The translations under genes were made by a program, and so were the position numbers. From Phycisphaerae bacterium (GTDB lineage: Bacteria; Planctomycetota; Phycisphaerae; UBA1845), in contig JANQQK010000007.1 of assembly GCA_028289375.1 (NCBI GenBank), positions 1 through 64,000 on the forward strand: 64,000 nucleotides of DNA, given 5' to 3'. Within the stretch, counting starts at the first letter, position 1. The number at the start of each line of letters is the position of its first letter. The notes under the pieces were generated by a model. The model was not told the DNA's origin. It ran no database searches and was given only the letters and a program-made list of their open reading frames with translations. This document shows positions 1 through 64,000 of this stretch, one piece after another.

Positions 1-208
<208 letters not shown>

Positions 209-338
209 GAGGATTATCTAGACCTCGGCAGTCAGATTGACCGCCAAGGAAGATGTCAGCACATACCCACAGACATTATGTCTGTGTTCGACGGGGCAAC
301 CTGTCAAACCGGCGACAATCCTGTTTCTTGATATTCAA

Positions 339-376
339 GAAAACCCGTCAGCTCGCGCTGGCGGGTTTTCTATTTT
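339..376 (+). terminator. Intrinsic terminator of the 16S rRNA transcript
   Basis: A 14-bp stem (339-352 with 357-370, one G-U pair, TCGC tetraloop) is followed by TATTTTTA. It lies about 130 nt after the 16S 3' end and would end the rRNA transcript before any 23S gene. Confidence 0.9.
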
Positions 377-455
377 TACCGCCCCACCACCTTCGCCCGA
401 AGACCTCTGTCGAGCATCAGCGAAATTTCCCTACTTTCCTGCAAGGCGCATGAGA

Positions 456-467
456 CTGTCGCGACAG
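456..467. repeat. 12-bp perfect palindrome upstream of a PEP-CTERM gene
   Basis: CTGTCGCGACAG is its own reverse complement. It sits 104 bp before the start at 572, where an operator could be, but it matches no regulator I know and a single short palindrome can occur by chance. Confidence 0.3.
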
Positions 468-571
468 ACCCTGCATACATCCGTCACCGAGTCGGAACTC
501 GTGACGAGATGATGCGGCGCCAGAGTGGGCGCTGACAGAATGGCGAGCCTGAACAATGAGGGAGAATCAGG

Positions 572-1345
572 ATGAGTATGCGTGGACGTATTGCGGCGGG
601 GGTATTGGTGGCGGCGCTTCCGCTGACGGTGATGGCTCAGGACGTAGAGCTTGAGGTGAGCGTCGAAAATCTCTCACCGACGAACAGCATTTCGTTCGCT
701 CCGCTTCGGATCGGTTTCAACAACGGAACATTCGATTCGTTCAACAACGGCGAAGCGGCAGGTCAGCCAATCATCTCGGTGGCTGAGGGTGGTACCGGTG
801 TCGACTGGTTCCCAGCATTCAGCGCCGCCGACCCGACGGCGACACTGGGCACGGTTGCTCCGAATCCTCCGGGCCCATTGCTTCCCGGTGGTACGGGAAC
901 GGGCGTCTTTACGGTCGACTCCTCCGTGAATCAGTATTTCACCTTCGCGTCGATGGTCGTGCCGAGCAACGACTACTTCATCGGCAATGACAACCCGCTG
1001 GCGTACGACCTGTTCGACGACAATGGCGACCTGATCATCAGCGAGATCACGCTGACGGCCAGCGACATCTGGGATGCCGGTTCGGAAGTGGACGGCGTTT
1101 TTGGGGCTGCGTTCCTGCAGGGCTCTTCGAACGACGATCGCATTGCCGAAGACAGTGTTGTGGAGTTCGATTTCGCGGATCTGAACGTGTTCAACGGCTC
1201 GACCACCGCGGCCGGTTATGTGTTTGACAGCCAGTTGGCGTCGGACACGGACATCTATCGGATTTCGTTCACCGTCGTGCCCGAGCCGGCGACGGCGATG
1301 CTGCTTTGCACCGCCGGCGTTTTCGTGCTCCGCAGACGTCGCTAA
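572..1345 (+). CDS. PEP-CTERM sorting domain surface protein
   Basis: This 257-residue protein begins with a Sec signal peptide (MSMRGRIAAGVLVAALPLTV, cleavage near Ala22) and ends with the tripartite sorting signal VPEPATAMLLCTAGVFVLRRRR: PEP motif, hydrophobic segment and Arg tail. In PEP-CTERM systems an exosortase recognises this tail at the inner membrane and processes it for export to the cell surface. The body is acidic and rich in Asn, Asp, Thr and Ser and resembles the spondin-N-like class of surface proteins, but I cannot place it firmly. A GGGAG at 560-564 supports the ATG at 572. A terminator follows at 1378, so it is probably monocistronic. Confidence 0.88.
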   Translation: MSMRGRIAAGVLVAALPLTVMAQDVELEVSVENLSPTNSISFAPLRIGFNNGTFDSFNNGEAAGQPIISVAEGGTGVDWFPAFSAADPTATLGTVAPNPPGPLLPGGTGTGVFTVDSSVNQYFTFASMVVPSNDYFIGNDNPLAYDLFDDNGDLIISEITLTASDIWDAGSEVDGVFGAAFLQGSSNDDRIAEDSVVEFDFADLNVFNGSTTAAGYVFDSQLASDTDIYRISFTVVPEPATAMLLCTAGVFVLRRRR

Positions 1346-1377
1346 GTACAAGCCTCCATCAGTGCTGCAGACACGCG

Positions 1378-1418
1378 ACCGGTGGTCGGGACAACGTTCC
1401 GACCGCCGGTTTGTTTTT
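1378..1418 (+). terminator. Intrinsic terminator after the PEP-CTERM gene
   Basis: A 12-bp stem (1378-1389 with 1399-1410, one wobble) closes a 9-nt loop and is followed by TTGTTTTT. It lies 33 nt after the stop at 1345. Confidence 0.85.
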
Positions 1419-1531
1419 GTCGCCAGGCACACGCCGCCAACCAAATTCACCGCCCCACCACCACTGCTTGCAGGCAAACCGCCACGTTGCGATAATGGCG
1501 TTTTGGCGTTGCTTTGGAAGGGGTGCTCATC

Positions 1532-1732
1532 ATGCCGAAACGCGGAACCAAAGTCGAAGATCTCGCCAGGGAACTCGGCATCACGTCGCGTGAGTTGATT
1601 GATCGTGGCCGGGCTGAGGGCATCGACATTCAGAACCGCATCACCAAGCTCACGCTTGAACAGGCCCAGCGTATGCGCGCCTGCATCGCGCCCGGAGCAT
1701 CGGACACCGAGCAATCACCAACGTCCGATTGA
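1532..1732 (+). CDS. Small standalone IF2-N-like domain protein
   Basis: The 66-residue product begins MPKRGTKVEDLARELGITSR and continues RELIDRGRAEGIDIQNRITK. This matches the pattern of the IF2_N module repeated in the N terminus of bacterial translation initiation factor IF-2: L-A-x-E-L-G followed by a helix-turn-helix-like segment. Here the module stands alone without the GTPase part, followed by a short polar tail. The ATG at 1532 is chosen because GGAAGGGG at 1516-1523 gives a good ribosome site; an in-frame TTG at 1514 is the alternative. Its role is unknown; RNA or nucleic-acid binding is an inference from the family. It could also be a decayed piece of a larger gene. Confidence 0.6.
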   Translation: MPKRGTKVEDLARELGITSRELIDRGRAEGIDIQNRITKLTLEQAQRMRACIAPGASDTEQSPTSD

Positions 1733-1840
1733 CACGTGATCGCACTGCCGAATTTCGGTCCGGCGTCACACACTTCTGATCGTTTTCTGTGGCACACGAA
1801 AAGTTGTAGATGGACACTCTGTGCCGCTCTACTATGGCCT

Positions 1841-1868
1841 GACGCAAGTGCGTCGTGCGACGCAAGTG
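1841..1868 (+). repeat. 10-bp direct repeat GACGCAAGTG in intergenic DNA
   Basis: GACGCAAGTG occurs at 1841-1850 and 1859-1868, 18 bp apart, with a shorter GACGCAA at 1884. GACGC-AAGT-GCGTC also forms a small hairpin at 1841-1854. It lies about 65-90 bp before the lipoprotein start at 1933 and could be a regulator site. Confidence 0.35.
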
Positions 1869-1932
1869 TCACGCACCGTCGTTCGACGCAACACCTCTTC
1901 AAGTCGCCTTGCCATCAGAAGGGAGCAGACCC

Positions 1933-3684
1933 ATGCTGCGCGCTTCAATTCTGCGAACTGCCATTTCCCTGTCAGCCTCCACGGCGATCTGCATGTGTGT
2001 GACCGGATGCCCGGCGCCACAAACCGTTGGCGATGGTTCATTGAACGTCGCGCGGGAACTTGAAGAGGCGGACGTGGTCAAACTCGTTGACGGGGTTCTG
2101 TACGCAGCCAATCCCTATTCCGGTCTGCGGTTGATTGACGTCCGCGACATCGATGCGCCTTCCCTTGCGGGCAGCCTGGAACTCGGTGGTCGCGCGGTCG
2201 AGCTGCTCATTCGTGACGATCTGGCTTACATCGTGACGACGGCGGATTTCTTTGACTGTGCGGGCGATCCGGTCGGATTCTCATCACAGGAGTTTGCGGC
2301 TGAAATCACCCCGGACTTCGACGGCAGCCGACTCTGGATCGTCGACATTTCAGACAGCGCCGCCCCGCAACTCGTCAGCCAACTCGACATCGTCGGATTT
2401 GTTCGGGAAGCCCGCCGGGTCGACAACGTTCTCTACCTGACCGGTGTGCTGACCCTCGACGAGGCCGACGAGCAGAATGGTGATGGTGGTGGAAATGATG
2501 ATGGCGAAGGGGACGATGAGCCGGCCGGTGTGTTCATCGACTCCATCAGCATCGCCGATTCCAGTGCCCCGGCGTTCATTGATTCTGAATCATTCGAGGG
2601 TGAAGACTACGACATCGCCGCGTCGCCCAACGGCATGGCCGTCCTTGGCCCGGACCCCACGCTGGCCGAGACGTCCGTCATGACGTACGTGGACATTCGT
2701 GATCCAGCTGGCGACCTTGTCGTCGGCGACACGTTCCGGGTGCCGGGGTTCATCGCGGATACCTCCGTGGTCAACATCGTGGGGGATACGCTTTTCGTGG
2801 TCACTGGCGAATCGAGCCTCAGTCGATTCTCGTTCCGCAACCCCGTGCTCTACGTTTATGACATCTCGAATCCGGCCGACGTCGAACGCATGACGCGTTT
2901 TCCGTTCGATACCTTTGGCGAAGTCAATTCGATTCAATACAGCGATGATCGGGTGTTCATCGCGACGTCGTCCTCGCGCGATCCGCTGTTCATCGTCGAT
3001 GTCCAGGATCCCAGCAACCCGGTTGTCGGCGCGCAACTGGAATCGCCGGGACAGGACACATTTCTGTTTCCACTGCAGGATCGGCTGTTGACCATCGGGT
3101 TTGAGTCGTCTTTCGGCGGACGCCCCGTTGCATCCCTATTTGACATCTCGCCACTCGACAACGCCCGCCGCATGTCAATCATTGAACTCGACGGTACGGA
3201 TAGTCTGGAACCCATCTCGGTCTTCTTCGATGTGGCATCGACACGATGGATCGATGATGGCCGATTGGCGGTGATGCCGACGGCTTACTTCGATGATGCC
3301 CAAAACGCGTTCGTCGAACAGGTCCGGCTGATCTCGGTTGGGACGCGCCTGACAGAGCATGTCGGAATTTCGCACCGTGGATACGCCAACGCCTTCGACA
3401 TGCTCAACGAACGACTCTGGCTGCTCTCGGATCTGTCATTCCAGACGATCAACATAGACGATCTGGACAATCCGATCTCGGTCGCCCGTCTCGACGACCT
3501 TGGCCCCAATGATCAGGATCTGCTGGACGCAGGTCTGACACAGTGCGTCCTGTCAGCCGCAACCGAGGGTCGCCGTTCGTTTCTCGCTGCGCCCTGTGGC
3601 ATTCTGGGGATCATTCCGGTTGGCATGATGGTGCTCGGTTTGATGCAATTCCGACTCCTCTGCCGCCGCGGCAGACATCGGTGA
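1933..3684 (+). CDS. Lipoprotein with LVIVD-like beta-propeller repeats and a C-terminal membrane anchor
   Basis: This 583-residue protein starts with a signal peptide ending in a lipobox (CMCVTGC, lipidated Cys at about residue 24). The body shows repeated blades of the type LxVxDISDxxxPxLVSQLD and VYDISNPADVERM, the LVIVD-like propeller repeat of extracellular proteins. A low-complexity Gly/Asp/Glu run lies near residues 180-195. The C terminus has a Cys-Gly, a hydrophobic stretch (GILGIIPVGMMVLGLMQF) and a basic RRGRHR tail, which looks like a sorting or anchor signal. The ATG at 1933 is chosen because it gives the signal peptide and has GAAGGGA at 1918-1924; an upstream in-frame GTG at 1855 lacks these. 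Substrate and function are unknown. Confidence 0.75.
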   Translation: MLRASILRTAISLSASTAICMCVTGCPAPQTVGDGSLNVARELEEADVVKLVDGVLYAANPYSGLRLIDVRDIDAPSLAGSLELGGRAVELLIRDDLAYIVTTADFFDCAGDPVGFSSQEFAAEITPDFDGSRLWIVDISDSAAPQLVSQLDIVGFVREARRVDNVLYLTGVLTLDEADEQNGDGGGNDDGEGDDEPAGVFIDSISIADSSAPAFIDSESFEGEDYDIAASPNGMAVLGPDPTLAETSVMTYVDIRDPAGDLVVGDTFRVPGFIADTSVVNIVGDTLFVVTGESSLSRFSFRNPVLYVYDISNPADVERMTRFPFDTFGEVNSIQYSDDRVFIATSSSRDPLFIVDVQDPSNPVVGAQLESPGQDTFLFPLQDRLLTIGFESSFGGRPVASLFDISPLDNARRMSIIELDGTDSLEPISVFFDVASTRWIDDGRLAVMPTAYFDDAQNAFVEQVRLISVGTRLTEHVGISHRGYANAFDMLNERLWLLSDLSFQTINIDDLDNPISVARLDDLGPNDQDLLDAGLTQCVLSAATEGRRSFLAAPCGILGIIPVGMMVLGLMQFRLLCRRGRHR

Positions 3685-3742
3685 GCCGAGGATTATCCAC
3701 GCGGAAGGTTGACCATCCATCCGCCGATTGTACGCTGACGAC

Positions 3743-4450
3743 GTGAACATCAGGCTATTGATCTTTGCAAAGTTTCCTTCGCCGGGTCAGGTGATGACGC
3801 GTCTCAGTCCGACGGTTGATCCGGAGGACGCGGCGCGGATTCAGCGGGCGTGCATCCGCATGCTCTGCGAGCGCTCGTTTCGCGGTTGGCCTGTGCGTCC
3901 GACCCTTGTCATCTCACCGGACGATGCGGAAGAGTCGTTCCGTGAGTGTGTTGGTCCGTACGTGCCGCTGACGCCGCAGGGCGATGGCGATCTGGGCGCG
4001 CGATTGGCTCGGGTCTGCAAGGCACAGTTTGATGCGGGCGACAAGGAAGTGCTGGTCATCGGCACGGACAGTCCGACGATGCCCTATGACACCCCGAAGC
4101 TCGTTAAGGAAAAACTCGCCAAGTCGGACGTGGTCGTCGGGCCGACCGAGGACGGGGGTTACTACTGCCTCGGGATGAGAAAGTTCGACGAGCGGCTGTT
4201 CGCAGACGTCGACTGGGGCAGCGACAAGGTGTTCGAACAGACCGTCGCAAACGCGAAGAAGTGCAAACTGAAGCTCGACACGCTTCCGGAATGGTACGAC
4301 CTCGATCGTCCTGAGGACATCCAACGCAGCATCGACGACATCGTCAAGGCCAACCATCGCGATGACTTCGAACTGCGTCGCGTGCTGGAAGACGTGGCAG
4401 GCAAAATGGCGACAGCGGGCAAGAAGAAGAAAGCGAAGGCATCGTCATGA
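3743..4450 (+). CDS. TIGR04282/DUF2064 glycosyltransferase-like protein
   Basis: The 235-residue protein has the N terminus VNIRLLIFAKFPSPGQVMTR and the core LVIGTDSPTMP followed by VVVGPTEDGGYYCLGMR. These are hallmarks of the DUF2064 family (TIGR04282), a GT-A-like nucleotide-sugar fold found in arsenosugar-type biosynthesis loci but often of unknown substrate. The TDSP motif corresponds to the DxD-like metal site. A C-terminal Lys-rich tail (GKKKKAKASS) is extra. The start is uncertain: GTG at 3743 is taken because it begins the conserved strand; TTG at 3728 is possible and no clear ribosome site is visible. Its stop overlaps the next start by 4 nt (ATGA), so the two are translationally coupled. 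Confidence 0.8.
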   Translation: MNIRLLIFAKFPSPGQVMTRLSPTVDPEDAARIQRACIRMLCERSFRGWPVRPTLVISPDDAEESFRECVGPYVPLTPQGDGDLGARLARVCKAQFDAGDKEVLVIGTDSPTMPYDTPKLVKEKLAKSDVVVGPTEDGGYYCLGMRKFDERLFADVDWGSDKVFEQTVANAKKCKLKLDTLPEWYDLDRPEDIQRSIDDIVKANHRDDFELRRVLEDVAGKMATAGKKKKAKASS

Positions 4451-5049
4451 GCACGCTTGCATCCCAACTTGCACCGTTTCTCGATGCGGTGGCTGCCAGG
4501 ACGGCTACGCCGGGAGGTGGTGCTGTGGCAGCCGGGGCGGGCGCGATGGCATGTGCGATGGCACGGATGGTGGCCATCTACTCGGTCGGCGACAGCGATG
4601 ATGCCGAGACAGCCGCCCTGCCGGAGCAGCTCGAACGGGCCGACCATCTGCTGCGTCGATTGGCTGACGAGGATGCGACGGCTTACCTCGCCCTCACCGA
4701 AGCCATGAAGAAACTCAAGGCCGATCCTTCGGCAAAGGATGCATACGACCTGGCGGTCGGCGTGGCAGCGGCAGTGCCGATGGAGATCGCTGCGGCTGCG
4801 GGTCAATCGCTTGATCTCATGCGCCGCCTGGTGCCGGTCGCGTCGAAGTACATGGTGTCGGACCTTGGTGTGGCGGCTGTGCTGGCGGAGGCGGCGGTGC
4901 GGGCGGCCGGGTACATGGTCCGTGCCAATACGGTGATTATGGAAAATCCGGACGTCCGACGCGACACGGAGCAGGCATTTGACGCCTTGGCCACCAAGGC
5001 GACCGAGCGATTGTCGGCCATCCAATCCGCCCTTTCAGCGCGGGGCTGA
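4447..5049 (+). CDS. Cyclodeaminase/cyclohydrolase family protein (FTCD_C)
   Basis: This 200-residue, Ala-rich helical protein matches the C-terminal cyclodeaminase domain of formiminotransferase-cyclodeaminase. The family signature is seen as TATPGGGAVAAGAGAMACAM near residues 19-38, followed by the helical core and VSDLGVAAVLAEAAVRAAGY near residues 139-158. Standalone versions act on formimino- or methenyl-tetrahydrofolate in one-carbon metabolism. Active-site details cannot be assigned securely here. The start ATGA overlaps the DUF2064 stop, so the two form an operon. The pairing gives no obvious pathway. Confidence 0.85.
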   Translation: MSTLASQLAPFLDAVAARTATPGGGAVAAGAGAMACAMARMVAIYSVGDSDDAETAALPEQLERADHLLRRLADEDATAYLALTEAMKKLKADPSAKDAYDLAVGVAAAVPMEIAAAAGQSLDLMRRLVPVASKYMVSDLGVAAVLAEAAVRAAGYMVRANTVIMENPDVRRDTEQAFDALATKATERLSAIQSALSARG

Positions 5050-5120
5050 CCGCCCTGCCGCGGCTCGCACACCTGAGCAAACTTCAGCCCCCCACTGCTG
5101 CCCGCCGATATTGCTGGCGT

Positions 5121-5357
5121 ATGGGCAACGAATCCCGCCATCTGGATATCCGCGTCGGCGGTGACGAAACGCCGTCCGATGAGTCCGCGTCCCGCCGCTG
5201 GCTGGGCATCCACTTCGAATGCTGCAACGTGTATGCCCGCGTCTGGCGAAACAGCACCGGGACCGCCTACGTCGGCTTCTGCCCCCACTGCACGAAACAG
5301 GTTCGGCTGCCCATCGGCCCCGGCGGGACCGACGCGCGGTTTTTCTCGGCCAGATAA
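5121..5357 (+). CDS. Small Cys-rich zinc-ribbon-like protein, unknown function
   Basis: The 78-residue product has four Cys arranged as ECC and CPHC (HFECCNVYARVWRN, then VGFCPHCTKQ), a likely zinc-binding ribbon, and ends GPGGTDARFFSAR. Small proteins with this layout are, from memory, common in Planctomycetes, but no function is known to me. No strong ribosome site precedes the ATG. The last 29 nt or so of its 3' end (5317-5345) are repeated at 6153-6181 beyond the neighbouring minus-strand gene. Confidence 0.6.
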   Translation: MGNESRHLDIRVGGDETPSDESASRRWLGIHFECCNVYARVWRNSTGTAYVGFCPHCTKQVRLPIGPGGTDARFFSAR

Positions 5358-5367
5358 CCTGCTCACG

Positions 5368-6102
5368 CTATTCCCTTCCTGCATCTTGAGGCTCATACAT
5401 CGCCCGTTCGCCCAAAACCCGGATTTCAAGGGAACGCATGATTGCTTCGAACTCTTCGGTTTCGAGGACACCGGTTAGTCCGCTCGCGTATCCGACGATT
5501 CGCCCGAATTCATCACTCCTTGAGAATGCGACAATACAGGCAACGTCGTCGCCGCAATCCCAGGCCGGATGAATCCCTTCAACATAAACGTAATCGTCTA
5601 CGTACGCCGTTGAACCAGGGATTAAACTCTGCTTCAAGAAATCTGGGAACAGCATTCCGAAGGCTGCGATCCATGCCAAAAGCATGGCCGTCCAAGCAGC
5701 AATACGCACTTCAGAACGACCTACTCGCACGAGCAAGCACAGCGACGAAATCACGAGTGCAACTGCGAAAGCTGGAAAGACATGATCCCGTACAAACCAA
5801 TGCAGGGATGTACGACCTTGAATCCGATCTTTCTCGCTGTACGGGCTGAGCGACGAGATCGCACCTCGGCGTGCTGTTCCAACGTCCATCGGTATCGGCC
5901 CCTCGGACTTCCCCGCCTGAAGATGCCGTTCGGTCAGCACGTACTTCAGGTTTGAGCGAGCTATATTGCGGAATGATGTCTCGCGATAGCCCCTAGTCTG
6001 CGCGAAATGCACGTACAGGAGCAAGATCGCGATCAGCCATGCGGTTATCGCAATTGCCAATCGGACCTTGAAATAGGACTCAGGGTTCCTTGACAGCTTC
6101 AT
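5368..6102 (-). CDS. Membrane protein of a local tandem family (copy A)
   Basis: The 244-residue protein has about three hydrophobic segments, one near the N terminus (LAIAITAWLIAILLLYVHF) and two in the middle. Its C-terminal region, DDYVYVEGIH...CIVAFSRSDEFGRIVGYASG, parallels SDYVYVNGVN...IIVAFARNHG in the protein at 6346-7206, so the two are paralogs. Copy A lacks the N-terminal zinc ribbon of copy C and may be truncated there. ATG at 6102 is taken; an in-frame TTG at 6153 extends into duplicated DNA. No function can be assigned. Confidence 0.55.
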   Translation of the reverse strand: MKLSRNPESYFKVRLAIAITAWLIAILLLYVHFAQTRGYRETSFRNIARSNLKYVLTERHLQAGKSEGPIPMDVGTARRGAISSLSPYSEKDRIQGRTSLHWFVRDHVFPAFAVALVISSLCLLVRVGRSEVRIAAWTAMLLAWIAAFGMLFPDFLKQSLIPGSTAYVDDYVYVEGIHPAWDCGDDVACIVAFSRSDEFGRIVGYASGLTGVLETEEFEAIMRSLEIRVLGERAMYEPQDAGRE

Positions 6103-6152
6103 CGATGAAAACCATCTGTCAAAAGAATGTACGCCTCGAAGCAATCTTGCCA

Positions 6153-6191
6153 AGCCCGGAGGGACCGACGCGCTGTTTTTCAGCGATCGAT
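6153..6191 (+). repeat. Duplicated 3' tail of the small Cys-rich gene
   Basis: Positions 6153-6181 match 5317-5345 at 25 of 29 bases, covering the codons for GGTDA-x-FFS. Both copies carry a stop a few codons later (GGTDALFFSDR here, GGTDARFFSAR in the intact gene). Only the tail is present, so this is a fragment left by a duplication that also included the neighbouring minus-strand gene. Confidence 0.65.
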
Positions 6192-6320
6192 AGCAGGGAT
6201 TGACGCGTCCTGATCATCATCCACACCGTCTAGTAGTCCCTGTGGCTTGGCGGCCTTGCGTAGTTCGTCATCTGTCATCAGTGTTACGTGTCCGGAAGCG
6301 AATCCCACTGCGCGCAACTC
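6180..6320 (-). pseudogene. Remnant of a third tandem paralog (copy B), C-terminal fragment
   Basis: The minus-strand frame encodes ELRAVGFASGHVTLMTDDE followed by LRKAAKPQGLLDG. It aligns with KTRTVGFLNGVVRNLTDEE followed by LRKAAIPQGLEGA at the end of the intact paralog at 6346-7206. Upstream of about 6320 the similarity stops and no full-length frame is available, so only the last third or less of the gene survives. It lies between copies A and C. Confidence 0.65.
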
Positions 6321-6345
6321 ATCGGAACATGATCGACAGCACACG

Positions 6346-7206
6346 TCATTCATCCAAGCGTCGAACGGCGCATTCACCGAGAAACATATCGACCGCCCCC
6401 TCAAGCCCCTGTGGAATCGCGGCCTTTCTCAACTCCTCGTCCGTGAGATTCCGAACCACTCCGTTCAGGAAGCCGACAGTGCGAGTCTTTCCGCGGACAC
6501 CGTGATTTCGAGCAAATGCGACAATGATGCCATCTCGGGCCTGATCGGGCGCCGAGAAGTTGACGCCATTAACGTACACGTAGTCACTCAAATACGCTCG
6601 ATCGGCATCGCGCCCGCCGAAACTTCGGGCTTCAATGACGCAAAAAGCCATCACGCCGAGAACAAGGCTCATGAGTGCGCAACCGCTCAGCATTCGCACG
6701 ACGCCCGGTACCTTCAAGTAGAGCAAGAACATCGCAGACAGCAGGAAGATATGACCGACGGCCCAAACGCCGAACTTGCGACGGATCCCTAGGCACCATA
6801 TGCGCACTTTCGCGCGGTTCTGATTGGCATACGGACTGAATGTCGCCCTTGCAACGACAGCGACAGCGCTGGGATCGATGACGTTCGCGTCAGCCCGCTC
6901 GGGCAGAATTTGGTGCCAATAGCCGATTATCGCGCGGAGATTGTGCTGTTCGTAAATCTCCTCGGCATACGCAATGCATTCCGTTCCAAGTGAAAGGGCA
7001 ATAGAGTTGAAGAACATCATGATCAGAAACAGCAACCAACCTAGTGCAGTACGGCCCAAAGAGTGTTGGGGATTGAACCAGATTAGCGCCGCCTGCTCGT
7101 CCGATGAGTAGGTCGATACTCGATCAGGATCGTATGCCACACCACACTCTGGACAGCGTGGGACGGTTTGGCCTCTTAGGTCGTATTGGCAGTTGCGACA
7201 GTACAT
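6346..7206 (-). CDS. Zinc-ribbon membrane protein of a local tandem family (copy C)
   Basis: The 286-residue protein begins MYCRNCQYDLRG and continues to CPECGVAYDP, a four-Cys zinc ribbon (C3, C6, C18, C21) of a type frequent at the start of planctomycete membrane proteins. It is followed by three to four hydrophobic segments and a C-terminal soluble part (SDYVYVNGVN...LTDEELRKAA). The ATG at 7206 places the ribbon at the very N terminus; an upstream in-frame TTG at 7236 is less likely. It is paralogous to the gene at 5368-6102 and to the fragment at 6180-6320. Function unknown. Confidence 0.65.
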   Translation of the reverse strand: MYCRNCQYDLRGQTVPRCPECGVAYDPDRVSTYSSDEQAALIWFNPQHSLGRTALGWLLFLIMMFFNSIALSLGTECIAYAEEIYEQHNLRAIIGYWHQILPERADANVIDPSAVAVVARATFSPYANQNRAKVRIWCLGIRRKFGVWAVGHIFLLSAMFLLYLKVPGVVRMLSGCALMSLVLGVMAFCVIEARSFGGRDADRAYLSDYVYVNGVNFSAPDQARDGIIVAFARNHGVRGKTRTVGFLNGVVRNLTDEELRKAAIPQGLEGAVDMFLGECAVRRLDE

Positions 7207-7298
7207 GTTGGCACCTGCCAACTGTACGTCCTTCAATCGGTGTCGGGCCGAGCGAAATCACAATTGCGATGGGCGTGGCGACGCCGTCAGCCGCGCAC

Positions 7299-7340
7299 AA
7301 AAAAACCGGGCCGCCCGCATGAACAACGGACAGCCCGGTT
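7299..7340 (-). terminator. Intrinsic terminator of the PEP-CTERM gene at 7368-8102
   Basis: Read on the minus strand, AACCGGGC pairs with GCCCGGTT across an imperfect inner stem and is followed by a run of seven Ts. It lies about 28 nt after the stop codon. Confidence 0.85.
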
Positions 7341-7367
7341 GGATTTTCCAAGAATCGCTGCTGCGAT

Positions 7368-8102
7368 CTAGCGACGACGACGCGAAACAACCATCGCGCC
7401 CATCGCCAGCAGACCGAGCGTGGCTGGCTCGGGAACCTGATACAGAGCGATGTTGTCAACCAACTCGCCGAATTCCTCGAGGTCAGCAACATTGATGCGG
7501 CCAATGGCCACGTCCGAAATCACGCCGACAAAGCTGCCAGACGTGCTGACGCCCGACACCACATCCTGGAGGATTTGAATGCCATCGACATCAAAAACGG
7601 TTACCTGTACATCGCCGACGGCACCGTTGGAGAACAAATCAAGCGAGACAGCCGTCTTGTCGCCGTCAGGGAACAACAGGTCAGTGCTCTCGGTAAACGT
7701 GTTCGCACCGACGACGTGGCTTGTCTGACCGGGGAGAAAGTTCGGGCCGAGCACGATCAGGCCACCACCACCAGCAATGTCAAACGGATCGGAACCGAAG
7801 ACGTTCGACTGCAGTTGAAGGTTGGAGTTCACCAAGCCATTTTCAAAACCTACACCGTTGAAATCCAGGTTTGCAACGCCGGCCTGAAGCGGATCAGCCA
7901 AGGGACCTGCCAACGGACCGGGTGCCCCCGGAACCGGGAACGTCGTGGCGTTCTCGAAATCCTCAACACCCTTCAGGATTTTGCCAGCATCGTTGATCGC
8001 GGTATCAAAATCGTTCGAATTCTGGAACAGGCTCGCCTGAGACCCGGCCATCGCAGGTACTGCAAATGCTGCTACCGCCAGCAAGCACGCAAACTTCTTC
8101 AT
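7368..8102 (-). CDS. PEP-CTERM sorting domain surface protein
   Basis: The 244-residue protein has a clear signal peptide (MKKFACLLAVAAFAVPAMAG) and a C-terminal PEP-CTERM signal, VPEPATLGLLAMGAMVVSRRRR. Together they mark it as a substrate of an exosortase. The body (DFENATTFPVPGAPGPLAGP and a beta-rich middle) has the look of secreted structural proteins. Three consecutive ATG codons lie at 8108, 8105 and 8102 behind a GGAGGA. The third gives the best spacing (8 nt) and is chosen. Its terminator lies at 7299-7340 and a second terminator lies upstream of it at 8222-8265. Confidence 0.88.
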   Translation of the reverse strand: MKKFACLLAVAAFAVPAMAGSQASLFQNSNDFDTAINDAGKILKGVEDFENATTFPVPGAPGPLAGPLADPLQAGVANLDFNGVGFENGLVNSNLQLQSNVFGSDPFDIAGGGGLIVLGPNFLPGQTSHVVGANTFTESTDLLFPDGDKTAVSLDLFSNGAVGDVQVTVFDVDGIQILQDVVSGVSTSGSFVGVISDVAIGRINVADLEEFGELVDNIALYQVPEPATLGLLAMGAMVVSRRRR

Positions 8103-8221
8103 CATCATTCTCCTCCGATTCGTGCGTTCTCGAGCAATCACCTCGCCAGCCGTTCACAGGACCGACATCAGTGATCGACGATTGACCCAATGTGTCGCCG
8201 TGAGCCCATCATTCACGGCAG

Positions 8222-8265
8222 AAAAAAAGAGAGAGCACACCCATACCGCGGGTGCAGCTCTCTCT
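8222..8265 (-). terminator. Orphan intrinsic terminator in the leader region of the PEP-CTERM gene
   Basis: On the minus strand a 9-bp GAGAG-type stem (8228-8236 with 8257-8265) and a 5-bp inner stem (8238-8242 with 8250-8254) are followed by seven Ts (8222-8228). No minus-strand gene lies upstream of it, so it would end a transcript started between about 8266 and 8511. It may be an attenuator for the gene at 7368-8102, 120 nt downstream, or the end of a small RNA. Confidence 0.75.
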
Positions 8266-8437
8266 CTTGATTGACTCGATACAAGGATGGACGTACGTCC
8301 CGCCCTTCCTGATTCTTCAAGATTACCGATTTCCCCATGTCGCGTCAACGGGGAAGGCACGATCTCGCCGCTCCGTCCTCGAATCGCGAGCAGGAATCGA
8401 CAAATTACAGCCCAGTTTTAATCGCAACTGTGTATCG

Positions 8438-8465
8438 TTGGCACACCGCGAAGTTCACCTATACT
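8438..8465 (+). promoter_or_regulatory. Predicted sigma70-type promoter for the DUF2339 gene
   Basis: TTGGCA (8438-8443) and TATACT (8460-8465) are spaced by 16 bp, 47 bp before the ATG at 8512. Confidence 0.5.
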
Positions 8466-8511
8466 TAATTCGTTCTTGCAGAGTCGTTTACACCCTGGCA
8501 TCGGACGCGTC

Positions 8512-11172
8512 ATGCCTGAAGACCCGATAAGCGACACCCTCAAAGATCTCAAAGCGCAGGCTGCGTGGCTTGAGGAAGAGTTAAGCGACCTGGTGCGTCG
8601 CATCGAAGCGGTGGAATCGGGCACGGCTGATGAAGCCTCGGAAATCGAGGACGTTCCCCCTGCCGTCCCTGTGGCTGAATCGGTCGACATTCCCCCAACC
8701 ACGGCGTCGGCACCATCCGAGCCGTCAACTCCGACCGACTCGGAACCCCCACCTATCCCACGCGAGACACGGCACGAGGCATTCCGGCAGATCATCGATC
8801 GGTCCGCGAAGCCTGCCACCGAGTCGACGTCATCGATCCAGTGGGAGCAACTGATCGGTCAGAATCTTCTGAACCGGGTCGGCGCAGTCGTGCTCCTCTT
8901 GTCGGCCGTGTTCTTCGTAAAGTATGCCTTCGATCAGGGTTGGCTGAGTCCGGCGGCGCGTGTCGGCATCGGTGGATTGGCCGGTGCGGCGTTGATCATT
9001 GTCGGCGAAGTGTACCTGAAGAAATCGATGCGTGTCTTTGCCGGTGGTCTGCTGGGATGCGGCATCGGCATTTGTTATGTGGCTGCGTTCGGGGCGTACA
9101 ATTTCTACGGTCTGATTTCTCCACCTGCAGCGATGATTCTGTATACCGCCGTGACGGTCGTCACAATCGTGGTGTCGGTGCATGCGCGGATGCAACCGGT
9201 GGCGATGCTCGCTGTACTTGGTGGCTTTGGGACGCCGATTGCGCTGAGGTCGGAGATCGATCAACAGGTCGCGTTGATGACCTACATACTGCTGCTGAAC
9301 ACGGGCCTTCTGGTCTGCGCCCATCTGCGGCGTTGGGATGTGATTCTCGGTTTGTCGTGGGTGGGAACCGTTGGCTTGTTCGCTGGCTGGTGGCTGGCCC
9401 ACCACGACACTTCTTCCGCGTGGCGAACGGCAGGGTTTGTGCTTGCGTTTTACGTGCAGTTTCACGCGGCGATTCTGTTCGGACTTCGGCGGTGTGCGAT
9501 TGTCGTTGCACACCTCGGAAGCCTGCTGATTACCCTGGGGAACGGGGTATTCTTTGCGACCATCTACATTCTCCTGAGACGCGAGATTCCGGATTGGCTG
9601 GGCCTGTTCGCCGTGGTCGCGGGCGCGTCGCAGTGGTTGCTTGCCTGGCGCGTCTGCCCGAAGGATGGGGTGGCCGAGCGATCCAATCATGCGTTGTGGC
9701 ATGGTGGTGCGGGGATGCTGTCGTTGGCAGCGCCGATTCAGTTTGATCGCTACCTGGTCTCACTAGCGTGGGCCTTGCAATCGGCGGTGACGTTCTACTT
9801 CTGCCGGCGATCGTGGCGGGGCTGGCTGCGACTGAAGGGCGGCGGCGTGTTCGCGGCGGCGTTGATGCACTTCATTCTGTTTGACATCCGTGACGCGGCG
9901 TTGACGAAACAGGTCGCTCAGTTCGGGTTTGCGAACTTCTCGTGGATCATCGCCATTGGTGTGGTGATTGGCATCGCGGCCTACATCGGCGCGGCCGCCT
10001 TGGCCGTGGGTCGGGCGGAAGCGAAGCGCGATCGCCCCATCGCCGGGACACTCATCACGGTCGGCACGATACTGATCATGGGTGTTTGTGCGTGGCAGCT
10101 TGATGCGTATCTGGCTACCTGGACATGGTTGGCGTTGGGCTTGGGCTGGCGTTTGGTGGCGCGGCGGCACACAGAGGTGGCTGCGGTCTGCCTTCTGATC
10201 GGACTTGCCGCGCTGGTGAAATTCTGTGTGTACGACACGATTACGATCGCGACCACGACACACATGGCTGGCATCTCCGGAATCCTGTTCAATCGTGCGG
10301 TTTTCACGGGTGTTCTCGTTTCAGTGTACCTCGCATCGAGCCGCAACCTCGCAAGTGTCGGTATCACGCAGGCCATGGTCCCGAAGTACTTTCTGACGCT
10401 TTGCGCTCTGCTGTGCGTCACGTGGACCGGTACATTCGAGACCATTCGCTGCCTGCGGTATGAACCTCCCGGCTGGCTGACCGATCCAATGGGTGTGATG
10501 GGGGTTGCGATCACCCTCTTCTGGATCGCCAACGCTGCGGTGCTCTGGTGGTTTTCGTCGCGCGCGCGTCCCGCGCTCACTGGTTACGCGCTTGTGATGA
10601 CATTCGTGATCGCCATCAAGTACGTGATGTTCGATGCCCTCGGTGAAGCCATGACCGGGCAATGGGGCAAATTGAGCGGCCTGTGCACGAATCGTGTGTT
10701 TGTCACCGGCATCGTCCTGATTGGCATAGCGTTGTTTGCGTGTCGTCGATTCAAGTCGCTGGTCGATGTCGGCCGAACGCGCATCCTGGAGCCGGTGCAT
10801 TTGAGCGCCCTCTTCGCCACGACCGCCCTGCTGATGACGTGGACACCGACGTACGAATTGGCACGTGCGTTTCGATTCGAACCGATTCGCTCGTTGTTCT
10901 CCAATCCGACCTTCGCGATGCATGTGGCCATCTCGGTGTTCTGGTCGATCAGCGCGATGGTGCTGGTCATCGTGGGGATGCGCTACCATCGGGCTGAGCT
11001 GCGATACATCGGCATTGGGTTGTTCGGACTGACGGTTGCGAAGGTGCTCCGATTTGACATCTGGCACATTGCAACGATCTACCGCATCCTCTCCTGCCTT
11101 GTGCTTGGCGTTCTGCTGCTGTTCGCGTCGCTTCAATATCAGCGGCGTGCGATGCGGCCTGACTCCACCTGA
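8512..11172 (+). CDS. DUF2339 multi-pass membrane protein
   Basis: The 886-residue protein has a soluble N terminus of about 105 residues, with a coiled coil (LKAQAAWLEEELSDLVRRIE) and an acidic, Pro-rich linker, followed by some 20 or more hydrophobic helices. The start of the membrane part, IGQNLLNRVGAVVLLLSAVF and the following FDQGWLSPAARVGIGGLAG, is the DUF2339 signature. Members are large inner-membrane proteins of unknown function, and the length fits the family. ATG at 8512 is taken; a TTG at 8476 would overlap the promoter less sensibly. It is preceded by a promoter-like TTGGCA/TATACT and stands alone, since the next gene has its own promoter. Confidence 0.85.
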   Translation: MPEDPISDTLKDLKAQAAWLEEELSDLVRRIEAVESGTADEASEIEDVPPAVPVAESVDIPPTTASAPSEPSTPTDSEPPPIPRETRHEAFRQIIDRSAKPATESTSSIQWEQLIGQNLLNRVGAVVLLLSAVFFVKYAFDQGWLSPAARVGIGGLAGAALIIVGEVYLKKSMRVFAGGLLGCGIGICYVAAFGAYNFYGLISPPAAMILYTAVTVVTIVVSVHARMQPVAMLAVLGGFGTPIALRSEIDQQVALMTYILLLNTGLLVCAHLRRWDVILGLSWVGTVGLFAGWWLAHHDTSSAWRTAGFVLAFYVQFHAAILFGLRRCAIVVAHLGSLLITLGNGVFFATIYILLRREIPDWLGLFAVVAGASQWLLAWRVCPKDGVAERSNHALWHGGAGMLSLAAPIQFDRYLVSLAWALQSAVTFYFCRRSWRGWLRLKGGGVFAAALMHFILFDIRDAALTKQVAQFGFANFSWIIAIGVVIGIAAYIGAAALAVGRAEAKRDRPIAGTLITVGTILIMGVCAWQLDAYLATWTWLALGLGWRLVARRHTEVAAVCLLIGLAALVKFCVYDTITIATTTHMAGISGILFNRAVFTGVLVSVYLASSRNLASVGITQAMVPKYFLTLCALLCVTWTGTFETIRCLRYEPPGWLTDPMGVMGVAITLFWIANAAVLWWFSSRARPALTGYALVMTFVIAIKYVMFDALGEAMTGQWGKLSGLCTNRVFVTGIVLIGIALFACRRFKSLVDVGRTRILEPVHLSALFATTALLMTWTPTYELARAFRFEPIRSLFSNPTFAMHVAISVFWSISAMVLVIVGMRYHRAELRYIGIGLFGLTVAKVLRFDIWHIATIYRILSCLVLGVLLLFASLQYQRRAMRPDST

Positions 11173-11198
11173 CATGTCTCGAGAAACGCTGCTATAAT
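11169..11198 (+). promoter_or_regulatory. Predicted sigma70-type promoter for the Na+/Ca2+ exchanger gene
   Basis: CTGACA (11169-11174) and a consensus TATAAT (11193-11198) are separated by 18 bp, 34 bp before the start at 11233. The -35 box overlaps the stop of the preceding gene. Confidence 0.6.
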
Positions 11199-11232
11199 CC
11201 GCCTCCACGCACACACGAACGGAGGCGATGCG

Positions 11233-12300
11233 TTGATTTCACGATGGCTATATGGTGCAAATCTTGAGACCTGGGTACTGCTGACGGAGATCATCCTTGC
11301 GGGGTTGATGGTCGTCGGGTCCGGGGCAAGACTCAGCATTCTGGCAGACAAAGTGGCTGAGAAGTATGGGCTTGGCGGTGCATGGGTTGGTGCGCTGCTG
11401 TTGGCCACGGTCACGTCCCTGCCGGAAGTTGTCAGCGGTTGCACAGCGGTCGCCATCGGCCAACCGAACATGGCGTTTGCGGCCATTTACGGTAGCTGCA
11501 GCTTCAACATCGTGCTGATCGTGCTCTTCAATGCGTTCGTCGGCGGCGGGTCGATTCTGCACGGCAAGGGGCGGAACCACGCATTGAGCAGTTCGTTCGG
11601 CATCGTGCTGATCACAACGTCGCTTGGCGGGATTGCGCTGGTCGGCAAGTTCACCGGTCAGCCAACCAAGATCGGCGTTGTTGAATTGGTCGTGGCTGGT
11701 CTGATCGCGCTGAGCTATCCCACGTGCATGCGGATGGTGTTCAAAACGGAAAAGGACCTCGCGCTCGAATCAGATTCGATGACTCCGGTTTCCAGCAAAG
11801 AGAAGCTCATTCCAAAGGTCGTCATCTATTCGATGATTCTGGTCGCATCGGCATGGTGGATGGCGCGAACGGGCGACGTGCTGGCGGAGCATCCGATCGA
11901 ACTCATCGGCGGCCCGCTGGGCGCGACCTTTGTGGGTGTGCTCTTTCTGGCGATCGCGACGTCGCTGCCGGAAATCGTGACGGGATTGTCCGCGGTGCGG
12001 CTTGGCAATCTCGACATGGCGTTGGGCAATATCTTCGGCAGCAACATGTTCAACATCTTTGTGTTTCCGATGCTGAAGGTCACCTCGCTGGTCTCGGGGC
12101 AGGAGACGTTGATGGGCGGTGAGAACTTCAACGTGATGCAGAATCTCTTTGCGGGCATGCTGCCGATACTGCTGACCGCGGTGGTGGTTGGCGGACTGAG
12201 TTTCCGCACCGAGCGGACGTTCCTGCGGCGGATCGGCGTAGACTCCGGTCTCATCGCCGCGATCTATATCATCGGCATGATCATGCTGCTCGGATCTTGA
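11233..12300 (+). CDS. Sodium/calcium exchanger family antiporter
   Basis: The 355-residue membrane protein has the two inverted alpha repeats of the cation/Ca2+ exchanger superfamily. Repeat 1 shows ATVTSLPEVVSG with GSCSFNI; repeat 2 shows AIATSLPEIVTG with GSNMFNI. The Glu in each T-S-L-P-E motif is the expected cation ligand. Each half has about five hydrophobic helices joined by a cytoplasmic loop around residues 165-190. TTG at 11233 is accepted as start because GGAGG lies 8 nt upstream and the nearby ATG at 11228 is out of frame. The physiological ion pair cannot be told from sequence. Confidence 0.88.
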   Translation: MISRWLYGANLETWVLLTEIILAGLMVVGSGARLSILADKVAEKYGLGGAWVGALLLATVTSLPEVVSGCTAVAIGQPNMAFAAIYGSCSFNIVLIVLFNAFVGGGSILHGKGRNHALSSSFGIVLITTSLGGIALVGKFTGQPTKIGVVELVVAGLIALSYPTCMRMVFKTEKDLALESDSMTPVSSKEKLIPKVVIYSMILVASAWWMARTGDVLAEHPIELIGGPLGATFVGVLFLAIATSLPEIVTGLSAVRLGNLDMALGNIFGSNMFNIFVFPMLKVTSLVSGQETLMGGENFNVMQNLFAGMLPILLTAVVVGGLSFRTERTFLRRIGVDSGLIAAIYIIGMIMLLGS

Positions 12301-12314
12301 TCGAGACGCAACGC

Positions 12315-13838
12315 TTACGGTCGGTCGTCCAAAGGACTTGCCGCGACGCCCCACTCAAGCGTGCTCAGGATTCCATTGATGAGCTGGCGATACCGGAACA
12401 GATCGAGCGGTGTGATCTCACCGTCACGGTTCGTGTCTGCGTAGTCGGTGGCGATGCCCTGCGTCGGTTCGAATGACTCGTTGACGATTTGCCTGTACAC
12501 GAAGAGATCCAACGGCTCGACGGACCCGCTTTGATCGATGTCTCCCGGCAGGAATCCGATGTCGACGCGATCGGGTTCATCGGCAGGACCGAGGTTGCCC
12601 ATGTTCTCGATCGCGTTTCCATCCATGTCCTCGACGACGGCTTGAATGGTCGTCCATGCCATCGTCGGGAACGGCGTGTCGAAGGTGATGCGAATCAGCG
12701 GGTTTTCCGAATCGTCCACGGCCGCGATGTTGGGCGGTGTGCCGAGCGTGGACGTCACGACGAACGCGTTTGCGGCCAACGCCCCACCGCCGACTGCGCG
12801 AACGGCCTCAGAGAACAGAATCGTGATCTCATCGATCGACTCGGTGACGGCCACGCCGTCGAGCGTCTCCTGTCTTGGATCGACAAAACCGCTATGTGGT
12901 CGCGTCTCGCCGATGAGTCCGAAATCGTGCACGATCTCCGGGGGCAGGCCCGCGGCTCCATAGACGGCTCGGGCCGTACGGTCTGTCCCGGTGGTCATGG
13001 GGACGAGTACGGGGTTTTCACCGGAGAAGAACTGATCGTCGAGTTCCCAGTGGGTGAACGGTTCGCCCGATGGCGCAAATGCGAATGCATCAAGCGATAC
13101 CTCGTCGCCCTCGTTGACGGCAAGGTCGTACGGCGCGGGAAAAAAGCCCGTCCCCGAGTCGATCAACGCACCGCCTGGCGTGGATGTGACGGTCAGCGTA
13201 CGCAGGGTGTCATCCTCGGCGCAGCGGACGACCGCGCGGATGATCCAGTCGCCCGAAACGCCGAGCGAGCAGGCATCGTGCCATCCGGGTGCGACCTCTC
13301 CACCGGGAAGGACGAAGACCATGTTCTTGCCGGGCTGACAACCGCTGTCATCGGAACCCAAAGTCCCGACGAACGGATTGTTGACGTTGTCTTCACCGAA
13401 TTCGATTCCAACGCTGAACTTGCCTTCCTGCACAATGATTTCACCGGGCAGCGGCTCGAGATCGAACTCATTCAGCCCGCCGTCGATCAGTTGTGGACCT
13501 TCGCCTTGGCCGATGATGACGCCTGGATCGGGAAACGAATCACCGTCCCACACCCAGACGTTCTCACCAAGCACGGCCGGTGCGCCACCAAGCAACGATT
13601 GCCAGAACACCTGGACGCGCAGAACCTCGATCGGATACCAGTCTTCGGGAGCTTCTAATTGGACGGCAGCGATTTCGCCCGCGACGAAGCATGAGCACAA
13701 AGCGACGGTGCAGCCGGGCACGCAATCGTCGTTGAGGATTTCCTCTTCACCGGTGCATGGCTGCCCCATCGCGACCGATGACCATCCCATCGCACCAAAC
13801 CAACTCAGTGCGACCAGCAAGACAAGCGACTTCTTCAT
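12315..13838 (-). CDS. Secreted protein with C-terminal dockerin-like repeats
   Basis: The 507-residue protein has a Sec signal peptide (MKKSLVLLVALSWFGAMGWS, cleavage near AMG-QP). It has a Cys-rich N-terminal region, a central part like extracellular beta-sandwich domains, and near the C terminus two calcium-binding dockerin-like segments: DIDQSGSVEPLDLFVYRQIV and DTNRDGEITPLDLFRYRQLI. Dockerin type I repeats in planctomycetes usually mark secreted proteins without a cellulosome. ATG at 13838 is chosen because it starts the signal peptide; ATG at 13856 is possible. It converges on the exchanger gene with a 14-nt gap. Confidence 0.75.
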   Translation of the reverse strand: MKKSLVLLVALSWFGAMGWSSVAMGQPCTGEEEILNDDCVPGCTVALCSCFVAGEIAAVQLEAPEDWYPIEVLRVQVFWQSLLGGAPAVLGENVWVWDGDSFPDPGVIIGQGEGPQLIDGGLNEFDLEPLPGEIIVQEGKFSVGIEFGEDNVNNPFVGTLGSDDSGCQPGKNMVFVLPGGEVAPGWHDACSLGVSGDWIIRAVVRCAEDDTLRTLTVTSTPGGALIDSGTGFFPAPYDLAVNEGDEVSLDAFAFAPSGEPFTHWELDDQFFSGENPVLVPMTTGTDRTARAVYGAAGLPPEIVHDFGLIGETRPHSGFVDPRQETLDGVAVTESIDEITILFSEAVRAVGGGALAANAFVVTSTLGTPPNIAAVDDSENPLIRITFDTPFPTMAWTTIQAVVEDMDGNAIENMGNLGPADEPDRVDIGFLPGDIDQSGSVEPLDLFVYRQIVNESFEPTQGIATDYADTNRDGEITPLDLFRYRQLINGILSTLEWGVAASPLDDRP

Positions 13839-14088
13839 GGCTCCCGACTCCGACATTGCTCGTCCGGTATCGACCACGACTCCGGTGTGAGCAGCCAACG
13901 TGAATGATTTCGATGAGTCCGATAATCAAGGCGGGCCTGCTGCGCGTCGTCGGTGCGATCGCGCGTCCCGCAATGCATTCTTGCGGTTTGGCAGGCGCGA
14001 TTCAACCGGAAGCCGAGAAAAGGCGGATTGCTTCACTCAATTGTGGGCGTTTGTGCGGACCACAACGGTCAAACCGAGGCGACGCGGA

Positions 14089-17000
14089 TCATCCGGTGGC
14101 GGAATCCAACTCGCCAAGACGCTTCTTGATGCGATCCTTGTAGGCGTCGTCGGCTCCATCGTTGATGAGGTTCATCGCACTTTCGAGCAGGTCTTTGGCT
14201 TTGCCGTTGTCACCGCTGCGTCGATACGCTTCGGCCAGATGGTAGATGGACGGAATGAACCGCGGATTGGTTTCGAGGACGCCGGTAAGGATGGCGATGG
14301 CTTCACGGAAATCACCCAACTGCACGAGTGTCCAGCCAAGCGTGTCTCGGACGGTGGCTGCTCCGAAGAGGAGCGCCGCGCGGCGCGCGTAGGGAACGGC
14401 TTCGCTCGGCTTGCTCAGCTTGTCGGACAGCAGATAGGCGAGATTGTTGAGGCCGATGACATTGCGTCCGTCGATTTCAAGCAGTTGCTCATACGCCTGC
14501 TGCGCGCCGGCCCAGTTTTCCTGCATTTCGTGGACATTGCCGATGCCGGCGAGCAAGGTCGTCTTCTCGAGATCGGTGTCGGCGGTCTGCAGGAGCGACT
14601 GCATGGTGGCCAATGCTTCGGAGTATTGTTCGCTCCGCGTCATGAGCTGCGATGCAACGTGCTTGGCTGCACGTCCGAGTTGTGGCGGATCGGCTTGATT
14701 GAATGTGGCGACGGCGTTCTCGATTCCGAATGTGTCGACAATTGTGTTGATCAGCGCATTGATGAGCGCGGCGTCCCTGAAGTTGGCTTCGTCGAACGCC
14801 TTGAGCATCTCCACGACGGCGTCGTCGTTTCGCCCCTTCTTTGCGAGCAGTTCGCCGTAACGCATGCGTGTGTAGGGGCCTCGCCGGTCGGTTGGAATCG
14901 TTGATTCGTAGTAGTCGATCCCCTCGTCGATTCGCTCATGCTCGGCAAAAGCGGCCAACAGCGCTGCCGAATAGCGCGATGCGTGGTTGCTCATCTCGGC
15001 GGCGCGGCGATAGTCATTGATCGCAGCCTGTGCATCGCCGAGTTCGTTGCGCACATCCGCACGACTCTTTACCCACACCGGCTGATTGGGATATCGATTG
15101 GCTGCACTGGTGCAGATACGAATGGCGTCACCGTATCGCTCATGCTCATAGTAAAGCTGCACAAGGTGACTGGCGACGGTTGTCGCTCCCGGGTCATCAC
15201 GAAGAATGGACTCCAGCTCGGAATAGGCGCTGTTGAGTTCGTTGACCAACGCGTATGCGTCGGCCAGCAAAACGCGCGATTCGTAATTTCGATGCTTGGG
15301 ATCATTGCTGCGAATCTGCTCGAGTTCCTGTATCGCGCGTGGCCAACGACCCTGTGCACCGTAAAGACGTGCTCGCTGCAGCTTGGCGTTGAGGTTTAGC
15401 GGGAATCGATCAAGGAAACGGTCGAGGTGGGAAATGGCTTCATCGATGTCGCCGAGGACGGTGTTGAGGTTGCTTTGCAAAAGTAGTCCATTCGGGTCAT
15501 CGGGGAACTTCGAGGTGTACTCTGCGATCGCTTCGCGTGCGGCTTCGTTGTCCGATGCGCGGAAGTGAATTTCGATACGATCACGTCGCATGCGTGCGGA
15601 ATGTTCGGGAGCGTCCTTGTCTGCCAATTCGATCGCGCGATCGTACCAGCGGACGGCATCGTCGTACTCCTTGGCGCGTTTGAAGAAGACGGCGAATGCG
15701 GAGGCCACATCGGGCGTGACACAGAGCTCCGACGCCTCGGTCAACACCGCTTCTGCTTCCTGACTGCGACCGAGCACAAAGAAATGCTCCGCCAGCAACA
15801 GCGTCGCATCCGCTTTGTCGCAGTCGGATTCCTTTTCACCGATGAATGCACGCAACGCCGCTTCCGCCCGGTCGACCCGGTCGTTATCGCGGAAGAACGT
15901 TGCCGCGGTCAAAACCATGCCACCAGACTTCCCGTCGTCGGCAAGAATGACTTCGTGGCATTCGGCGGCCTTGTCGGGTTGTCCGGTCTGGGCGTAGAGG
16001 CTCGCCAGATCAAACAAGTTCTGGAGGTTTCCCGGTTCCTGGGCACGGATTTTCTCACGACGCTCGATTGCCTCAAAAGGTGTCGATTTCTCTTTCAGCA
16101 CAAGCATCCGTTTCTGCACCCACGGATCGTTTGGAATAAGCTCTTCGCATTTCTGAAGAGCCGACGCATAACGCTCATTGTCGCCACGCTGCAACGCGAC
16201 GACGGCAACGCCCTTATGGGCCTTGCCGATGTTCGGATTCGATTCCAACGCCTGCTCGAAGAAGCCCTCTGCTTCGAATGGTCTTGGCGGATCAAGCAAC
16301 ATGTGCGTCTGACCGAGGAGTGTCAGCAGATTGGCGTTGGTTGGCTGTTTTTCAAGGGCGAGCTTGAAGGAGTCGACGGCACGCTCGATCTCATTTCGGC
16401 CCATGTAGGCTCGACCTCGGAAGATCAACCCGTCCGCACCATCAAGATTGCGCGTGACAGCCTCTTCGACAACGGCATCGATCCGATCAAGGTCATTGCG
16501 TGCGACGGCCAGCGTGAAGAGTCTCTCGACAACGTCGCGTTCAAAACGACGCGCCGACAGAACATCGAGCTTTGTCGAACCGCTTCGAATCGCATCCAAC
16601 GCCCCCTCAAGATGACTGCCATACTCGGCATCATTGCCCATCTTCTGGTAGGACATCGCCAATCGATAGTTGCGCTCAAACGGATCGTCGATCGACTCCA
16701 GCACCGCGACTCTGCGTGCCTGCTTTGTGGCGTCGTCCATCGACGTATCCATGTCGATCGCCAGCATGCGGAACTCGGTGACCTCCGGCTCTGCTGCAAC
16801 GGCACGATCGATCAACGCACGTTTTCCGGCATCGTCGTTCTGCTTGTCCAGCACGGCAAGGGCCGCGCGCACAAACGGCAAGCTTCCCGGATTCTCTTCA
16901 AGCGTGGGTTTCAGGCGCGCCATCGATTCGTCGTACTTGCCCGCGTCGTACAGACGTTGGGCCTCCTTGAGAATGGTCTGTGGCGAGTCTGCAAAGTGCC

Positions 17001-18588
17001 GACGGCGGATCAGGTCGGCCAATTCCTGCTGTCCCAGTTCAGCATAGGCATCCATGCGAATTTGCTGGGCCTCAAGCGTATTGGGAGCGCGGCGAAGAAC
17101 CTGGTCGGCAGCATCGACGGCGGCAGCGTATTCCTTCGTGGCGAGCAATACCTTGCCCAGCGTCAGGTAGCAGGATAATCCGGCACCGGGGTCGGCGATG
17201 GCGCTCGTGATCGCTTCCTTGGCTGCTCCCGGTTGGTTGTTGCGCAGGAGCAGCTCTGCCAGCATTTTGTCGTTCTTCCAGTCCGGTTTTCCAAATGCTT
17301 CACGCGCATTTTGCAGATACTCGATGGCTTCAAGCTCGCGCCCCTGGGCGAAGCAGATCTTTCCGATCACGTGCAACGCTGGTCCCCGATCGGGCAATTC
17401 CGCCTGGGCCATTTCCGCCAGTACTTCGGCTTCGGTAACTGCCGCTTTGTAATCCGCCGAGTTCGAGTCGAAGGACTGGGCGTGAGCAAGGGATTCCTCG
17501 GCCGCCTTCAACTCGAGCATGTAGAGCGCACCTTTGGCTTGGTGACGCTTGATCCCGGTTCGCACGATGTCCTTGTCGATGCGGCTTTTGCAGATCGCGA
17601 CGGCTTCATCATGCTTGCCTTCGTACGCCCGCAACTCGGCCAACAGCATGTACTGCATGAAACCCTTCTCATTGATGTCGATGCTTTCCTGCAGCAGCTT
17701 TGTGGCATTTTCGTAGTAGGTTTTGGCGTCGGGATTGTCCTTGTCACTGCGAATTTCGAACCAGCGCCCGATCCAGTACTTGGCGAACTGTGCCTTGGCC
17801 GTCGCGAGATCCTCAGACTCCGTCCCAGCAAGCTGTACGGCGTCTGCATACTGCTGTTCGGCTTCGTCGTAACGCTCATTCAGCGCGAGAAACTGGGCGA
17901 GAGAGTAGCGAACACGGGACGCTTCCTCTCCCGCTTGCTGCTGTGACGCAACCAGTCGTTTGAGAAGGGTCTCCGCCTCGTCGGGCTGGTCATCCTCCTT
18001 CAGCCACCAGACCAACGCGAGACTGTAGTCCACCTCGTCCGGCGCGAGCGCGGCTGCCCGTCGAACCATTCGAATGCCTTCGTCACGATTTCCACCGTCC
18101 GCTTCGGGCAGATTGACCAACGCCGATCCGAGGCCATAGAGCGCGTTGGCATTTTCATCCTGACCGTCGACAGCAAGCAACGATTCGGCACTTTTCTTAA
18201 CGCGCAACCAGATGCTGGTCAGGTTGTAGATGTTTGAAATTTCCAGGTGCAGATTGAGCAGCTTTTCGTGCCCCTCGACAAGCGCGGGCGCATTGGTGAT
18301 GGCGAAGTTCCACGCCTTGGCAGCATCATCTTCATTGCCCTCAGCGTAGGACATTTCACCGATGCGAACGAGGTAGATTGCATTCTCGCTGACGTTGTAC
18401 GCGCGGTTGAAGAAGATGCGTGCCTGCTCATAGTCACCGGCGGCGGCGGCCTCTTCAGCACGATCGACGAATTGTTGCGGATCGTCCTGCTTGAGCGAAT
18501 ACACGCCATAGACGCCGACAGCGGTGAACATCATCGCGAACACCGCCGTCAACCCACCGACCACTGTCTTGTTTACCTTCTTGGCCAT
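14089..18588 (-). CDS. Very large TPR-repeat protein with N-terminal membrane anchor
   Basis: This 1499-residue protein has one membrane segment near the N terminus (VGGLTAVFAMMFTAVGVYGV). It is followed almost entirely by tetratricopeptide repeats, with typical alternations such as AEEAAAAGDYEQARIFFNRA and AYRRSGDNGKAKDLLESAMN. About 30 or more repeats fit the length. By topology the repeats should lie outside the cytoplasm as a scaffold. The EpsI-like gene lies 67 nt upstream on the same strand. Together with PEP-CTERM proteins in this window, this suggests a role like the PEP-CTERM-associated TPR lipoprotein (PrsT), which is inference. The start at 18588 has no strong ribosome site. The antisense frames over it are shadows. 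Confidence 0.8.
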   Translation of the reverse strand: MAKKVNKTVVGGLTAVFAMMFTAVGVYGVYSLKQDDPQQFVDRAEEAAAAGDYEQARIFFNRAYNVSENAIYLVRIGEMSYAEGNEDDAAKAWNFAITNAPALVEGHEKLLNLHLEISNIYNLTSIWLRVKKSAESLLAVDGQDENANALYGLGSALVNLPEADGGNRDEGIRMVRRAAALAPDEVDYSLALVWWLKEDDQPDEAETLLKRLVASQQQAGEEASRVRYSLAQFLALNERYDEAEQQYADAVQLAGTESEDLATAKAQFAKYWIGRWFEIRSDKDNPDAKTYYENATKLLQESIDINEKGFMQYMLLAELRAYEGKHDEAVAICKSRIDKDIVRTGIKRHQAKGALYMLELKAAEESLAHAQSFDSNSADYKAAVTEAEVLAEMAQAELPDRGPALHVIGKICFAQGRELEAIEYLQNAREAFGKPDWKNDKMLAELLLRNNQPGAAKEAITSAIADPGAGLSCYLTLGKVLLATKEYAAAVDAADQVLRRAPNTLEAQQIRMDAYAELGQQELADLIRRRHFADSPQTILKEAQRLYDAGKYDESMARLKPTLEENPGSLPFVRAALAVLDKQNDDAGKRALIDRAVAAEPEVTEFRMLAIDMDTSMDDATKQARRVAVLESIDDPFERNYRLAMSYQKMGNDAEYGSHLEGALDAIRSGSTKLDVLSARRFERDVVERLFTLAVARNDLDRIDAVVEEAVTRNLDGADGLIFRGRAYMGRNEIERAVDSFKLALEKQPTNANLLTLLGQTHMLLDPPRPFEAEGFFEQALESNPNIGKAHKGVAVVALQRGDNERYASALQKCEELIPNDPWVQKRMLVLKEKSTPFEAIERREKIRAQEPGNLQNLFDLASLYAQTGQPDKAAECHEVILADDGKSGGMVLTAATFFRDNDRVDRAEAALRAFIGEKESDCDKADATLLLAEHFFVLGRSQEAEAVLTEASELCVTPDVASAFAVFFKRAKEYDDAVRWYDRAIELADKDAPEHSARMRRDRIEIHFRASDNEAAREAIAEYTSKFPDDPNGLLLQSNLNTVLGDIDEAISHLDRFLDRFPLNLNAKLQRARLYGAQGRWPRAIQELEQIRSNDPKHRNYESRVLLADAYALVNELNSAYSELESILRDDPGATTVASHLVQLYYEHERYGDAIRICTSAANRYPNQPVWVKSRADVRNELGDAQAAINDYRRAAEMSNHASRYSAALLAAFAEHERIDEGIDYYESTIPTDRRGPYTRMRYGELLAKKGRNDDAVVEMLKAFDEANFRDAALINALINTIVDTFGIENAVATFNQADPPQLGRAAKHVASQLMTRSEQYSEALATMQSLLQTADTDLEKTTLLAGIGNVHEMQENWAGAQQAYEQLLEIDGRNVIGLNNLAYLLSDKLSKPSEAVPYARRAALLFGAATVRDTLGWTLVQLGDFREAIAILTGVLETNPRFIPSIYHLAEAYRRSGDNGKAKDLLESAMNLINDGADDAYKDRIKKRLGELDSATG

Positions 18589-18655
18589 CTGTCAGTCTGC
18601 TCCGCCGATGTCGGCTCTTCTCAATGGATTGAATGTCGTATGGAACTTTGCCTGC

Positions 18656-19450
18656 TCACGCGTCCTCTGACGCGTCCGCAGCCTTCGCATCTTCAGCCTG
18701 TTCTGCCGCCTTGACCGCTTCCCAGTCTGGCCAGTGATCCTCGATCAGGATGGGCAATGCCACGGTCAACAATCGCTTTGCTGCCTCGATCGTTTCTTCG
18801 CGCGTCGGATGTGATCTTCGTCCGAAGCCAATTTCAACTTTGCTGTAGTATGCGTGTTTGTCCGCCGGGGCATTAATGGCAAGTCGTACGCCCTCACGGG
18901 TTGCGTAGAAACTCCCATTGGCATGGAAGGTGTAGACAACGGTGAACTTCTCGCTGTTGTACACCGCTGACTTCTCGAAATCGACGACGCGCACTGGCAC
19001 ATCCATCCGGCCGATCCGGGTATCGAGATCTAGCGTGATGTTCTTCTTGTTGGTTGCCGTGTAGCCACTACCAACGAGGCAGACGTCTGGAATATGGGGG
19101 ACCGTGTCAGGATTGCCCGTATAGTAGGTCACAAACAGGCGCCCGACGCGCTCGGGATCGGACTCGGAAGCGATACGCGAATCCAGCAGCAGCCAGTCGA
19201 TGTACTCGGTCGTGCCCAATTCGTTGAGAATGCTAGACTCGAGATCGCGTTCGAATGCGACTTCGTAAGGCCGCAATTTCGCCTCTGCAAGTTGAGGCAG
19301 ATTCCTGCGAAGGGGAATCGCTTCCTTCCGCATCGCAACATTGGCCCATTGGGTGAGCATGGGCAATGCCACAGCGGTTCCGATAAGGAGGACGGCTGAA
19401 ACGACAAACGGCGTGGTCAGAACGCCACCTCGTTGCTTTGTTGTTGACAT
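18656..19450 (-). CDS. EpsI-like exosortase-associated protein
   Basis: The 264-residue protein has an N-terminal membrane segment (FVVSAVLLIGTAVALPMLTQ) and a periplasmic domain. That domain contains VTYYTGNPDTVPHIPDVCLVGSGY and VYTFHANGSFYATREGVRL, a pattern I associate with planctomycete EpsI-like (DUF3485) proteins. EpsI partners exosortases in PEP-CTERM and polysaccharide export systems. The Cys in IPDVCLVG may be the conserved family Cys. It is the first gene of a likely two-gene operon with the 1499-residue TPR protein. No exosortase gene itself is visible in this window. Confidence 0.6.
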   Translation of the reverse strand: MSTTKQRGGVLTTPFVVSAVLLIGTAVALPMLTQWANVAMRKEAIPLRRNLPQLAEAKLRPYEVAFERDLESSILNELGTTEYIDWLLLDSRIASESDPERVGRLFVTYYTGNPDTVPHIPDVCLVGSGYTATNKKNITLDLDTRIGRMDVPVRVVDFEKSAVYNSEKFTVVYTFHANGSFYATREGVRLAINAPADKHAYYSKVEIGFGRRSHPTREETIEAAKRLLTVALPILIEDHWPDWEAVKAAEQAEDAKAADASEDA

Positions 19451-19685
19451 TATTCTAACTCGCTATTCGGCAACATGTTACGGCACAGCCGATGCACAAC
19501 CCCACGCGCCCGGAGCATACAACTCCGGCTATATCAGGTCAATCGACCCACTTGGCGTTCGGCATCGACACCTTTCCCAACGAAGTGCCCCAATACTTAC
19601 AGACGTCGGTCAGCAGGTTTCGGTTCAGATGCGCCCGTACTTGTCCGATAACCCTCTAAATCGCCAAGACTTGCGGAGATTCGTG

Positions 19686-20414
19686 ATGAACTGCGTCATT
19701 GTCGGCTGTGGGGGGCACGGAAGGGTTGTCCTCGACATACTGATGGCCGAGGGCGAGCACCGGGTGGTCGGTTTTCTCGATTCGAACGCGGACGTTCATG
19801 GCCGGCGTGTCGACGGTGTCCCGGTCATCGGCGACCTGATGCAACTCGAACGACTCCGTCACGAGTACGACATCGAAGCCGCCATCGTCGCGATCGGCGA
19901 CAACGGCATCCGCCGGGCATTTGCCGATGCCTGCGAACGCGGCGGACTCCAACTCATTAACGCCATCCACCCATCCGCCAACATCGCACACCAGACGACC
20001 GTTGGCCGAAACGTCGTGATCGCCGCCGGCGCGTTGGTTTGCGCGCACTGCCAAATCGGTGACTCGGTGATTCTCAACACTGGCTGCATTGTCGATCACG
20101 AGACCATGATCGGGACAGCGGTGCACATTTGCCCTGGCGCTAGGCTGGCAGGCCGCGTGACTGTTGAGGCCGGTGCGTTTGTCGGCATCGGGGCGACGAT
20201 CGTGCAGTCTGTTCGTATTGGTTATGAAGCCGTGATCGGTGCTGGCGCTGTGGTCATCGGAAGTGTCCAACCATTGACGACCGTCGTCGGTGTGCCGGCC
20301 AAGACCATCAAGCAGCGCGATGTCGAGGACTGGTCAAGCTGGCTGATCCCGAAACACTTCATGGACAACCCCCGACTGAAGATCGCCGAAGAAGCCGACC
20401 TGCCGACGCTGTAG
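19686..20414 (+). CDS. NeuD/PglD-like sugar O- or N-acyltransferase
   Basis: The 242-residue protein begins with a Rossmann-like nucleotide-sugar site (CVIVGCGGHGRVVLDILMAE). It ends with left-handed beta-helix hexapeptide repeats from about residue 95 to 205 (for example VGRNVVIAAGALVCAHCQIG). This two-domain layout is that of the NeuD/PglD/EpsM acetyltransferases that modify sialic-acid-type or bacillosamine sugars with acetyl-CoA. The His in NTGCIVDHETMIG fits the catalytic position. ATG at 19686 has GGAG about 7 nt upstream. It faces the formyltransferase gene with a 37-nt gap; both could modify an envelope sugar, which is inferred. Confidence 0.85.
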   Translation: MNCVIVGCGGHGRVVLDILMAEGEHRVVGFLDSNADVHGRRVDGVPVIGDLMQLERLRHEYDIEAAIVAIGDNGIRRAFADACERGGLQLINAIHPSANIAHQTTVGRNVVIAAGALVCAHCQIGDSVILNTGCIVDHETMIGTAVHICPGARLAGRVTVEAGAFVGIGATIVQSVRIGYEAVIGAGAVVIGSVQPLTTVVGVPAKTIKQRDVEDWSSWLIPKHFMDNPRLKIAEEADLPTL

Positions 20415-20451
20415 GCGCACGTAGGAACGCTGCAAAACGCTCACTGAACCG

Positions 20452-21291
20452 CTAAACAGTTGCAGCTTCTCCGAGCATGACCGGGTTGACGAGTTGCATG
20501 GCGTCTTGGACTGCGGCTTTGCGATTGACGTACCTGCGAAACAGACCGTCGTCGATGAGTTCGTACAGTTTGACGACCTGTGATGGATGGTAGTGCTTGC
20601 GGAGGTAGAGCCGGGCGTTGGGGACGTCCCATTGGTCGACGGGGTTGAGTCGGGCGGACTCGTACTCGTGCAGCGACATGATGACGGCTTCGATGCCGGC
20701 GAGAATGGTCTTGCATCCAAGCGTGTGGGGCATCTCGTCGGCGGCGATGTCGGCGCGGGCATGGCGAATGATGGGGCCTGTGTCGATGCCTGCGTCGATC
20801 ATGTGGATGGTGGCGCCGACGTATTCGGGCTGTTCGTTGACCAGTGGGTAGAAGTTGGTGGCCGTGCCGCGGTAGTAGGGACTGAGTCCGAGGTGCATGT
20901 TGATCATGCGTCCGCCGAAGGCATCGAGCAGCGGCTGTTTGATCAGGCCTGTACCGTAGACCAGCACGACGTCGACCTGTGCGGTGGTGAGAAAGTGCAC
21001 GGTGTCGTGGCTGTTGAGCGTTCGCGGGTCGACGAAGCGCACGGTGCACTCGTGATGACCGGATCTGATCTGGGCATCGTGTCCGCAGAAGGCCTGTTCC
21101 TGCCGCGTTCGCTCTTCAAAATGCATCCTAAGCATCTTGGACGTGCGGATGTCGAGATTGTCCTTTTCCGTGTCGGCGGGGACGTAGCCGGTGTCCTGAT
21201 GGACGATGGCGGTGACGTTGAAGGCATCTGCGATGGCGTTGACGAAGTAGCGGTGGCGGATGTCGTTGCTGGTGAGAATGCCGACGTTCAT
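20452..21291 (-). CDS. Formyltransferase family protein (probably sugar or amine N-formylation)
   Basis: The 279-residue protein carries the formyltransferase catalytic motif INMHLGLSPYYRGTATNFYP around residues 130-149, with Asn131, His133 and the later Asp in DAGIDTGPII as the N-x-H-D triad. The family uses 10-formyl-tetrahydrofolate and includes methionyl-tRNA, phosphoribosyl-glycinamide and sugar-nucleotide formyltransferases. The protein lacks the C-terminal tRNA-binding domain of Fmt and does not look like PurN, so a sugar-type substrate is more likely. ATG at 21291 follows GGAG with 6-nt spacing. It converges on the NeuD-like gene. Confidence 0.8.
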   Translation of the reverse strand: MNVGILTSNDIRHRYFVNAIADAFNVTAIVHQDTGYVPADTEKDNLDIRTSKMLRMHFEERTRQEQAFCGHDAQIRSGHHECTVRFVDPRTLNSHDTVHFLTTAQVDVVLVYGTGLIKQPLLDAFGGRMINMHLGLSPYYRGTATNFYPLVNEQPEYVGATIHMIDAGIDTGPIIRHARADIAADEMPHTLGCKTILAGIEAVIMSLHEYESARLNPVDQWDVPNARLYLRKHYHPSQVVKLYELIDDGLFRRYVNRKAAVQDAMQLVNPVMLGEAATV

Positions 21292-21386
21292 GGGAATCTC
21301 CGGTGCGGTTGGTCAGCGGCGATGCACATTTCTAGAATGGTTGTCGGCGGGGAATGTGGGTGGTTTTGAGGTAAATCCGTTGAAGC

Positions 21387-21414
21387 TTGACTGAATACTC
21401 GTGGGGACTAAGCT
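21387..21414 (+). promoter_or_regulatory. Possible promoter of sodA
   Basis: TTGACT (21387-21392) and TAAGCT (21409-21414) are separated by 16 bp. The -35 box is good, the -10 box is poor. Confidence 0.3.
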
Positions 21415-21475
21415 GACCTCCCACGGCGACTTGGCGTCGGGTGTCCTGGGAGATTGATGGAAGGAGTGACCGACA

Positions 21476-22078
21476 ATGGCACATGAAGTAGCAGCACTGC
21501 CGTACGCGTTTGATGCCCTTGAACCGCATATCGATGCACGCACGATGGAAATCCACCATGGCAAGCACCATGCAGCGTATGTTTCAAAACTCAATGCCGC
21601 CCTCGAGGGGCATGCTGATCTGGCGTCCAAGAGCATCGAGGATTTGCTCAAGGGCGTGAACGATCTGCCGGATTCGATCCGTGGAGCCGTGAACAACAAC
21701 GGCGGCGGGCACCTCAATCACACCATCTTCTGGAACAACATGAGTCCCAACGGTGGCGGGAATCCGTCGGGCGACCTTGCGGCTGCGATCGACTCGACGT
21801 TTGGCTCATTTGACAAGTTCAAGGAGACATTCGCCAACGCCGCGGCCACACGATTCGGCAGTGGTTGGGCGTGGCTGTGCAAAGATGCGTCCGGCAAGCT
21901 CGTCGTGCAGAGCTTCGCAAACCAGGACAGCCCGGTGTGCGTGGGTCTGACCCCCCTGCTGGGTCTGGATGTCTGGGAGCACGCTTACTATTTGAATTAC
22001 GAGAATCGTCGGCCGGATTACATTTCCGCATTCTGGAACGTCGTGAACTGGGACGACGTGGCCAAGCGCTTCGCATAG
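21476..22078 (+). CDS. sodA: Manganese-type superoxide dismutase
   Basis: The 200-residue protein converts superoxide to oxygen and hydrogen peroxide. Metal ligands are visible as His27 (MEIHHGKHH), His82 ([11 protein letters not shown]), Asp165 and His169 ([12 protein letters not shown]). The second-shell Gln in FANQDSP (Gln150) and Gly78 match the Mn-type arrangement rather than the Fe type. No signal peptide is present, so it is cytoplasmic. AAGGAGTG lies 7 nt before the ATG. It has its own terminator at 22121-22155, so the quinone genes behind it are a separate unit. Confidence 0.97.
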
Positions 22079-22120
22079 GCACGATGGTGTGCTTCGGGAA
22101 TCTGATGTGAGTTGAATCAC

Positions 22121-22155
22121 GCGACACGGCTGAGTGGTTGGCCGTGTCGCTTTTT
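22121..22155 (+). terminator. Intrinsic terminator of sodA
   Basis: GCGACACGGC (22121-22130) pairs perfectly with GCCGTGTCGC (22141-22150) over a 10-nt loop, followed by TTTTTGTT. It ends 16 nt before the menG start. Confidence 0.9.
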
Positions 22156-22170
22156 GTTGTGTGGTGCCTG

Positions 22171-22920
22171 ATGTCGGTTGGTAATGACAACGCCTTGTGG
22201 GATGAATCGCGACTGGCCGATCCGCATGCGCAGCCGGACAAGGCGCATCGCGTTCAGGGCATGTTTGATGCAATCGCGCCGACGTATGAGTTGATCAATC
22301 GCTTGTTCAGCGGTGGTCGCGACGGGGCGTGGCGACGGGCGGCGGTCAAGCTTGCCAAGGTAACCGGGGATGACGACGTGCTCGACGTGGCCTGTGGTAC
22401 CGGTGATTTCGCGCGGGCGTTTCGTGATGGCCGGATCACACCGCGTCGCGTTGTGGGGAGTGATTTCGCAGCACAGATGTTGATCCGAGCTGCGGAACGT
22501 GACCAGACAAGCATGCGGTGGGTGCAGTCCGACGCGCAGAAACTGCCCTACCGTGATGGCTCGTTTTCAATTGTGTCGTGTGCGTTCGGCGTGCGGAACT
22601 TCCAGGATCTCGACAGCGGTCTGGGCGAGATGCAGCGCGTTTTGCGGGACGGCGGCCGTGCGATCATCCTTGAGTTTTCACGTCCGCCCAACGCCATCAT
22701 GCGGGCTATTTACGAGTTCTATTCGTCCAAGGTGATGCCGATCGGTGCCACGCTGGTCAGCGGTGACAAGACTGGGGCGTATCGCTATTTGCCCAAGTCG
22801 GTGGTATCCTTCCCCGACGTGGCGTCGTTCGTGGAACGGCTGCGGGGCGTGGGCTTTTCGCGGGTGGAGACCAGATCGCTGACGATGGGGGTTGTCACGA
22901 TCTACGCGGCGTACAAGTGA
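22171..22920 (+). CDS. menG: Demethylmenaquinone methyltransferase (UbiE/MenG family)
   Basis: The 249-residue SAM-dependent C-methyltransferase has the family opening VQGMFDAIAPTYELINRLFS, the SAM-binding motif VLDVACGTGDFARA near residues 71-84, and the motifs SCAFGVRNFQDL and RAIILEFSRP. It performs the last methylation of menaquinone or ubiquinone. With UbiX- and UbiA-family genes downstream, menaquinone synthesis, perhaps by the futalosine route, is likely. ATG at 22171 is chosen; an upstream in-frame TTG at 22138 lies inside the sodA terminator. The next gene starts 1 nt after its stop. Confidence 0.92.
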   Translation: MSVGNDNALWDESRLADPHAQPDKAHRVQGMFDAIAPTYELINRLFSGGRDGAWRRAAVKLAKVTGDDDVLDVACGTGDFARAFRDGRITPRRVVGSDFAAQMLIRAAERDQTSMRWVQSDAQKLPYRDGSFSIVSCAFGVRNFQDLDSGLGEMQRVLRDGGRAIILEFSRPPNAIMRAIYEFYSSKVMPIGATLVSGDKTGAYRYLPKSVVSFPDVASFVERLRGVGFSRVETRSLTMGVVTIYAAYK

Positions 22921-22921
22921 C

Positions 22922-24748
22922 ATGTCGGCGGATGTGGCCATCAACAACCTGAGCGCGTCTGATCAGCCCGTGGCGGACGTGTGGTCGCGGCGGGATGCGA
23001 AGTATCGCCGGCGCGCGCTGATGCTGATGGCGATCAACATCGTGTTGTTCGGCGGACTCTGCTGCGTGACATTCTGGCTGCGTACGGGAACTGGATTCGC
23101 ACCGGCGTCGGAGGACTACTGGTCGGTATTCTCCGCCACGTTCAATCCGACAACACGAACACAGTATACGCCGTTGAGTCTAGGACTGGCGCCGATCAGC
23201 ATCGTTGACGTTCCGATGATGATCGTGGTGCTGGGTTTGATTCTGGCGGCGTTGATCGCGATTCCGATCGTCGTGTCGATTCTCTATCGCATTTGGTGGG
23301 CGACGCCGTTTCTCGTTTCGGTCGCGTTTCTCGCGGTCATGCCGTGGCTGTCGATCACACTCGTGGCGTCGTGTTTGATCGCGTCTGTTCGACCATTTCG
23401 CGTGCGATCGCGCTACGCTTCTGCACTGATGAGCCTGATCCCGATTGTGATTTACATGTTCATGGCGTCACGACAGGCGTCGGGAGCGGTGGAACGGCTC
23501 GCCAATCCATCGGATCTCGTCAAGCTGCAGTCGATGCTCAGCCTTGCATTGGTGGCGGCGGCTGTGGTGATGGGAATTGTGCTGACGATCGCGCGGCTGG
23601 TGAATTATCGACCCGGTGCGATCGCCCCGTTGATGGCAATCCTCTTCGTGTCGCCGGCGGTGATCTTCGAGTTTCAGGTGGGCCGCGATGAGTTGCACTA
23701 TCGACTGCTCGAGCAAGAGTACGGCCCCGGTTCGCAATACATGGTGAGCCAGGATATTCAACAGATGCTCGAGCCGATCATCGAGGCCAAGCTCGCCAAT
23801 CCGGAGAATAAGCGCAGTTACGCGTGGATTCGTGATCAGCTTACGTGGCGGATCGGGCTGGAGATGGACCCGGAAGCGAACGCGACATGGGCGAAGTATC
23901 AGGACAAAGCCGCCCTCGACGCTGATCGCTTCGTGCACCTGTTCCCGGACAGTCGCTATGCGACGGCGGCGTTGTACATCAAGGGACGTGCGTTGGATAT
24001 GCGTCCCGATCTGACGCAGCTGGAATCGGAAGCGCGCCTTTCGTTCCACGATGATTTTCCGTCGGAACGGTCTCGGGTCGCGTGGGAGAAGATCGTGCAT
24101 AATGCGCCGAAGACGCCTCAGTCGGTTGCGGCCCGTCTGCAACTGGCCCGTCTGGAGATGCGCAAAGGCGGTGTCGATGAGGCGATAAGACGCTTGCGGC
24201 ACGCGATCGAACATGGTTCACGCCTAATCGCCTCTAAGACCTCCGCCGAGGATGACCGGCCTCTGATGGGTCGTGAACCACCTGAGGCGAGTCTGGAAAT
24301 TCCACTGCCACGCAAGGTTCTCGAAGCGCGCATCCTGCTGACACTGCTGGAAAACAATCGGGATCCCATTTACGGCAATGAACCGATCCAGGAGTTTGCC
24401 CACTACGATCCACTGGGATTGCGCTATGCTGAAAATCTGACTCGGATTCTCAAGCAGTTCCCCAACTGTCAATTGGCCGACAACCTGCGGCTGGAGATCG
24501 CACGGGCGACGGTCGATCGGGAAAAACGTTTGTCCGCGATTCGTCAGTGCACGCTGGCTGCGGATTCGTCTGACGCTTTGCCCGAAGCCCTCTACCTTCT
24601 TGGGGAGGCGTATCAGGCGGAGCAGAACACGGAGCCGGCGGTCAACGCGTACGACCGTGTCATCCGCGCGTTCCCCGACAGTGTATGGCGCGAATTCGCC
24701 GAGGATCGGCTTCGCGAATTGAATCTGGGCGGCTCGGAGGCGAATTGA
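22922..24748 (+). CDS. Membrane protein with C-terminal TPR-like repeats, embedded in a quinone operon
   Basis: The 608-residue protein has about seven hydrophobic helices in its first 260 residues and a soluble helical C-terminal half with TPR-like units (LYLLGEAYQAEQNTEPAVNA near the end). I do not recognise the family. It lies between menG and ubiX with a 1-nt gap and a TGATG overlap, so it is probably co-translated with them. This suggests a link to membrane quinone enzymes or simply operon membership. ATG at 22922 is preferred over the in-frame start at 22892 inside menG. Confidence 0.65.
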   Translation: MSADVAINNLSASDQPVADVWSRRDAKYRRRALMLMAINIVLFGGLCCVTFWLRTGTGFAPASEDYWSVFSATFNPTTRTQYTPLSLGLAPISIVDVPMMIVVLGLILAALIAIPIVVSILYRIWWATPFLVSVAFLAVMPWLSITLVASCLIASVRPFRVRSRYASALMSLIPIVIYMFMASRQASGAVERLANPSDLVKLQSMLSLALVAAAVVMGIVLTIARLVNYRPGAIAPLMAILFVSPAVIFEFQVGRDELHYRLLEQEYGPGSQYMVSQDIQQMLEPIIEAKLANPENKRSYAWIRDQLTWRIGLEMDPEANATWAKYQDKAALDADRFVHLFPDSRYATAALYIKGRALDMRPDLTQLESEARLSFHDDFPSERSRVAWEKIVHNAPKTPQSVAARLQLARLEMRKGGVDEAIRRLRHAIEHGSRLIASKTSAEDDRPLMGREPPEASLEIPLPRKVLEARILLTLLENNRDPIYGNEPIQEFAHYDPLGLRYAENLTRILKQFPNCQLADNLRLEIARATVDREKRLSAIRQCTLAADSSDALPEALYLLGEAYQAEQNTEPAVNAYDRVIRAFPDSVWREFAEDRLRELNLGGSEAN

Positions 24749-25353
24749 TGGCGGAGCGGAAGCGGATCGTGGTGGCTGTGACGGGTGCGAGTGGTGCACT
24801 CTACGCACAGCGACTTGTGCAGTGCCTCGTTGAGGGCGATGCGGAAGTGCATCTGGTGATTTCGTCGTGGGGGCGACGACTGTTCGCGGACGAGCTGGAC
24901 ATCAACAAGGTTACGGTGGAATCGCTCGTTGGCCGCGAGACCGACCAGGTTGTCATGCACTCGTATCAGGATGTCGGCAGCCCCTTGAGCAGTGGTTCGT
25001 TCCTGACCGATGCGATGATTGTCTGCCCATGCAGCAGCCACACGCTCGGCGAGCTTGCGTCGGGGATCGGCAGCGCCCTGATCGCAAGAGCAGCAGCCGT
25101 CACGCTGAAGGAGCACCGTCGGCTGATTATTGTGCCGCGGGAAATGCCGACAAGCCCGATCGACCTGAAGAACATGATGAGATTGAGCGAGGCGGGGACG
25201 ATCATCTGCCCGGCCAACCCGGGATTCTATATGCGGCCTGAAACGATCATGGATCTGGTGGATTTCGTGGTCGGAAAACTGCTCGACCTTGTTGGTGTCG
25301 GGCATCAACTCAATACGCGCTGGGCCGATCAGTTGGACAAGACGGACGGGTGA
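24748..25353 (+). CDS. ubiX: UbiX family flavin prenyltransferase
   Basis: The 201-residue flavoprotein matches UbiX: N-terminal VAVTGASGALYAQRL, then VCPCSSHTLGELASGIGSAL, then LIIVPREMPTSPIDLKNMM and ICPANPGFYMRPETI. UbiX adds a dimethylallyl group to FMN to make prenyl-FMN, the cofactor of UbiD decarboxylases. It is used in ubiquinone synthesis and in the futalosine menaquinone route. The Ser/Gly FMN-binding motif GASGA is intact. The ATG shares one base with the preceding stop (TGATG), and its own stop overlaps the next start in the same way. A ubiD partner is not in this window. Confidence 0.93.
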   Translation: MAERKRIVVAVTGASGALYAQRLVQCLVEGDAEVHLVISSWGRRLFADELDINKVTVESLVGRETDQVVMHSYQDVGSPLSSGSFLTDAMIVCPCSSHTLGELASGIGSALIARAAAVTLKEHRRLIIVPREMPTSPIDLKNMMRLSEAGTIICPANPGFYMRPETIMDLVDFVVGKLLDLVGVGHQLNTRWADQLDKTDG

Positions 25354-26270
25354 TGAGCGATCGCGGAATGCTGTCGAGCGTGCAGACGTGGGGCGCGATG
25401 ATCAAGTTCTCGCACACGATCTTTGCGCTGCCATTTGCCATCCTCGCGACGTTTCTGGCTGGACGACAAATCGAGCCTTCGGGCATGCCGACTTGGCAGC
25501 ATGTCATTCTCATCGTGATCTGCATGTTCGGGGCACGCAGTGTGGCGATGACCTTCAATCGGATCGTTGATGCGCAGATCGATGCACGCAATCCACGCAC
25601 AGCCGGTCGACCGTTGCCGGCAGGTCATTTGTCGATGCGGTCGGCGTACATCTTTCTGGGGGCGTGCTCGGCGTTGTTCGTTGCGGGTTGCATGGGGTTC
25701 TACAAGCTGTTCGGGAATTCGTGGCCAGCGATTCTCTCGCTGCCCGTGTTGCTCTACCTGTGCGGCTATTCCTACACAAAGCGGTTTACGAAGTGGTCGC
25801 ACGTGTATCTTGGTACAGCCATTGGATTCTCACCCGTGGCGGCGTGGTTGGCGATCGATCCGGACAGTCTTGGCTGGTCTGCTGTGATGATGTGGGGCGC
25901 AGTGACGCTTTGGATCGCCGGATTTGATGTCATCTATGCATGTCAGGATATCGACGTGGATCGACGCGAAGGGTTGTTCAGCATCCCATCGCGATTGGGG
26001 GCAGGGACGGCACTCTGGATCGCGCGGCTATTTCACCTGCTCGTGGTGGTTCTGCTGATCTGCCTGTCGATGACGGCGGCGTTGGGTTGGGTCTACCTGC
26101 TGGGTGTCGGCTTGGTCGCCATCCTGCTGCTCGTTGAGAACAGCCTCGTCAAGCCGCATGACTTTTCCAAGGTGAATCTCGCCTTCTTCACGGTCAACGG
26201 CATTGTCAGCGTGCTGCTGGCAGTGCTGGGCGTAACGGACGTACTGATCGGGGCGGCTCCGGTTATCTGA
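25353..26270 (+). CDS. UbiA family prenyltransferase (MqnP-like)
   Basis: The 305-residue protein has eight to nine hydrophobic helices and the two Asp-rich motifs of UbiA prenyltransferases: NRIVDAQID (Asn69, Asp73, Asp77) and the second motif DIDVDRREG near residues 197-205. It transfers a polyprenyl chain to an aromatic acceptor. The opening MIKFSHTIFALPFAI is typical of the MqnP / ubiA_other group linked to futalosine-type menaquinone synthesis, so that role is inferred. It is coupled to ubiX by a TGATG overlap. Its last 8 nt overlap the convergent phosphodiesterase gene. Confidence 0.88.
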   Translation: MSDRGMLSSVQTWGAMIKFSHTIFALPFAILATFLAGRQIEPSGMPTWQHVILIVICMFGARSVAMTFNRIVDAQIDARNPRTAGRPLPAGHLSMRSAYIFLGACSALFVAGCMGFYKLFGNSWPAILSLPVLLYLCGYSYTKRFTKWSHVYLGTAIGFSPVAAWLAIDPDSLGWSAVMMWGAVTLWIAGFDVIYACQDIDVDRREGLFSIPSRLGAGTALWIARLFHLLVVVLLICLSMTAALGWVYLLGVGLVAILLLVENSLVKPHDFSKVNLAFFTVNGIVSVLLAVLGVTDVLIGAAPVI

Positions 26271-27594
26271 TCCCCATCAATCGCAGAATCATGTCTTTGA
26301 TGTCGGTGTCGGCGTAGGTCTTGTCCTGCTCGACGACGCCCGACGTGGCTGAGCAAATGATGCCGCCAAGCTGATCGTCCCGCTGAATCCGAGCGCCGTG
26401 CGATCCCTTCACAAGCGACGCATCCAGCGGAATCGAACGCGTCTGTGGATCGAAGAAAAGCTCGACCGGGTCGTAGCCGGGCTTCTTGTGAATGTCCACG
26501 GTGCGGGCGAATGGCGGCGCGTCGGTATCGTTGAGCCAGTAGTAGTAGGCGAACCAGTGATCAGGCTGCGCTGCGAGGACAATTTCACCACTGCGATCGT
26601 GATGGAGGGTGACCGCCGATCGATCGCCACCCCTGTACACGCCATCGAGACCGGGTGTGTTCTTGAAGATCTCCACCACGCCGTCGACCGCTTCGGGATT
26701 CGCGTAAATATGACAGACCTGATGGTCGACCATGGCGAACGCCTTGCTGTTCTCATAGTCGATGACGTTCCCGTCCTCTGACTGCTTCGTGACAAGCAAC
26801 CCCGCGTTGGCCAGTTCCCGGTTGGGGTAGATCACGTTCGGCGCGTCGGTCATCGCGTATTCCGATGCGACCAGGAAGACGGCGTCCTTGCCGGCGGGAG
26901 AGTTGGTCACGAAATCGCGAAACGTCGCCAGCTCGGCGTCAAACTGCTTGAGCGCCGCAATCGCCTCTGGGCTATTCGGGCCATGCTTCTGCGATGCGTA
27001 GTCGAGGTGTGGGATGTAGATGTAGTGGAAGTTGGGATCGTGTCTCTCGATCAGCCATTGGGCGGTTTTGAGGATCCACTGCGTCGATTGAATGCCCGCC
27101 AATGGTCCCCAGTAGTGCTGCAATGGGAAGTGATCCAGATCGGCGATCAGTTGCGTGTAGAGGTCGGCCGGCTTTTCGTAGCACCAGAGTTTCGTCGTGC
27201 CATCCGGTTCGTGGATCGGGGCGGGCGTGATGATGTAGTCGGCTGCGCAGTCCTTGATGTTCTGGGCATGCCAGACGGCCGACGTCAGCTCGCCCGTGCC
27301 GGCGATCACGTCCCAGATTTGCTCGCCACGCACCGCATCGTTTCGCGCCACCCAGAATTCAACCTCGCGGCGATCACGGTGGTAGAAGCCGTTCGCAATC
27401 ACGCCATGCTCCTGCGGCGTACTGCCGGTCCACGTCGATGCCTGAACCGGCGACGTGACGGCTGGAAACGACGGTGCGAGCTTGGCTGTGACGCCTGCAT
27501 CGGCCCACGCATGCAAGGTTGGCGTCACGGCGGGGTCGGAAACATCCTGCGGTCGCAGTCCCGGTACGGAAAGATAGATCAAGTGTTGTGTCAT
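26263..27594 (-). CDS. Alkaline-phosphatase-fold phosphodiesterase / nucleotide pyrophosphatase family protein
   Basis: The 443-residue protein matches the type I phosphodiesterase/nucleotide pyrophosphatase family. The opening LIYLSVPGLRPQDVSDPAVT, the TPTLHAWADAGVTAKLAPSF block, and the SFPAVTSP segment that should hold the catalytic Thr/Ser are present; so are IYIPHLDYASQKHG and KGSHGARIQ with metal-binding Asp and His. It probably cleaves a phosphodiester or phosphonate small molecule. No signal peptide is seen, so it is cytoplasmic. It lies 23 nt behind the TIM-barrel gene at 27618-28457 in one operon and converges on the UbiA-type gene. This trio resembles parts of the eboC/eboE/eboF metabolite cluster, which is only a suggestion. 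Confidence 0.82.
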   Translation of the reverse strand: MTQHLIYLSVPGLRPQDVSDPAVTPTLHAWADAGVTAKLAPSFPAVTSPVQASTWTGSTPQEHGVIANGFYHRDRREVEFWVARNDAVRGEQIWDVIAGTGELTSAVWHAQNIKDCAADYIITPAPIHEPDGTTKLWCYEKPADLYTQLIADLDHFPLQHYWGPLAGIQSTQWILKTAQWLIERHDPNFHYIYIPHLDYASQKHGPNSPEAIAALKQFDAELATFRDFVTNSPAGKDAVFLVASEYAMTDAPNVIYPNRELANAGLLVTKQSEDGNVIDYENSKAFAMVDHQVCHIYANPEAVDGVVEIFKNTPGLDGVYRGGDRSAVTLHHDRSGEIVLAAQPDHWFAYYYWLNDTDAPPFARTVDIHKKPGYDPVELFFDPQTRSIPLDASLVKGSHGARIQRDDQLGGIICSATSGVVEQDKTYADTDIKDMILRLMGIR

Positions 27595-27617
27595 GGTGCG
27601 TCTCGATGGTTAAGCCG

Positions 27618-28457
27618 TCATGGCGGCGTCGGTGACAAATCGGTCAGAAACTCATACGCGCGTCGGGCAACTTCCGGTGCGTTGTGACTGTGCCGCGAGA
27701 GCTCCACATGCACAGGGCCCGCATAGTCGATGGCGGTGAGCATGTGCATCACCTCAGCGAAGCGAATCTCACCCTCGCCGAAAAACAGGTGATCATGCAC
27801 ACCGCGTCTCATGTCTTCCAAGTGTATGTTGTAGAGTAGGTTTTGCCATCCTCGCAGATGATCGAAAAGGTCACCGTCGGACAGACAGTGCACGTGGCCG
27901 ATATCCAGCGTCAATCCAAACCCGTCGGCATCGACGCGGTCGACCAGGTCGCCGAACTGCGCCATCGTTTCGATCAACATGCCCGGCTCCGGTTCAAAAC
28001 CGATGCGAATGTTTCGGCGATCGGCGTGGGTGACGACGTCCGTCAGGCTGCCGACCAATCGGTCGAGGGCAACATCGTAGGTGGCATCATCGTCGGTCGC
28101 ACCCGACCAAAGCGAAACCACGTTCGCCCCGATTGCGGCGGCCACGTCGATGGCGGCAAGGAGAAAATCGATACGCTTGCGGCGATCGGTCGCGTTCGCA
28201 CTGACCAACGTCGGAAAGTGCTTGCGTCGCGGATTGAGAAGGAACCGCGCGCCAGTCTCGACCGTCCGCACCATGCCGCGATCGTCCAGCAACTCGCGAA
28301 TGCGCTCCGCGTCGTCAAGGATCGAATCGGCAAACGGATTGAGATGGTGCTCATCGAGCGTGATGGCCACACTCTGAAAACCGATGTCGGCGAGAATGTT
28401 GATCGCATCGTCGAGACGGTGATGGGCGAAGCCATTGGTGACGTACCCCAGTTTCAC
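27618..28457 (-). CDS. Sugar phosphate isomerase/epimerase-like TIM-barrel protein
   Basis: The 279-residue protein has the xylose-isomerase-like TIM-barrel pattern (AP endonuclease 2 family). The opening is MKLGYVTNGFAHHRLDDAIN. Metal-ligand candidates are Glu in IGFEPEPGMLI, the Asp/His pair in GLTLDIGHVHCL, and the His and Asp in NIHLEDMRRGVHDHLFFGEG. Such proteins act as isomerases, epimerases or endonucleases; the substrate is unknown. Translation starts at GTG 28457 behind GGAGGTGAT, a nearly perfect ribosome site. It is the first gene of the unit with the phosphodiesterase. Confidence 0.82.
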   Translation of the reverse strand: MKLGYVTNGFAHHRLDDAINILADIGFQSVAITLDEHHLNPFADSILDDAERIRELLDDRGMVRTVETGARFLLNPRRKHFPTLVSANATDRRKRIDFLLAAIDVAAAIGANVVSLWSGATDDDATYDVALDRLVGSLTDVVTHADRRNIRIGFEPEPGMLIETMAQFGDLVDRVDADGFGLTLDIGHVHCLSDGDLFDHLRGWQNLLYNIHLEDMRRGVHDHLFFGEGEIRFAEVMHMLTAIDYAGPVHVELSRHSHNAPEVARRAYEFLTDLSPTPP

Positions 28458-28476
28458 GCATCACCTCCACAAGGCG

Positions 28477-29637
28477 CTACAGCACACCGAGAATCTCAGC
28501 GAGCAGCAATCGGGAATCCTGAAACCCGATGTCGAAGAACTCCGCTTCAAACAGCGGTGCCACGCCGAACTCCTGATCCATCAGCAACACATCCGCAGGC
28601 GACACCGCGTCCATCAATACGCACGGGTCGTTCACGTGGTTCAATCCGAGAAGATGACCAATCTCGTGCGATGTCACATTCGCGATGGCGACGGCCAGTT
28701 CGTTCACATCCGGGATCGTGCGAAACACGTCGGGCGTGAACACTTCCGCGAAAATGACGGCCACGTCATCCTGTGATTGATTGTAATGGTCGACGGAGAC
28801 AGCCGCACCAAACGCCGGCAACCCGGGCGGATGAAATCCCCCCACCAGCACGGGCGAGAACACGTCTGCAGGCCTGTCCGTCTCGTCGGTTGAGACAATG
28901 TCGATGTCGAACATGGCGAAGTCATCCTTCACGCGTTCAACCACAATCTCCTTCACCTGATCGGTCAATCCGGAATACAGCGGACTGATCGCGCCAGTAT
29001 CGAATGGCGGCACACTGGATACGCCGATCGCGGGCGAGCCGAATTCGTCCCCGTCAAAATCGATCAGAATCACCTGCCGTTGAGGCGGTGGCACCTCGCC
29101 ATCCGGCACCACCGTTACGGTCATGCGGTACGAACCGATATCACGCGATGTCTGTGCAAGACTCGAAGCGCCGATGGCCACGAAATAGGGATCACCATCG
29201 TGACGCACGATCTCATCGATCGTCGGGTCGAGACTGCCGGCCGCGTCGTCGTTGTCGATAAAGATACGCTGCTCGTCGTCGAACGCGATGATCATGGCGT
29301 CGAGCGACATGTTGTCCGACGGTGTTTCAACATTGATGATCAATCGATCACCGGAGATCAGAGAGCCGATGCGGTAGACGTCGACATCGTCCAGGTTTCC
29401 GATCATGCCCTGCAGTTGCGCGATCCGCGCGCCGTCGAAGACTGCCACCACCGCCGAGTCAAAATCGTCATTGGGTTCGCCGCGCGTCGGACCATCGGGG
29501 GATCGCAAGGCGGGATCCACGTTGCCATCGATGATACCCTGGCCGGGCAACAGGCCGCACCCGGTCATCATTCCCGCGCAGAGCATCGGGAGGACGCTGA
29601 GTGCCCACCATCGGAAACTGCTTTTGAAGTTGGCCAT
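28477..29637 (-). CDS. Matrixin-type metalloprotease lipoprotein (paralog 1)
   Basis: The 386-residue protein has a signal peptide with lipobox (MMTGCG). An N-terminal beta-rich domain is of the PPC (bacterial pre-peptidase C) type, with DDVDVYRIGSLISGDRLIIN. It is followed by a metzincin domain with the zinc site HEIGHLLGLNH at residues 324-334 and a Met-turn candidate CVLMDA. The three His and the catalytic Glu are intact. It is a predicted zinc endopeptidase at the cell surface. ATG at 29637 gives the shortest sensible signal peptide. It is tandem with a paralog at 29724-31031. Confidence 0.85.
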   Translation of the reverse strand: MANFKSSFRWWALSVLPMLCAGMMTGCGLLPGQGIIDGNVDPALRSPDGPTRGEPNDDFDSAVVAVFDGARIAQLQGMIGNLDDVDVYRIGSLISGDRLIINVETPSDNMSLDAMIIAFDDEQRIFIDNDDAAGSLDPTIDEIVRHDGDPYFVAIGASSLAQTSRDIGSYRMTVTVVPDGEVPPPQRQVILIDFDGDEFGSPAIGVSSVPPFDTGAISPLYSGLTDQVKEIVVERVKDDFAMFDIDIVSTDETDRPADVFSPVLVGGFHPPGLPAFGAAVSVDHYNQSQDDVAVIFAEVFTPDVFRTIPDVNELAVAIANVTSHEIGHLLGLNHVNDPCVLMDAVSPADVLLMDQEFGVAPLFEAEFFDIGFQDSRLLLAEILGVL

Positions 29638-29723
29638 ACTGCCCTGCCTCACGCGACGCACGTCTGCCGCATGGTAGGCAACGGGCAAATGTCATGTCAA
29701 TCGGATGAACGACTCACACTGTG

Positions 29724-31031
29724 TCAGTGCACGGCAACCCCACCCGTCCCACAGGCACCGCCACCACCTTGCTTTGCGCGTTTGGCTTCGCACGTTGAGC
29801 AGAAACAACGCGTAAACGGTACGCGCGGAGCTTCGGGCAAGGCATCGGCGTCGATTGTCTTCTGATGGCGACCGACTTGCGCGTCGGCGTTTGCGCGCGC
29901 CACCCGCACGTCTCCACCAACACCATCCACGAGCAACTGCACCGCGTCCTGAATGCCCATCGGGAAGGTCGATGGTTCGATCGGCGATTGGCCGAACGAC
30001 TGGTCGGAGGTCAATTGTCGCAGCGAAGCTGTAATGTCCATGACGCCAACGGGATCAGACGTGTGGACAAGCCCGAGCAGGTGCCCAGCTTCATGACTGG
30101 TCACATTCGCCAACGCCTGTGCATATTGCTCGATGGTCGGGTCAATCACGTTGAAGACCGCAAAAGTCTCGGTGAAGATGATCGCGTCCTGCACGGGTGA
30201 ACGGTTGAACTCGTCCACGTTCTCAGCCACGCCGAGCAACGCGGGATCATGCGTGCCGAAGTGAATGTACGAGGCGTCGACGGGGAACTCGGTTTGCTCG
30301 CGTGTCGTGAGAATGTCGACATTCAACCCAACAAAATCCTTGCGGACCAGATCGGTGACGTGATCGATGATCTCCTCACTGCGACGGGCCAGGTGTGACG
30401 AAATGTCTGACGCATCGAACACAGGGATATCCACAGCCGGTCTGCCACCAAACGAAATACCAAGCGCACCGTCGAAGTTGAGGACAATCGTCTGGGGACG
30501 CTTGACCACCTCTTCGTATTCCGGCGTGCGCTCCAGCGTCACGACATACTCGCCCTGACTGCGGGATGTCGGACTGACAGCGACAGCCACGTAGATCTCA
30601 TCGAGGTCGCGTGGCAGAACGAAGTCGATTCGCGGATCAACCTGCCGAGCGAAATAGTGGCGGTCATCATTGGTGTAAAGGAGCATGCCGTCCGCATCGA
30701 ACACAGCGGCTGCGGCATCAAGCGGGGAGTCACCGACGACGTCGACTTCCAGACGGTCACCGGCATGTCCGCCGCCAATCGCGTAAATGTCGACATCGTT
30801 TCGACTGCTCAGACGCGCGCGAATCCACGTCGGCTCATCAACCGACACCTCGACACGCGACGCCCGATCGAATGTGTCATTGCCGCCGCGTTCCTCGGAC
30901 GTGGTCGCCACATCGTCAAACGCGCGCAACCCCGCCGGGCTGACGATGGAATCGCCCATTCCACATCCACAGAATTGAAACACGAGTCCGATGCCGATCG
31001 GCATCGAAAGAAGCCTGGAAGTCGTCCGCAT
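29724..31031 (-). CDS. Matrixin-type metalloprotease lipoprotein (paralog 2, Cys-rich tail)
   Basis: The 435-residue protein has a lipoprotein signal (VFQFCGC), a PPC-like domain (NDVDIYAIGGGHAGDRLEVD) and a metzincin zinc site, HEAGHLLGLVH, at residues 313-323 with Met-turn candidate VGVMDI. It differs from its neighbour in a C-terminal extension of about 60 residues ending RCFCSTCEAKRAKQGGGGAC, a four-Cys cluster that could bind metal or form disulfides. GAGGGGA precedes the ATG. The two paralogs are separated by 86 nt and may be co-transcribed. Confidence 0.85.
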   Translation of the reverse strand: MRTTSRLLSMPIGIGLVFQFCGCGMGDSIVSPAGLRAFDDVATTSEERGGNDTFDRASRVEVSVDEPTWIRARLSSRNDVDIYAIGGGHAGDRLEVDVVGDSPLDAAAAVFDADGMLLYTNDDRHYFARQVDPRIDFVLPRDLDEIYVAVAVSPTSRSQGEYVVTLERTPEYEEVVKRPQTIVLNFDGALGISFGGRPAVDIPVFDASDISSHLARRSEEIIDHVTDLVRKDFVGLNVDILTTREQTEFPVDASYIHFGTHDPALLGVAENVDEFNRSPVQDAIIFTETFAVFNVIDPTIEQYAQALANVTSHEAGHLLGLVHTSDPVGVMDITASLRQLTSDQSFGQSPIEPSTFPMGIQDAVQLLVDGVGGDVRVARANADAQVGRHQKTIDADALPEAPRVPFTRCFCSTCEAKRAKQGGGGACGTGGVAVH

Positions 31032-31190
31032 TTCTTTTTCCCCTCAGAGTCCGCACGACCATGCCATGCTGTCGAATGGTTGGACCGAATGTCCGCGGCA
31101 ACCGTGCGTCTCCGGGGAATACATACGATTTGAACAACGCGGGGCGAATCCGCATCATGGAAAAGTCGGAATTTGCGCGACGATCAGCGA

Positions 31191-34166
31191 TTATGGGGCA
31201 GGCAACGTCACAGGTTCCTCTGACGCCGGCGCTGATTCGGGCGTCTGCCCGATAAGTTCCATCACGAACGCCGCCAGTGCTTCATGCTCCGGGTGCGCGA
31301 TGCTCACTTCCCTTGCGAGGTTGGCAATGTCCTCGCGCGAGCCGCCCAATTGCAGTGATTTCCGCAAAGATGCGATCATGCCGTCGAGATCATCGCGCGC
31401 AAACCGGAGCTGGGCGTGGACCCAACGGACAAGCGCGCTATCGGGCGTGAGTTCGATGGCCCGCTCCATCCAGCGATCAAGCAGCGGCGAGGCGTTATCG
31501 GGCGACTGACGCAACAGATTTCGCGTCATGGACGCATACGCCGCCGCCACATCCGCGTCCGCATTCTCCTCACGTCGGTCTGGCGCGACGACCTTCATCC
31601 GAGTCTTGGCATCCGCTTCATCACCAGCAGCCAGCGCGAACGCCACCGCCCTACTCTCAATGGCCCGTTTCAATCGCCGCCCGGGCGTGGAATTCGGAAG
31701 TTGCTGAATGGCTCGGTCGGCAAGCTTCAACGACTCAGCCGCGTTGGCGGGATTGGCGAAGTACTGATAATCAGCCAATTCTGCCATCGCGGCACCGGAA
31801 CCGATCAGTCCGACCGTGTTGATGGACCGATATTGCTCGACCGCTTTCTCGGCAAGTTGAGCGGCCAGCGCGGGACGACGGCTGATCATGTACAGGTCCG
31901 CAATCAATCGCAGCGTCTCAGCCGCCCACGGTTGCTCAGCGTCTTCGAGATTCTCCACGCCGGCGGCATCATCGGCGATCTGCGGGATCTGCTGCTGCCA
32001 GAGTGGATCTCCACCAATCGTCGCCAGAAACGACGTATACTCCGCAGGAAGCGGGTGATAACGCAGTGGCCGCGCGAGGTATGTCACGATCTCCGGTACG
32101 CTCAGTCGATCCGTCGCAATGCTCACATAATTGACCGCGACAAACGGCTCGAACGGGCGACGCTGGATGTCCCGTTCCAGCCACTGAAACGCAGCAACAC
32201 GGTTCTGCTCAGCGATTTCTTCATTGCCGAAATCACGCGCGAGATACACCGTGGTCATGTGTACCTGATAACCTCGCCACCCGCTGGCGAAAAACTCAGG
32301 CGATTTCTCGGACAACATGGTCAGAGATTCACCCGCCCGCTCGATATACCGCACACACGCCTTGCGATCACGATCAATCGCCTGAAGCAACGCAGGATCA
32401 TCAGGACGCTCGGCCAGCATCGGCAGTCGGGCGGCGTACGCAGCTTGATGATCCTGCGCCATCTGCAACTCAGCCGCACACCGCCGTTCGATGGCCTCCA
32501 GACGCCGCTGTGGACTGAGTCGCCCGGACGTCGCCCGCACAGCCATTCGCTCGACGCGCGCACCATCCTTCTGCAACAGGGCGGTTTCGATCTCGAATTG
32601 GTCACGCGCGGCCTGAAAATCAACCACGCCGGCACCGGCCACAGCGATGCCCACGATAATCGCGATCAATCCCGCCACCGGTCGCGGCATGCCGAGCGGC
32701 ACAACACGATGAACCTCATCCGTCCCCGATTCACGGGCAAGCGCCCAGATCAGACCGATCACCGTGTAGAACACGATCGGCAATCCGGCCACACGCAGCG
32801 CGTTGTCCGCACACTCCTCGACGATCAGCGCAATCAGCACCGCCATCAGCGTGATCAGCATTCCACGCTTTAGCTTGTTGTCCATATTGGGCAGCGCTCG
32901 ATACCCGGCAATCAACGTCAGCCCCATCGCCGAAAGTACCAACGCAAGACCAACGATGCCGAGATCCGCCCACACCTCAAGCCACTCGTTGTGCGCATGC
33001 GCTAGACGCGTCTGCAATGGCAAGGGATCAGCCAGCACATCATCGCGGGCCAAGGGATCAGCCAGGAGCGTATATCCACCCTGCCCATGACCGAGGATGA
33101 TGCGCTCGCTGATGAGATCCTGAGCGTAGGACCACGCGTATAGACGCGTTCGCAGCGTTGCATCTCTGCCGGTATCCGAAGGCGTTGTCATCGCCGTCTG
33201 CATGTAACGGATGCCCAAAATCGCAACGCAGGCAGCGACGATGATCGTGATGATCCGGCCGCGTCGTGAGCACTCGAAAAAGCAAAGACTGATGAAGCCA
33301 AACAAAGCCGCCGCAATCGCACTGCGCGAACCTGTATACCGCAACGCATACAGCACGATGATCACCACCACCACAGCGGCGATCGCCATGCCGAATCGCC
33401 CAACCGTCGTCCGCGTGACATCGTGACGGCAGAATGTCCACACCAGATGCACGCCCCCGATCAGCGTTGGCAGCAGACAGGCGGCCAGAAACAGTGGATT
33501 ACCGATCGGATACCCGACGCGCTGAACCGGATTGCGAATATCGTGATACGCAATCGCCAACAACGATGCCACCGCACCGACCAGGATCAGACCAAACGCC
33601 ACCGCCAACGCCGTGCGCGTCTCCAATACACGCCCAAGCGCAACCGCCCAGACGACGCCGATGGCCAGCAGCACCGAACCCCCGACGGCCATGTCGGGCG
33701 CGTGCGACCACAACGCGCTTGCAAACGACCACACCGCGTAGAGTACCAGCGCCACCTGGGCCGCAGCCAATGGTGGAATCTGCCGTTTCGTCAACGATGT
33801 CGCGTTATCAGGCGCTTCATCGCCGACGACGGTGTCACCCGTCGCAGTGGTTTCGACTTTCGGTTTCGAAAGCAAGGCCACGCCGATCGCAACCGACACA
33901 ATCCCCGTGGCGAGGGCGAACACCAACCACTTGATCTCAATCGCCCGCGACGTGGTCTGGCCATACCCAAGGTTGAGCACGTGCACGATCGCCCGCAGCG
34001 CCGACTCCTCGTGCCAATCCTTCGCACCTTCCATCGTGCCATGCGGACCCGTCGTCAGGAGAAAACTCCCGACCAACGCAGCGACAGCGACACACGCAAC
34101 CGCCACATGCAAAGGCCGCACGCGTTCAGACTCAGCTACCCGAATAATGCTGGCGGATGAACTCAT
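31191..34166 (-). CDS. O-antigen ligase (Wzy_C) family membrane protein with C-terminal TPR part
   Basis: The 991-residue protein has about a dozen membrane helices in its first 480 residues. It has the Wzy_C signature around IILGHGQGGY and AHAHNEWLEVWADLGIVGLA, as in WaaL ligases, Wzy polymerases and related enzymes that use undecaprenyl-linked glycans. The remaining about 500 residues are helical, TPR-like and probably periplasmic. The ATG at 34166 begins a sensible N terminus; an in-frame extension to 34310 is less likely. Ligase versus polymerase, or a protein O-glycosylation role, cannot be told apart. It lies apart from the export locus at 44-48.7 kb. Confidence 0.8.
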   Translation of the reverse strand: MSSSASIIRVAESERVRPLHVAVACVAVAALVGSFLLTTGPHGTMEGAKDWHEESALRAIVHVLNLGYGQTTSRAIEIKWLVFALATGIVSVAIGVALLSKPKVETTATGDTVVGDEAPDNATSLTKRQIPPLAAAQVALVLYAVWSFASALWSHAPDMAVGGSVLLAIGVVWAVALGRVLETRTALAVAFGLILVGAVASLLAIAYHDIRNPVQRVGYPIGNPLFLAACLLPTLIGGVHLVWTFCRHDVTRTTVGRFGMAIAAVVVVIIVLYALRYTGSRSAIAAALFGFISLCFFECSRRGRIITIIVAACVAILGIRYMQTAMTTPSDTGRDATLRTRLYAWSYAQDLISERIILGHGQGGYTLLADPLARDDVLADPLPLQTRLAHAHNEWLEVWADLGIVGLALVLSAMGLTLIAGYRALPNMDNKLKRGMLITLMAVLIALIVEECADNALRVAGLPIVFYTVIGLIWALARESGTDEVHRVVPLGMPRPVAGLIAIIVGIAVAGAGVVDFQAARDQFEIETALLQKDGARVERMAVRATSGRLSPQRRLEAIERRCAAELQMAQDHQAAYAARLPMLAERPDDPALLQAIDRDRKACVRYIERAGESLTMLSEKSPEFFASGWRGYQVHMTTVYLARDFGNEEIAEQNRVAAFQWLERDIQRRPFEPFVAVNYVSIATDRLSVPEIVTYLARPLRYHPLPAEYTSFLATIGGDPLWQQQIPQIADDAAGVENLEDAEQPWAAETLRLIADLYMISRRPALAAQLAEKAVEQYRSINTVGLIGSGAAMAELADYQYFANPANAAESLKLADRAIQQLPNSTPGRRLKRAIESRAVAFALAAGDEADAKTRMKVVAPDRREENADADVAAAYASMTRNLLRQSPDNASPLLDRWMERAIELTPDSALVRWVHAQLRFARDDLDGMIASLRKSLQLGGSREDIANLAREVSIAHPEHEALAAFVMELIGQTPESAPASEEPVTLPAP

Positions 34167-34239
34167 CGCTGCGATCCAACTCCATTGATTTGGGCAACGA
34201 GTTGATGATGGATGCTGCCGGGACAGGTTGGCGGCATGA

Positions 34240-34785
34240 TCACGACTTGTCCGGCAACCACGGTATATCCGCAACGCCCGCCTGCGCATTGGCCAACCGC
34301 GCCCACGCAAACAGCAAATCGGCCAACCGGTTCAAATATGCGAGGATGACAGGGTCAAGTTCAATGTCGGACGCCAAGGTCACTGCTTCGCGCTCCGCGC
34401 GGCGACATGTCGTTCGGGACAGATGAAGCCGCGCCGAAAACTCACTACCACCGGGTAGTATGAAGTGCGTCTGCGGCGGCAACGTCCCACACGCTTCGTC
34501 GATCCACGACTCCAGCTTGCTGACTTCATCGTCGGTGATCACCGGAAGCGCCACCTTGTCATCCGGCGACGCCATAATGGAGCCAATGACGAACAGTGCA
34601 TTCTGAATCTCGCCGAGTCGATCCGACCACGTGTCGTCGTCGCATGCCGCCCGAGCGAATCCAACCGTGGCGTTTACCTCATCGAGCGATCCGTACGCAG
34701 CCACACGGCTGTGGTCCTTGCGCACACGCCCACCACCAATCAGGCCCGTTTCCCCCTCGTCACCAGTTCGTGTGTACAAACGCAT
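34240..34785 (-). CDS. Cob(I)yrinic acid a,c-diamide adenosyltransferase (PduO type)
   Basis: The 181-residue protein matches PduO-type ATP:cob(I)alamin adenosyltransferases. It opens MRLYTRTGDEGETGLIGGGR, which binds ATP, and has HLSRTTCRRAEREAV and YLNRLADLLFAWARL, the conserved Arg-rich and Asn-Arg-Leu-x-Asp-x-L-F motifs. It transfers the 5'-deoxyadenosyl group from ATP to cob(I)alamin for coenzyme B12 synthesis or salvage. Length is normal. The sequence does not show which B12-dependent enzyme is served here. Confidence 0.95.
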   Translation of the reverse strand: MRLYTRTGDEGETGLIGGGRVRKDHSRVAAYGSLDEVNATVGFARAACDDDTWSDRLGEIQNALFVIGSIMASPDDKVALPVITDDEVSKLESWIDEACGTLPPQTHFILPGGSEFSARLHLSRTTCRRAEREAVTLASDIELDPVILAYLNRLADLLFAWARLANAQAGVADIPWLPDKS

Positions 34786-34883
34786 GCAAGCTCTCCGAGA
34801 CCGAAAACGTGATTATAGGCAGACAACGACGCATGAACAGTTGACCGTCAACACTCTGCACTTCTGAAACACCAAATCCACCA

Positions 34884-36524
34884 TCAATGCCGAAAATGGC
34901 GCGTGCCCGACACCACCATCGCCACCCCGCGCTCGTCGCTGGCTGCGAACGTCTCCTCGTCCCGTTTCGAACCCCCGGGCTGCACGATCGCCAAGACCCC
35001 CGCATCGATCAGCAGGTCAGGTCCATCGCGAAATGGGAAAAACGCATCCGATGCAGCCACAGCACCATCCAGCCGTTCTTCGTGTCCATTTTCGCGCGCC
35101 AGCCACGTCGCCAGCCGACAACTCGTCACGCGCGACACCTGCCCGACACCATTGCCGACCAGCATGCCCTCGCGACAAATCGTTATTGCGTTGCTCTTGG
35201 TGTGCTTGCAGATGATGGCGGCCAACTTCAAATCACGCATCTGCTCGTCTGTCGGCGTTCGCTCGGTCACGACTCTCCAGTCTTCAGCGCTGATCGGTTG
35301 GTCATCAGCGTCCTGTCGCAGAAAACCACCCGCAATGCACTTGTAATCCGAACGTATGGGTGATTCGGCATCGCCAACGCCAAACGCCAGCAACCGTACA
35401 TTCGCCCCCCACTTCTTCGATGTTCGGATGCACGTCACTGCATCGTCATCGAACGAGGGCGCCGCGATTACTTCAGCGAAGTACCCGCCCGCACCTGCGT
35501 CACGCCCCCAACGATCCATCGACGCCATGATCGCGTCCGCCAACGCGAGATCAACCGGCTGACTGAACGCCATGATCCCACCCATCGCGGCATTCACATC
35601 GCCAAGATACGCCCGCCTGTACGCCTCCACCATCGCATCGGCCACGCCCACGCCGCATGGGTTGTTGTGCTTGATGATGCAGGCAACATTTGAGAATCCG
35701 GCACGCGTCAAATCATGGCACAGCCCGATGGCAGCATTCGCATCCAGGTAATTGTTAAACGACATCTGCTTGTCGCCCGCGAATCGGCCGTCCGACTCCG
35801 ACCATGCACGCGCACCGTTTTCGCTCAGATCACACAACAGCTCGCCCTGCTGGTGCGGGTTCTCGCCGTATCGAAGTTGCCGCGCGATGCGAAGCTGTAA
35901 CTCAACGGTCTCGCCCGCTTCCGACGCTCCCAATCGCTCCAACCATGACGATACCGACCGGTCATACGCCGACGTCTTCGCGAACGCCGCCACCGCATGA
36001 CGCGTGCTCACCGTCCGGCGTGTCGCCTCATCGTCCCACGATCGCAGCGCCATCAGCGTGTCATCATAGAAACCCGAATCCGGCACAATGAGCACATGAC
36101 GATGGTTCTTGGCCGCCGCACGCGTCAGACACGGGCCACCAATGTCGATCATCTCAATCGCCTGCTCAAACGTGCAGTCCGCGTCGGCCACCGCGTCCGC
36201 AAACGGATACAAATTCACCACGACCATATCGATCGGTGCGATCCCCTGATCGGCCAACTGCCGCATGTGCTCGTCATTGGCCCGATCGGCCAGAATACCG
36301 CCATGAATGGCTGGATGCAGGGTCTTCACCCGCCCGTCCATCATTTCAGGAAACCCCGTCACCGACTCAACAAGCGTCACCGGCAGTCCCGCCTCAGTCA
36401 GCGCACGCGCGGTTCCGCCCGTCGAGAGCAATTCAATGCCGAACTCCTCGACCAGAGCCCGCGCAAAGTGCACCAGCCCGGTCTTGTCGTATACGCTGAT
36501 CAACGCACGCGCGATCTTCGCCAT
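34884..36524 (-). CDS. purH: Bifunctional AICAR transformylase/IMP cyclohydrolase
   Basis: The 546-residue protein carries out the last two steps of de novo purine synthesis. The N-terminal MGS-like IMP cyclohydrolase domain shows ARALISVYDKTGLVHFARAL, STGGTARALTEAG and GRVKTLHPAIHGGILA. The C-terminal AICAR formyltransferase domain shows the catalytic Lys-His motif IIKHNNPCGVG and ends with GVAMVVSGTRHFRH. It is slightly longer than the usual 510-530 residues. ATG at 36524 is chosen; ATG at 36533 is equally possible, and TTG at 36545 lies in the terminator. That terminator at 36544-36575 sits immediately before the start. Confidence 0.97.
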   Translation of the reverse strand: MAKIARALISVYDKTGLVHFARALVEEFGIELLSTGGTARALTEAGLPVTLVESVTGFPEMMDGRVKTLHPAIHGGILADRANDEHMRQLADQGIAPIDMVVVNLYPFADAVADADCTFEQAIEMIDIGGPCLTRAAAKNHRHVLIVPDSGFYDDTLMALRSWDDEATRRTVSTRHAVAAFAKTSAYDRSVSSWLERLGASEAGETVELQLRIARQLRYGENPHQQGELLCDLSENGARAWSESDGRFAGDKQMSFNNYLDANAAIGLCHDLTRAGFSNVACIIKHNNPCGVGVADAMVEAYRRAYLGDVNAAMGGIMAFSQPVDLALADAIMASMDRWGRDAGAGGYFAEVIAAPSFDDDAVTCIRTSKKWGANVRLLAFGVGDAESPIRSDYKCIAGGFLRQDADDQPISAEDWRVVTERTPTDEQMRDLKLAAIICKHTKSNAITICREGMLVGNGVGQVSRVTSCRLATWLARENGHEERLDGAVAASDAFFPFRDGPDLLIDAGVLAIVQPGGSKRDEETFAASDERGVAMVVSGTRHFRH

Positions 36525-36543
36525 CAGTTGCATCCATGAAAGC

Positions 36544-36575
36544 AAAAAGGCGATCAGCCGCTCAGCCGATCGCCT
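36544..36575 (-). terminator. Intrinsic terminator between the lipoprotein gene and purH
   Basis: Read on the minus strand, AGGCGATC (36568-36575) pairs with GATCGCCT (36548-36555) over a 12-nt loop and is followed by a T run (36544-36548). It lies 30 nt after the lipoprotein stop and only about 20 nt before the purH start, so purH needs its own promoter or read-through. Confidence 0.75.
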
Positions 36576-36605
36576 CGATTCGTCAACGTTTCAACCAACT
36601 GTTCG

Positions 36606-37709
36606 CTACGGTTCCACCGCCTCGACCATGTCGGCTTCCATGTCACTGTCGGACATCTCATCGCCACCGTCGGCCAACATGCCCATCGCCCAGAATTGAT
36701 GTCGACCACCAACCCGCACGACCGCAACAACCTCGCCAAGTTCGGCCGACTGGTCGATCGGATTTGAAAACGGATTCGTCAGATCCGGAGACGCCAGGAC
36801 CAATGCGCCGTCACGATGCTCAATTCGCATCGAACGGAGCAACGCATTCCGGCGATCACGATCGCGCTCGAGTTGCTCGCGGTCCAACTGCAAGGACTCC
36901 CGCTCGCGGGCAAGCGCCTGCAGCTTCCGCGACAACCTGATGTAATTCTCCTCGATACCCCACATGTCGTAGTTGTCGTGGGCAATCTTGTCGCTGATGT
37001 CGACATCGGCGTTGCGGAACAGCGCCTCCTGGCGAGCGTGATCATAACGTACCGTCAGGTACTCCTCACGATCCGCGAGTACCGTCAGTTCGCGATCGAT
37101 GTCGTTGATCGCCTGGTAGTATTCGATGTCATGTTCGTCACGCACGCGGTCCAGATCGGCCACAAAGTACGTCTTCGTCAGCATGTCCCCCTGACGAAGA
37201 TGGCGGAACTCGCGATCCTCAAGGCCAACGGTGTACGACAAATCACGAAACGGGACGAGATGCTCCGCCATCTGTCGCTGCAACGACGGCAGCCGAATCG
37301 GAATGAACGCCGTCCGGCGATAGTCAATCGAGTAGTCCTCGCGACACTTGTAGACGTCCAGTTCGCCGTAAAGCGTCGCGTCATCGACGCCTTCACCATC
37401 CGTGTAGGCGAACTCATAACGACCGGGCAGCAGATCATAAACGGCGAATTCCTCGGGACGATGTTCCAGCCGATCGCCAAGCGGACCACGAGACGCCAGC
37501 ACGGCGTGCCCCGACTGATCCCGCAACATCAGTTTCGCACCCTCGGGTGAGTAGAACTGCACCTGGAATGTGGCGTCGCCCTTGGGATTGGCGAACATGC
37601 CCTTCTTTTCACTGCAGCCCACCGCCGTCAGCACAAACAAACAGACCGGCAGCAGCATCGAGATACCACGATGCCTGACGAAACGAGCGGTGATGTCGGC
37701 CATGGTCAT
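36606..37709 (-). CDS. Coiled-coil lipoprotein of unknown function
   Basis: The 367-residue protein has a lipoprotein signal (LPVCLFVLTAVGCS). A beta-rich domain follows (residues about 45-130, with EFAVYDLLPGRYEFAYTDGE, like a carboxypeptidase-regulatory-type fold). Residues 240-290 form a long Arg/Glu/Leu coiled coil (LSRKLQALARERESLQLDRE), and the C terminus is acidic. I do not recognise a family. ATG at 37709 has GAGGAG 7 nt upstream; ATG at 37703 is in frame too. Its terminator separates it from purH. Confidence 0.6.
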   Translation of the reverse strand: MTMADITARFVRHRGISMLLPVCLFVLTAVGCSEKKGMFANPKGDATFQVQFYSPEGAKLMLRDQSGHAVLASRGPLGDRLEHRPEEFAVYDLLPGRYEFAYTDGEGVDDATLYGELDVYKCREDYSIDYRRTAFIPIRLPSLQRQMAEHLVPFRDLSYTVGLEDREFRHLRQGDMLTKTYFVADLDRVRDEHDIEYYQAINDIDRELTVLADREEYLTVRYDHARQEALFRNADVDISDKIAHDNYDMWGIEENYIRLSRKLQALARERESLQLDREQLERDRDRRNALLRSMRIEHRDGALVLASPDLTNPFSNPIDQSAELGEVVAVVRVGGRHQFWAMGMLADGGDEMSDSDMEADMVEAVEP

Positions 37710-37838
37710 GAACCGTCTCCTCACTTTGTATCAGGAAGGTGCCCTTGACGGGCGATTCAGTCTCGCAGGATGGCCCACCGCGCAAGCGACAGCCATACCG
37801 AAGCGATCGTAGCCCCGGTCACTGGGGTGTCAAGAGAA

Positions 37839-39107
37839 TCACGGACGCCGGCTGGACCGACTGCGGAGTGGATCGTTCAATTGACGGAGACGGTCGCGTC
37901 GAGGTGCGTTGGCAGAATCCGAGGAGCCACCGCTTGCGGCCGACGCCCGATCTGCCGCGGCGACCAGGTTTGCCCCACGTGCAAACGCGGGTGACTGCAT
38001 CGAAGCGCGTGTGAGTCGCCCCGATGGGGTGAGAACGAACACCGCGTCGGGCGTCGAACCCAGCGCCACCCGAACATCGCGAGACAACGCCACACGAACG
38101 TCCGGATCACCCGTGGCAGCCGTCACCGTCATCACCCCACCGTCGATTCGCCGTGCAAACAGCTCATCACCGTCTCGCGACAAGACCCGACGCATGTCTC
38201 TGTTCGTCCACAGGCGTCGATCATCATCCAATGTGAACGCCGTCACACCCTCACCACGACAATATTGAAACCGCAGATCGTCGGCGATGGACGGCCCCTC
38301 GGTAAGCGTATCCGAGAACCGATGCATGTTCAGGAAACCACCCGTCACGCGGTCGACGACATACAGCCGATGATCCACCGATGCGACATCCACACCCATC
38401 GGATGAACCGCCAATTGACCGGCTGGCGACGTAAGCTCAGTAAACGCCCATCGGAACCGCTTCGTTCGTGCGTCCGCCGCAAAGACCTCACCCGCCGCAG
38501 AGGAAACATACATCGACCCATCCGGCTCGAGCACCGGCGAACCGATCACCGGGCCACCCAATCGCACTCGCCACGCAACCAGGGCTTCGTGACCACACGC
38601 GGGGTTCCAGTTCAGCGCGAAAAGCATCCCATCCGTGCCACCGATGTACATGCGGCACACATCGGCCACACCCGGCCCGCTCGCGGTCAACGGCAGATCA
38701 ACGCGCTCGATCAGATCGCCCGACCGCGGATCAACGAACTCCGCCACAGTCCGCATCACGAACATCAACGGACCATCGTCTGTCAAAGTATCAACTTTGA
38801 TCGGTTTTCGATAATAAAACGACGTCTGCGGCATGATGTAAATCCACCGCAAAAAGCCCTTGTCAACGTCCACCGCATAAACGCGGTGCTCGGATGTGGT
38901 CACCAGCAGCAGGTCATCAATAATCGTCTCACCCACCACCATCTCTCGGCCCGGCAGTTCCAGGTCGATCGTCCACGCCTCTGTCAACTTCCCGTCGACA
39001 TGCTGCGATGCATTGCCCGGATCAACCTGAGCGACAGCGGGAATAGCCGTCATCAAGAATGGAAGGAGATACATGCTCGGCACCTGCGGCGGTTTGGTTT
39101 GTGTCAT
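37839..39107 (-). CDS. PQQ-like beta-propeller protein, secreted
   Basis: The 422-residue protein has a cleavable signal peptide (YLLPFLMTAIPAVAQ) and repeated beta-propeller blades of the PQQ/BamB type (VYAVDVDKGFLRWIYIMPQT, MLFALNWNPACGHEALVAWR, VYVSSAAGEVFAADARTKRF-like). Such proteins act as scaffolds or, with PQQ, as dehydrogenases; no PQQ-specific catalytic residues are recognised. A Ser/Arg-rich tail follows the propeller. It starts 15 nt after the thioredoxin-like gene stops on the same strand, so the two are probably one operon. Confidence 0.75.
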   Translation of the reverse strand: MTQTKPPQVPSMYLLPFLMTAIPAVAQVDPGNASQHVDGKLTEAWTIDLELPGREMVVGETIIDDLLLVTTSEHRVYAVDVDKGFLRWIYIMPQTSFYYRKPIKVDTLTDDGPLMFVMRTVAEFVDPRSGDLIERVDLPLTASGPGVADVCRMYIGGTDGMLFALNWNPACGHEALVAWRVRLGGPVIGSPVLEPDGSMYVSSAAGEVFAADARTKRFRWAFTELTSPAGQLAVHPMGVDVASVDHRLYVVDRVTGGFLNMHRFSDTLTEGPSIADDLRFQYCRGEGVTAFTLDDDRRLWTNRDMRRVLSRDGDELFARRIDGGVMTVTAATGDPDVRVALSRDVRVALGSTPDAVFVLTPSGRLTRASMQSPAFARGANLVAAADRASAASGGSSDSANAPRRDRLRQLNDPLRSRSSRRP

Positions 39108-39122
39108 CGTCCGGGGAGCTTT

Positions 39123-40184
39123 CTACATGCGTTCGGCGTGCAGCGTCTTGCACGTCTTGTAGTACCTGAGCACTTTTTCCATTGCCGACTTCTCGCCATC
39201 ACCCGTGGCACTCGCGATCGCGTCTGATTGCAATTCGATCGCTCGATCCAGCATGCCGATTTCGAACAACGCCTTCGCATACACGCTTGTCGTCGCAGGC
39301 GTCGGCGGATTGGCAGACCGATAGGCACCGCTCGCGGCTTCCAACGCAAGATCAGGAAGGCGCTTGTCCATGTCCTGAATATCGAGCAACGCCTGCGCGA
39401 CATTCGTCAGCACCTGCGTATCGCCTCGATGAGTCTCGACATGTGCCTCGAGCAACGTCCTCAAACCCGACATGTCGTTGGTTTCAATCAGATAGACGTA
39501 TACGCCCGCCGACAACGCTTCATAACTGGCCGGGTCCAGTTTCAGCGCCTCATCCACGAGGCTCTTGAAGGCCTTCCAGTCCGTACGCATCGCATACCGC
39601 TGCATCCGCGCGAAGATCGGTTCCAGCTTCTGACGCGTCACCGCTGTCTCAACATCGAACCGGCCCTCGAGCACCTCCACGAGCGTCACGTCCATCGCCG
39701 GATCACCCGGATGTCCGTGCCACACGAGCTTGCCATTGCGATCGACCAGAAATGCATACGGTATTCCGCCAACCCCCACGGCAGACATCAGGCGTTCCTG
39801 AGTCTTGCCCGAATCATCAAAACCAACCGTATACGACATCCCATCACCCTGCCGCTTGACGAAGCGCTTGACGGCTTTAAGCGTCTCGCCACGCCCCGGC
39901 TGACTGATCCCGACCACGACCAGCCCGTCCTTGCCATGCTTTCGCTGCAGTTCCGTCAGGTGCGGAATCGATTCGAGACACGGCGGACACCACGTCGCCC
40001 AGAACTCGATCAGATAGACGTTCTTGCCGATCCCCTTGGCCAGGTCGACCGGCTCACCTTTCACCCAATTCGACACGCTGATCTCGGGAATTGGATCGCC
40101 GATGTTCAACTGACCCTGAACCAGCCCCGCTGGCACCAACATCAACGCCAACGCGAGCGCGATCGGCCACGTACGATGTGTCAT
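39123..40184 (-). CDS. TlpA/ResA-like thioredoxin-fold protein with helical C-terminal domain
   Basis: The 353-residue protein has a signal peptide (MTHRTWPIALALALMLVPAG) and an extracytoplasmic thioredoxin domain. The domain has the active site Cys66-Pro-Pro-Cys69 in FWATWCPPC and the cis-Pro segment GGIPYAFLVD. The following 150 residues are helical and TPR-like (KSLVDEALKLDPASYEALSA). TlpA/ResA proteins reduce disulfides in exported proteins, for instance in cytochrome c maturation. GGAG lies about 9 nt before the ATG at 40184; further upstream in-frame starts would bury the signal peptide. It is coupled with the propeller gene downstream. Confidence 0.85.
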   Translation of the reverse strand: MTHRTWPIALALALMLVPAGLVQGQLNIGDPIPEISVSNWVKGEPVDLAKGIGKNVYLIEFWATWCPPCLESIPHLTELQRKHGKDGLVVVGISQPGRGETLKAVKRFVKRQGDGMSYTVGFDDSGKTQERLMSAVGVGGIPYAFLVDRNGKLVWHGHPGDPAMDVTLVEVLEGRFDVETAVTRQKLEPIFARMQRYAMRTDWKAFKSLVDEALKLDPASYEALSAGVYVYLIETNDMSGLRTLLEAHVETHRGDTQVLTNVAQALLDIQDMDKRLPDLALEAASGAYRSANPPTPATTSVYAKALFEIGMLDRAIELQSDAIASATGDGEKSAMEKVLRYYKTCKTLHAERM

Positions 40185-40347
40185 GAATTCTGCTCCGGTT
40201 GGACGCCCGCAGGCCCGGACATCCCGTCCCAGTACCACCCAAAGTCCCATCAAGGCTCAGTTTACGAACGCAATGTCCGAAAAGCAATTCGCCCGGACCA
40301 CGGTCTCGCCAGACGCTATTACAGCTTCACTGAACCAGTTACGGGTA

Positions 40348-41520
40348 TCATGTACTCTTGGTATACGCTCCGAGCTTGCGAAGTCTGTTGCACGCTTCTT
40401 CAAGATCGGCCAACTGTTTCGCGTAGCAAAAACGCAGTTGGTTCCGACCTTCCTCCGGATCGCGATAGAACGCCGACCCAGGGACCGTCGCGACGCCGAC
40501 CTCCTCGAGGATCGTCTCGGTCGCGTGCGTATCGTCGCGAAACCGCCCCTTCTCGAACGCCGCCAGAATATAGTAGCTGCCCTCGGGCACGTATGGATCG
40601 AAGTCAATCGCACGCAGCGTCTCGACGATCATGTCCCGCTTGACCAGGTAGTCCTTGGCCATGTCAGCATAGTAGCTGTCCGGCAATCGCATACCGGCCA
40701 CGATGCCGTACTGCAGCGGTGCGGGCGAACAGATGGCGAGATGGTCGCTGACAACACCAATCTTGTCGCAGATTTCCGCCGGCGCGACCGCATACCCCAC
40801 GCGCCAACCGGTCACGGCGTACGTCTTGGACGCACCGCTGATGGTGATTGTCCGATCGGCTGCGTCGGGCAGCTTGCCGATGCTGACGTGCGGCTGACTG
40901 TAGGTGATGTACTCGTAAATCTCATCGGTGACGATCAGGAGGTTCTTTCGCTTCGCCAAGGCGGCGATATCTGCTAACTCTTTCTCAGAAAACACCTTAC
41001 CGCTCGGGTTGGCCGGCGTATTGATGACGATCCAGCGCGTGCGGTCCGTCACCGCATTCTCCAGCTCGTCCATGCTGAATCGCCAGTCGGGCGGATGCGT
41101 CTCGACGAAAACAGTCTTCGCATCGACCAGACGCAGCAGGTTCACGTGGTAGCTGTAGTACGGACTGAAGACGATCACCTCGTCCCCGGGATTGAGCGTG
41201 GCCATCGCGGCACAGGCAAAAATGCCGGCCGTCCCGACCGACACGGCAATCTGCGCTTCGGGGTCGGCTGTGATGCCATTGAATGACTGCATCTTCTCGG
41301 CGATCACCTGACGAAGTTCAGCGATTCCGCGCATATGCGTGTAGATGGCGTGATCGTCGTCGATCGCCTGCTTGGCCGCCTGCTTCACCGCATCCGGAGC
41401 AGGCTGATCGCACACGCCCTGCGACAGGTTCACGCCCCCGATTTCCGCGCACCATGCCGAAAAACGACGGATGTCGGACTGCTGCAACGACGCCACGCGG
41501 TCGGCCAATGGATAGTTCAT
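40348..41520 (-). CDS. Class I/II pyridoxal-phosphate aminotransferase
   Basis: The 390-residue enzyme belongs to fold-type I aminotransferases. The PLP Schiff-base Lys is Lys232 in ISGASKTYAVTGWRVGYA. The phosphate-binding NTPANPSGKVF and the VTDEIYEY Asp are also clear. The residues at LSQGVCDQP look like the aspartate/kynurenine aminotransferase branch. Substrate cannot be set from sequence. No signal peptide; length normal. It stands alone on the minus strand and shares a divergent upstream region (41521-41708) with the MazG-like gene. Confidence 0.9.
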   Translation of the reverse strand: MNYPLADRVASLQQSDIRRFSAWCAEIGGVNLSQGVCDQPAPDAVKQAAKQAIDDDHAIYTHMRGIAELRQVIAEKMQSFNGITADPEAQIAVSVGTAGIFACAAMATLNPGDEVIVFSPYYSYHVNLLRLVDAKTVFVETHPPDWRFSMDELENAVTDRTRWIVINTPANPSGKVFSEKELADIAALAKRKNLLIVTDEIYEYITYSQPHVSIGKLPDAADRTITISGASKTYAVTGWRVGYAVAPAEICDKIGVVSDHLAICSPAPLQYGIVAGMRLPDSYYADMAKDYLVKRDMIVETLRAIDFDPYVPEGSYYILAAFEKGRFRDDTHATETILEEVGVATVPGSAFYRDPEEGRNQLRFCYAKQLADLEEACNRLRKLGAYTKST

Positions 41521-41708
41521 GACGCCCTTCCCGTTACAAACTTCGCTGAAAATTCAACTTTGCGCTGAATTGAGTCTACGGCATGCTGGGTCACATGGCC
41601 ACCGAAGAGGCGTTTTTGACAGATGAAACGACAATCGCCCCGCCGCGCGTACAATGCGGAGCATTCGGCATTGGGAGCAAATCAAACCCCGGTACGAGCG
41701 AGGGACGC

Positions 41709-42077
41709 ATGACGTATTCTGATAGCGTGACAACGGTGTTGCAGTTGCGGGAAATGATGGAGTCGTTTGTCTCTGAGCGTGAATGGGAGCCGTTTCACGA
41801 CCCCAAGAACCTATCCGCCTCCATCGCCATCGAAGCCGCCGAACTGATGGAGCACTTTCAGTGGCTGAGGTCGGAGGAGTTGGAGTCGGTGAAGCAGGAC
41901 GATACCAAGATGGCCGAGATTCGCGAGGAGATCGCCGACGTGCTGGCCTACACGCTGTCGTTTGCGAGCACGCTCGGGATCGACCTGTCGGCGGCGCTGG
42001 CGGACAAGATGATCAAGAACGCGGAGAAATACCCGGCGGATGCGTTTCGCGGGAAGTTTCGCCGCGACAACAGCTGA
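41709..42077 (+). CDS. MazG-like nucleotide pyrophosphohydrolase
   Basis: The 122-residue all-alpha protein matches the small MazG-like dCTPase/RS21-C6 group. The helical metal-binding motifs are visible as EAAELMEHFQWL and EIREEIADVLAYTL, and the N-terminal FHDPKNLSASIAIEAAEL is typical. Members hydrolyse NTPs or dNTPs to the monophosphate and pyrophosphate. GAGGGA lies about 5 nt before the ATG at 41709; an in-frame ATG at 41583 would add 42 unsupported residues. The next gene starts 15 nt after its stop. Confidence 0.88.
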   Translation: MTYSDSVTTVLQLREMMESFVSEREWEPFHDPKNLSASIAIEAAELMEHFQWLRSEELESVKQDDTKMAEIREEIADVLAYTLSFASTLGIDLSAALADKMIKNAEKYPADAFRGKFRRDNS

Positions 42078-42091
42078 TTGGGAGAATCGAC

Positions 42092-42448
42092 ATGACGATG
42101 CTTTGGGGATCGTTGTACGGCAGCGGAATCAGCATGACGCACGCCGCGGCGGGCGAGGCACGATCGGCAGCCAGCGACGCACAGTTCAACGCGCGACAGA
42201 TTGCCGCGCGACTGGATCGCGCTCTGCTCACCTGTCAGGCGATGTGGGAGCTGATGCACGACAAACTCGGCATCACGGAAGAGGAACTCGTCGCAAAGAT
42301 CACGGAAATCGACATGCGCGACGGCGTGATGGATGGCCGGAGTCGCCCTCAAGCGACCACGTGCCCTCAGTGCAATCGCGCCGTCGCCGCGCGGTTTGAC
42401 AAATGCATGTACTGCGGGACGCCCGTTAAAAAGGACATGTTTGCGTAG
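42092..42448 (+). CDS. Small protein with C-terminal zinc ribbon, unknown function
   Basis: The 118-residue protein has a helical middle (TCQAMWELMHDKLGITEEELV) and a C-terminal four-Cys zinc ribbon (CPQCNRAVAARFDKCMYCG). GGGAGA lies about 6 nt before the ATG. It follows the MazG-like gene closely and may be co-transcribed with it. Its last 23 nt overlap the end of the minus-strand gene at 42426-43076, so the two stop codons are interlocked. No function is recognised. Confidence 0.7.
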   Translation: MTMLWGSLYGSGISMTHAAAGEARSAASDAQFNARQIAARLDRALLTCQAMWELMHDKLGITEEELVAKITEIDMRDGVMDGRSRPQATTCPQCNRAVAARFDKCMYCGTPVKKDMFA

Positions 42449-43076
42449 TGGCCGTCGCCACGGCGTCATCGATGTGACCGAGCACCATGTCGATGCAGGC
42501 GTGCCAGTTCTGCTGCACATCGTCGAATTCGTATTCTAGGATGTCGGCGATACCAACATAGTCGGCGGCTTCCATCGCCACCCTGATTTCGTTGAGACGT
42601 TCCATCACCGGCGCGAGCAATTCGGCGATCTTCTCCTGATCTTCGATGATGCCGGACTGGGTCATGCCCAGCAGCGTAAACGACTTGTTGATCGTGTCGT
42701 TCACTTCCAGCCAATGCGACAGGCACTTACCCAACGCCGCCACGCCGTCAGTCGTCGCGCTGCGGCCAAACGCGTCGATCGCCTGCTGACGAAAGTCGCC
42801 GGTCGCAGCCAATTGCGTCCTTGCGTGGGCAAGCGCATCACCAACGAGCTGATCCGGTCTGCCGGTCGAGATATCCACGCGACCAACGTCGGACAGTGAC
42901 CGTTCGAGCATTTCGGTGACGCGGTCGCCACACACGTCGATCCCGTCACACGTGACACTGAGAATGGCGTGACCATCCTCGAGCGCCTTGGCTCTGAGAG
43001 ATTCGAGGAGATCGCTGACCGATGCTCCGGGCGCGAATGATTCCGATGACTTCGAGTTGTTGATGTACAGATCCAC
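42426..43076 (-). CDS. Conserved-looking helical protein, unknown function
   Basis: The 216-residue protein has an N-terminal beta-rich part (MDLYINNSKSSESFAPGASV) with a small-domain look, then a long helical part (HWLEVNDTINKSFTLLGMTQ to the end). It may relate to flagellar or regulator-associated helical proteins, but I do not recognise it. Translation starts at GTG 43076 with AGGAGTC 7 nt upstream. Its end overlaps the zinc-ribbon gene by 23 nt on the other strand. Confidence 0.65.
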   Translation of the reverse strand: MDLYINNSKSSESFAPGASVSDLLESLRAKALEDGHAILSVTCDGIDVCGDRVTEMLERSLSDVGRVDISTGRPDQLVGDALAHARTQLAATGDFRQQAIDAFGRSATTDGVAALGKCLSHWLEVNDTINKSFTLLGMTQSGIIEDQEKIAELLAPVMERLNEIRVAMEAADYVGIADILEYEFDDVQQNWHACIDMVLGHIDDAVATATTQTCPF

Positions 43077-43165
43077 GGTGCGACTCCTGTATTGGTGGTC
43101 GCGGGTATTATCGGCACCTGGACTGAAAAGCTGGACGCGGACTGCCCGAATGGCCGTTTTCAGGT

Positions 43166-43930
43166 CTATTTCGGGGGATTTTTTGGATCAAACGGTGGCG
43201 GGATCTTCCAATCGCCCAACAGCCCGACCATATCAGAGACGCCGATGACGCGGGGCATCGCGTACAACTCGCCATACTCGAATCCGCCACGGGCACCGTC
43301 GGCACTCGCGTTTCCGCGGATGTAGTTGATGACCCGCTCGACGCGGGTGTCGTCAAATTGCGACTTGTAGCAGCGGACGGCTTCAATCTTGCGGTTAATG
43401 GTGTCGCCGATGTCCACGACGAATGACGAGTGGTACTGATGATGCTCGGCGGCAATCGGTACCGGTCGGTAGACCAGATGGTCGACGCGATGCGGTTTGG
43501 TGCCGTCGAAGCGGTCATCCCACTTGGTCAGTTGCGAGTAAAAGCGGGCAGCCTCGGTGATGAGTTGGGCCTGGTAGTGGTCCGGAGACGCAGCCGGCGT
43601 GCGACCAGCCATGCCGACGAGGATGCTCGGTTTGAGTCGGCGAATCACGGTGGCAACCTTGTAACGTGCCGGCGGACCGTCCATCAGTTCCCGATTCGGC
43701 AGATCGAGCGTTTCACAGAACTGGACGCCGAGGATCTTGGCAGCGGCGGACGCCTCTGCGGCGCGGGTTTCGAGCGTGCCGCGCGGCGTGGGTTCGCCGG
43801 TCGTCATGTGCAGCATGCCAACGCGATAGCCCTGATCGACGAGCTTGGCGATCGTGCCACCCATGCCGATCTCAAGATCGTCCGGATGCGGTGCGGTGAA
43901 AAGAACGTCGACTTGTTGTTCATCTGCCAT
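43166..43930 (-). CDS. PIG-L family deacetylase (BshB1-like)
   Basis: The 254-residue protein has the zinc site of PIG-L/LmbE deacetylases: APHPDDLEIGMGG with His15, Asp17 and Asp18 and a later His pair in AAEHHQYHSSFVVD. The block LGVQFCETLDLPNRELMD also fits the bacillithiol deacetylase BshB1 group. The family removes N-acetyl groups from GlcNAc-type glycoconjugates, so the substrate may be a GlcNAc-malate-like thiol precursor or an exported glycan. GGGAG precedes the ATG at 43930; an in-frame start at 43954 is less supported. It lies 95 nt downstream of the glycosyltransferase of the export locus. Confidence 0.85.
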   Translation of the reverse strand: MADEQQVDVLFTAPHPDDLEIGMGGTIAKLVDQGYRVGMLHMTTGEPTPRGTLETRAAEASAAAKILGVQFCETLDLPNRELMDGPPARYKVATVIRRLKPSILVGMAGRTPAASPDHYQAQLITEAARFYSQLTKWDDRFDGTKPHRVDHLVYRPVPIAAEHHQYHSSFVVDIGDTINRKIEAVRCYKSQFDDTRVERVINYIRGNASADGARGGFEYGELYAMPRVIGVSDMVGLLGDWKIPPPFDPKNPPK

Positions 43931-44025
43931 GCTGTTCTCCCATTGGCTGGCCACCCGGGACTATAGGCATGTGAACGCGGCGCAACAAGTGTCACCAACG
44001 TGGTTCGGTTGTGTTCTGAGGCGTG

Positions 44026-45198
44026 TCAGACGCCAATTGGTATTTCGGCAGGGGCGGATGTCACCGCGTCGCTCAAACGCTCGACCGTGTGTTCCCACGA
44101 CTGGTCGGCCACGATCGCGGCACGTGCGATGCGCTGATCACCGTTTGAGCGGGTGACGGCACGACGGCAGGCTTCGGTGAAGCGATCGGGATTGTCGGCA
44201 ATGACCACGTTGTCACCGAACACCTCCGCCTCGGCCATCGGCGTCGATACGACAGGCAGACCGGCCGCGAGATACTCGCGGAGTTTGATCGGGTTGATGT
44301 AGGGTGTCATCTCATTGCATTTGAACGGAAGGATGGCCGCATCGAACCGCGCGCAGTAACCGGGCAGTGATGCGTAAGGCCGACGACCGAGCAGATGAAC
44401 ATTCTGCAGGTCTCTTAGCGGTATCAAATCGACGTAGCTGTCACCAATGAGGACGAACTGAGAATCGGGCATGCGCTTGGCGACCGCTGCGATCAGTTCG
44501 ACGTCGATCCAATGGTGAAGAAGACCGAAGAAGCCGATGATCGGGCCGCTGAGTTGGCCAATGTCATCTGGGCGAGCCACGCCGTTGAGTGCCGCACCGA
44601 AGTGTTGAACGTCCACGCCGTGGCGAACCAGGTGGACGTTCTGGTGCAATGGTCGCTTGGATGCGTACAACGCCTGAGAGGTGGTCACCACGACGTCGGA
44701 CTTGGCGATCAATCGACGCTCGGCATCGCGTATCGCCCGACCATTCATGCCGTCAAACAACGCGTACTCATCAACACAGTAGTAAACCAGCTTCTCCTCG
44801 TTGAATTGGCCGGAAAGGAAATCCACATCCGGAGCAAAGGTCCACAGTTGCACGGGCCGCGCTCCGCTCGGGTCGACCCGTTTGAGAACGCGGCGAATCT
44901 GACGCACGACCATCTGTTTGTTCATGGCCACAAACGGTGCGTACCACATGCCCGGCAGTACGAACGGCGTGACGTGGGTGAGGCGATCGTCGACCTGGCG
45001 GGATCCGCCGAGCACCCGTTTGAGCGTGGCCATCCCCTGCTTGATGTCGACCATGGAAATCGTGGGTCGCCGTGTGCCGTGATAACTGACCCAGATCACG
45101 TCGTTGTCGCGGGCCAGCAGTTTCATCACGTGATGCTTGCTGGTTGGGGTTTGCTCCCAACTGCTCGCAATGCACAAAATGATGCGGTCTTTGATCAT
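44026..45198 (-). CDS. Glycosyltransferase (GT4-like)
   Basis: The 390-residue protein has the GT-B fold of family-4-type glycosyltransferases. The N-terminal domain runs from LCIASSWEQTPTSKHHVMKL, the second domain from PIIGFFGLLHHWIDVELIAA. The donor-binding end is INPIKLREYLAAGLPVVSTP-MAEAEVFGDNV, with the Glu typical of the C-terminal motif. It probably adds a sugar to a growing exopolysaccharide or its lipid-linked precursor. The start at ATG 45198 is chosen; TTG at 45228 is possible. It lies 30 nt behind the BY-kinase gene in the export operon. Confidence 0.85.
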   Translation of the reverse strand: MIKDRIILCIASSWEQTPTSKHHVMKLLARDNDVIWVSYHGTRRPTISMVDIKQGMATLKRVLGGSRQVDDRLTHVTPFVLPGMWYAPFVAMNKQMVVRQIRRVLKRVDPSGARPVQLWTFAPDVDFLSGQFNEEKLVYYCVDEYALFDGMNGRAIRDAERRLIAKSDVVVTTSQALYASKRPLHQNVHLVRHGVDVQHFGAALNGVARPDDIGQLSGPIIGFFGLLHHWIDVELIAAVAKRMPDSQFVLIGDSYVDLIPLRDLQNVHLLGRRPYASLPGYCARFDAAILPFKCNEMTPYINPIKLREYLAAGLPVVSTPMAEAEVFGDNVVIADNPDRFTEACRRAVTRSNGDQRIARAAIVADQSWEHTVERLSDAVTSAPAEIPIGV

Positions 45199-45228
45199 CG
45201 TCTGCTTTGTTCTTCCCTGAACACGCAA

Positions 45229-46113
45229 CTACACGGCAGAGCCGTTGGCGTAGTCGCGGTAGTATTCGTAGCGCCGACCGTAACCGGTTGTCGGATCGTC
45301 ATCGCCGACGATCAGTGTCCCGATGACAGGAACATTGTTCGCCGCGAGCACCTTGATCGCATGTCGCGCGACCGGTTCGGGCGTGTGGTGCATTCGAACA
45401 ACGAACACGACACCCGAGGTCATCGGCCCAATGATGCCGACATCTGCAACCGTTGAGACCGGCGGCGTATCGACAATGGTGTAATTGAACTCTCGATTAA
45501 ATCGTTCAAAGACGGTCCGGGCGGTTCTGGATGAGAGAAGCTCCGTCGCGGAGCGCCCGCGAAGCCGGCCAGCCGTCACAACGAACAGATTCGGAAGCGG
45601 CGTGGGCCGAATGATGTCCTCATACGACACGTCGCCGCGCAGGTATTCGGTCAAACCGGGCTGCTGGTCGATGTTGAGCAGCCCAGCGACAGTGCTTTGA
45701 CGCAGGTCGCCGTCGACCACGAGCACGCGCATGTGCCGGATTTCGGCGAGGGCGAAACTGAGATTGACGGCCGTGACACTCTTGCCATCTCGCGGCACGG
45801 CGCTGGAAACCATGTGGATCCGGTGCTCCTGGCGGGGATTTCCGCTGAGCAGTCGTGTGCGCAATGCACGGTATTGCTCGCTGATCAGCGAGTTCCCGCT
45901 CTGCGACACGGCAATCTCCTCGCTGAGCGTGCTGAGCTTTTCGCGCATTGTTTGCGCGTCAAACGGAGCCGGCTCGTCGATCGATGGCGATTCATCCTGC
46001 GGTGTGGACCACGTAGGCCACGGCATCACGGCGGCCGATGACGGCGCACGGGCGGTCCAGTCAAGGCTTCCCTGAGCTTCGGCTTTGGCGAGTGCGTCTG
46101 CGATTCTTCCCAT
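45229..46113 (-). CDS. CpsD/CapB-like tyrosine autokinase (BY-kinase) of polysaccharide export
   Basis: The 294-residue cytoplasmic P-loop ATPase matches bacterial tyrosine kinases of the CpsD/CapB/Wzc-C type. The Walker A is SAVPRDGKSVTAVNLS with Lys111, the Walker A' is VLVVDGDLRQS near 130-140, and the Walker B-like motif is YTIVDTPPVS. The C terminus has a Tyr cluster, YGRRYEYYRDYANGS, typical of autophosphorylation sites. It pairs with the membrane partner encoded directly upstream; the start overlaps that stop (TAATG). Here the kinase is a separate protein from the Wzz-like partner. Confidence 0.88.
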   Translation of the reverse strand: MGRIADALAKAEAQGSLDWTARAPSSAAVMPWPTWSTPQDESPSIDEPAPFDAQTMREKLSTLSEEIAVSQSGNSLISEQYRALRTRLLSGNPRQEHRIHMVSSAVPRDGKSVTAVNLSFALAEIRHMRVLVVDGDLRQSTVAGLLNIDQQPGLTEYLRGDVSYEDIIRPTPLPNLFVVTAGRLRGRSATELLSSRTARTVFERFNREFNYTIVDTPPVSTVADVGIIGPMTSGVVFVVRMHHTPEPVARHAIKVLAANNVPVIGTLIVGDDDPTTGYGRRYEYYRDYANGSAV

Positions 46114-47969
46114 TACGGTGACGTCTCCTCGTTCGTCCGATGTTGACCGGAGGATGAGCTGACCTGGGCGATGGTGGACGGACGGATGAGGTCCGAAACC
46201 CGAGCGAAGACCGCACGTGGCATGGCCACGGCTTTTTCGTACAGCCCCTTCTCGTGCAGACTCAGATAAGCGAGCGATCCGCTTGTTCCGACGGAGACCG
46301 CCAGGATCAACGATGCCGACGGAACCAGGATGTACTTCTTCAGCGCCTGTTTGCGTCGTGCGGCGGTGGTCATGATCACGTCGATCGATTCGAGGATCGG
46401 CAGGCCAAGCCCTTCGATCACCTGGTTGCGTGTGCGGATCGTACGATCAAACAATTCGCTCAAGAGGACCATCACCGTTCCCAGACCGCCGCCCGTGACC
46501 AGTGCGAGCAACAGCACCGTGGTCAACCGTGGTGAAACCGGGATGTAGCTGCAACGGGCGGGCTTGATCTTCTCGAAGAGAATGCCGCGACTGCTGGCGT
46601 CGGCTTGGAGGACACGTCCGATCTGGTCTGCGTAGCTGCGGTAGAGGGAGAGATCATGGCGGGCACGTTCGACCTGTGCCTGACGCGTGCTGAATTCCTT
46701 GCGGCGGCGAAACGCCTCCTGTTGAACCTTCTCAAGTTCACCGATCCGAGCCTGAACGCGGTCAATTTCCTCCTGATTGGAAGCAACCAGTTTCTCGAGG
46801 ATTTCGACTTCAACGGCTGCGCTGTTGTTCATGTTCGCCGCTGTTGACTGCGGCGACATCGGCATCATCGGCAACTGCAGGACACGATTGGCAGCGGCGC
46901 GCTGCTCGTCGGCGATGTCCTGTTGTTCGATGGACACCATCAGCCGGTCAGCCTTTCGGCGAAGGGATTGAATCTCCGGGTGCCGATCGGTCATGCCACG
47001 CGATGACTTCAGATCATCAATGTCGTCCCAGACACCCTGAAGTTCCCGCGCAAGACGCAAACTCTCGCTGCTGCGGATGGCCGTCTCAATGCCAAGATCC
47101 GTGCCGACATTGGCCGTGAACCCGGACGACTTCGGTTGCGCGACGGGTAAGGACGGCAGTGCGTCGCGTCTTGCTTCCAAACGTGTTTCCATCTCGCTCT
47201 GCTTGCGCTTGAGCGACGTCAGATCGGTCCGCAGATTGTCCAGCTGGGCGAAACTGAATGTCGGGTGCAGCGGGTTCAACCCATGATGCTGCTGCTGAAA
47301 GGCCAGCAGGTCATCCTGAAGCTGCTCGACGACCGCCTGCCGCTGAGCCGCTTCCTCTTCAAAGTAGGCTTTGGTTTCCCCGAGCAGGTTCCCGATGCGC
47401 GCCTGTGTGGTATCGATGTAATGGTCGCGCACCTGATCAAGCAAGAGCTTCGCTGCGCGCGGATCTCCCATCGTCAGCCGCAACTCGATCATGTCGTGGT
47501 TCGGACTCTGATGGAGAAACGACACGTCGATCCCGCCTGACACAACTTCTGCCCACTGTCGCGGTTCGGTCAGATTCGCGTCGAATCGCGTCTTGAGTTG
47601 ATCCAGTAGGCTCGGCTCCTCGATCATCTCAGTCAACGACTGGACGTTGGCGACGTCATTAGCCAGCGTCCGTCGAAACGCCACGAATGCACCGGTTCCT
47701 TCCGATCGCGGCAGGTTGACGAGCACCGGATCGTCACGTCGCTCGAACACAGTCTTGGCGACGTAGCGCCTCGGAACGTAGAGGCTCATCACGAATGCCG
47801 CCGACGTGGCCAGACAAAATGGAATCAGAAAGACCCACTTGCGCACGGTCAGCACGCGGAGCACTTCCGAGACCGACCGTCGCATGTTTCCAAACGAATC
47901 GTTTGACGATTCGTACGGATTGTCCCAGTTGGGCGGCATGTTCATTTGTGGATCATGCATCTCGTTCAT
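46113..47969 (-). CDS. Wzz/GumC-like polysaccharide chain-length determinant
   Basis: The 618-residue protein has a short cytoplasmic N terminus with an Asn/Pro/Met-rich stretch. A first membrane helix (VFLIPFCLATSAAFVMSLYV) precedes a long periplasmic coiled coil, residues about 190-450, of the Wzz/GumC type. A second helix lies near residue 470 (TVLLLALVTGGGLGTVMVLL), followed by an additional helix and a tail. It controls polymer chain length and forms the periplasmic bridge with the outer-membrane exporter. It lies 12 nt behind the Wza-like gene and overlaps the kinase start. Confidence 0.88.
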   Translation of the reverse strand: MNEMHDPQMNMPPNWDNPYESSNDSFGNMRRSVSEVLRVLTVRKWVFLIPFCLATSAAFVMSLYVPRRYVAKTVFERRDDPVLVNLPRSEGTGAFVAFRRTLANDVANVQSLTEMIEEPSLLDQLKTRFDANLTEPRQWAEVVSGGIDVSFLHQSPNHDMIELRLTMGDPRAAKLLLDQVRDHYIDTTQARIGNLLGETKAYFEEEAAQRQAVVEQLQDDLLAFQQQHHGLNPLHPTFSFAQLDNLRTDLTSLKRKQSEMETRLEARRDALPSLPVAQPKSSGFTANVGTDLGIETAIRSSESLRLARELQGVWDDIDDLKSSRGMTDRHPEIQSLRRKADRLMVSIEQQDIADEQRAAANRVLQLPMMPMSPQSTAANMNNSAAVEVEILEKLVASNQEEIDRVQARIGELEKVQQEAFRRRKEFSTRQAQVERARHDLSLYRSYADQIGRVLQADASSRGILFEKIKPARCSYIPVSPRLTTVLLLALVTGGGLGTVMVLLSELFDRTIRTRNQVIEGLGLPILESIDVIMTTAARRKQALKKYILVPSASLILAVSVGTSGSLAYLSLHEKGLYEKAVAMPRAVFARVSDLIRPSTIAQVSSSSGQHRTNEETSP

Positions 47970-47980
47970 CAAGCGTTGCC

Positions 47981-48754
47981 TCAAAACGCAGCGGGAACCT
48001 GGCCAACACCCTGATCGTAGAACTGCTGAGTCGCCATCGCATTGGCTGGCGTGGCGTACGTTCGCATCGCCGGGCCAACCGGGTAGAGCAATTCCTGCAA
48101 CCGTAAACCAATCCACCCAAGGGGCGTCGGGGGCACGTACACGATGTCTCCCGGTTCCAGCATGAGATTCATCTTGGTGTCGCCCTTCTTGACGATCTGG
48201 TCGACATTGACCTCCACCATTTTGATCTCGTCATCGATGTGACTCGGACGAATGACCTTCACCCGCTGCTTCCATGCGATCAGATTGGGTTGCGAACGCG
48301 ACAGCGCCGTGAGCACCGTGTCGCGACCGGAATGTTTGAATGCCCCGTTTGCACCGACCTGGCCAAACACATAGAAGACGCTCGAATCGTGATCGGTGAT
48401 GGTGACGTGCACATCAGGCTCACGATAATACGGGGCGTACAATTCCTCGAGCTTGGACGCGATCTCGCGCGATGTCATGCCCACCACACGAACCTCGCCC
48501 ACAAGGCGAGCACTAATGCGACCATCTGCCTGGACGCGAAACAGGCGTCCGTGCAGTTCCTGAATCCGTGGCGACTCAACCTTGAATTGATCACCAGGCC
48601 CGATGCGTCCTTCCGTTCCGGAGGCAAGGTGCTCGTGATCCTTGAGAAACGCGGACAACTCGCGGTGCGTCGGTGTGGCTGTGCAGCCAACGCTAACCCC
48701 GATGCTGACCGTCGCAGCCAACCAGTAAAGATGATGGCGACCAGTTCTGACCAT
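47981..48754 (-). CDS. Wza-like polysaccharide export lipoprotein
   Basis: The 257-residue protein has a lipoprotein signal (VSIGVSVGCTATP). The Poly_export domain starts IGPGDQFKVESPRIQELHGR and has the repeat-like VFYVFGQVGANGAFKHSGRD (SLBB-type) and VKKGDTKMNLMLEPGDIVYV. Such proteins form the outer-membrane channel for capsule or exopolysaccharide. It is the first gene of the minus-strand export operon, with AAAGGA before the ATG. Export genes continue downstream: Wzz-like, kinase, glycosyltransferase and deacetylase. Confidence 0.9.
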   Translation of the reverse strand: MVRTGRHHLYWLAATVSIGVSVGCTATPTHRELSAFLKDHEHLASGTEGRIGPGDQFKVESPRIQELHGRLFRVQADGRISARLVGEVRVVGMTSREIASKLEELYAPYYREPDVHVTITDHDSSVFYVFGQVGANGAFKHSGRDTVLTALSRSQPNLIAWKQRVKVIRPSHIDDEIKMVEVNVDQIVKKGDTKMNLMLEPGDIVYVPPTPLGWIGLRLQELLYPVGPAMRTYATPANAMATQQFYDQGVGQVPAAF

Positions 48755-48821
48755 GTTGCGTCATTCCTTTGACCGAGCCGTATGGGACCCACATTGCTCC
48801 ATGCTCGTCGATCGAGCCGAC

Positions 48822-48877
48822 AATCTCGGACCTGCCCATTTATCGGGTTGGGATGGGGCCTCCTAAATCTCGGACCT
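48822..48877 (+). repeat. 12-bp direct repeats in the divergent export promoter region
   Basis: AATCTCGGACCT occurs exactly at 48822-48833 and 48866-48877, starting 44 bp apart (about four helical turns), with a GGACCT at 48885-48890. The 316-bp region 48755-49070 separates the export operon from the divergent ATPase gene and holds no other recognisable feature. The repeats are candidates for a shared regulator site. Confidence 0.4.
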
Positions 48878-49070
48878 TGTTTTTGGACCTGATTGTGGCT
48901 GTTTTGGTGAATCCGGGTGGGCACGCCCGATAATGTCGCGCGGTGCGAGGAGTTGGCTCATTTATGCCAAAGGCAGACCCGGTTGAGACCGATATTCCAA
49001 GCGTCCGGGTTATGCGGACCCAGGGAGAATGCACCCAGAAGAGGCGATTGATCCGCGGCGGTTTCCGTTC

Positions 49071-50618
49071 ATGTACATTGAATATTTCAAACTGACGTAT
49101 CCCCCGTTCCAGGACACGCCGAATCCCCACTTCTTCTTCGAGACCGAAGAGCGGACAGAGGCACTCGCGTCGATGTGGTACACGATCATGCAACGGCGGG
49201 GGCTGATGCTCCTGACCGGGGACGCCGGCGTGGGCAAATCGATGCTCGTGCGCATGCTGATCGACCGACTGCACAAACAGGCGGTGTTTGTCGAACCCGG
49301 TGCCCACCAATGCAGTGACACAGACGTCGCGCACGCCATCTGCGCCGAGCTGAATTTCAGTCCACCCGGCGATGCCACACCCGCACAGCTCCAGAGATTC
49401 GTTCTTGATGGGCTTGCGGAAACAGCACGAGGCAGCCGACCCGTCGCCCTCATCGTCGATGGTGCCAATGCGTTGTCCGAAAGCGCGTTTCGCTTCATCG
49501 CACAGTTGTCCGATCTGGATGCATCCACCACCAAGTTGATCCAAATCCTCTTCGTGGGCGACGCCTCGCTGCGACACCGATTGCACGCGTCTGCCTATCA
49601 GACCATTCGCCAGCGACTGTCACGTGTTTGTCACCTCTCACCATTCACGGCGGAAGAGACAGCCGGTTACATCCGACACCGTCTGTCACTCTGTGGATGC
49701 GAGAGCGGCGAGTTGTTCACGGACGCTGCCCTCGAGCGCGTTCACGCGACCACCAACGGTGTGCCCCGCGTCATCAACACGATCTGTGACAACGCGATGC
49801 TCGTCGCCATGAGCGACGAATCGGAATACGTGGACGCGCAACACGTCGACGAAGCCGCCACGATGATCGACTGCGAGCCGCTCGATCTACCGGCATACAG
49901 TGGTGACGATGTGTATGAGGGATCATCCGGAACGCGCGGCATGCACGGCGATTCGCCGATGGAGCTGAATCTGCTGTCCGATCAGATTGACCAACTTCGC
50001 GCGATCACCGACATGGTCCGCCATTCGGGATTCTCAATGCGGCGCCCTGGCAACGCGGCCAACATGCCACCACGGTCGCGTCTGCACAACCAGACCGATC
50101 CAACACGCAACACGGATGAGCTTCTCCAACGCCTGAGCAGAATTGAGCAACAGGTGCGTGACTCAGCGAAGGAATCCCCAAGGCAGGCGACCAACCTTCA
50201 GAATCGACTCGACGCCATCGAGAAGGGTCTGCACGGCATGGCCGACCGCGACGAGACGTGGAAACACCAACTGCGCGACGAACTCAAGGTTGACCCACCA
50301 TCACCGCACGAAACCGATCCGCCCACGCAGCCACCGGCGACGACCGCGGAAGTCGAGGTCCATGTTGTCGAATACGAACCATTCGAACACCAGCCAGACA
50401 CACAGGATGCCGCGACAGGGGCGCCAGCAAGCGAACCGGTTGATGAAGAGCTCGAGATGATGTCGAAAAGCGTGGCGGAACGTTTGCGTCACCGTCGTGA
50501 GCGACGCGCAGAGCGGGCCAAACCAGGGACCGACCATCAACCGGCAGAAGATCTGCTCCAGAACGTACAAGATCTCGATTCGCTGATCAGCGAAATGTGC
50601 CGCCGAGACCCAAGCTAG
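49071..50618 (+). CDS. ExeA/GspA-type AAA ATPase with long acidic C-terminal extension
   Basis: The 515-residue protein opens MYIEYFKLTYPPFQDTPNPH, typical of ExeA-type ATPases. It has Walker A GDAGVGKS at residues 50-57 and the Walker B VALIVDGANAL near 125. From about residue 290 on it is hydrophilic with a coiled-coil-like stretch and an Arg-rich SKSVAERLRHRRERRAERA. Such ATPases accompany type II secretion and, in exosortase or capsule loci, exopolysaccharide export. The start is at 49071 because the family begins there; an in-frame ATG at 49029 has only a crowded ribosome site. Its stop overlaps the convergent gene by 4 nt. Confidence 0.83.
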   Translation: MYIEYFKLTYPPFQDTPNPHFFFETEERTEALASMWYTIMQRRGLMLLTGDAGVGKSMLVRMLIDRLHKQAVFVEPGAHQCSDTDVAHAICAELNFSPPGDATPAQLQRFVLDGLAETARGSRPVALIVDGANALSESAFRFIAQLSDLDASTTKLIQILFVGDASLRHRLHASAYQTIRQRLSRVCHLSPFTAEETAGYIRHRLSLCGCESGELFTDAALERVHATTNGVPRVINTICDNAMLVAMSDESEYVDAQHVDEAATMIDCEPLDLPAYSGDDVYEGSSGTRGMHGDSPMELNLLSDQIDQLRAITDMVRHSGFSMRRPGNAANMPPRSRLHNQTDPTRNTDELLQRLSRIEQQVRDSAKESPRQATNLQNRLDAIEKGLHGMADRDETWKHQLRDELKVDPPSPHETDPPTQPPATTAEVEVHVVEYEPFEHQPDTQDAATGAPASEPVDEELEMMSKSVAERLRHRRERRAERAKPGTDHQPAEDLLQNVQDLDSLISEMCRRDPS

Positions 50619-51448
50619 GGCGTTTCGCGTTCACCACGCGGTGCCCGCAGCCCACGTGGTTTCGATTCGGCATCCTCGATGGACTCTCCGTTGTCCAACT
50701 TGCGTTCCAGCACTTCGAACTTCTCGCGTTGATCGTTGTTGAGCACTTCGAGAATGCCACTGCGGAGCTTGGCTTCGTCCGCCTTGGTCACGCGCGGGTC
50801 GGAAGCGTCTTGGCTCCAAAGACTCTTATGTGTGCGAAACAGCCGCCTCAGCTCAGTCCATTGTTCCCGCGATAAATCGAGCTTGCCGGCCATGCGGAAA
50901 TAGCGCACGCCGCGGCTCTCCTGTGTTGGCATCATGGTGGCTTTGAGGCGGGCCTCACGCGCCAACGCGCGGTATTGATCGGCTTGCTTGCGGTTCAACT
51001 CATCGAGCACGCGGGCATCGAAATCGTTGTTGGCCATCCGCAGACCCGTGTTTGGCCCGATCAGGTCGCGCATCTCGATCTGCAACTCGCGGAGTCGTTC
51101 CATGTTGCGCTCCTGACGCGCTTTGGCTTGCTCAGCACGCAGTTTCGCGATCCGCCCAGTGTTTTCCGAACGCGACTTGTCCCATTTGGCAGACATCTCC
51201 CGGATGTGGCGAATCTGCTCGGCGAAGATCGTGTCGATCTTCTCTTTCTGCTCCGCTTCGAGTGTCATCTGCTCATCCACCAACGCCTTGAGCGACTCGA
51301 GCATCTGGACATGCCGCGCCACGGTTCCGCCGCGTTGCCGCGCGTTGCCGCCGCGTTTGTTCGGCTTGTCGCTGCCTTGAAGCGTCGAGACAGACACCAA
51401 CGCGAACAAGGCAGCCATCAGCATGAGCGTTCCATTCCGTCTTTTCAT
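50615..51448 (-). CDS. Secreted helical protein, Spy/CpxP-like
   Basis: The 277-residue protein has a signal peptide (MLMAALFALVSVSTLQGSD). It is almost wholly alpha-helical with many Glu, Lys, Arg and Gln residues, for example EEQKEKIDTIFAEQIRHIRE-like stretches and LDLSREQWTELRRLFRTHKS. This layout resembles LTXXQ-type periplasmic proteins such as Spy and CpxP, but clear motifs are not seen. ATG at 51448 has AGGAG 8-10 nt upstream; a longer in-frame start at 51571 would hide the signal peptide. Its stop interlocks with the ATPase gene. Confidence 0.65.
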   Translation of the reverse strand: MKRRNGTLMLMAALFALVSVSTLQGSDKPNKRGGNARQRGGTVARHVQMLESLKALVDEQMTLEAEQKEKIDTIFAEQIRHIREMSAKWDKSRSENTGRIAKLRAEQAKARQERNMERLRELQIEMRDLIGPNTGLRMANNDFDARVLDELNRKQADQYRALAREARLKATMMPTQESRGVRYFRMAGKLDLSREQWTELRRLFRTHKSLWSQDASDPRVTKADEAKLRSGILEVLNNDQREKFEVLERKLDNGESIEDAESKPRGLRAPRGERETP

Positions 51449-51610
51449 CGCGCGTATCTCCTTGTACAACTTCGCGCATGTCTGCGACGATCCAGCCAAC
51501 GCAGTGTACCGCAACTCCCCGCGATCATCGATCGGGAAGCCGCGTCGGCAACCCGCGACGACACGCTTCATCCGACATCAACGCATTGGCAGTCTAAACC
51601 CGGACCATCT

Positions 51611-53188
51611 ATGTACTTACACGCCATCATCGCCTACTGCCTGCTGATCTGGTGGCTTCAGGAACGCCCGGTCGAGCCCTGGTTCGGCGGAACGGGCATC
51701 ATGTGGGCGATCGTCATCGGGCAAATGTTCGTCGTTGCGTTCATGGCCACTTTGGCGTCGCGGTCAGCCGTCCGTGTGTTCGATGGATCGCCCGACGGGC
51801 CACACGAAGCCCAACACCTGCTTCATCGCAACAACTTTATTCTGCGATCATTCGTGCTGCTAACGTTCGTCGCGTGCCTGGCGTTGACGCCGTGGGTGCA
51901 GCGCGTTGGCGACGTTGGCTTTCTCGATGCCGTACCGGGTCTGGCTGGCTTCGTCATGCTGACGCCCTACCTGATGACTGCGACCATCGGCATGGCGTGC
52001 ACGTTTCCAATCGATCGCAAGATTCGATTCTGGGTGGCAGGGACGCAGGCGTGGCAGACCGGCGTCGTGCCGCACGTCTGGGACTTCAAGAGCTACCTCG
52101 GTTTCAACGTCCGCCATCAATTGCTGGCGGTGGTCATCCCGACGACCATCATCCTCGCGGCCTTCGATGTCACCACGAAGTACGAACGCGAGATAAAAGA
52201 CGCATTCAAGATCGTCTGGGCACCGGACGCGCTGCTTGGGCTGACATCGGCCGTCGTGTTTGTGTTCGCGCCGTGGATGCTTCGGCACATCTGGACGACC
52301 CAACGCCTGCCGGACGGACCACTGCGGTCAAACTTGGAGGCCATGTGCGACCGCATTGGATTGAAATGTCGCGATATTCTCATTTGGCGAAGCGGTGGCA
52401 TGATCGTCAACGCCGCCGTCATGGGCATCTTCGCGCGGATTCGCTACGTCATGATCAGCGACGGCCTTCTTAACGCCCTCACCGACAAACAGATCGAGGC
52501 GGTCTTCGGCCACGAAGCAGGCCACGTCAAGCGTCACCACATTCAGCACTTCCTCGTCTTCGCCCTCGGCAGCATGCTGGTCGCTGGCGGTGTAATGCAA
52601 GCGACCGCCATTTGGGAAGAACAAATCGAGGTCGTTCTGCCATTCGCACTAACGACGTGGTCCATTCAGTTTCTCGGCCTGGCGACGCTGGTGATCATCT
52701 GGGGCGTGGGATTCGGCTTTGTGTCGCGGCGATTCGAACGACAGGCGGATCTGTTCGGTGCGCGATGCGCGTCACCCGATGCCGACACAGACTGCGACGA
52801 ACCCTGCGGCGTCCATCCATCACTGAAAGATGAACATCGGACACCACCACCGCTGTGCACCACCGGCGTGAAGACGTTCAACAGTGCCCTCGAAGCCGTC
52901 GCGGTCATGAACGGCATCCCCATCGAGGAACGAAGCTGGCGGCATTCGTCCATCGCCAGCCGGATGGAGCACCTGTCATCACTTGCCGCTGACCGCAACC
53001 GTCTGCAACAATTCGAACGGCTGGTCAGCCGCATCAAGCGCGTGCAGTTGGCGATCGCGATTCTCGGCATCGTCGTCACAGCCGTCTACGGAGCCTATAT
53101 ATACACGCCGCGCGAACGCGCGGTCTCTGCCGAAAGCAGCAACCAGGTCGCAACTGCCCCTGACACCACGGACAACCGTGCGAACTGA
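51611..53188 (+). CDS. M48 family membrane metalloprotease
   Basis: The 525-residue protein has about seven hydrophobic helices before a zinc site, HEAGH at residues 301-305, two more helices, and the third-ligand motif FERQAD (Glu376). These are the HExxH and ExxxD motifs of HtpX/Ste24-type M48 peptidases, which degrade membrane proteins or process prenylated substrates. A Cys-bearing insertion (DADTDCDEPCGVHPSLKDEH) follows the third ligand. ATG at 51611 has no good ribosome site; in-frame starts further upstream would overlap the opposite-strand gene. The antiporter gene follows 11 nt downstream. Confidence 0.85.
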   Translation: MYLHAIIAYCLLIWWLQERPVEPWFGGTGIMWAIVIGQMFVVAFMATLASRSAVRVFDGSPDGPHEAQHLLHRNNFILRSFVLLTFVACLALTPWVQRVGDVGFLDAVPGLAGFVMLTPYLMTATIGMACTFPIDRKIRFWVAGTQAWQTGVVPHVWDFKSYLGFNVRHQLLAVVIPTTIILAAFDVTTKYEREIKDAFKIVWAPDALLGLTSAVVFVFAPWMLRHIWTTQRLPDGPLRSNLEAMCDRIGLKCRDILIWRSGGMIVNAAVMGIFARIRYVMISDGLLNALTDKQIEAVFGHEAGHVKRHHIQHFLVFALGSMLVAGGVMQATAIWEEQIEVVLPFALTTWSIQFLGLATLVIIWGVGFGFVSRRFERQADLFGARCASPDADTDCDEPCGVHPSLKDEHRTPPPLCTTGVKTFNSALEAVAVMNGIPIEERSWRHSSIASRMEHLSSLAADRNRLQQFERLVSRIKRVQLAIAILGIVVTAVYGAYIYTPRERAVSAESSNQVATAPDTTDNRAN

Positions 53189-53199
53189 GGATCAGCACC

Positions 53200-55017
53200 A
53201 TGCTTGACAACCCGCTAATGCTGATATCCATCATCGTGGTCGGCGGTATTTTCGCGCAGTGGTTGTCGTGGCGCATCGGCGTGCCATCGATTCTGCTGCT
53301 GCTGCTTTCCGGTGTCGTCTTCGGACCGATCACAGGCCTGATCGATCCCGACGCCCTTTTCGGCGATCTCATTCAACCCGTCGTTGCTATATCCGTCGGC
53401 TTGATTCTCTATGAGGGCGGACTGACGCTGAAGATCTCCGATCTGCCCAAGGTCGGCACGGTCGTGCGCAACCTCGTCAGCGTTGGCGCGCTGGCAACGT
53501 GGATCGTCTCCGCATTGGCCGCCAATCTGATTCTCGGTTTGTCCGCCGCGCTGTCCGCACTTCTGGGAGCCGTCCTCGTCGTCACAGGCCCGACCGTCAT
53601 CACGCCGCTCCTGCGACACATCCGGCCCAAGGGCGCCGTCGGTTCGATCCTGAAATGGGAAGGCATCGTCATCGACCCGATCGGCGCGACGCTCACCATC
53701 CTCGTTTTCGAAGCCATCAAAATCGGCAGCACCACCGAAGCCACCGGCCACATCGTCGCCGCCGTGCTCAAGACGATCTTCATCGGCGGCGGATTCGGGT
53801 TCGTTGCAGCCGCCATACTCGTGCTGCTTCTCCAACGGTTCTGGATTCCGGACTACCTGCAGAACGCCGTATCGCTCATGCTCGTCATTGCCGCGTTCAC
53901 CGGCTCCAACTTGCTGCAACACGAATCGGGACTGCTGGCCGCGACGGTCATGGGGTTCGTGCTGGCCAACCAAAAGCGCGTCGACGTCGAGGACATTGTG
54001 GAGTTCAAGGAGAATCTGCAGGTCCTCCTGATTTCCATGCTCTTCGTCGTCCTCGCCGCCCGCCTGGACATCGCCGATCTGAAAGCCATCGCCCTGCCGG
54101 GGACAATATTCGTCGCCGTGTTGATTCTCGTGGCGCGACCTGTCGGCGTTTGGTTGTCGACGATGGGGTCCGCCCTTTCCAAGCCCGAACGCATCTTCAT
54201 GGCCCTACTCGCACCGCGCGGCATCGTTGCGGCTGCGGTGGCATCCGTGCTCGCGCTGGAGCTGGAGCATCAGGGCATGGAAGGCGCCCGTACCATCGTG
54301 GCGGCCACCTTCATCACGATCATCCTCACCGTCGCGTTTTACGGATTGGCTGCGCCCGGCATCGCCCGCAAGCTCGGCATCGCAGAGTCTGATCCACAGG
54401 GCATCCTGTTTGCCGGTGCGAGCGAGTGGGTCCAGGAAATTGCCCAACTGCTGCAGAAGCAGGGCCTCCGCGTCCTGCTGGTCGACAGCAATTACGACAA
54501 CATTCAAAAGGCACGGATGTCCGGCCTGCCCGCCGTTCGCCGCAGCATCCTGGCCGAGCACCTTCTGGACATGCTCGAATTGGCCGGCATCGGTCGCATC
54601 CTCGCGGTCACGCCCAACGACTGGGTCAACGTGCTCGCCCTTCAACGCTTCAACCGCGTGTTCGGTCGGGTCAACTGTTACCAACTCGTCTGGCGACCAA
54701 AACAGAAGCAACTCGAACGTCACGAGCACCTGCTGGGTCGTCCTCTCTTCAGCGAGAAGGTCAACGGTGCGAAGCTCTCACGCCTCAAGGAACGCGAGTT
54801 CGTCGCCAAAGCAACCAAGATTACCAAGGACTTCACGTACGCCAATTTCCTAGACAAGTACGATGAAAACGTCGTCCCACTGTTCCTCATGGACGAGCAG
54901 AAGAAGCTTCGCATCCTCACCACCGACCAACCCATCGAACCGCAACCTGGTCAGACCATTCTGGCGTTCGTGCAAAGTACATCACCGCCACCCGACCCTA
55001 CCCCGGACGTCGATTGA
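53200..55017 (+). CDS. CPA1 cation:proton antiporter with C-terminal RCK-like domain
   Basis: The 605-residue protein has 12 or so hydrophobic helices in the first 390 residues with the family's VVTGPTVITPLLRHIRPKG and FGPITGLIDPD blocks. After LGIAESDPQGILFAGASEWV there is a cytoplasmic domain with a Rossmann-like RVLLVDSNYDNIQKARMSGL (TrkA-N/RCK type) and a final TrkA-C-like part. It probably exchanges Na+ or K+ for H+ and is gated by nucleotide. GGATCAGCACC precedes the ATG. It may be co-transcribed with the M48 protease gene 11 nt upstream. Confidence 0.88.
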   Translation: MLDNPLMLISIIVVGGIFAQWLSWRIGVPSILLLLLSGVVFGPITGLIDPDALFGDLIQPVVAISVGLILYEGGLTLKISDLPKVGTVVRNLVSVGALATWIVSALAANLILGLSAALSALLGAVLVVTGPTVITPLLRHIRPKGAVGSILKWEGIVIDPIGATLTILVFEAIKIGSTTEATGHIVAAVLKTIFIGGGFGFVAAAILVLLLQRFWIPDYLQNAVSLMLVIAAFTGSNLLQHESGLLAATVMGFVLANQKRVDVEDIVEFKENLQVLLISMLFVVLAARLDIADLKAIALPGTIFVAVLILVARPVGVWLSTMGSALSKPERIFMALLAPRGIVAAAVASVLALELEHQGMEGARTIVAATFITIILTVAFYGLAAPGIARKLGIAESDPQGILFAGASEWVQEIAQLLQKQGLRVLLVDSNYDNIQKARMSGLPAVRRSILAEHLLDMLELAGIGRILAVTPNDWVNVLALQRFNRVFGRVNCYQLVWRPKQKQLERHEHLLGRPLFSEKVNGAKLSRLKEREFVAKATKITKDFTYANFLDKYDENVVPLFLMDEQKKLRILTTDQPIEPQPGQTILAFVQSTSPPPDPTPDVD

Positions 55018-55297
55018 CCCGCGCTTCCCATCAGGTAGACCGAACTCCAGACAATGACTGAGGCCTGGGCGCCGGAAGAACCGGACAGTCCTCATGGCGA
55101 ACGGGGTCTCGCCGTCCTTTCCCACCAGCGTTCGCGCGACTTCGGGACGACGAGTAGGTTGCATTCGGCCCGATCAGACCGATCCGCCGCCCCACGGACG
55201 AACTTTGACGATCCACAATATCTCGCATCGACGGAATAAGATCGGGACTCGAAGGGTTGTCCGCCATAGGATCACACCAACCTCGGAGCAACCCGGC
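55018..55297 (+). other. Intergenic region before the DUF3179 gene
   Basis: This 280-bp stretch has no convincing coding frame or terminator. A GGAG at 55283-55286, 11 nt before the ATG at 55298, is a possible ribosome site. It presumably carries the promoter of the DUF3179 gene, but no box is convincing. Confidence 0.4.
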
Positions 55298-56107
55298 ATG
55301 ACCGACACGACCCCGATTCCAACCGACCCGAACGCCAAACCCGCCGAGCCGTTGCGCCTTGTCATGTGGCTTGTCGTTGTGGGCGTGTTCGGTTTCGCGC
55401 TGATCAACTTTGGCGTTGGCGTCTTCGATGAATCTGGAAGAGATACAACCCGGCGAGCAATCACCTACCACCGCAATGGCGATCAACTCTATCTGTGGGC
55501 CACCGGTGCACGCGACTTTGACGACCCTTCCTCCGAGTGGTTCGATCTCACCGGCTCCCCGCTGCCAATCGAAAACTTCCAGTACGGCATCGGCAAGGAC
55601 GAAATTCCATCAATTGACGACCCGGTATTCGTCCGCCCGGACGACGAACGATTCGTCAGTTTCTGGACGAACGAGGGCGTTGACGACATCGGCGAATTGC
55701 AGGTGATCGGATATGAGCATGGCGGCGTCGCCCGGGCCTATCCACGCGCGCTGCTTGATCGCCACGAACTGGTCAACGACACGGTCGGCGGCAAGCCGGT
55801 CACCGTCGGCTGGTGACCGCTTGTTGAACTGTCCGTGGTCTACGGACGCGAAATTGATGGTGAAACGGTGACTTTCGGTACGACGGGCTACACGTTCAAG
55901 AACACGTTCGTCCTCTACGACCGCAAGTCCAACGCCGTCTGGTACCCGCTCGACGACGAAGCCTTCAATGCCATCGGCCGATATCGCCACGGCGACCGCA
56001 TCCCCTTCCTCGCCAAACCAGCCGTCCAACCCTTGAGCGTGTGGCTCGCCGATCACCCCGGGTCGCTGGTCCTGCTCGACGATGCGTCCAATCTGGAGAA
56101 TCAGTAG
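55298..56107 (+). CDS. DUF3179 family protein, probable selenoprotein with in-frame TGA (Sec173)
   Basis: Read through one TGA (55814-55816, codon 173), this is a single 269-residue DUF3179 protein. It has an N-terminal membrane helix (LVMWLVVVGVFGFALINFGV). DEIPSIDDPVFV, VIGYEHGGVARAYPRALLDR and HELVNDTVGGKPVTVGW are the family landmarks. After TGA the same frame continues PLVELSVVYGREIDGETVTF and ends VWLADHPGSLVLLDD. The family's usual CPLC motif aligns its first Cys with the TGA; the second Cys is Val here. A 17-nt hairpin with apical GGTCT follows at 55831-55847. Codon use stays normal after the TGA, so decay is less likely than selenocysteine, though a nonsense mutation cannot be excluded. 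Confidence 0.7.
55814..55847 (+). promoter_or_regulatory. Candidate bacterial SECIS element at an in-frame TGA
   Basis: TGA (55814-55816) is followed after 14 nt by the hairpin GTCCGT-GGTCT-ACGGAC (55831-55847, six Watson-Crick pairs). The loop GGTCT starts 20 nt after the TGA; in E. coli fdhF the GGUCU loop starts about 18 nt after, as I recall. The base after TGA is C, also as in fdhF. The lower stem is weak (CGC 55818-55820 with GCG 55848-55850) and no bulged U is evident. Confidence 0.6.
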
Positions 56108-56404
56108 GCGTATCGCACTGGATTCGAATCACTCCCCAGAGCATACTATTAGCTTCCGCGGCGGCAAAATGCCAGTCGACACACGCATTGCAACGCGTAA
56201 ACTCTTCGCGTAATCTAAGATTAGAGTAACTCGTATCGTTAAGGACTCCAAAGGGCACCTATAAGCCCATCGTCGATAAGCACACAAAGTGAGCTGCCCA
56301 CGTTGATGTCTCACCCATCCGGCGAATGAAGAGTTGATTGCGGGAGGCGATTCAGCGGCCGTGCAGACGACGAAAAAGACAATTCATTCCAGGGAGTACT
56401 TCAC
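56108..56404 (+). other. AT-richer intergenic region before an orphan gene
   Basis: This 297-bp region is lower in GC than its surroundings and contains a small inverted repeat (TAATCT-A-AGATTA at 56213-56225). No gene or terminator is recognised. The composition change begins here and continues through the gene at 56405-57214. Confidence 0.45.
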
Positions 56405-57214
56405 ATGGAAGAAGGATACGCCGCTTCGACCGCAATTGAGCAATGGGGCACGCTCGCCATCGCAGTATACGGCGTTATTCAAGTGTGGTTGATTGCCATC
56501 TGGAGACGTTTTTCCGCGGGGCGCATCACCATTTTCAAGACTGGACACATCGAGATCGGATTCAGCAACTTCGGTCCTACAATCGGGCTGAACGGCACCC
56601 TGCGAGCTAAGCACAAAGATGCGTTTGTCAGCGACATCTCTCTAGTTGTTAAGAAACAAAGTGACGGAGCTACACACTCTTTCGAATGGGCAGCATTTCG
56701 ATCCCCGCAGATATCGAATGTCGGCGGGAGCAGCGTTTCTCTCGAACTACCCAGTGGATTCAATGTGCTTCCATCCCAACCCTATCGATACAATATCTTC
56801 TTCTCTGATCGAGCTACTCAGGATACGCTCAGCCCTGCACTCATTGCAGTTCGCAAGGAATGGCAAGATCTCCTGATATCAAGAAGGGATCAGATTGTAG
56901 CCCAGGCACAGGAAGAGAACTCAGATACAGATAGTATACTCTCACTACTATACGATAATGAATTCTGTGATCAGTCAGAAGCTTACCGTAATGCTTGGGA
57001 TCTGCTAACACGTGCAAACTACTGGTCTTCCGGCGAATACGAGCTAGCCATGGCCGTTAAGACCGCAAGCCCAGATCGCAAGTATGATGAACAATTTTGT
57101 TTTAGCATCTCCGATGTCGAATTCGAAGAATTGCGATTGAATGCTGTCGCTACTCTGCGCGAAGCATGCCTCAACGTCAGTAACTATCGCTTTGCATACG
57201 CCCAGTATCAGTAA
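56405..57214 (+). CDS. Orphan protein of unusual base composition, unknown function
   Basis: The 269-residue protein has one N-terminal membrane segment (GTLAIAVYGVIQVWLIAIW) and a soluble domain with predicted beta strands (VSDISLVVKKQSDGATHSFE) and helices. I recognise no family. Codon use and composition are AT-richer than neighbours on both sides (for example many A/T third positions), which suggests recent acquisition. AGGGAG lies 8 nt before the ATG. It stands alone between two intergenic stretches of 297 and 251 bp. Confidence 0.55.
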   Translation: MEEGYAASTAIEQWGTLAIAVYGVIQVWLIAIWRRFSAGRITIFKTGHIEIGFSNFGPTIGLNGTLRAKHKDAFVSDISLVVKKQSDGATHSFEWAAFRSPQISNVGGSSVSLELPSGFNVLPSQPYRYNIFFSDRATQDTLSPALIAVRKEWQDLLISRRDQIVAQAQEENSDTDSILSLLYDNEFCDQSEAYRNAWDLLTRANYWSSGEYELAMAVKTASPDRKYDEQFCFSISDVEFEELRLNAVATLREACLNVSNYRFAYAQYQ

Positions 57215-57465
57215 GACACTCGTAGCCATACGGCGCGGGGCCGACGTCACTGAGAGTAAGAGGTTCTCAGCGACATGCTGAACGTTGCGCCGATCATTCG
57301 CCACTTCAGCCACGAGCGTAGCCGGTAGTCGAGCCACGATTTCGCGTATCGCGGAATCCACTCGGTAAGCTCGGCCCAGATAGGACTTTCCAACCGGGTC
57401 CTTCATCTGATAAGATCCCTACTCGCGGCGGAGGGGGTCCCCAACCAGAGACGGAGAAGGAACGC

Positions 57466-58773
57466 ATGCAGCTTGTCAATCGTGTCGCCATCATGGTCTG
57501 CCTGTCTTGCCTCACATTCACTGCGATGCTGTCGGCGGACCCGACCGAACCGGCCAAACCGCTGCCACCGTCGGCTGCCGGCTTTAAAGGCCCGACGTTC
57601 GATTCCATGAATGTCACCCTGCTCAGCAACGTCCCGCTGAGCAGCTTCCCATTGAACCCCTCCGGCGGAGCGGACATCTGGGGATACGTCTCACCATCCG
57701 GTCGCGAATACGCCATCATGGGCCACCGGGAAGGCACCGTCTTCGTCGAGGTGACCGATCCGCAGAATCCGGTCGTCGTCGGTGATTTCCCCACCGCCGG
57801 CAACCCCCGCACCACGCGCGACATGAAAACCTACCTCAACTACGCCTACTCCATCGGCGATGGTGCGTTCGGTCTCGAAGTCTACTACCTGGCCGACATC
57901 GACAACGGCAACATCACCTTCGTTGGCGCATTCACGAACGGCGCACTCTTCGGCGCCCACAATGTCGCCCTCAACCCGGACAGTGGCTTCGCCTACCCCG
58001 TCTCATCCAGCGTGACCAGCGGATTGGCTGCTTTTGATCTGTCGAATCCCGAAAACCCGACGCTGGCCGGCACGTGGACCGAGACTTTCCTGCACGACGT
58101 GCTCGTCGTCTCTTACGACAGCGGACCATTCGCCGGTCGCGAAATCGCCTTCGGTTTCGCCGGCGGTGGCGGACTGAAAATTATCGATGTCACCGACAAG
58201 TCAAACATGTTCACCATCGCGACGGCCACCTATCCGAACCTCGCCTACTGCCATCAGGGCTGGGTCAGCGAAGACAAGCAATACATTTTCCTGAACGACG
58301 AGTTCGACGAGGTTAATGGTTTGGTGTCATCCACCACGATGCCCGTGTTCGACATCTCCGACATCAACAATCCGCAATACCTCTACTCTTTCACCAACGG
58401 CCAACCCTCGACCGACCACAACCTCATGGTCCGCGGTAACCACATCTTCGCCGGGAATTACGCCTCCGGCCTGCGGGTCTTCGACTTTTCCGATGTGATG
58501 AACATTCAGGAGACCGGTTACTTCGACACGCACCCTGAATTTGCCGGTCCCGGTTTCCCCGGTGCATGGGGCGCCTACCCCCTGCTGCCAAGCGGCATCG
58601 TGCTCGTATCCGATCGACAACGTGGCCTGTTCGTCTTCGACGTGTCTGCCGCTACCGGCCCGCCACCAGTGCCAACCGCCTCCGAATGGGGCATGATCAT
58701 CATGTCATGCACATTGCTCGCAGCGGGCACCATCGTGTTTCGGCGTCAGCGTGAACAGATCGCCGCGAACTGA
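57466..58773 (+). CDS. Choice-of-anchor B family propeller protein with IPTL-CTERM-like signal
   Basis: The 435-residue protein has a signal peptide (AIMVCLSCLTFTAMLSA). It has a beta-propeller body of the choice-of-anchor B type (GHREGTVFVEVTDPQNPVVV, FDISDINNPQYLYSF). The C-terminal tail VPTASEWGMIIMSCTLLAAG-then-RRQR matches the IPTL-CTERM pattern IPTLSEWGM. That signal is thought to be handled by a different exosortase-like sorter than PEP-CTERM. GGAGAAGGA precedes the ATG. It meets the convergent acetyltransferase gene with no gap. Confidence 0.83.
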   Translation: MQLVNRVAIMVCLSCLTFTAMLSADPTEPAKPLPPSAAGFKGPTFDSMNVTLLSNVPLSSFPLNPSGGADIWGYVSPSGREYAIMGHREGTVFVEVTDPQNPVVVGDFPTAGNPRTTRDMKTYLNYAYSIGDGAFGLEVYYLADIDNGNITFVGAFTNGALFGAHNVALNPDSGFAYPVSSSVTSGLAAFDLSNPENPTLAGTWTETFLHDVLVVSYDSGPFAGREIAFGFAGGGGLKIIDVTDKSNMFTIATATYPNLAYCHQGWVSEDKQYIFLNDEFDEVNGLVSSTTMPVFDISDINNPQYLYSFTNGQPSTDHNLMVRGNHIFAGNYASGLRVFDFSDVMNIQETGYFDTHPEFAGPGFPGAWGAYPLLPSGIVLVSDRQRGLFVFDVSAATGPPPVPTASEWGMIIMSCTLLAAGTIVFRRQREQIAAN

Positions 58774-59229
58774 TCAAACATCGATGTGCCAGACTTCGTA
58801 CCCCGCGTGGCTCATGCCCAGACCAGCGTAGGTGCGCTTGCCGACCTGGTTTTCCTCTTCGACGTACAACCGCAGCGCCCGCACGTCGCCCCGCCCAGCC
58901 GCCTCGCGCTGTACATGCTCGAACAGCCTGCGGAAGACGCCCTTTCGGCGGTAATCCGGGTGCACGTACACGCTTTGAAACCACCAGATCCACCCATCCC
59001 GCCAATCGCTGAATTCGTACGTCACCATGCATTGGCCCACGACCCGCCCAGCGTCTTCGGCCACGAAATAGAGGCAGATGCCCTCATCCGACAACGCCCG
59101 CCGCACACCCCGCAGCAACGTCTCACGATCAAGTTCGAGGTCCTCTGTCTCGACGGCCATCGCAGCGTTGTACTCTGCCACGTTCTCGGCATCATCAAGC
59201 CGGGCATGTCGGATGGTCAGGTCGCCCAA
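58774..59229 (-). CDS. GNAT family N-acetyltransferase
   Basis: The 151-residue protein shows the GNAT fold: IRHARLDDAENVAEYNAAMA at the N terminus, then YFVAEDAGRVVGQCMVTYE, then the acetyl-CoA motif VYVHPDYRRKGVFRRLFEHV. The pyrophosphate-binding R-x-x-G-x pattern is RRKGVFRRL. The acceptor is unknown. Translation probably starts at TTG 59229 because GGAGAG lies 5-8 nt upstream and the conserved first strand begins there. It lies 23 nt behind the DUF962 gene on the same strand. Confidence 0.88.
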   Translation of the reverse strand: MGDLTIRHARLDDAENVAEYNAAMAVETEDLELDRETLLRGVRRALSDEGICLYFVAEDAGRVVGQCMVTYEFSDWRDGWIWWFQSVYVHPDYRRKGVFRRLFEHVQREAAGRGDVRALRLYVEEENQVGKRTYAGLGMSHAGYEVWHIDV

Positions 59230-59252
59230 GGTGTTCTCTCCGAATGTCAGAC

Positions 59253-59630
59253 TCAGGGTGTCGCCGACGGTTCGTCGGACTGATACCGTGGCGAGATGGC
59301 CACGTACGGCTTGCCGAGCATTTTCTTGATCAGCACGACCTCGCCCATGTCATTGCCCTCGATCACATGCCCGACCCACTGCAGCAGGTAGCTGATCACA
59401 ATCAATCCCACCGGTCGCCACCACAGATCCCATCGCCACTGCACGAGTTGCCAACCCCCCAATACCAGCGCGAAGACCAGCACCGGCACCCCCACCGCGT
59501 GCAACGCCAGCGACGCCGGGTGCTGATGACGCTCGAACCAGTTGGCCAGCCAAGTGGGCATGGCGGGATCGTAAACCCCGTTTTCAGCCCACACAACAGG
59601 GATGGCAGTGGCTGTCAAATTGGCATCCAT
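59253..59630 (-). CDS. DUF962/Mpo1-like membrane protein
   Basis: The 125-residue protein matches DUF962 (Mpo1-like). It has NWFERHQHPASLALHAVGVP, two to three hydrophobic helices, and YLLQWVGHVIEGNDMGEVVL with the conserved His and Glu. The yeast homolog Mpo1 is an iron-dependent 2-hydroxy fatty acid dioxygenase; the conserved His residues are present, so a similar activity is possible. ATG at 59630 is used; an internal ATG at 59561 closer to the conserved block is possible. It and the GNAT gene downstream form one minus-strand unit. Confidence 0.83.
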   Translation of the reverse strand: MDANLTATAIPVVWAENGVYDPAMPTWLANWFERHQHPASLALHAVGVPVLVFALVLGGWQLVQWRWDLWWRPVGLIVISYLLQWVGHVIEGNDMGEVVLIKKMLGKPYVAISPRYQSDEPSATP

Positions 59631-59774
59631 GCAGGTTCCCCCCCCCGCCGCCTGCCACGCTGGCAGCAGTCGAATCCCGATGGCGGATCGCGGCGATCCC
59701 GTAAGCCATTGCAAAATAGATAGTTATCACACAGCAACTTCCCGCGACCGATTGGTCCGCCCCTTGCTCTATTT

Positions 59775-59796
59775 CGGACGTGCACCGGTACGTCCG
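59775..59796. repeat. 22-bp inverted repeat upstream of groEL
   Basis: CGGACGT (59775-59781) and ACGTCCG (59790-59796) are perfect inverted arms around GCACCGGT, 60 bp before the groEL ATG. It is not a CIRCE element (TTAGCACTC-N9-GAGTGCTAA). It may be an operator for another regulator or a 5' UTR hairpin. A lower-GC stretch near 59709-59732 upstream could hold the promoter. Confidence 0.5.
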
Positions 59797-59855
59797 GCCC
59801 GCGCGGGCGGTCGCGGTGCAACGTCACGATGTTGGATTGAAGGAGAACACCAGCC

Positions 59856-61487
<1,632 letters not shown>

Positions 61488-61574
61488 TCCGCGACACGCT
61501 CGCGCAATCAACAATACCAAGACAAGCGAAAACACAACGCGACCATCAGGGTCGTTTCGAAGGAGAAGACAACC

Positions 61575-61910
61575 ATGGCCACTGCGACAGCAGCAAAACC
61601 AAAGAAGAAGAACGCTTCCAAGATCAACTTCCGCCCGCTCGATGACCGTCTCCTGATCCGTCAGGCCGACGCCGAAGAGAAGACCCAGGGCGGCATCATC
61701 CTTCCCGACGCAGCCCGCGAGAAGCCACAGCAGGGTACGGTCGTCGCCTGCGGTCCGGGCAAGTTGCTCGACAGCGGCAACCGCGGCGAGATGAGCGTCA
61801 AGGTTGGCGACGAAGTGTTCTACGGCAAGTATGCCGGCACCGAGATCGAGATCGACGGCGAGACATTCGTCGTCTGCCGTGAGAATGACCTGTTGGCTGT
61901 GGTGGACTAG
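61575..61910 (+). CDS. groES: Co-chaperonin GroES with N-terminal extension
   Basis: The 111-residue protein has the GroES core ([20 protein letters not shown] with mobile-loop [20 protein letters not shown], then [20 protein letters not shown]). It also has an N-terminal tail of about 17 residues rich in Lys and Ala ([19 protein letters not shown]) that most GroES lack. The mobile loop keeps the G-G-I-I/V-L motif that binds GroEL. A strong AAGGAG precedes the ATG. It sits between the two groEL genes. Confidence 0.97.
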
Positions 61911-61933
61911 GTACCTGCGAGGAGCAATCTGAT

Positions 61934-63550
61934 ATGCCAAAGCAAATGATGTTCGGAAGCGACGCCCAGCAGGGTGTCCTTGAGGGCCTGACGAAGCTCG
62001 CCAACGCGGTCAAGGTGACGTTGGGTCCTGTGGGGCAGAATGTGCTGCTCCAGAAGTCGTTCGGCGCTCCGCGCGTGACGAAGGACGGTGTGACGGTGTC
62101 CAAGGACATCGAACTGCCCGATCCCTTCGAGAACATGGGCGCCAAGATGATCAACGAAGTTGCCAACAAGACCAGCGATCAGGTCGGCGACGGCACCACC
62201 ACCGCCACGGTTCTCGCGGAGGCGATCTACCGCGAAGGCTTGAAGCTGGTGACCGCCGGCGTGAACCCGATGGCGCTCAAGCGCGGCATCGACAAAGCCG
62301 TCGAAGCCGCCGTCAAGTCGATCGCCAATCAGTCGGTCAAGGTCAAGTCGACCTCCGATCTCGAGAAGGTCGCCACGATCAGTGCGAACGGTGATCAGAC
62401 CGTTGGCAAGCTGCTGAGCAAGGCGATGGAAGACGTCGGCGAGGAAGGCGTCGTTGAGATCGAAGAAGGCAAGGGAACGGACACGGAGAAGGAAGTCGTC
62501 GACGGCATGCAGTTCGACAAGGGCTACATCTCCCCATACTTCATGAACAACCCGTCCGATCTGACCTGCGTCCTCGAGAACCCGCAGATCCTGATTCACG
62601 AAAAGAAGATCTCGAACCTGCGCGACTTCATCCCGATGCTCGAATCGGTCGCATCGACAGGCAAGCCGTTCCTGATCATCGCCGAAGACGTCGAGGGCGA
62701 ATCGTTGGCGGCGTTGGTCGTCAACAAGCTTCGCGGTGTGCTCAACGTCTCAGCCGTCAAGGCGCCCGGTTTCGGCGACCGTCGCAAAGCCATGCTCGGT
62801 GACATCGCCACGATCACCGGCGGCAAGCTCATCAGCGAGGATCTCGGCATCAAGCTCGAGAGCGTGACCGCTTCCGACCTCGGGTCGGCCAAGAAGGTCA
62901 TCATCTCCAAGGACGCCACGACGATCATCCAGGGCGCCGGCAAGGCGGCTGACGTCAAGGCGCGTTGCGAGCAGATCCGCAAGCAGATCGAAGCCACGAC
63001 CAGCGACTACGATCGCGAGAAGCTCCAGGAACGTTTGGCCAAGCTGACCGGTGGCGTCGCCGTCATCCGCGTCGGTGGTTCCACTGAAATCGACGTCAAG
63101 GAAAAGAAGGACCTCGTCGACGACGCATTCCACGCAACCCGCGCTGCCCGCGAAGAGGGCATCGTTCCCGGTGGTGGCGTGGCATTGCTGCGTTCGATCG
63201 CCTCGGTCGAGAAGGCACGTACCAACGTCACCGGTGACGAAAAGCTCGGCTGCGACATCGTCGCCAAGGTGCTCCGTGCACCGGCTCGTCAGATTTGCAT
63301 CAACGCCGGCCTGGAAGGCGATGTCATCGTCGAGCAGATCCTCGAGAAGTCGGGATCGCATGGTTTTGATGCACGCAAGGGCGACTTCGTCGACATGGTG
63401 AAGTCGGGCATCGTCGATCCGGCGAAGGTTGTTCGCACGGCGCTTCAGTCGGCCGCCAGTGTTGCAGGCTTGATGCTGACGACGCAGGTGCTGATGACCG
63501 ACATCAAGGACAATGACAAGGACCACCCGATCGCCCACGCGATCCGCTAG
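61934..63550 (+). CDS. groEL: Chaperonin GroEL (copy 2, no GGM tail)
   Basis: The 538-residue protein is a second GroEL with intact ATP-site motifs ([55 protein letters not shown]) and [20 protein letters not shown]. It differs from copy 1 throughout and has an Arg instead of Val in RAAREEG. It ends [16 protein letters not shown] with no Gly-Met tail. It starts 23 nt after groES. It is likely a specialised or alternative ring subunit; whether it forms mixed rings is unknown. Confidence 0.97.
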
Positions 63551-63569
63551 GTCCGGTAGAGGATGTTCA

Positions 63570-63608
63570 GCGTGCAAGGGTGGATCGATCTGATCCGCCC
63601 TTGTGCGC
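63570..63608 (+). promoter_or_regulatory. 17-bp hairpin between groEL2 and dnaJ
   Basis: Arms 63570-63586 and 63592-63608 pair over a 5-nt loop with three G-U wobbles. No T run follows, so it is not a classical intrinsic terminator in this direction. It may protect the groEL mRNA end, act as a processing site, or modulate dnaJ expression. Confidence 0.65.
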
Positions 63609-63658
63609 TTGAATTGGGATTGACCCGTGCGTCCTGGTCGAAGGTGATCGGGGAGATG

Positions 63659-64000
63659 ATGTCGACAAAGCGCGATTACTACGAAGTGCTCGGGGTCGAG
63701 CGCGGTGCAGGCCCCGACGAGATCAAGCGCTCCTATCGCAAGTTGGCGATGAAGTATCATCCCGACCGCAACAAGGACAACCCCGACGCCGAGGTCAAAT
63801 TCAAGGAAGCAGCCGAAGCGTACGAAGTCCTTTCCGACGCCAACAAACGCCAACGCTACGACCAGTTCGGACACGCCGGTGTTTCCGGAGCAGGGGTGCA
63901 CGACTTCTCGCACATGGGCGTCGAGGACATCTTCTCGATGTTCGGCGACCTGTTCGGTGGTGGACGCGGCGGCGGAAGGGGTTCGAGACGCGGCGCCGAC
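63659..64000 (+). CDS. dnaJ: Chaperone DnaJ, N-terminal part (cut by window end)
   Basis: The visible 114 codons encode the J domain ([20 protein letters not shown], with the HPD triad at residues 34-36 in [10 protein letters not shown]) and the start of the Gly-rich linker ([18 protein letters not shown]). DnaJ stimulates DnaK ATPase and hands over unfolded clients. GGGGAG precedes two consecutive ATGs (63656 and 63659); the second has better spacing. The rest lies beyond the window, so the zinc-finger and C-terminal domains cannot be checked. Confidence 0.95.

Follow-up and report, generated by a model that had tools for sequence, protein, structure and literature searches.

Gene and protein at the locus

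The window, which is the whole 64,000-nucleotide stretch of DNA analysed here, comes from a draft Phycisphaerae assembly (4.99 Mb in 94 contigs, 99% complete) and contains a gene of the DUF3179 family. Its frame runs from an ATG start to a TAG and includes one in-frame TGA alone, at codon 173 (Table 1). A sequence-only reading had described the frame as intact around this codon, and this is borne out: there is a single in-frame TGA, and the Pfam match to DUF3179 (PF11376; E = 6.4e-31, residues 100-262) spans it, with a score of 108.3 bits, above the gathering threshold of 27. A genome search detects this one copy of the family, likewise with one TGA inside the match. The protein aligns from end to end with 30 TGA-containing homologues at 38-64% identity, while no NCBIfam model matches it and a sequence search of solved structures yields no relative (best E-value 0.73).

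In the AF2 model of the protein (pLDDT 92), residue 173 lies at the end of a strand (residues 166-173). Read as selenocysteine (Sec), it is the sole thiol or selenol of a protein with no cysteines; the domain is also devoid of Cys besides Sec in 32 of 35 homologues. Residues invariant across 56 diverse DUF3179 members are A147, E157, N160, C/U173, P174, L175, G197, D208 and W215, and H156 and R209 are nearly invariant in the family. Several homologues have N-termini that resemble signal peptides or lipoboxes. Together with the N-terminal hydrophobic helix of the window protein, these suggest that the domain is probably located outside the cytoplasmic membrane.

Among about 50 DUF3179 loci, no neighbouring gene family recurs throughout, and the neighbourhoods mostly differ from one locus to another. 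An operon link for the Sec-containing genes was for that reason dropped, and no functional link is claimed with the adjacent Na+/H+ exchanger. Elsewhere in the window, two GroEL-type chaperonin open reading frames (ORFs; 59856-61487 and 61934-63550) are nearly adjacent, with a GroES-type ORF (61575-61910) between them.

Table 1. Features at and beside the DUF3179 locus, in window coordinates
Feature	Position	Strand	Remarks
Na+/H+ exchanger with TrkA-N domain, upstream neighbour	53200..55017	+	Also beside DUF3179 at sister locus L092
Candidate ribosome binding site CGGAG	55284..55288	+	9 nt 5' of the ATG; read from sequence
Predicted DUF3179 selenoprotein gene	55298..56107	+	269 residues including Sec; stop TAG 56105-56107
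Hydrophobic N-terminal helix (residues 17-46) that likely anchors the protein in the membrane	55346..55435	+	AF2 model, sequence hydrophobicity, homologue N-termini
TGA codon, residue 173, read as selenocysteine	55814..55816	+	Same-codon TGA in homologues, Cys in orthologues
bSECIS-like hairpin	55831..55847	+	Stem GTCCGT/ACGGAC, loop GGTCT, covariation

Conservation of the TGA codon and its alternation with cysteine

Across 397 searched genomes of the same class, DUF3179 is found in 147, and among the matches listed, TGA-containing forms occur in 28 genomes, most of which belong to the same family as the window genome. In each of the 36 TGA-bearing genes compared from this class sample, not counting the window's gene, the TGA falls at the aligned site (36/36), with 34 of UPL type and two of UPS type. 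In the 34 UPL-type relatives, the residues around the TGA follow the pattern [G/A][W/Y]-U-P-L. The two UPS-type genes, L053:968-1633 (minus strand) and L059, represent a second and shorter Sec-DUF3179 subfamily and have the motif SWUPSEQ and their own hairpin, CGATCGTGGTTCACGATCG, 3' of the TGA.

A separate scan of species genomes, in which some genomes from the class sample recur, gave 73 loci. According to the records, these derive from Phycisphaerae, other Planctomycetota, Sumerlaeota, Hydrogenedentota, Acidobacteriota, Nitrospirota and Desulfobacterales. The site codon is TGA in most of them and TGT or TGC in others. Among 59 distinct Sec sequences, the fourth residue of the motif varies (UPLA in 32, UPLV in 15, UPLD in seven, UPLS in four and UPLC in one), so that 58 of the 59 can be written as UPL[A/V/D/S]; the window protein has UPLV. 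A full-length Thermoanaerobaculales member, L162:5830-6771, has UPLC and a good hairpin, and fits the published UxxC motif.

The sequence-only reading had placed the TGA at the first Cys of a conserved CPLC site. Aligned relatives do have Cys at this position, and alternation between Cys and TGA is seen at codon 173 in the homologue alignment, but the Cys is not universal, as some long-type proteins have NPLC or SPLC instead. Close orthologues with Cys at the Sec site are L132, L138 and L151. The first two of these, from a Rhodothermaceae and a Gemmatimonadetes genome respectively, both read CPLAD and nest, with support of 100/100, in a clade of 24 rows that is otherwise Sec, a placement that reads as replacement of Sec by Cys. 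Three short-subfamily Cys homologues (L088, L089 and the second protein of L032) have AYCILADLGAVY (or AYCVLADLGAIY) at the Sec site and lack the second Cys. In eight long-type proteins (L037, L041, L042, L043, L045, L049, L090 and L091), the site is NPLC, SPLC or SPTC; the first Cys is absent and the second is kept.

The half of the gene that follows the TGA is conserved as protein in 35 homologues. Mean pN/pS values for the parts after and before the TGA are 0.44 and 0.51, indicating that both are under purifying selection to a similar degree.

The hairpin downstream of the TGA

A hairpin with a GGTCT loop, reported in the sequence-only reading as starting 20 nt after the TGA, is present as placed. 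Its stem pairs GTCCGT (55831-55836) with ACGGAC (55842-55847) around the loop at 55837-55841, and the loop start is 20 nt past the TGA. The published bSECIS model calls for a loop of 3-9 nt, a stem of 4-16 bp, a G in loop positions 1-2, a UGA-to-loop distance of 16-37 nt and a minimum free energy of at most -7.5 (PMC13188914). With a 5-nt loop that begins with G, a 6-bp stem, a spacing of 20 nt and a value of -10.6 kcal/mol, the window hairpin fits this model. Its single-sequence stability is not unusual compared with dinucleotide shuffles (z = -0.72).

Comparison among homologues is more informative. Over 35 aligned sequences, 99.6% of cells are paired, and 16 double changes are observed versus the 3.1 expected from shuffles. 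The usual stem is GTCCGT/ACGGAC, and compensatory versions include GGCTGT/ACAGCC in L066 and GGCCGT/ACGGCC in L073. Within the loop, G55837 and C55840 covary (GC, CG, AU and GU) around an invariant GU at 55838-55839, and the loop GU is found in all 59 distinct Sec sequences. All six stem pairs are present in 51 of these 59 sequences, versus none of 39 Cys-type homologues. Most of the eight Sec sequences that lack the full set in this register are distant members with the hairpin in a slightly shifted register. Synonymous constraint falls mainly at the stem, where Ser is encoded by TCC in 33/33 cases, Gly by GGA in 32/34 and Tyr by TAC in 20/20. On this comparative evidence, the hairpin at 55831-55847 is a SECIS element.

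Selenocysteine machinery in the genome

The genes that the sequence-only reading proposed to look for are all present, since the window genome encodes SelA, SelB, SelD and tRNA-Sec. The selA gene scores above its curated cut-off and is adjoined by selB, and the tRNA-Sec has the anticodon tca. The selD gene (G000:C46:5359-6282, L018) has an in-frame TGA of its own, and its product is thus probably a selenoprotein too. Co-occurrence across the class points the same way: selA is detected in 27 of the 28 genomes with a TGA-containing DUF3179 gene versus 152 of 397 overall (hypergeometric 2e-11, a value that ignores kinship between genomes). In the one such genome where selA was not found, G334, the assembly is a fragmented draft (88% complete, about 810 contigs).

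Decoding of the TGA

The TGA at 55814-55816 almost certainly encodes selenocysteine, given the TGA at the same site in relatives, the covariation of the hairpin, the Cys orthologues nested within the TGA clade, and the sel genes, together with the co-occurrence of selA and TGA-containing DUF3179 genes. That the codon is decoded in this way and that the product is a membrane-anchored DUF3179 selenoprotein is, taken jointly, also very probable. Mechanistically, SelB and Sec-tRNA-Sec, guided by the hairpin, would insert selenocysteine at the UGA. The proposal that this individual protein carries Sec at the first position of a CPLC-like site is thus supported by comparison. Each outcome named in the sequence-only reading as a refutation went the other way: the sel genes are there, relatives have Cys at the aligned site, and independent assemblies share the TGA. 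The open frame by itself proves little, because this GC-rich window has 15 TGAs with no fewer than 150 open codons on one side and 90 on the other. Frame and hairpin become decisive only through comparison, namely the TGA in 34 close relatives, the covariation of the hairpin and the constraint on synonymous sites.

Three other explanations for the codon can be weighed against this evidence. Although the source is a draft in 94 contigs and a single base change would turn the TGA into TGC or TGT, and hence the gene into an ordinary Cys-type DUF3179, a sequencing or assembly error is so improbable that we count it as already refuted: the identical TGA occurs independently in the sister genome (G077/L092), as it does in dozens of further assemblies, and TGA forms retain the hairpin whereas Cys forms lack it. 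Nor is the TGA at all likely to be a true stop, which would make this a truncated or decayed gene, or two separate genes with a possible ORF start at the GTG at 55835. The frequency of TGAs flanked by open frames in the window is compatible with such a stop; however, the downstream half is a conserved protein under purifying selection in 35 homologues, the Pfam domain runs across the TGA, and decay would not be expected to split a domain at one and the same residue everywhere, with an invariant P-L after it. Insertion of a different amino acid without selenium, through an altered code or plain read-through, is extremely improbable as well. TGA is an ordinary stop elsewhere in the genome (for example, in the gene at 53200-55017), a complete Sec system is encoded, and sense homologues carry Cys at the site.

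Fold

Structural alignment of the model gives Rieske proteins in all 29 of the best rows, with Z values from 7.3 to 3.9, and unrelated rows follow at 3.7. The best match has a Z of 7.3 over 98 residues (rmsd 3.7), although a Z below 8 may reflect a common arrangement. It could therefore be asked whether DUF3179 is a degenerate Rieske protein in which Sec173 replaces an iron-sulphur ligand, all the more as CPLC-x-S-x-x-F-D resembles the Rieske box II, C-P-x-H-x-x-x-F-D. We consider this highly unlikely. The aligned ranges put Sec173 near ferredoxin residue 30, away from what we take to be the cluster ligands near residues 45 and 64. The ligand motifs (C-x-H and C-x-x-H) are absent from the protein, in which Sec173 is the only residue of the Cys type and C-x-x-H does not occur. 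A Foldseek search of the PDB with the window model returns nothing below E = 0.4 (best 0.46), and hhalign of the DUF3179 profile against 28 Rieske domains from relatives gives a probability of 1%. Equating CPLC with box II was rejected on the aligned register and the hhalign result.

Possible activity

The literature on DUF3179 yielded no described activity. A membrane-anchored, exported-type envelope redox enzyme of the one-Sec type seems a reasonably likely assignment, as Sec173 is among the most conserved residues, lies at a strand end and is the sole thiol or selenol. In such an enzyme, the selenol of Sec173 would be oxidised by its substrate, either a peroxide or an oxidised thiol. With no Cys in the protein, an intrachain selenenyl-sulphide is impossible, so any redox cycle would depend on a thiol from outside, which would re-reduce oxidised Sec173 in place of a partner Cys within the protein.

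Six Cys-type DUF3179 genes of the class (L036, L038, L039, L044, L047 and L050) are single ORFs of 480-600 amino acids that include a peroxiredoxin-like domain, and Pfam confirmed an AhpC/TSA identity for that domain in 3/3 fusions tested. These fusions belong to the long-type Cys DUF3179 proteins and not to the short Sec subfamily. They suggest peroxide or thiol redox chemistry, and a peroxidase in particular may be put forward tentatively, though the odds are somewhat against it.

It may instead be that Sec is decoded as proposed but the selenol has a different role, in handling arsenic or metals in the cell envelope and not in peroxide or thiol redox chemistry. At six loci (L101, L106, L108, L115, L120 and L131), about 3 kb or less separates a Sec-DUF3179 gene from arsenosugar-biosynthesis genes, which include a TIGR04283 glycosyltransferase (directly adjacent in L101, L106 and L108), ArsS and ArsM-like genes. 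These loci are a minority, however; the window genome has no ArsS above the curated cut-off, the window locus has no such neighbour, and the peroxiredoxin fusions of the Cys paralogues also argue against a role in arsenic handling, which is unlikely overall. A broader picture, in which a widespread envelope-anchored one-Sec enzyme subfamily of Phycisphaerae and neighbouring phyla has a new sole-chalcogen Sec chemistry and serves arsenosugar metabolism in some lineages, is similarly speculative and would be a surprise.

Implications

Automatic annotation would split the window gene at the TGA. Comparison instead yields a secure collection of Sec-DUF3179 genes from several phyla and reveals a Sec-to-Cys switch within one clade, where the hairpin is lost as well. 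It also supplies a clean natural alignment of SECIS elements in which two loop bases covary on either side of an invariant GU. The one-Sec form also points to where DUF3179 activity should be looked for.

Comparison with known systems

The bSECIS of E. coli fdhF has an apical GGUCU loop, and the window hairpin resembles it as a short hairpin soon 3' of the UGA. The window stem, however, differs in sequence, has no bulged U and is a conserved stem in its own right with compensatory changes.

Cys-type DUF3179 proteins (CPLC, including the AhpC/TSA fusions) share the domain and the aligned active-site position with the window protein. They differ in their greater length (350-600 amino acids), in the absence of a SECIS hairpin and in usually having two Cys (CPLC) or the second only (NPLC, SPLC). 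The Cys pattern of the long-type NPLC, SPLC and SPTC proteins is the reverse of that in the Sec subfamily.

DUF3179 (PF11376) is already listed as a prokaryotic selenoprotein family with the motif UxxC/T in two reviews (PMC9312934, PMC13188914), both of which credit the work of Zhang and Gladyshev 2007 on the Olavius algarvensis symbiont. The suggestion in the sequence-only reading that this is a new selenoprotein therefore fails at the level of the family. Neither review mentions Planctomycetes or describes the Phycisphaerae proteins and the hairpin in their genes; both listings also lack the UPL[A/V/D/S] subfamily and any sign of how widespread it is in Phycisphaerae. Compared with the motif listed in the reviews, the UPLV of the window protein differs at the fourth residue and so does not conform to UxxC/T. 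It shares with the published DUF3179 selenoprotein the Pfam family and Sec at the first position of a CxxC-like site, and is a well-supported member of this known selenoprotein family.
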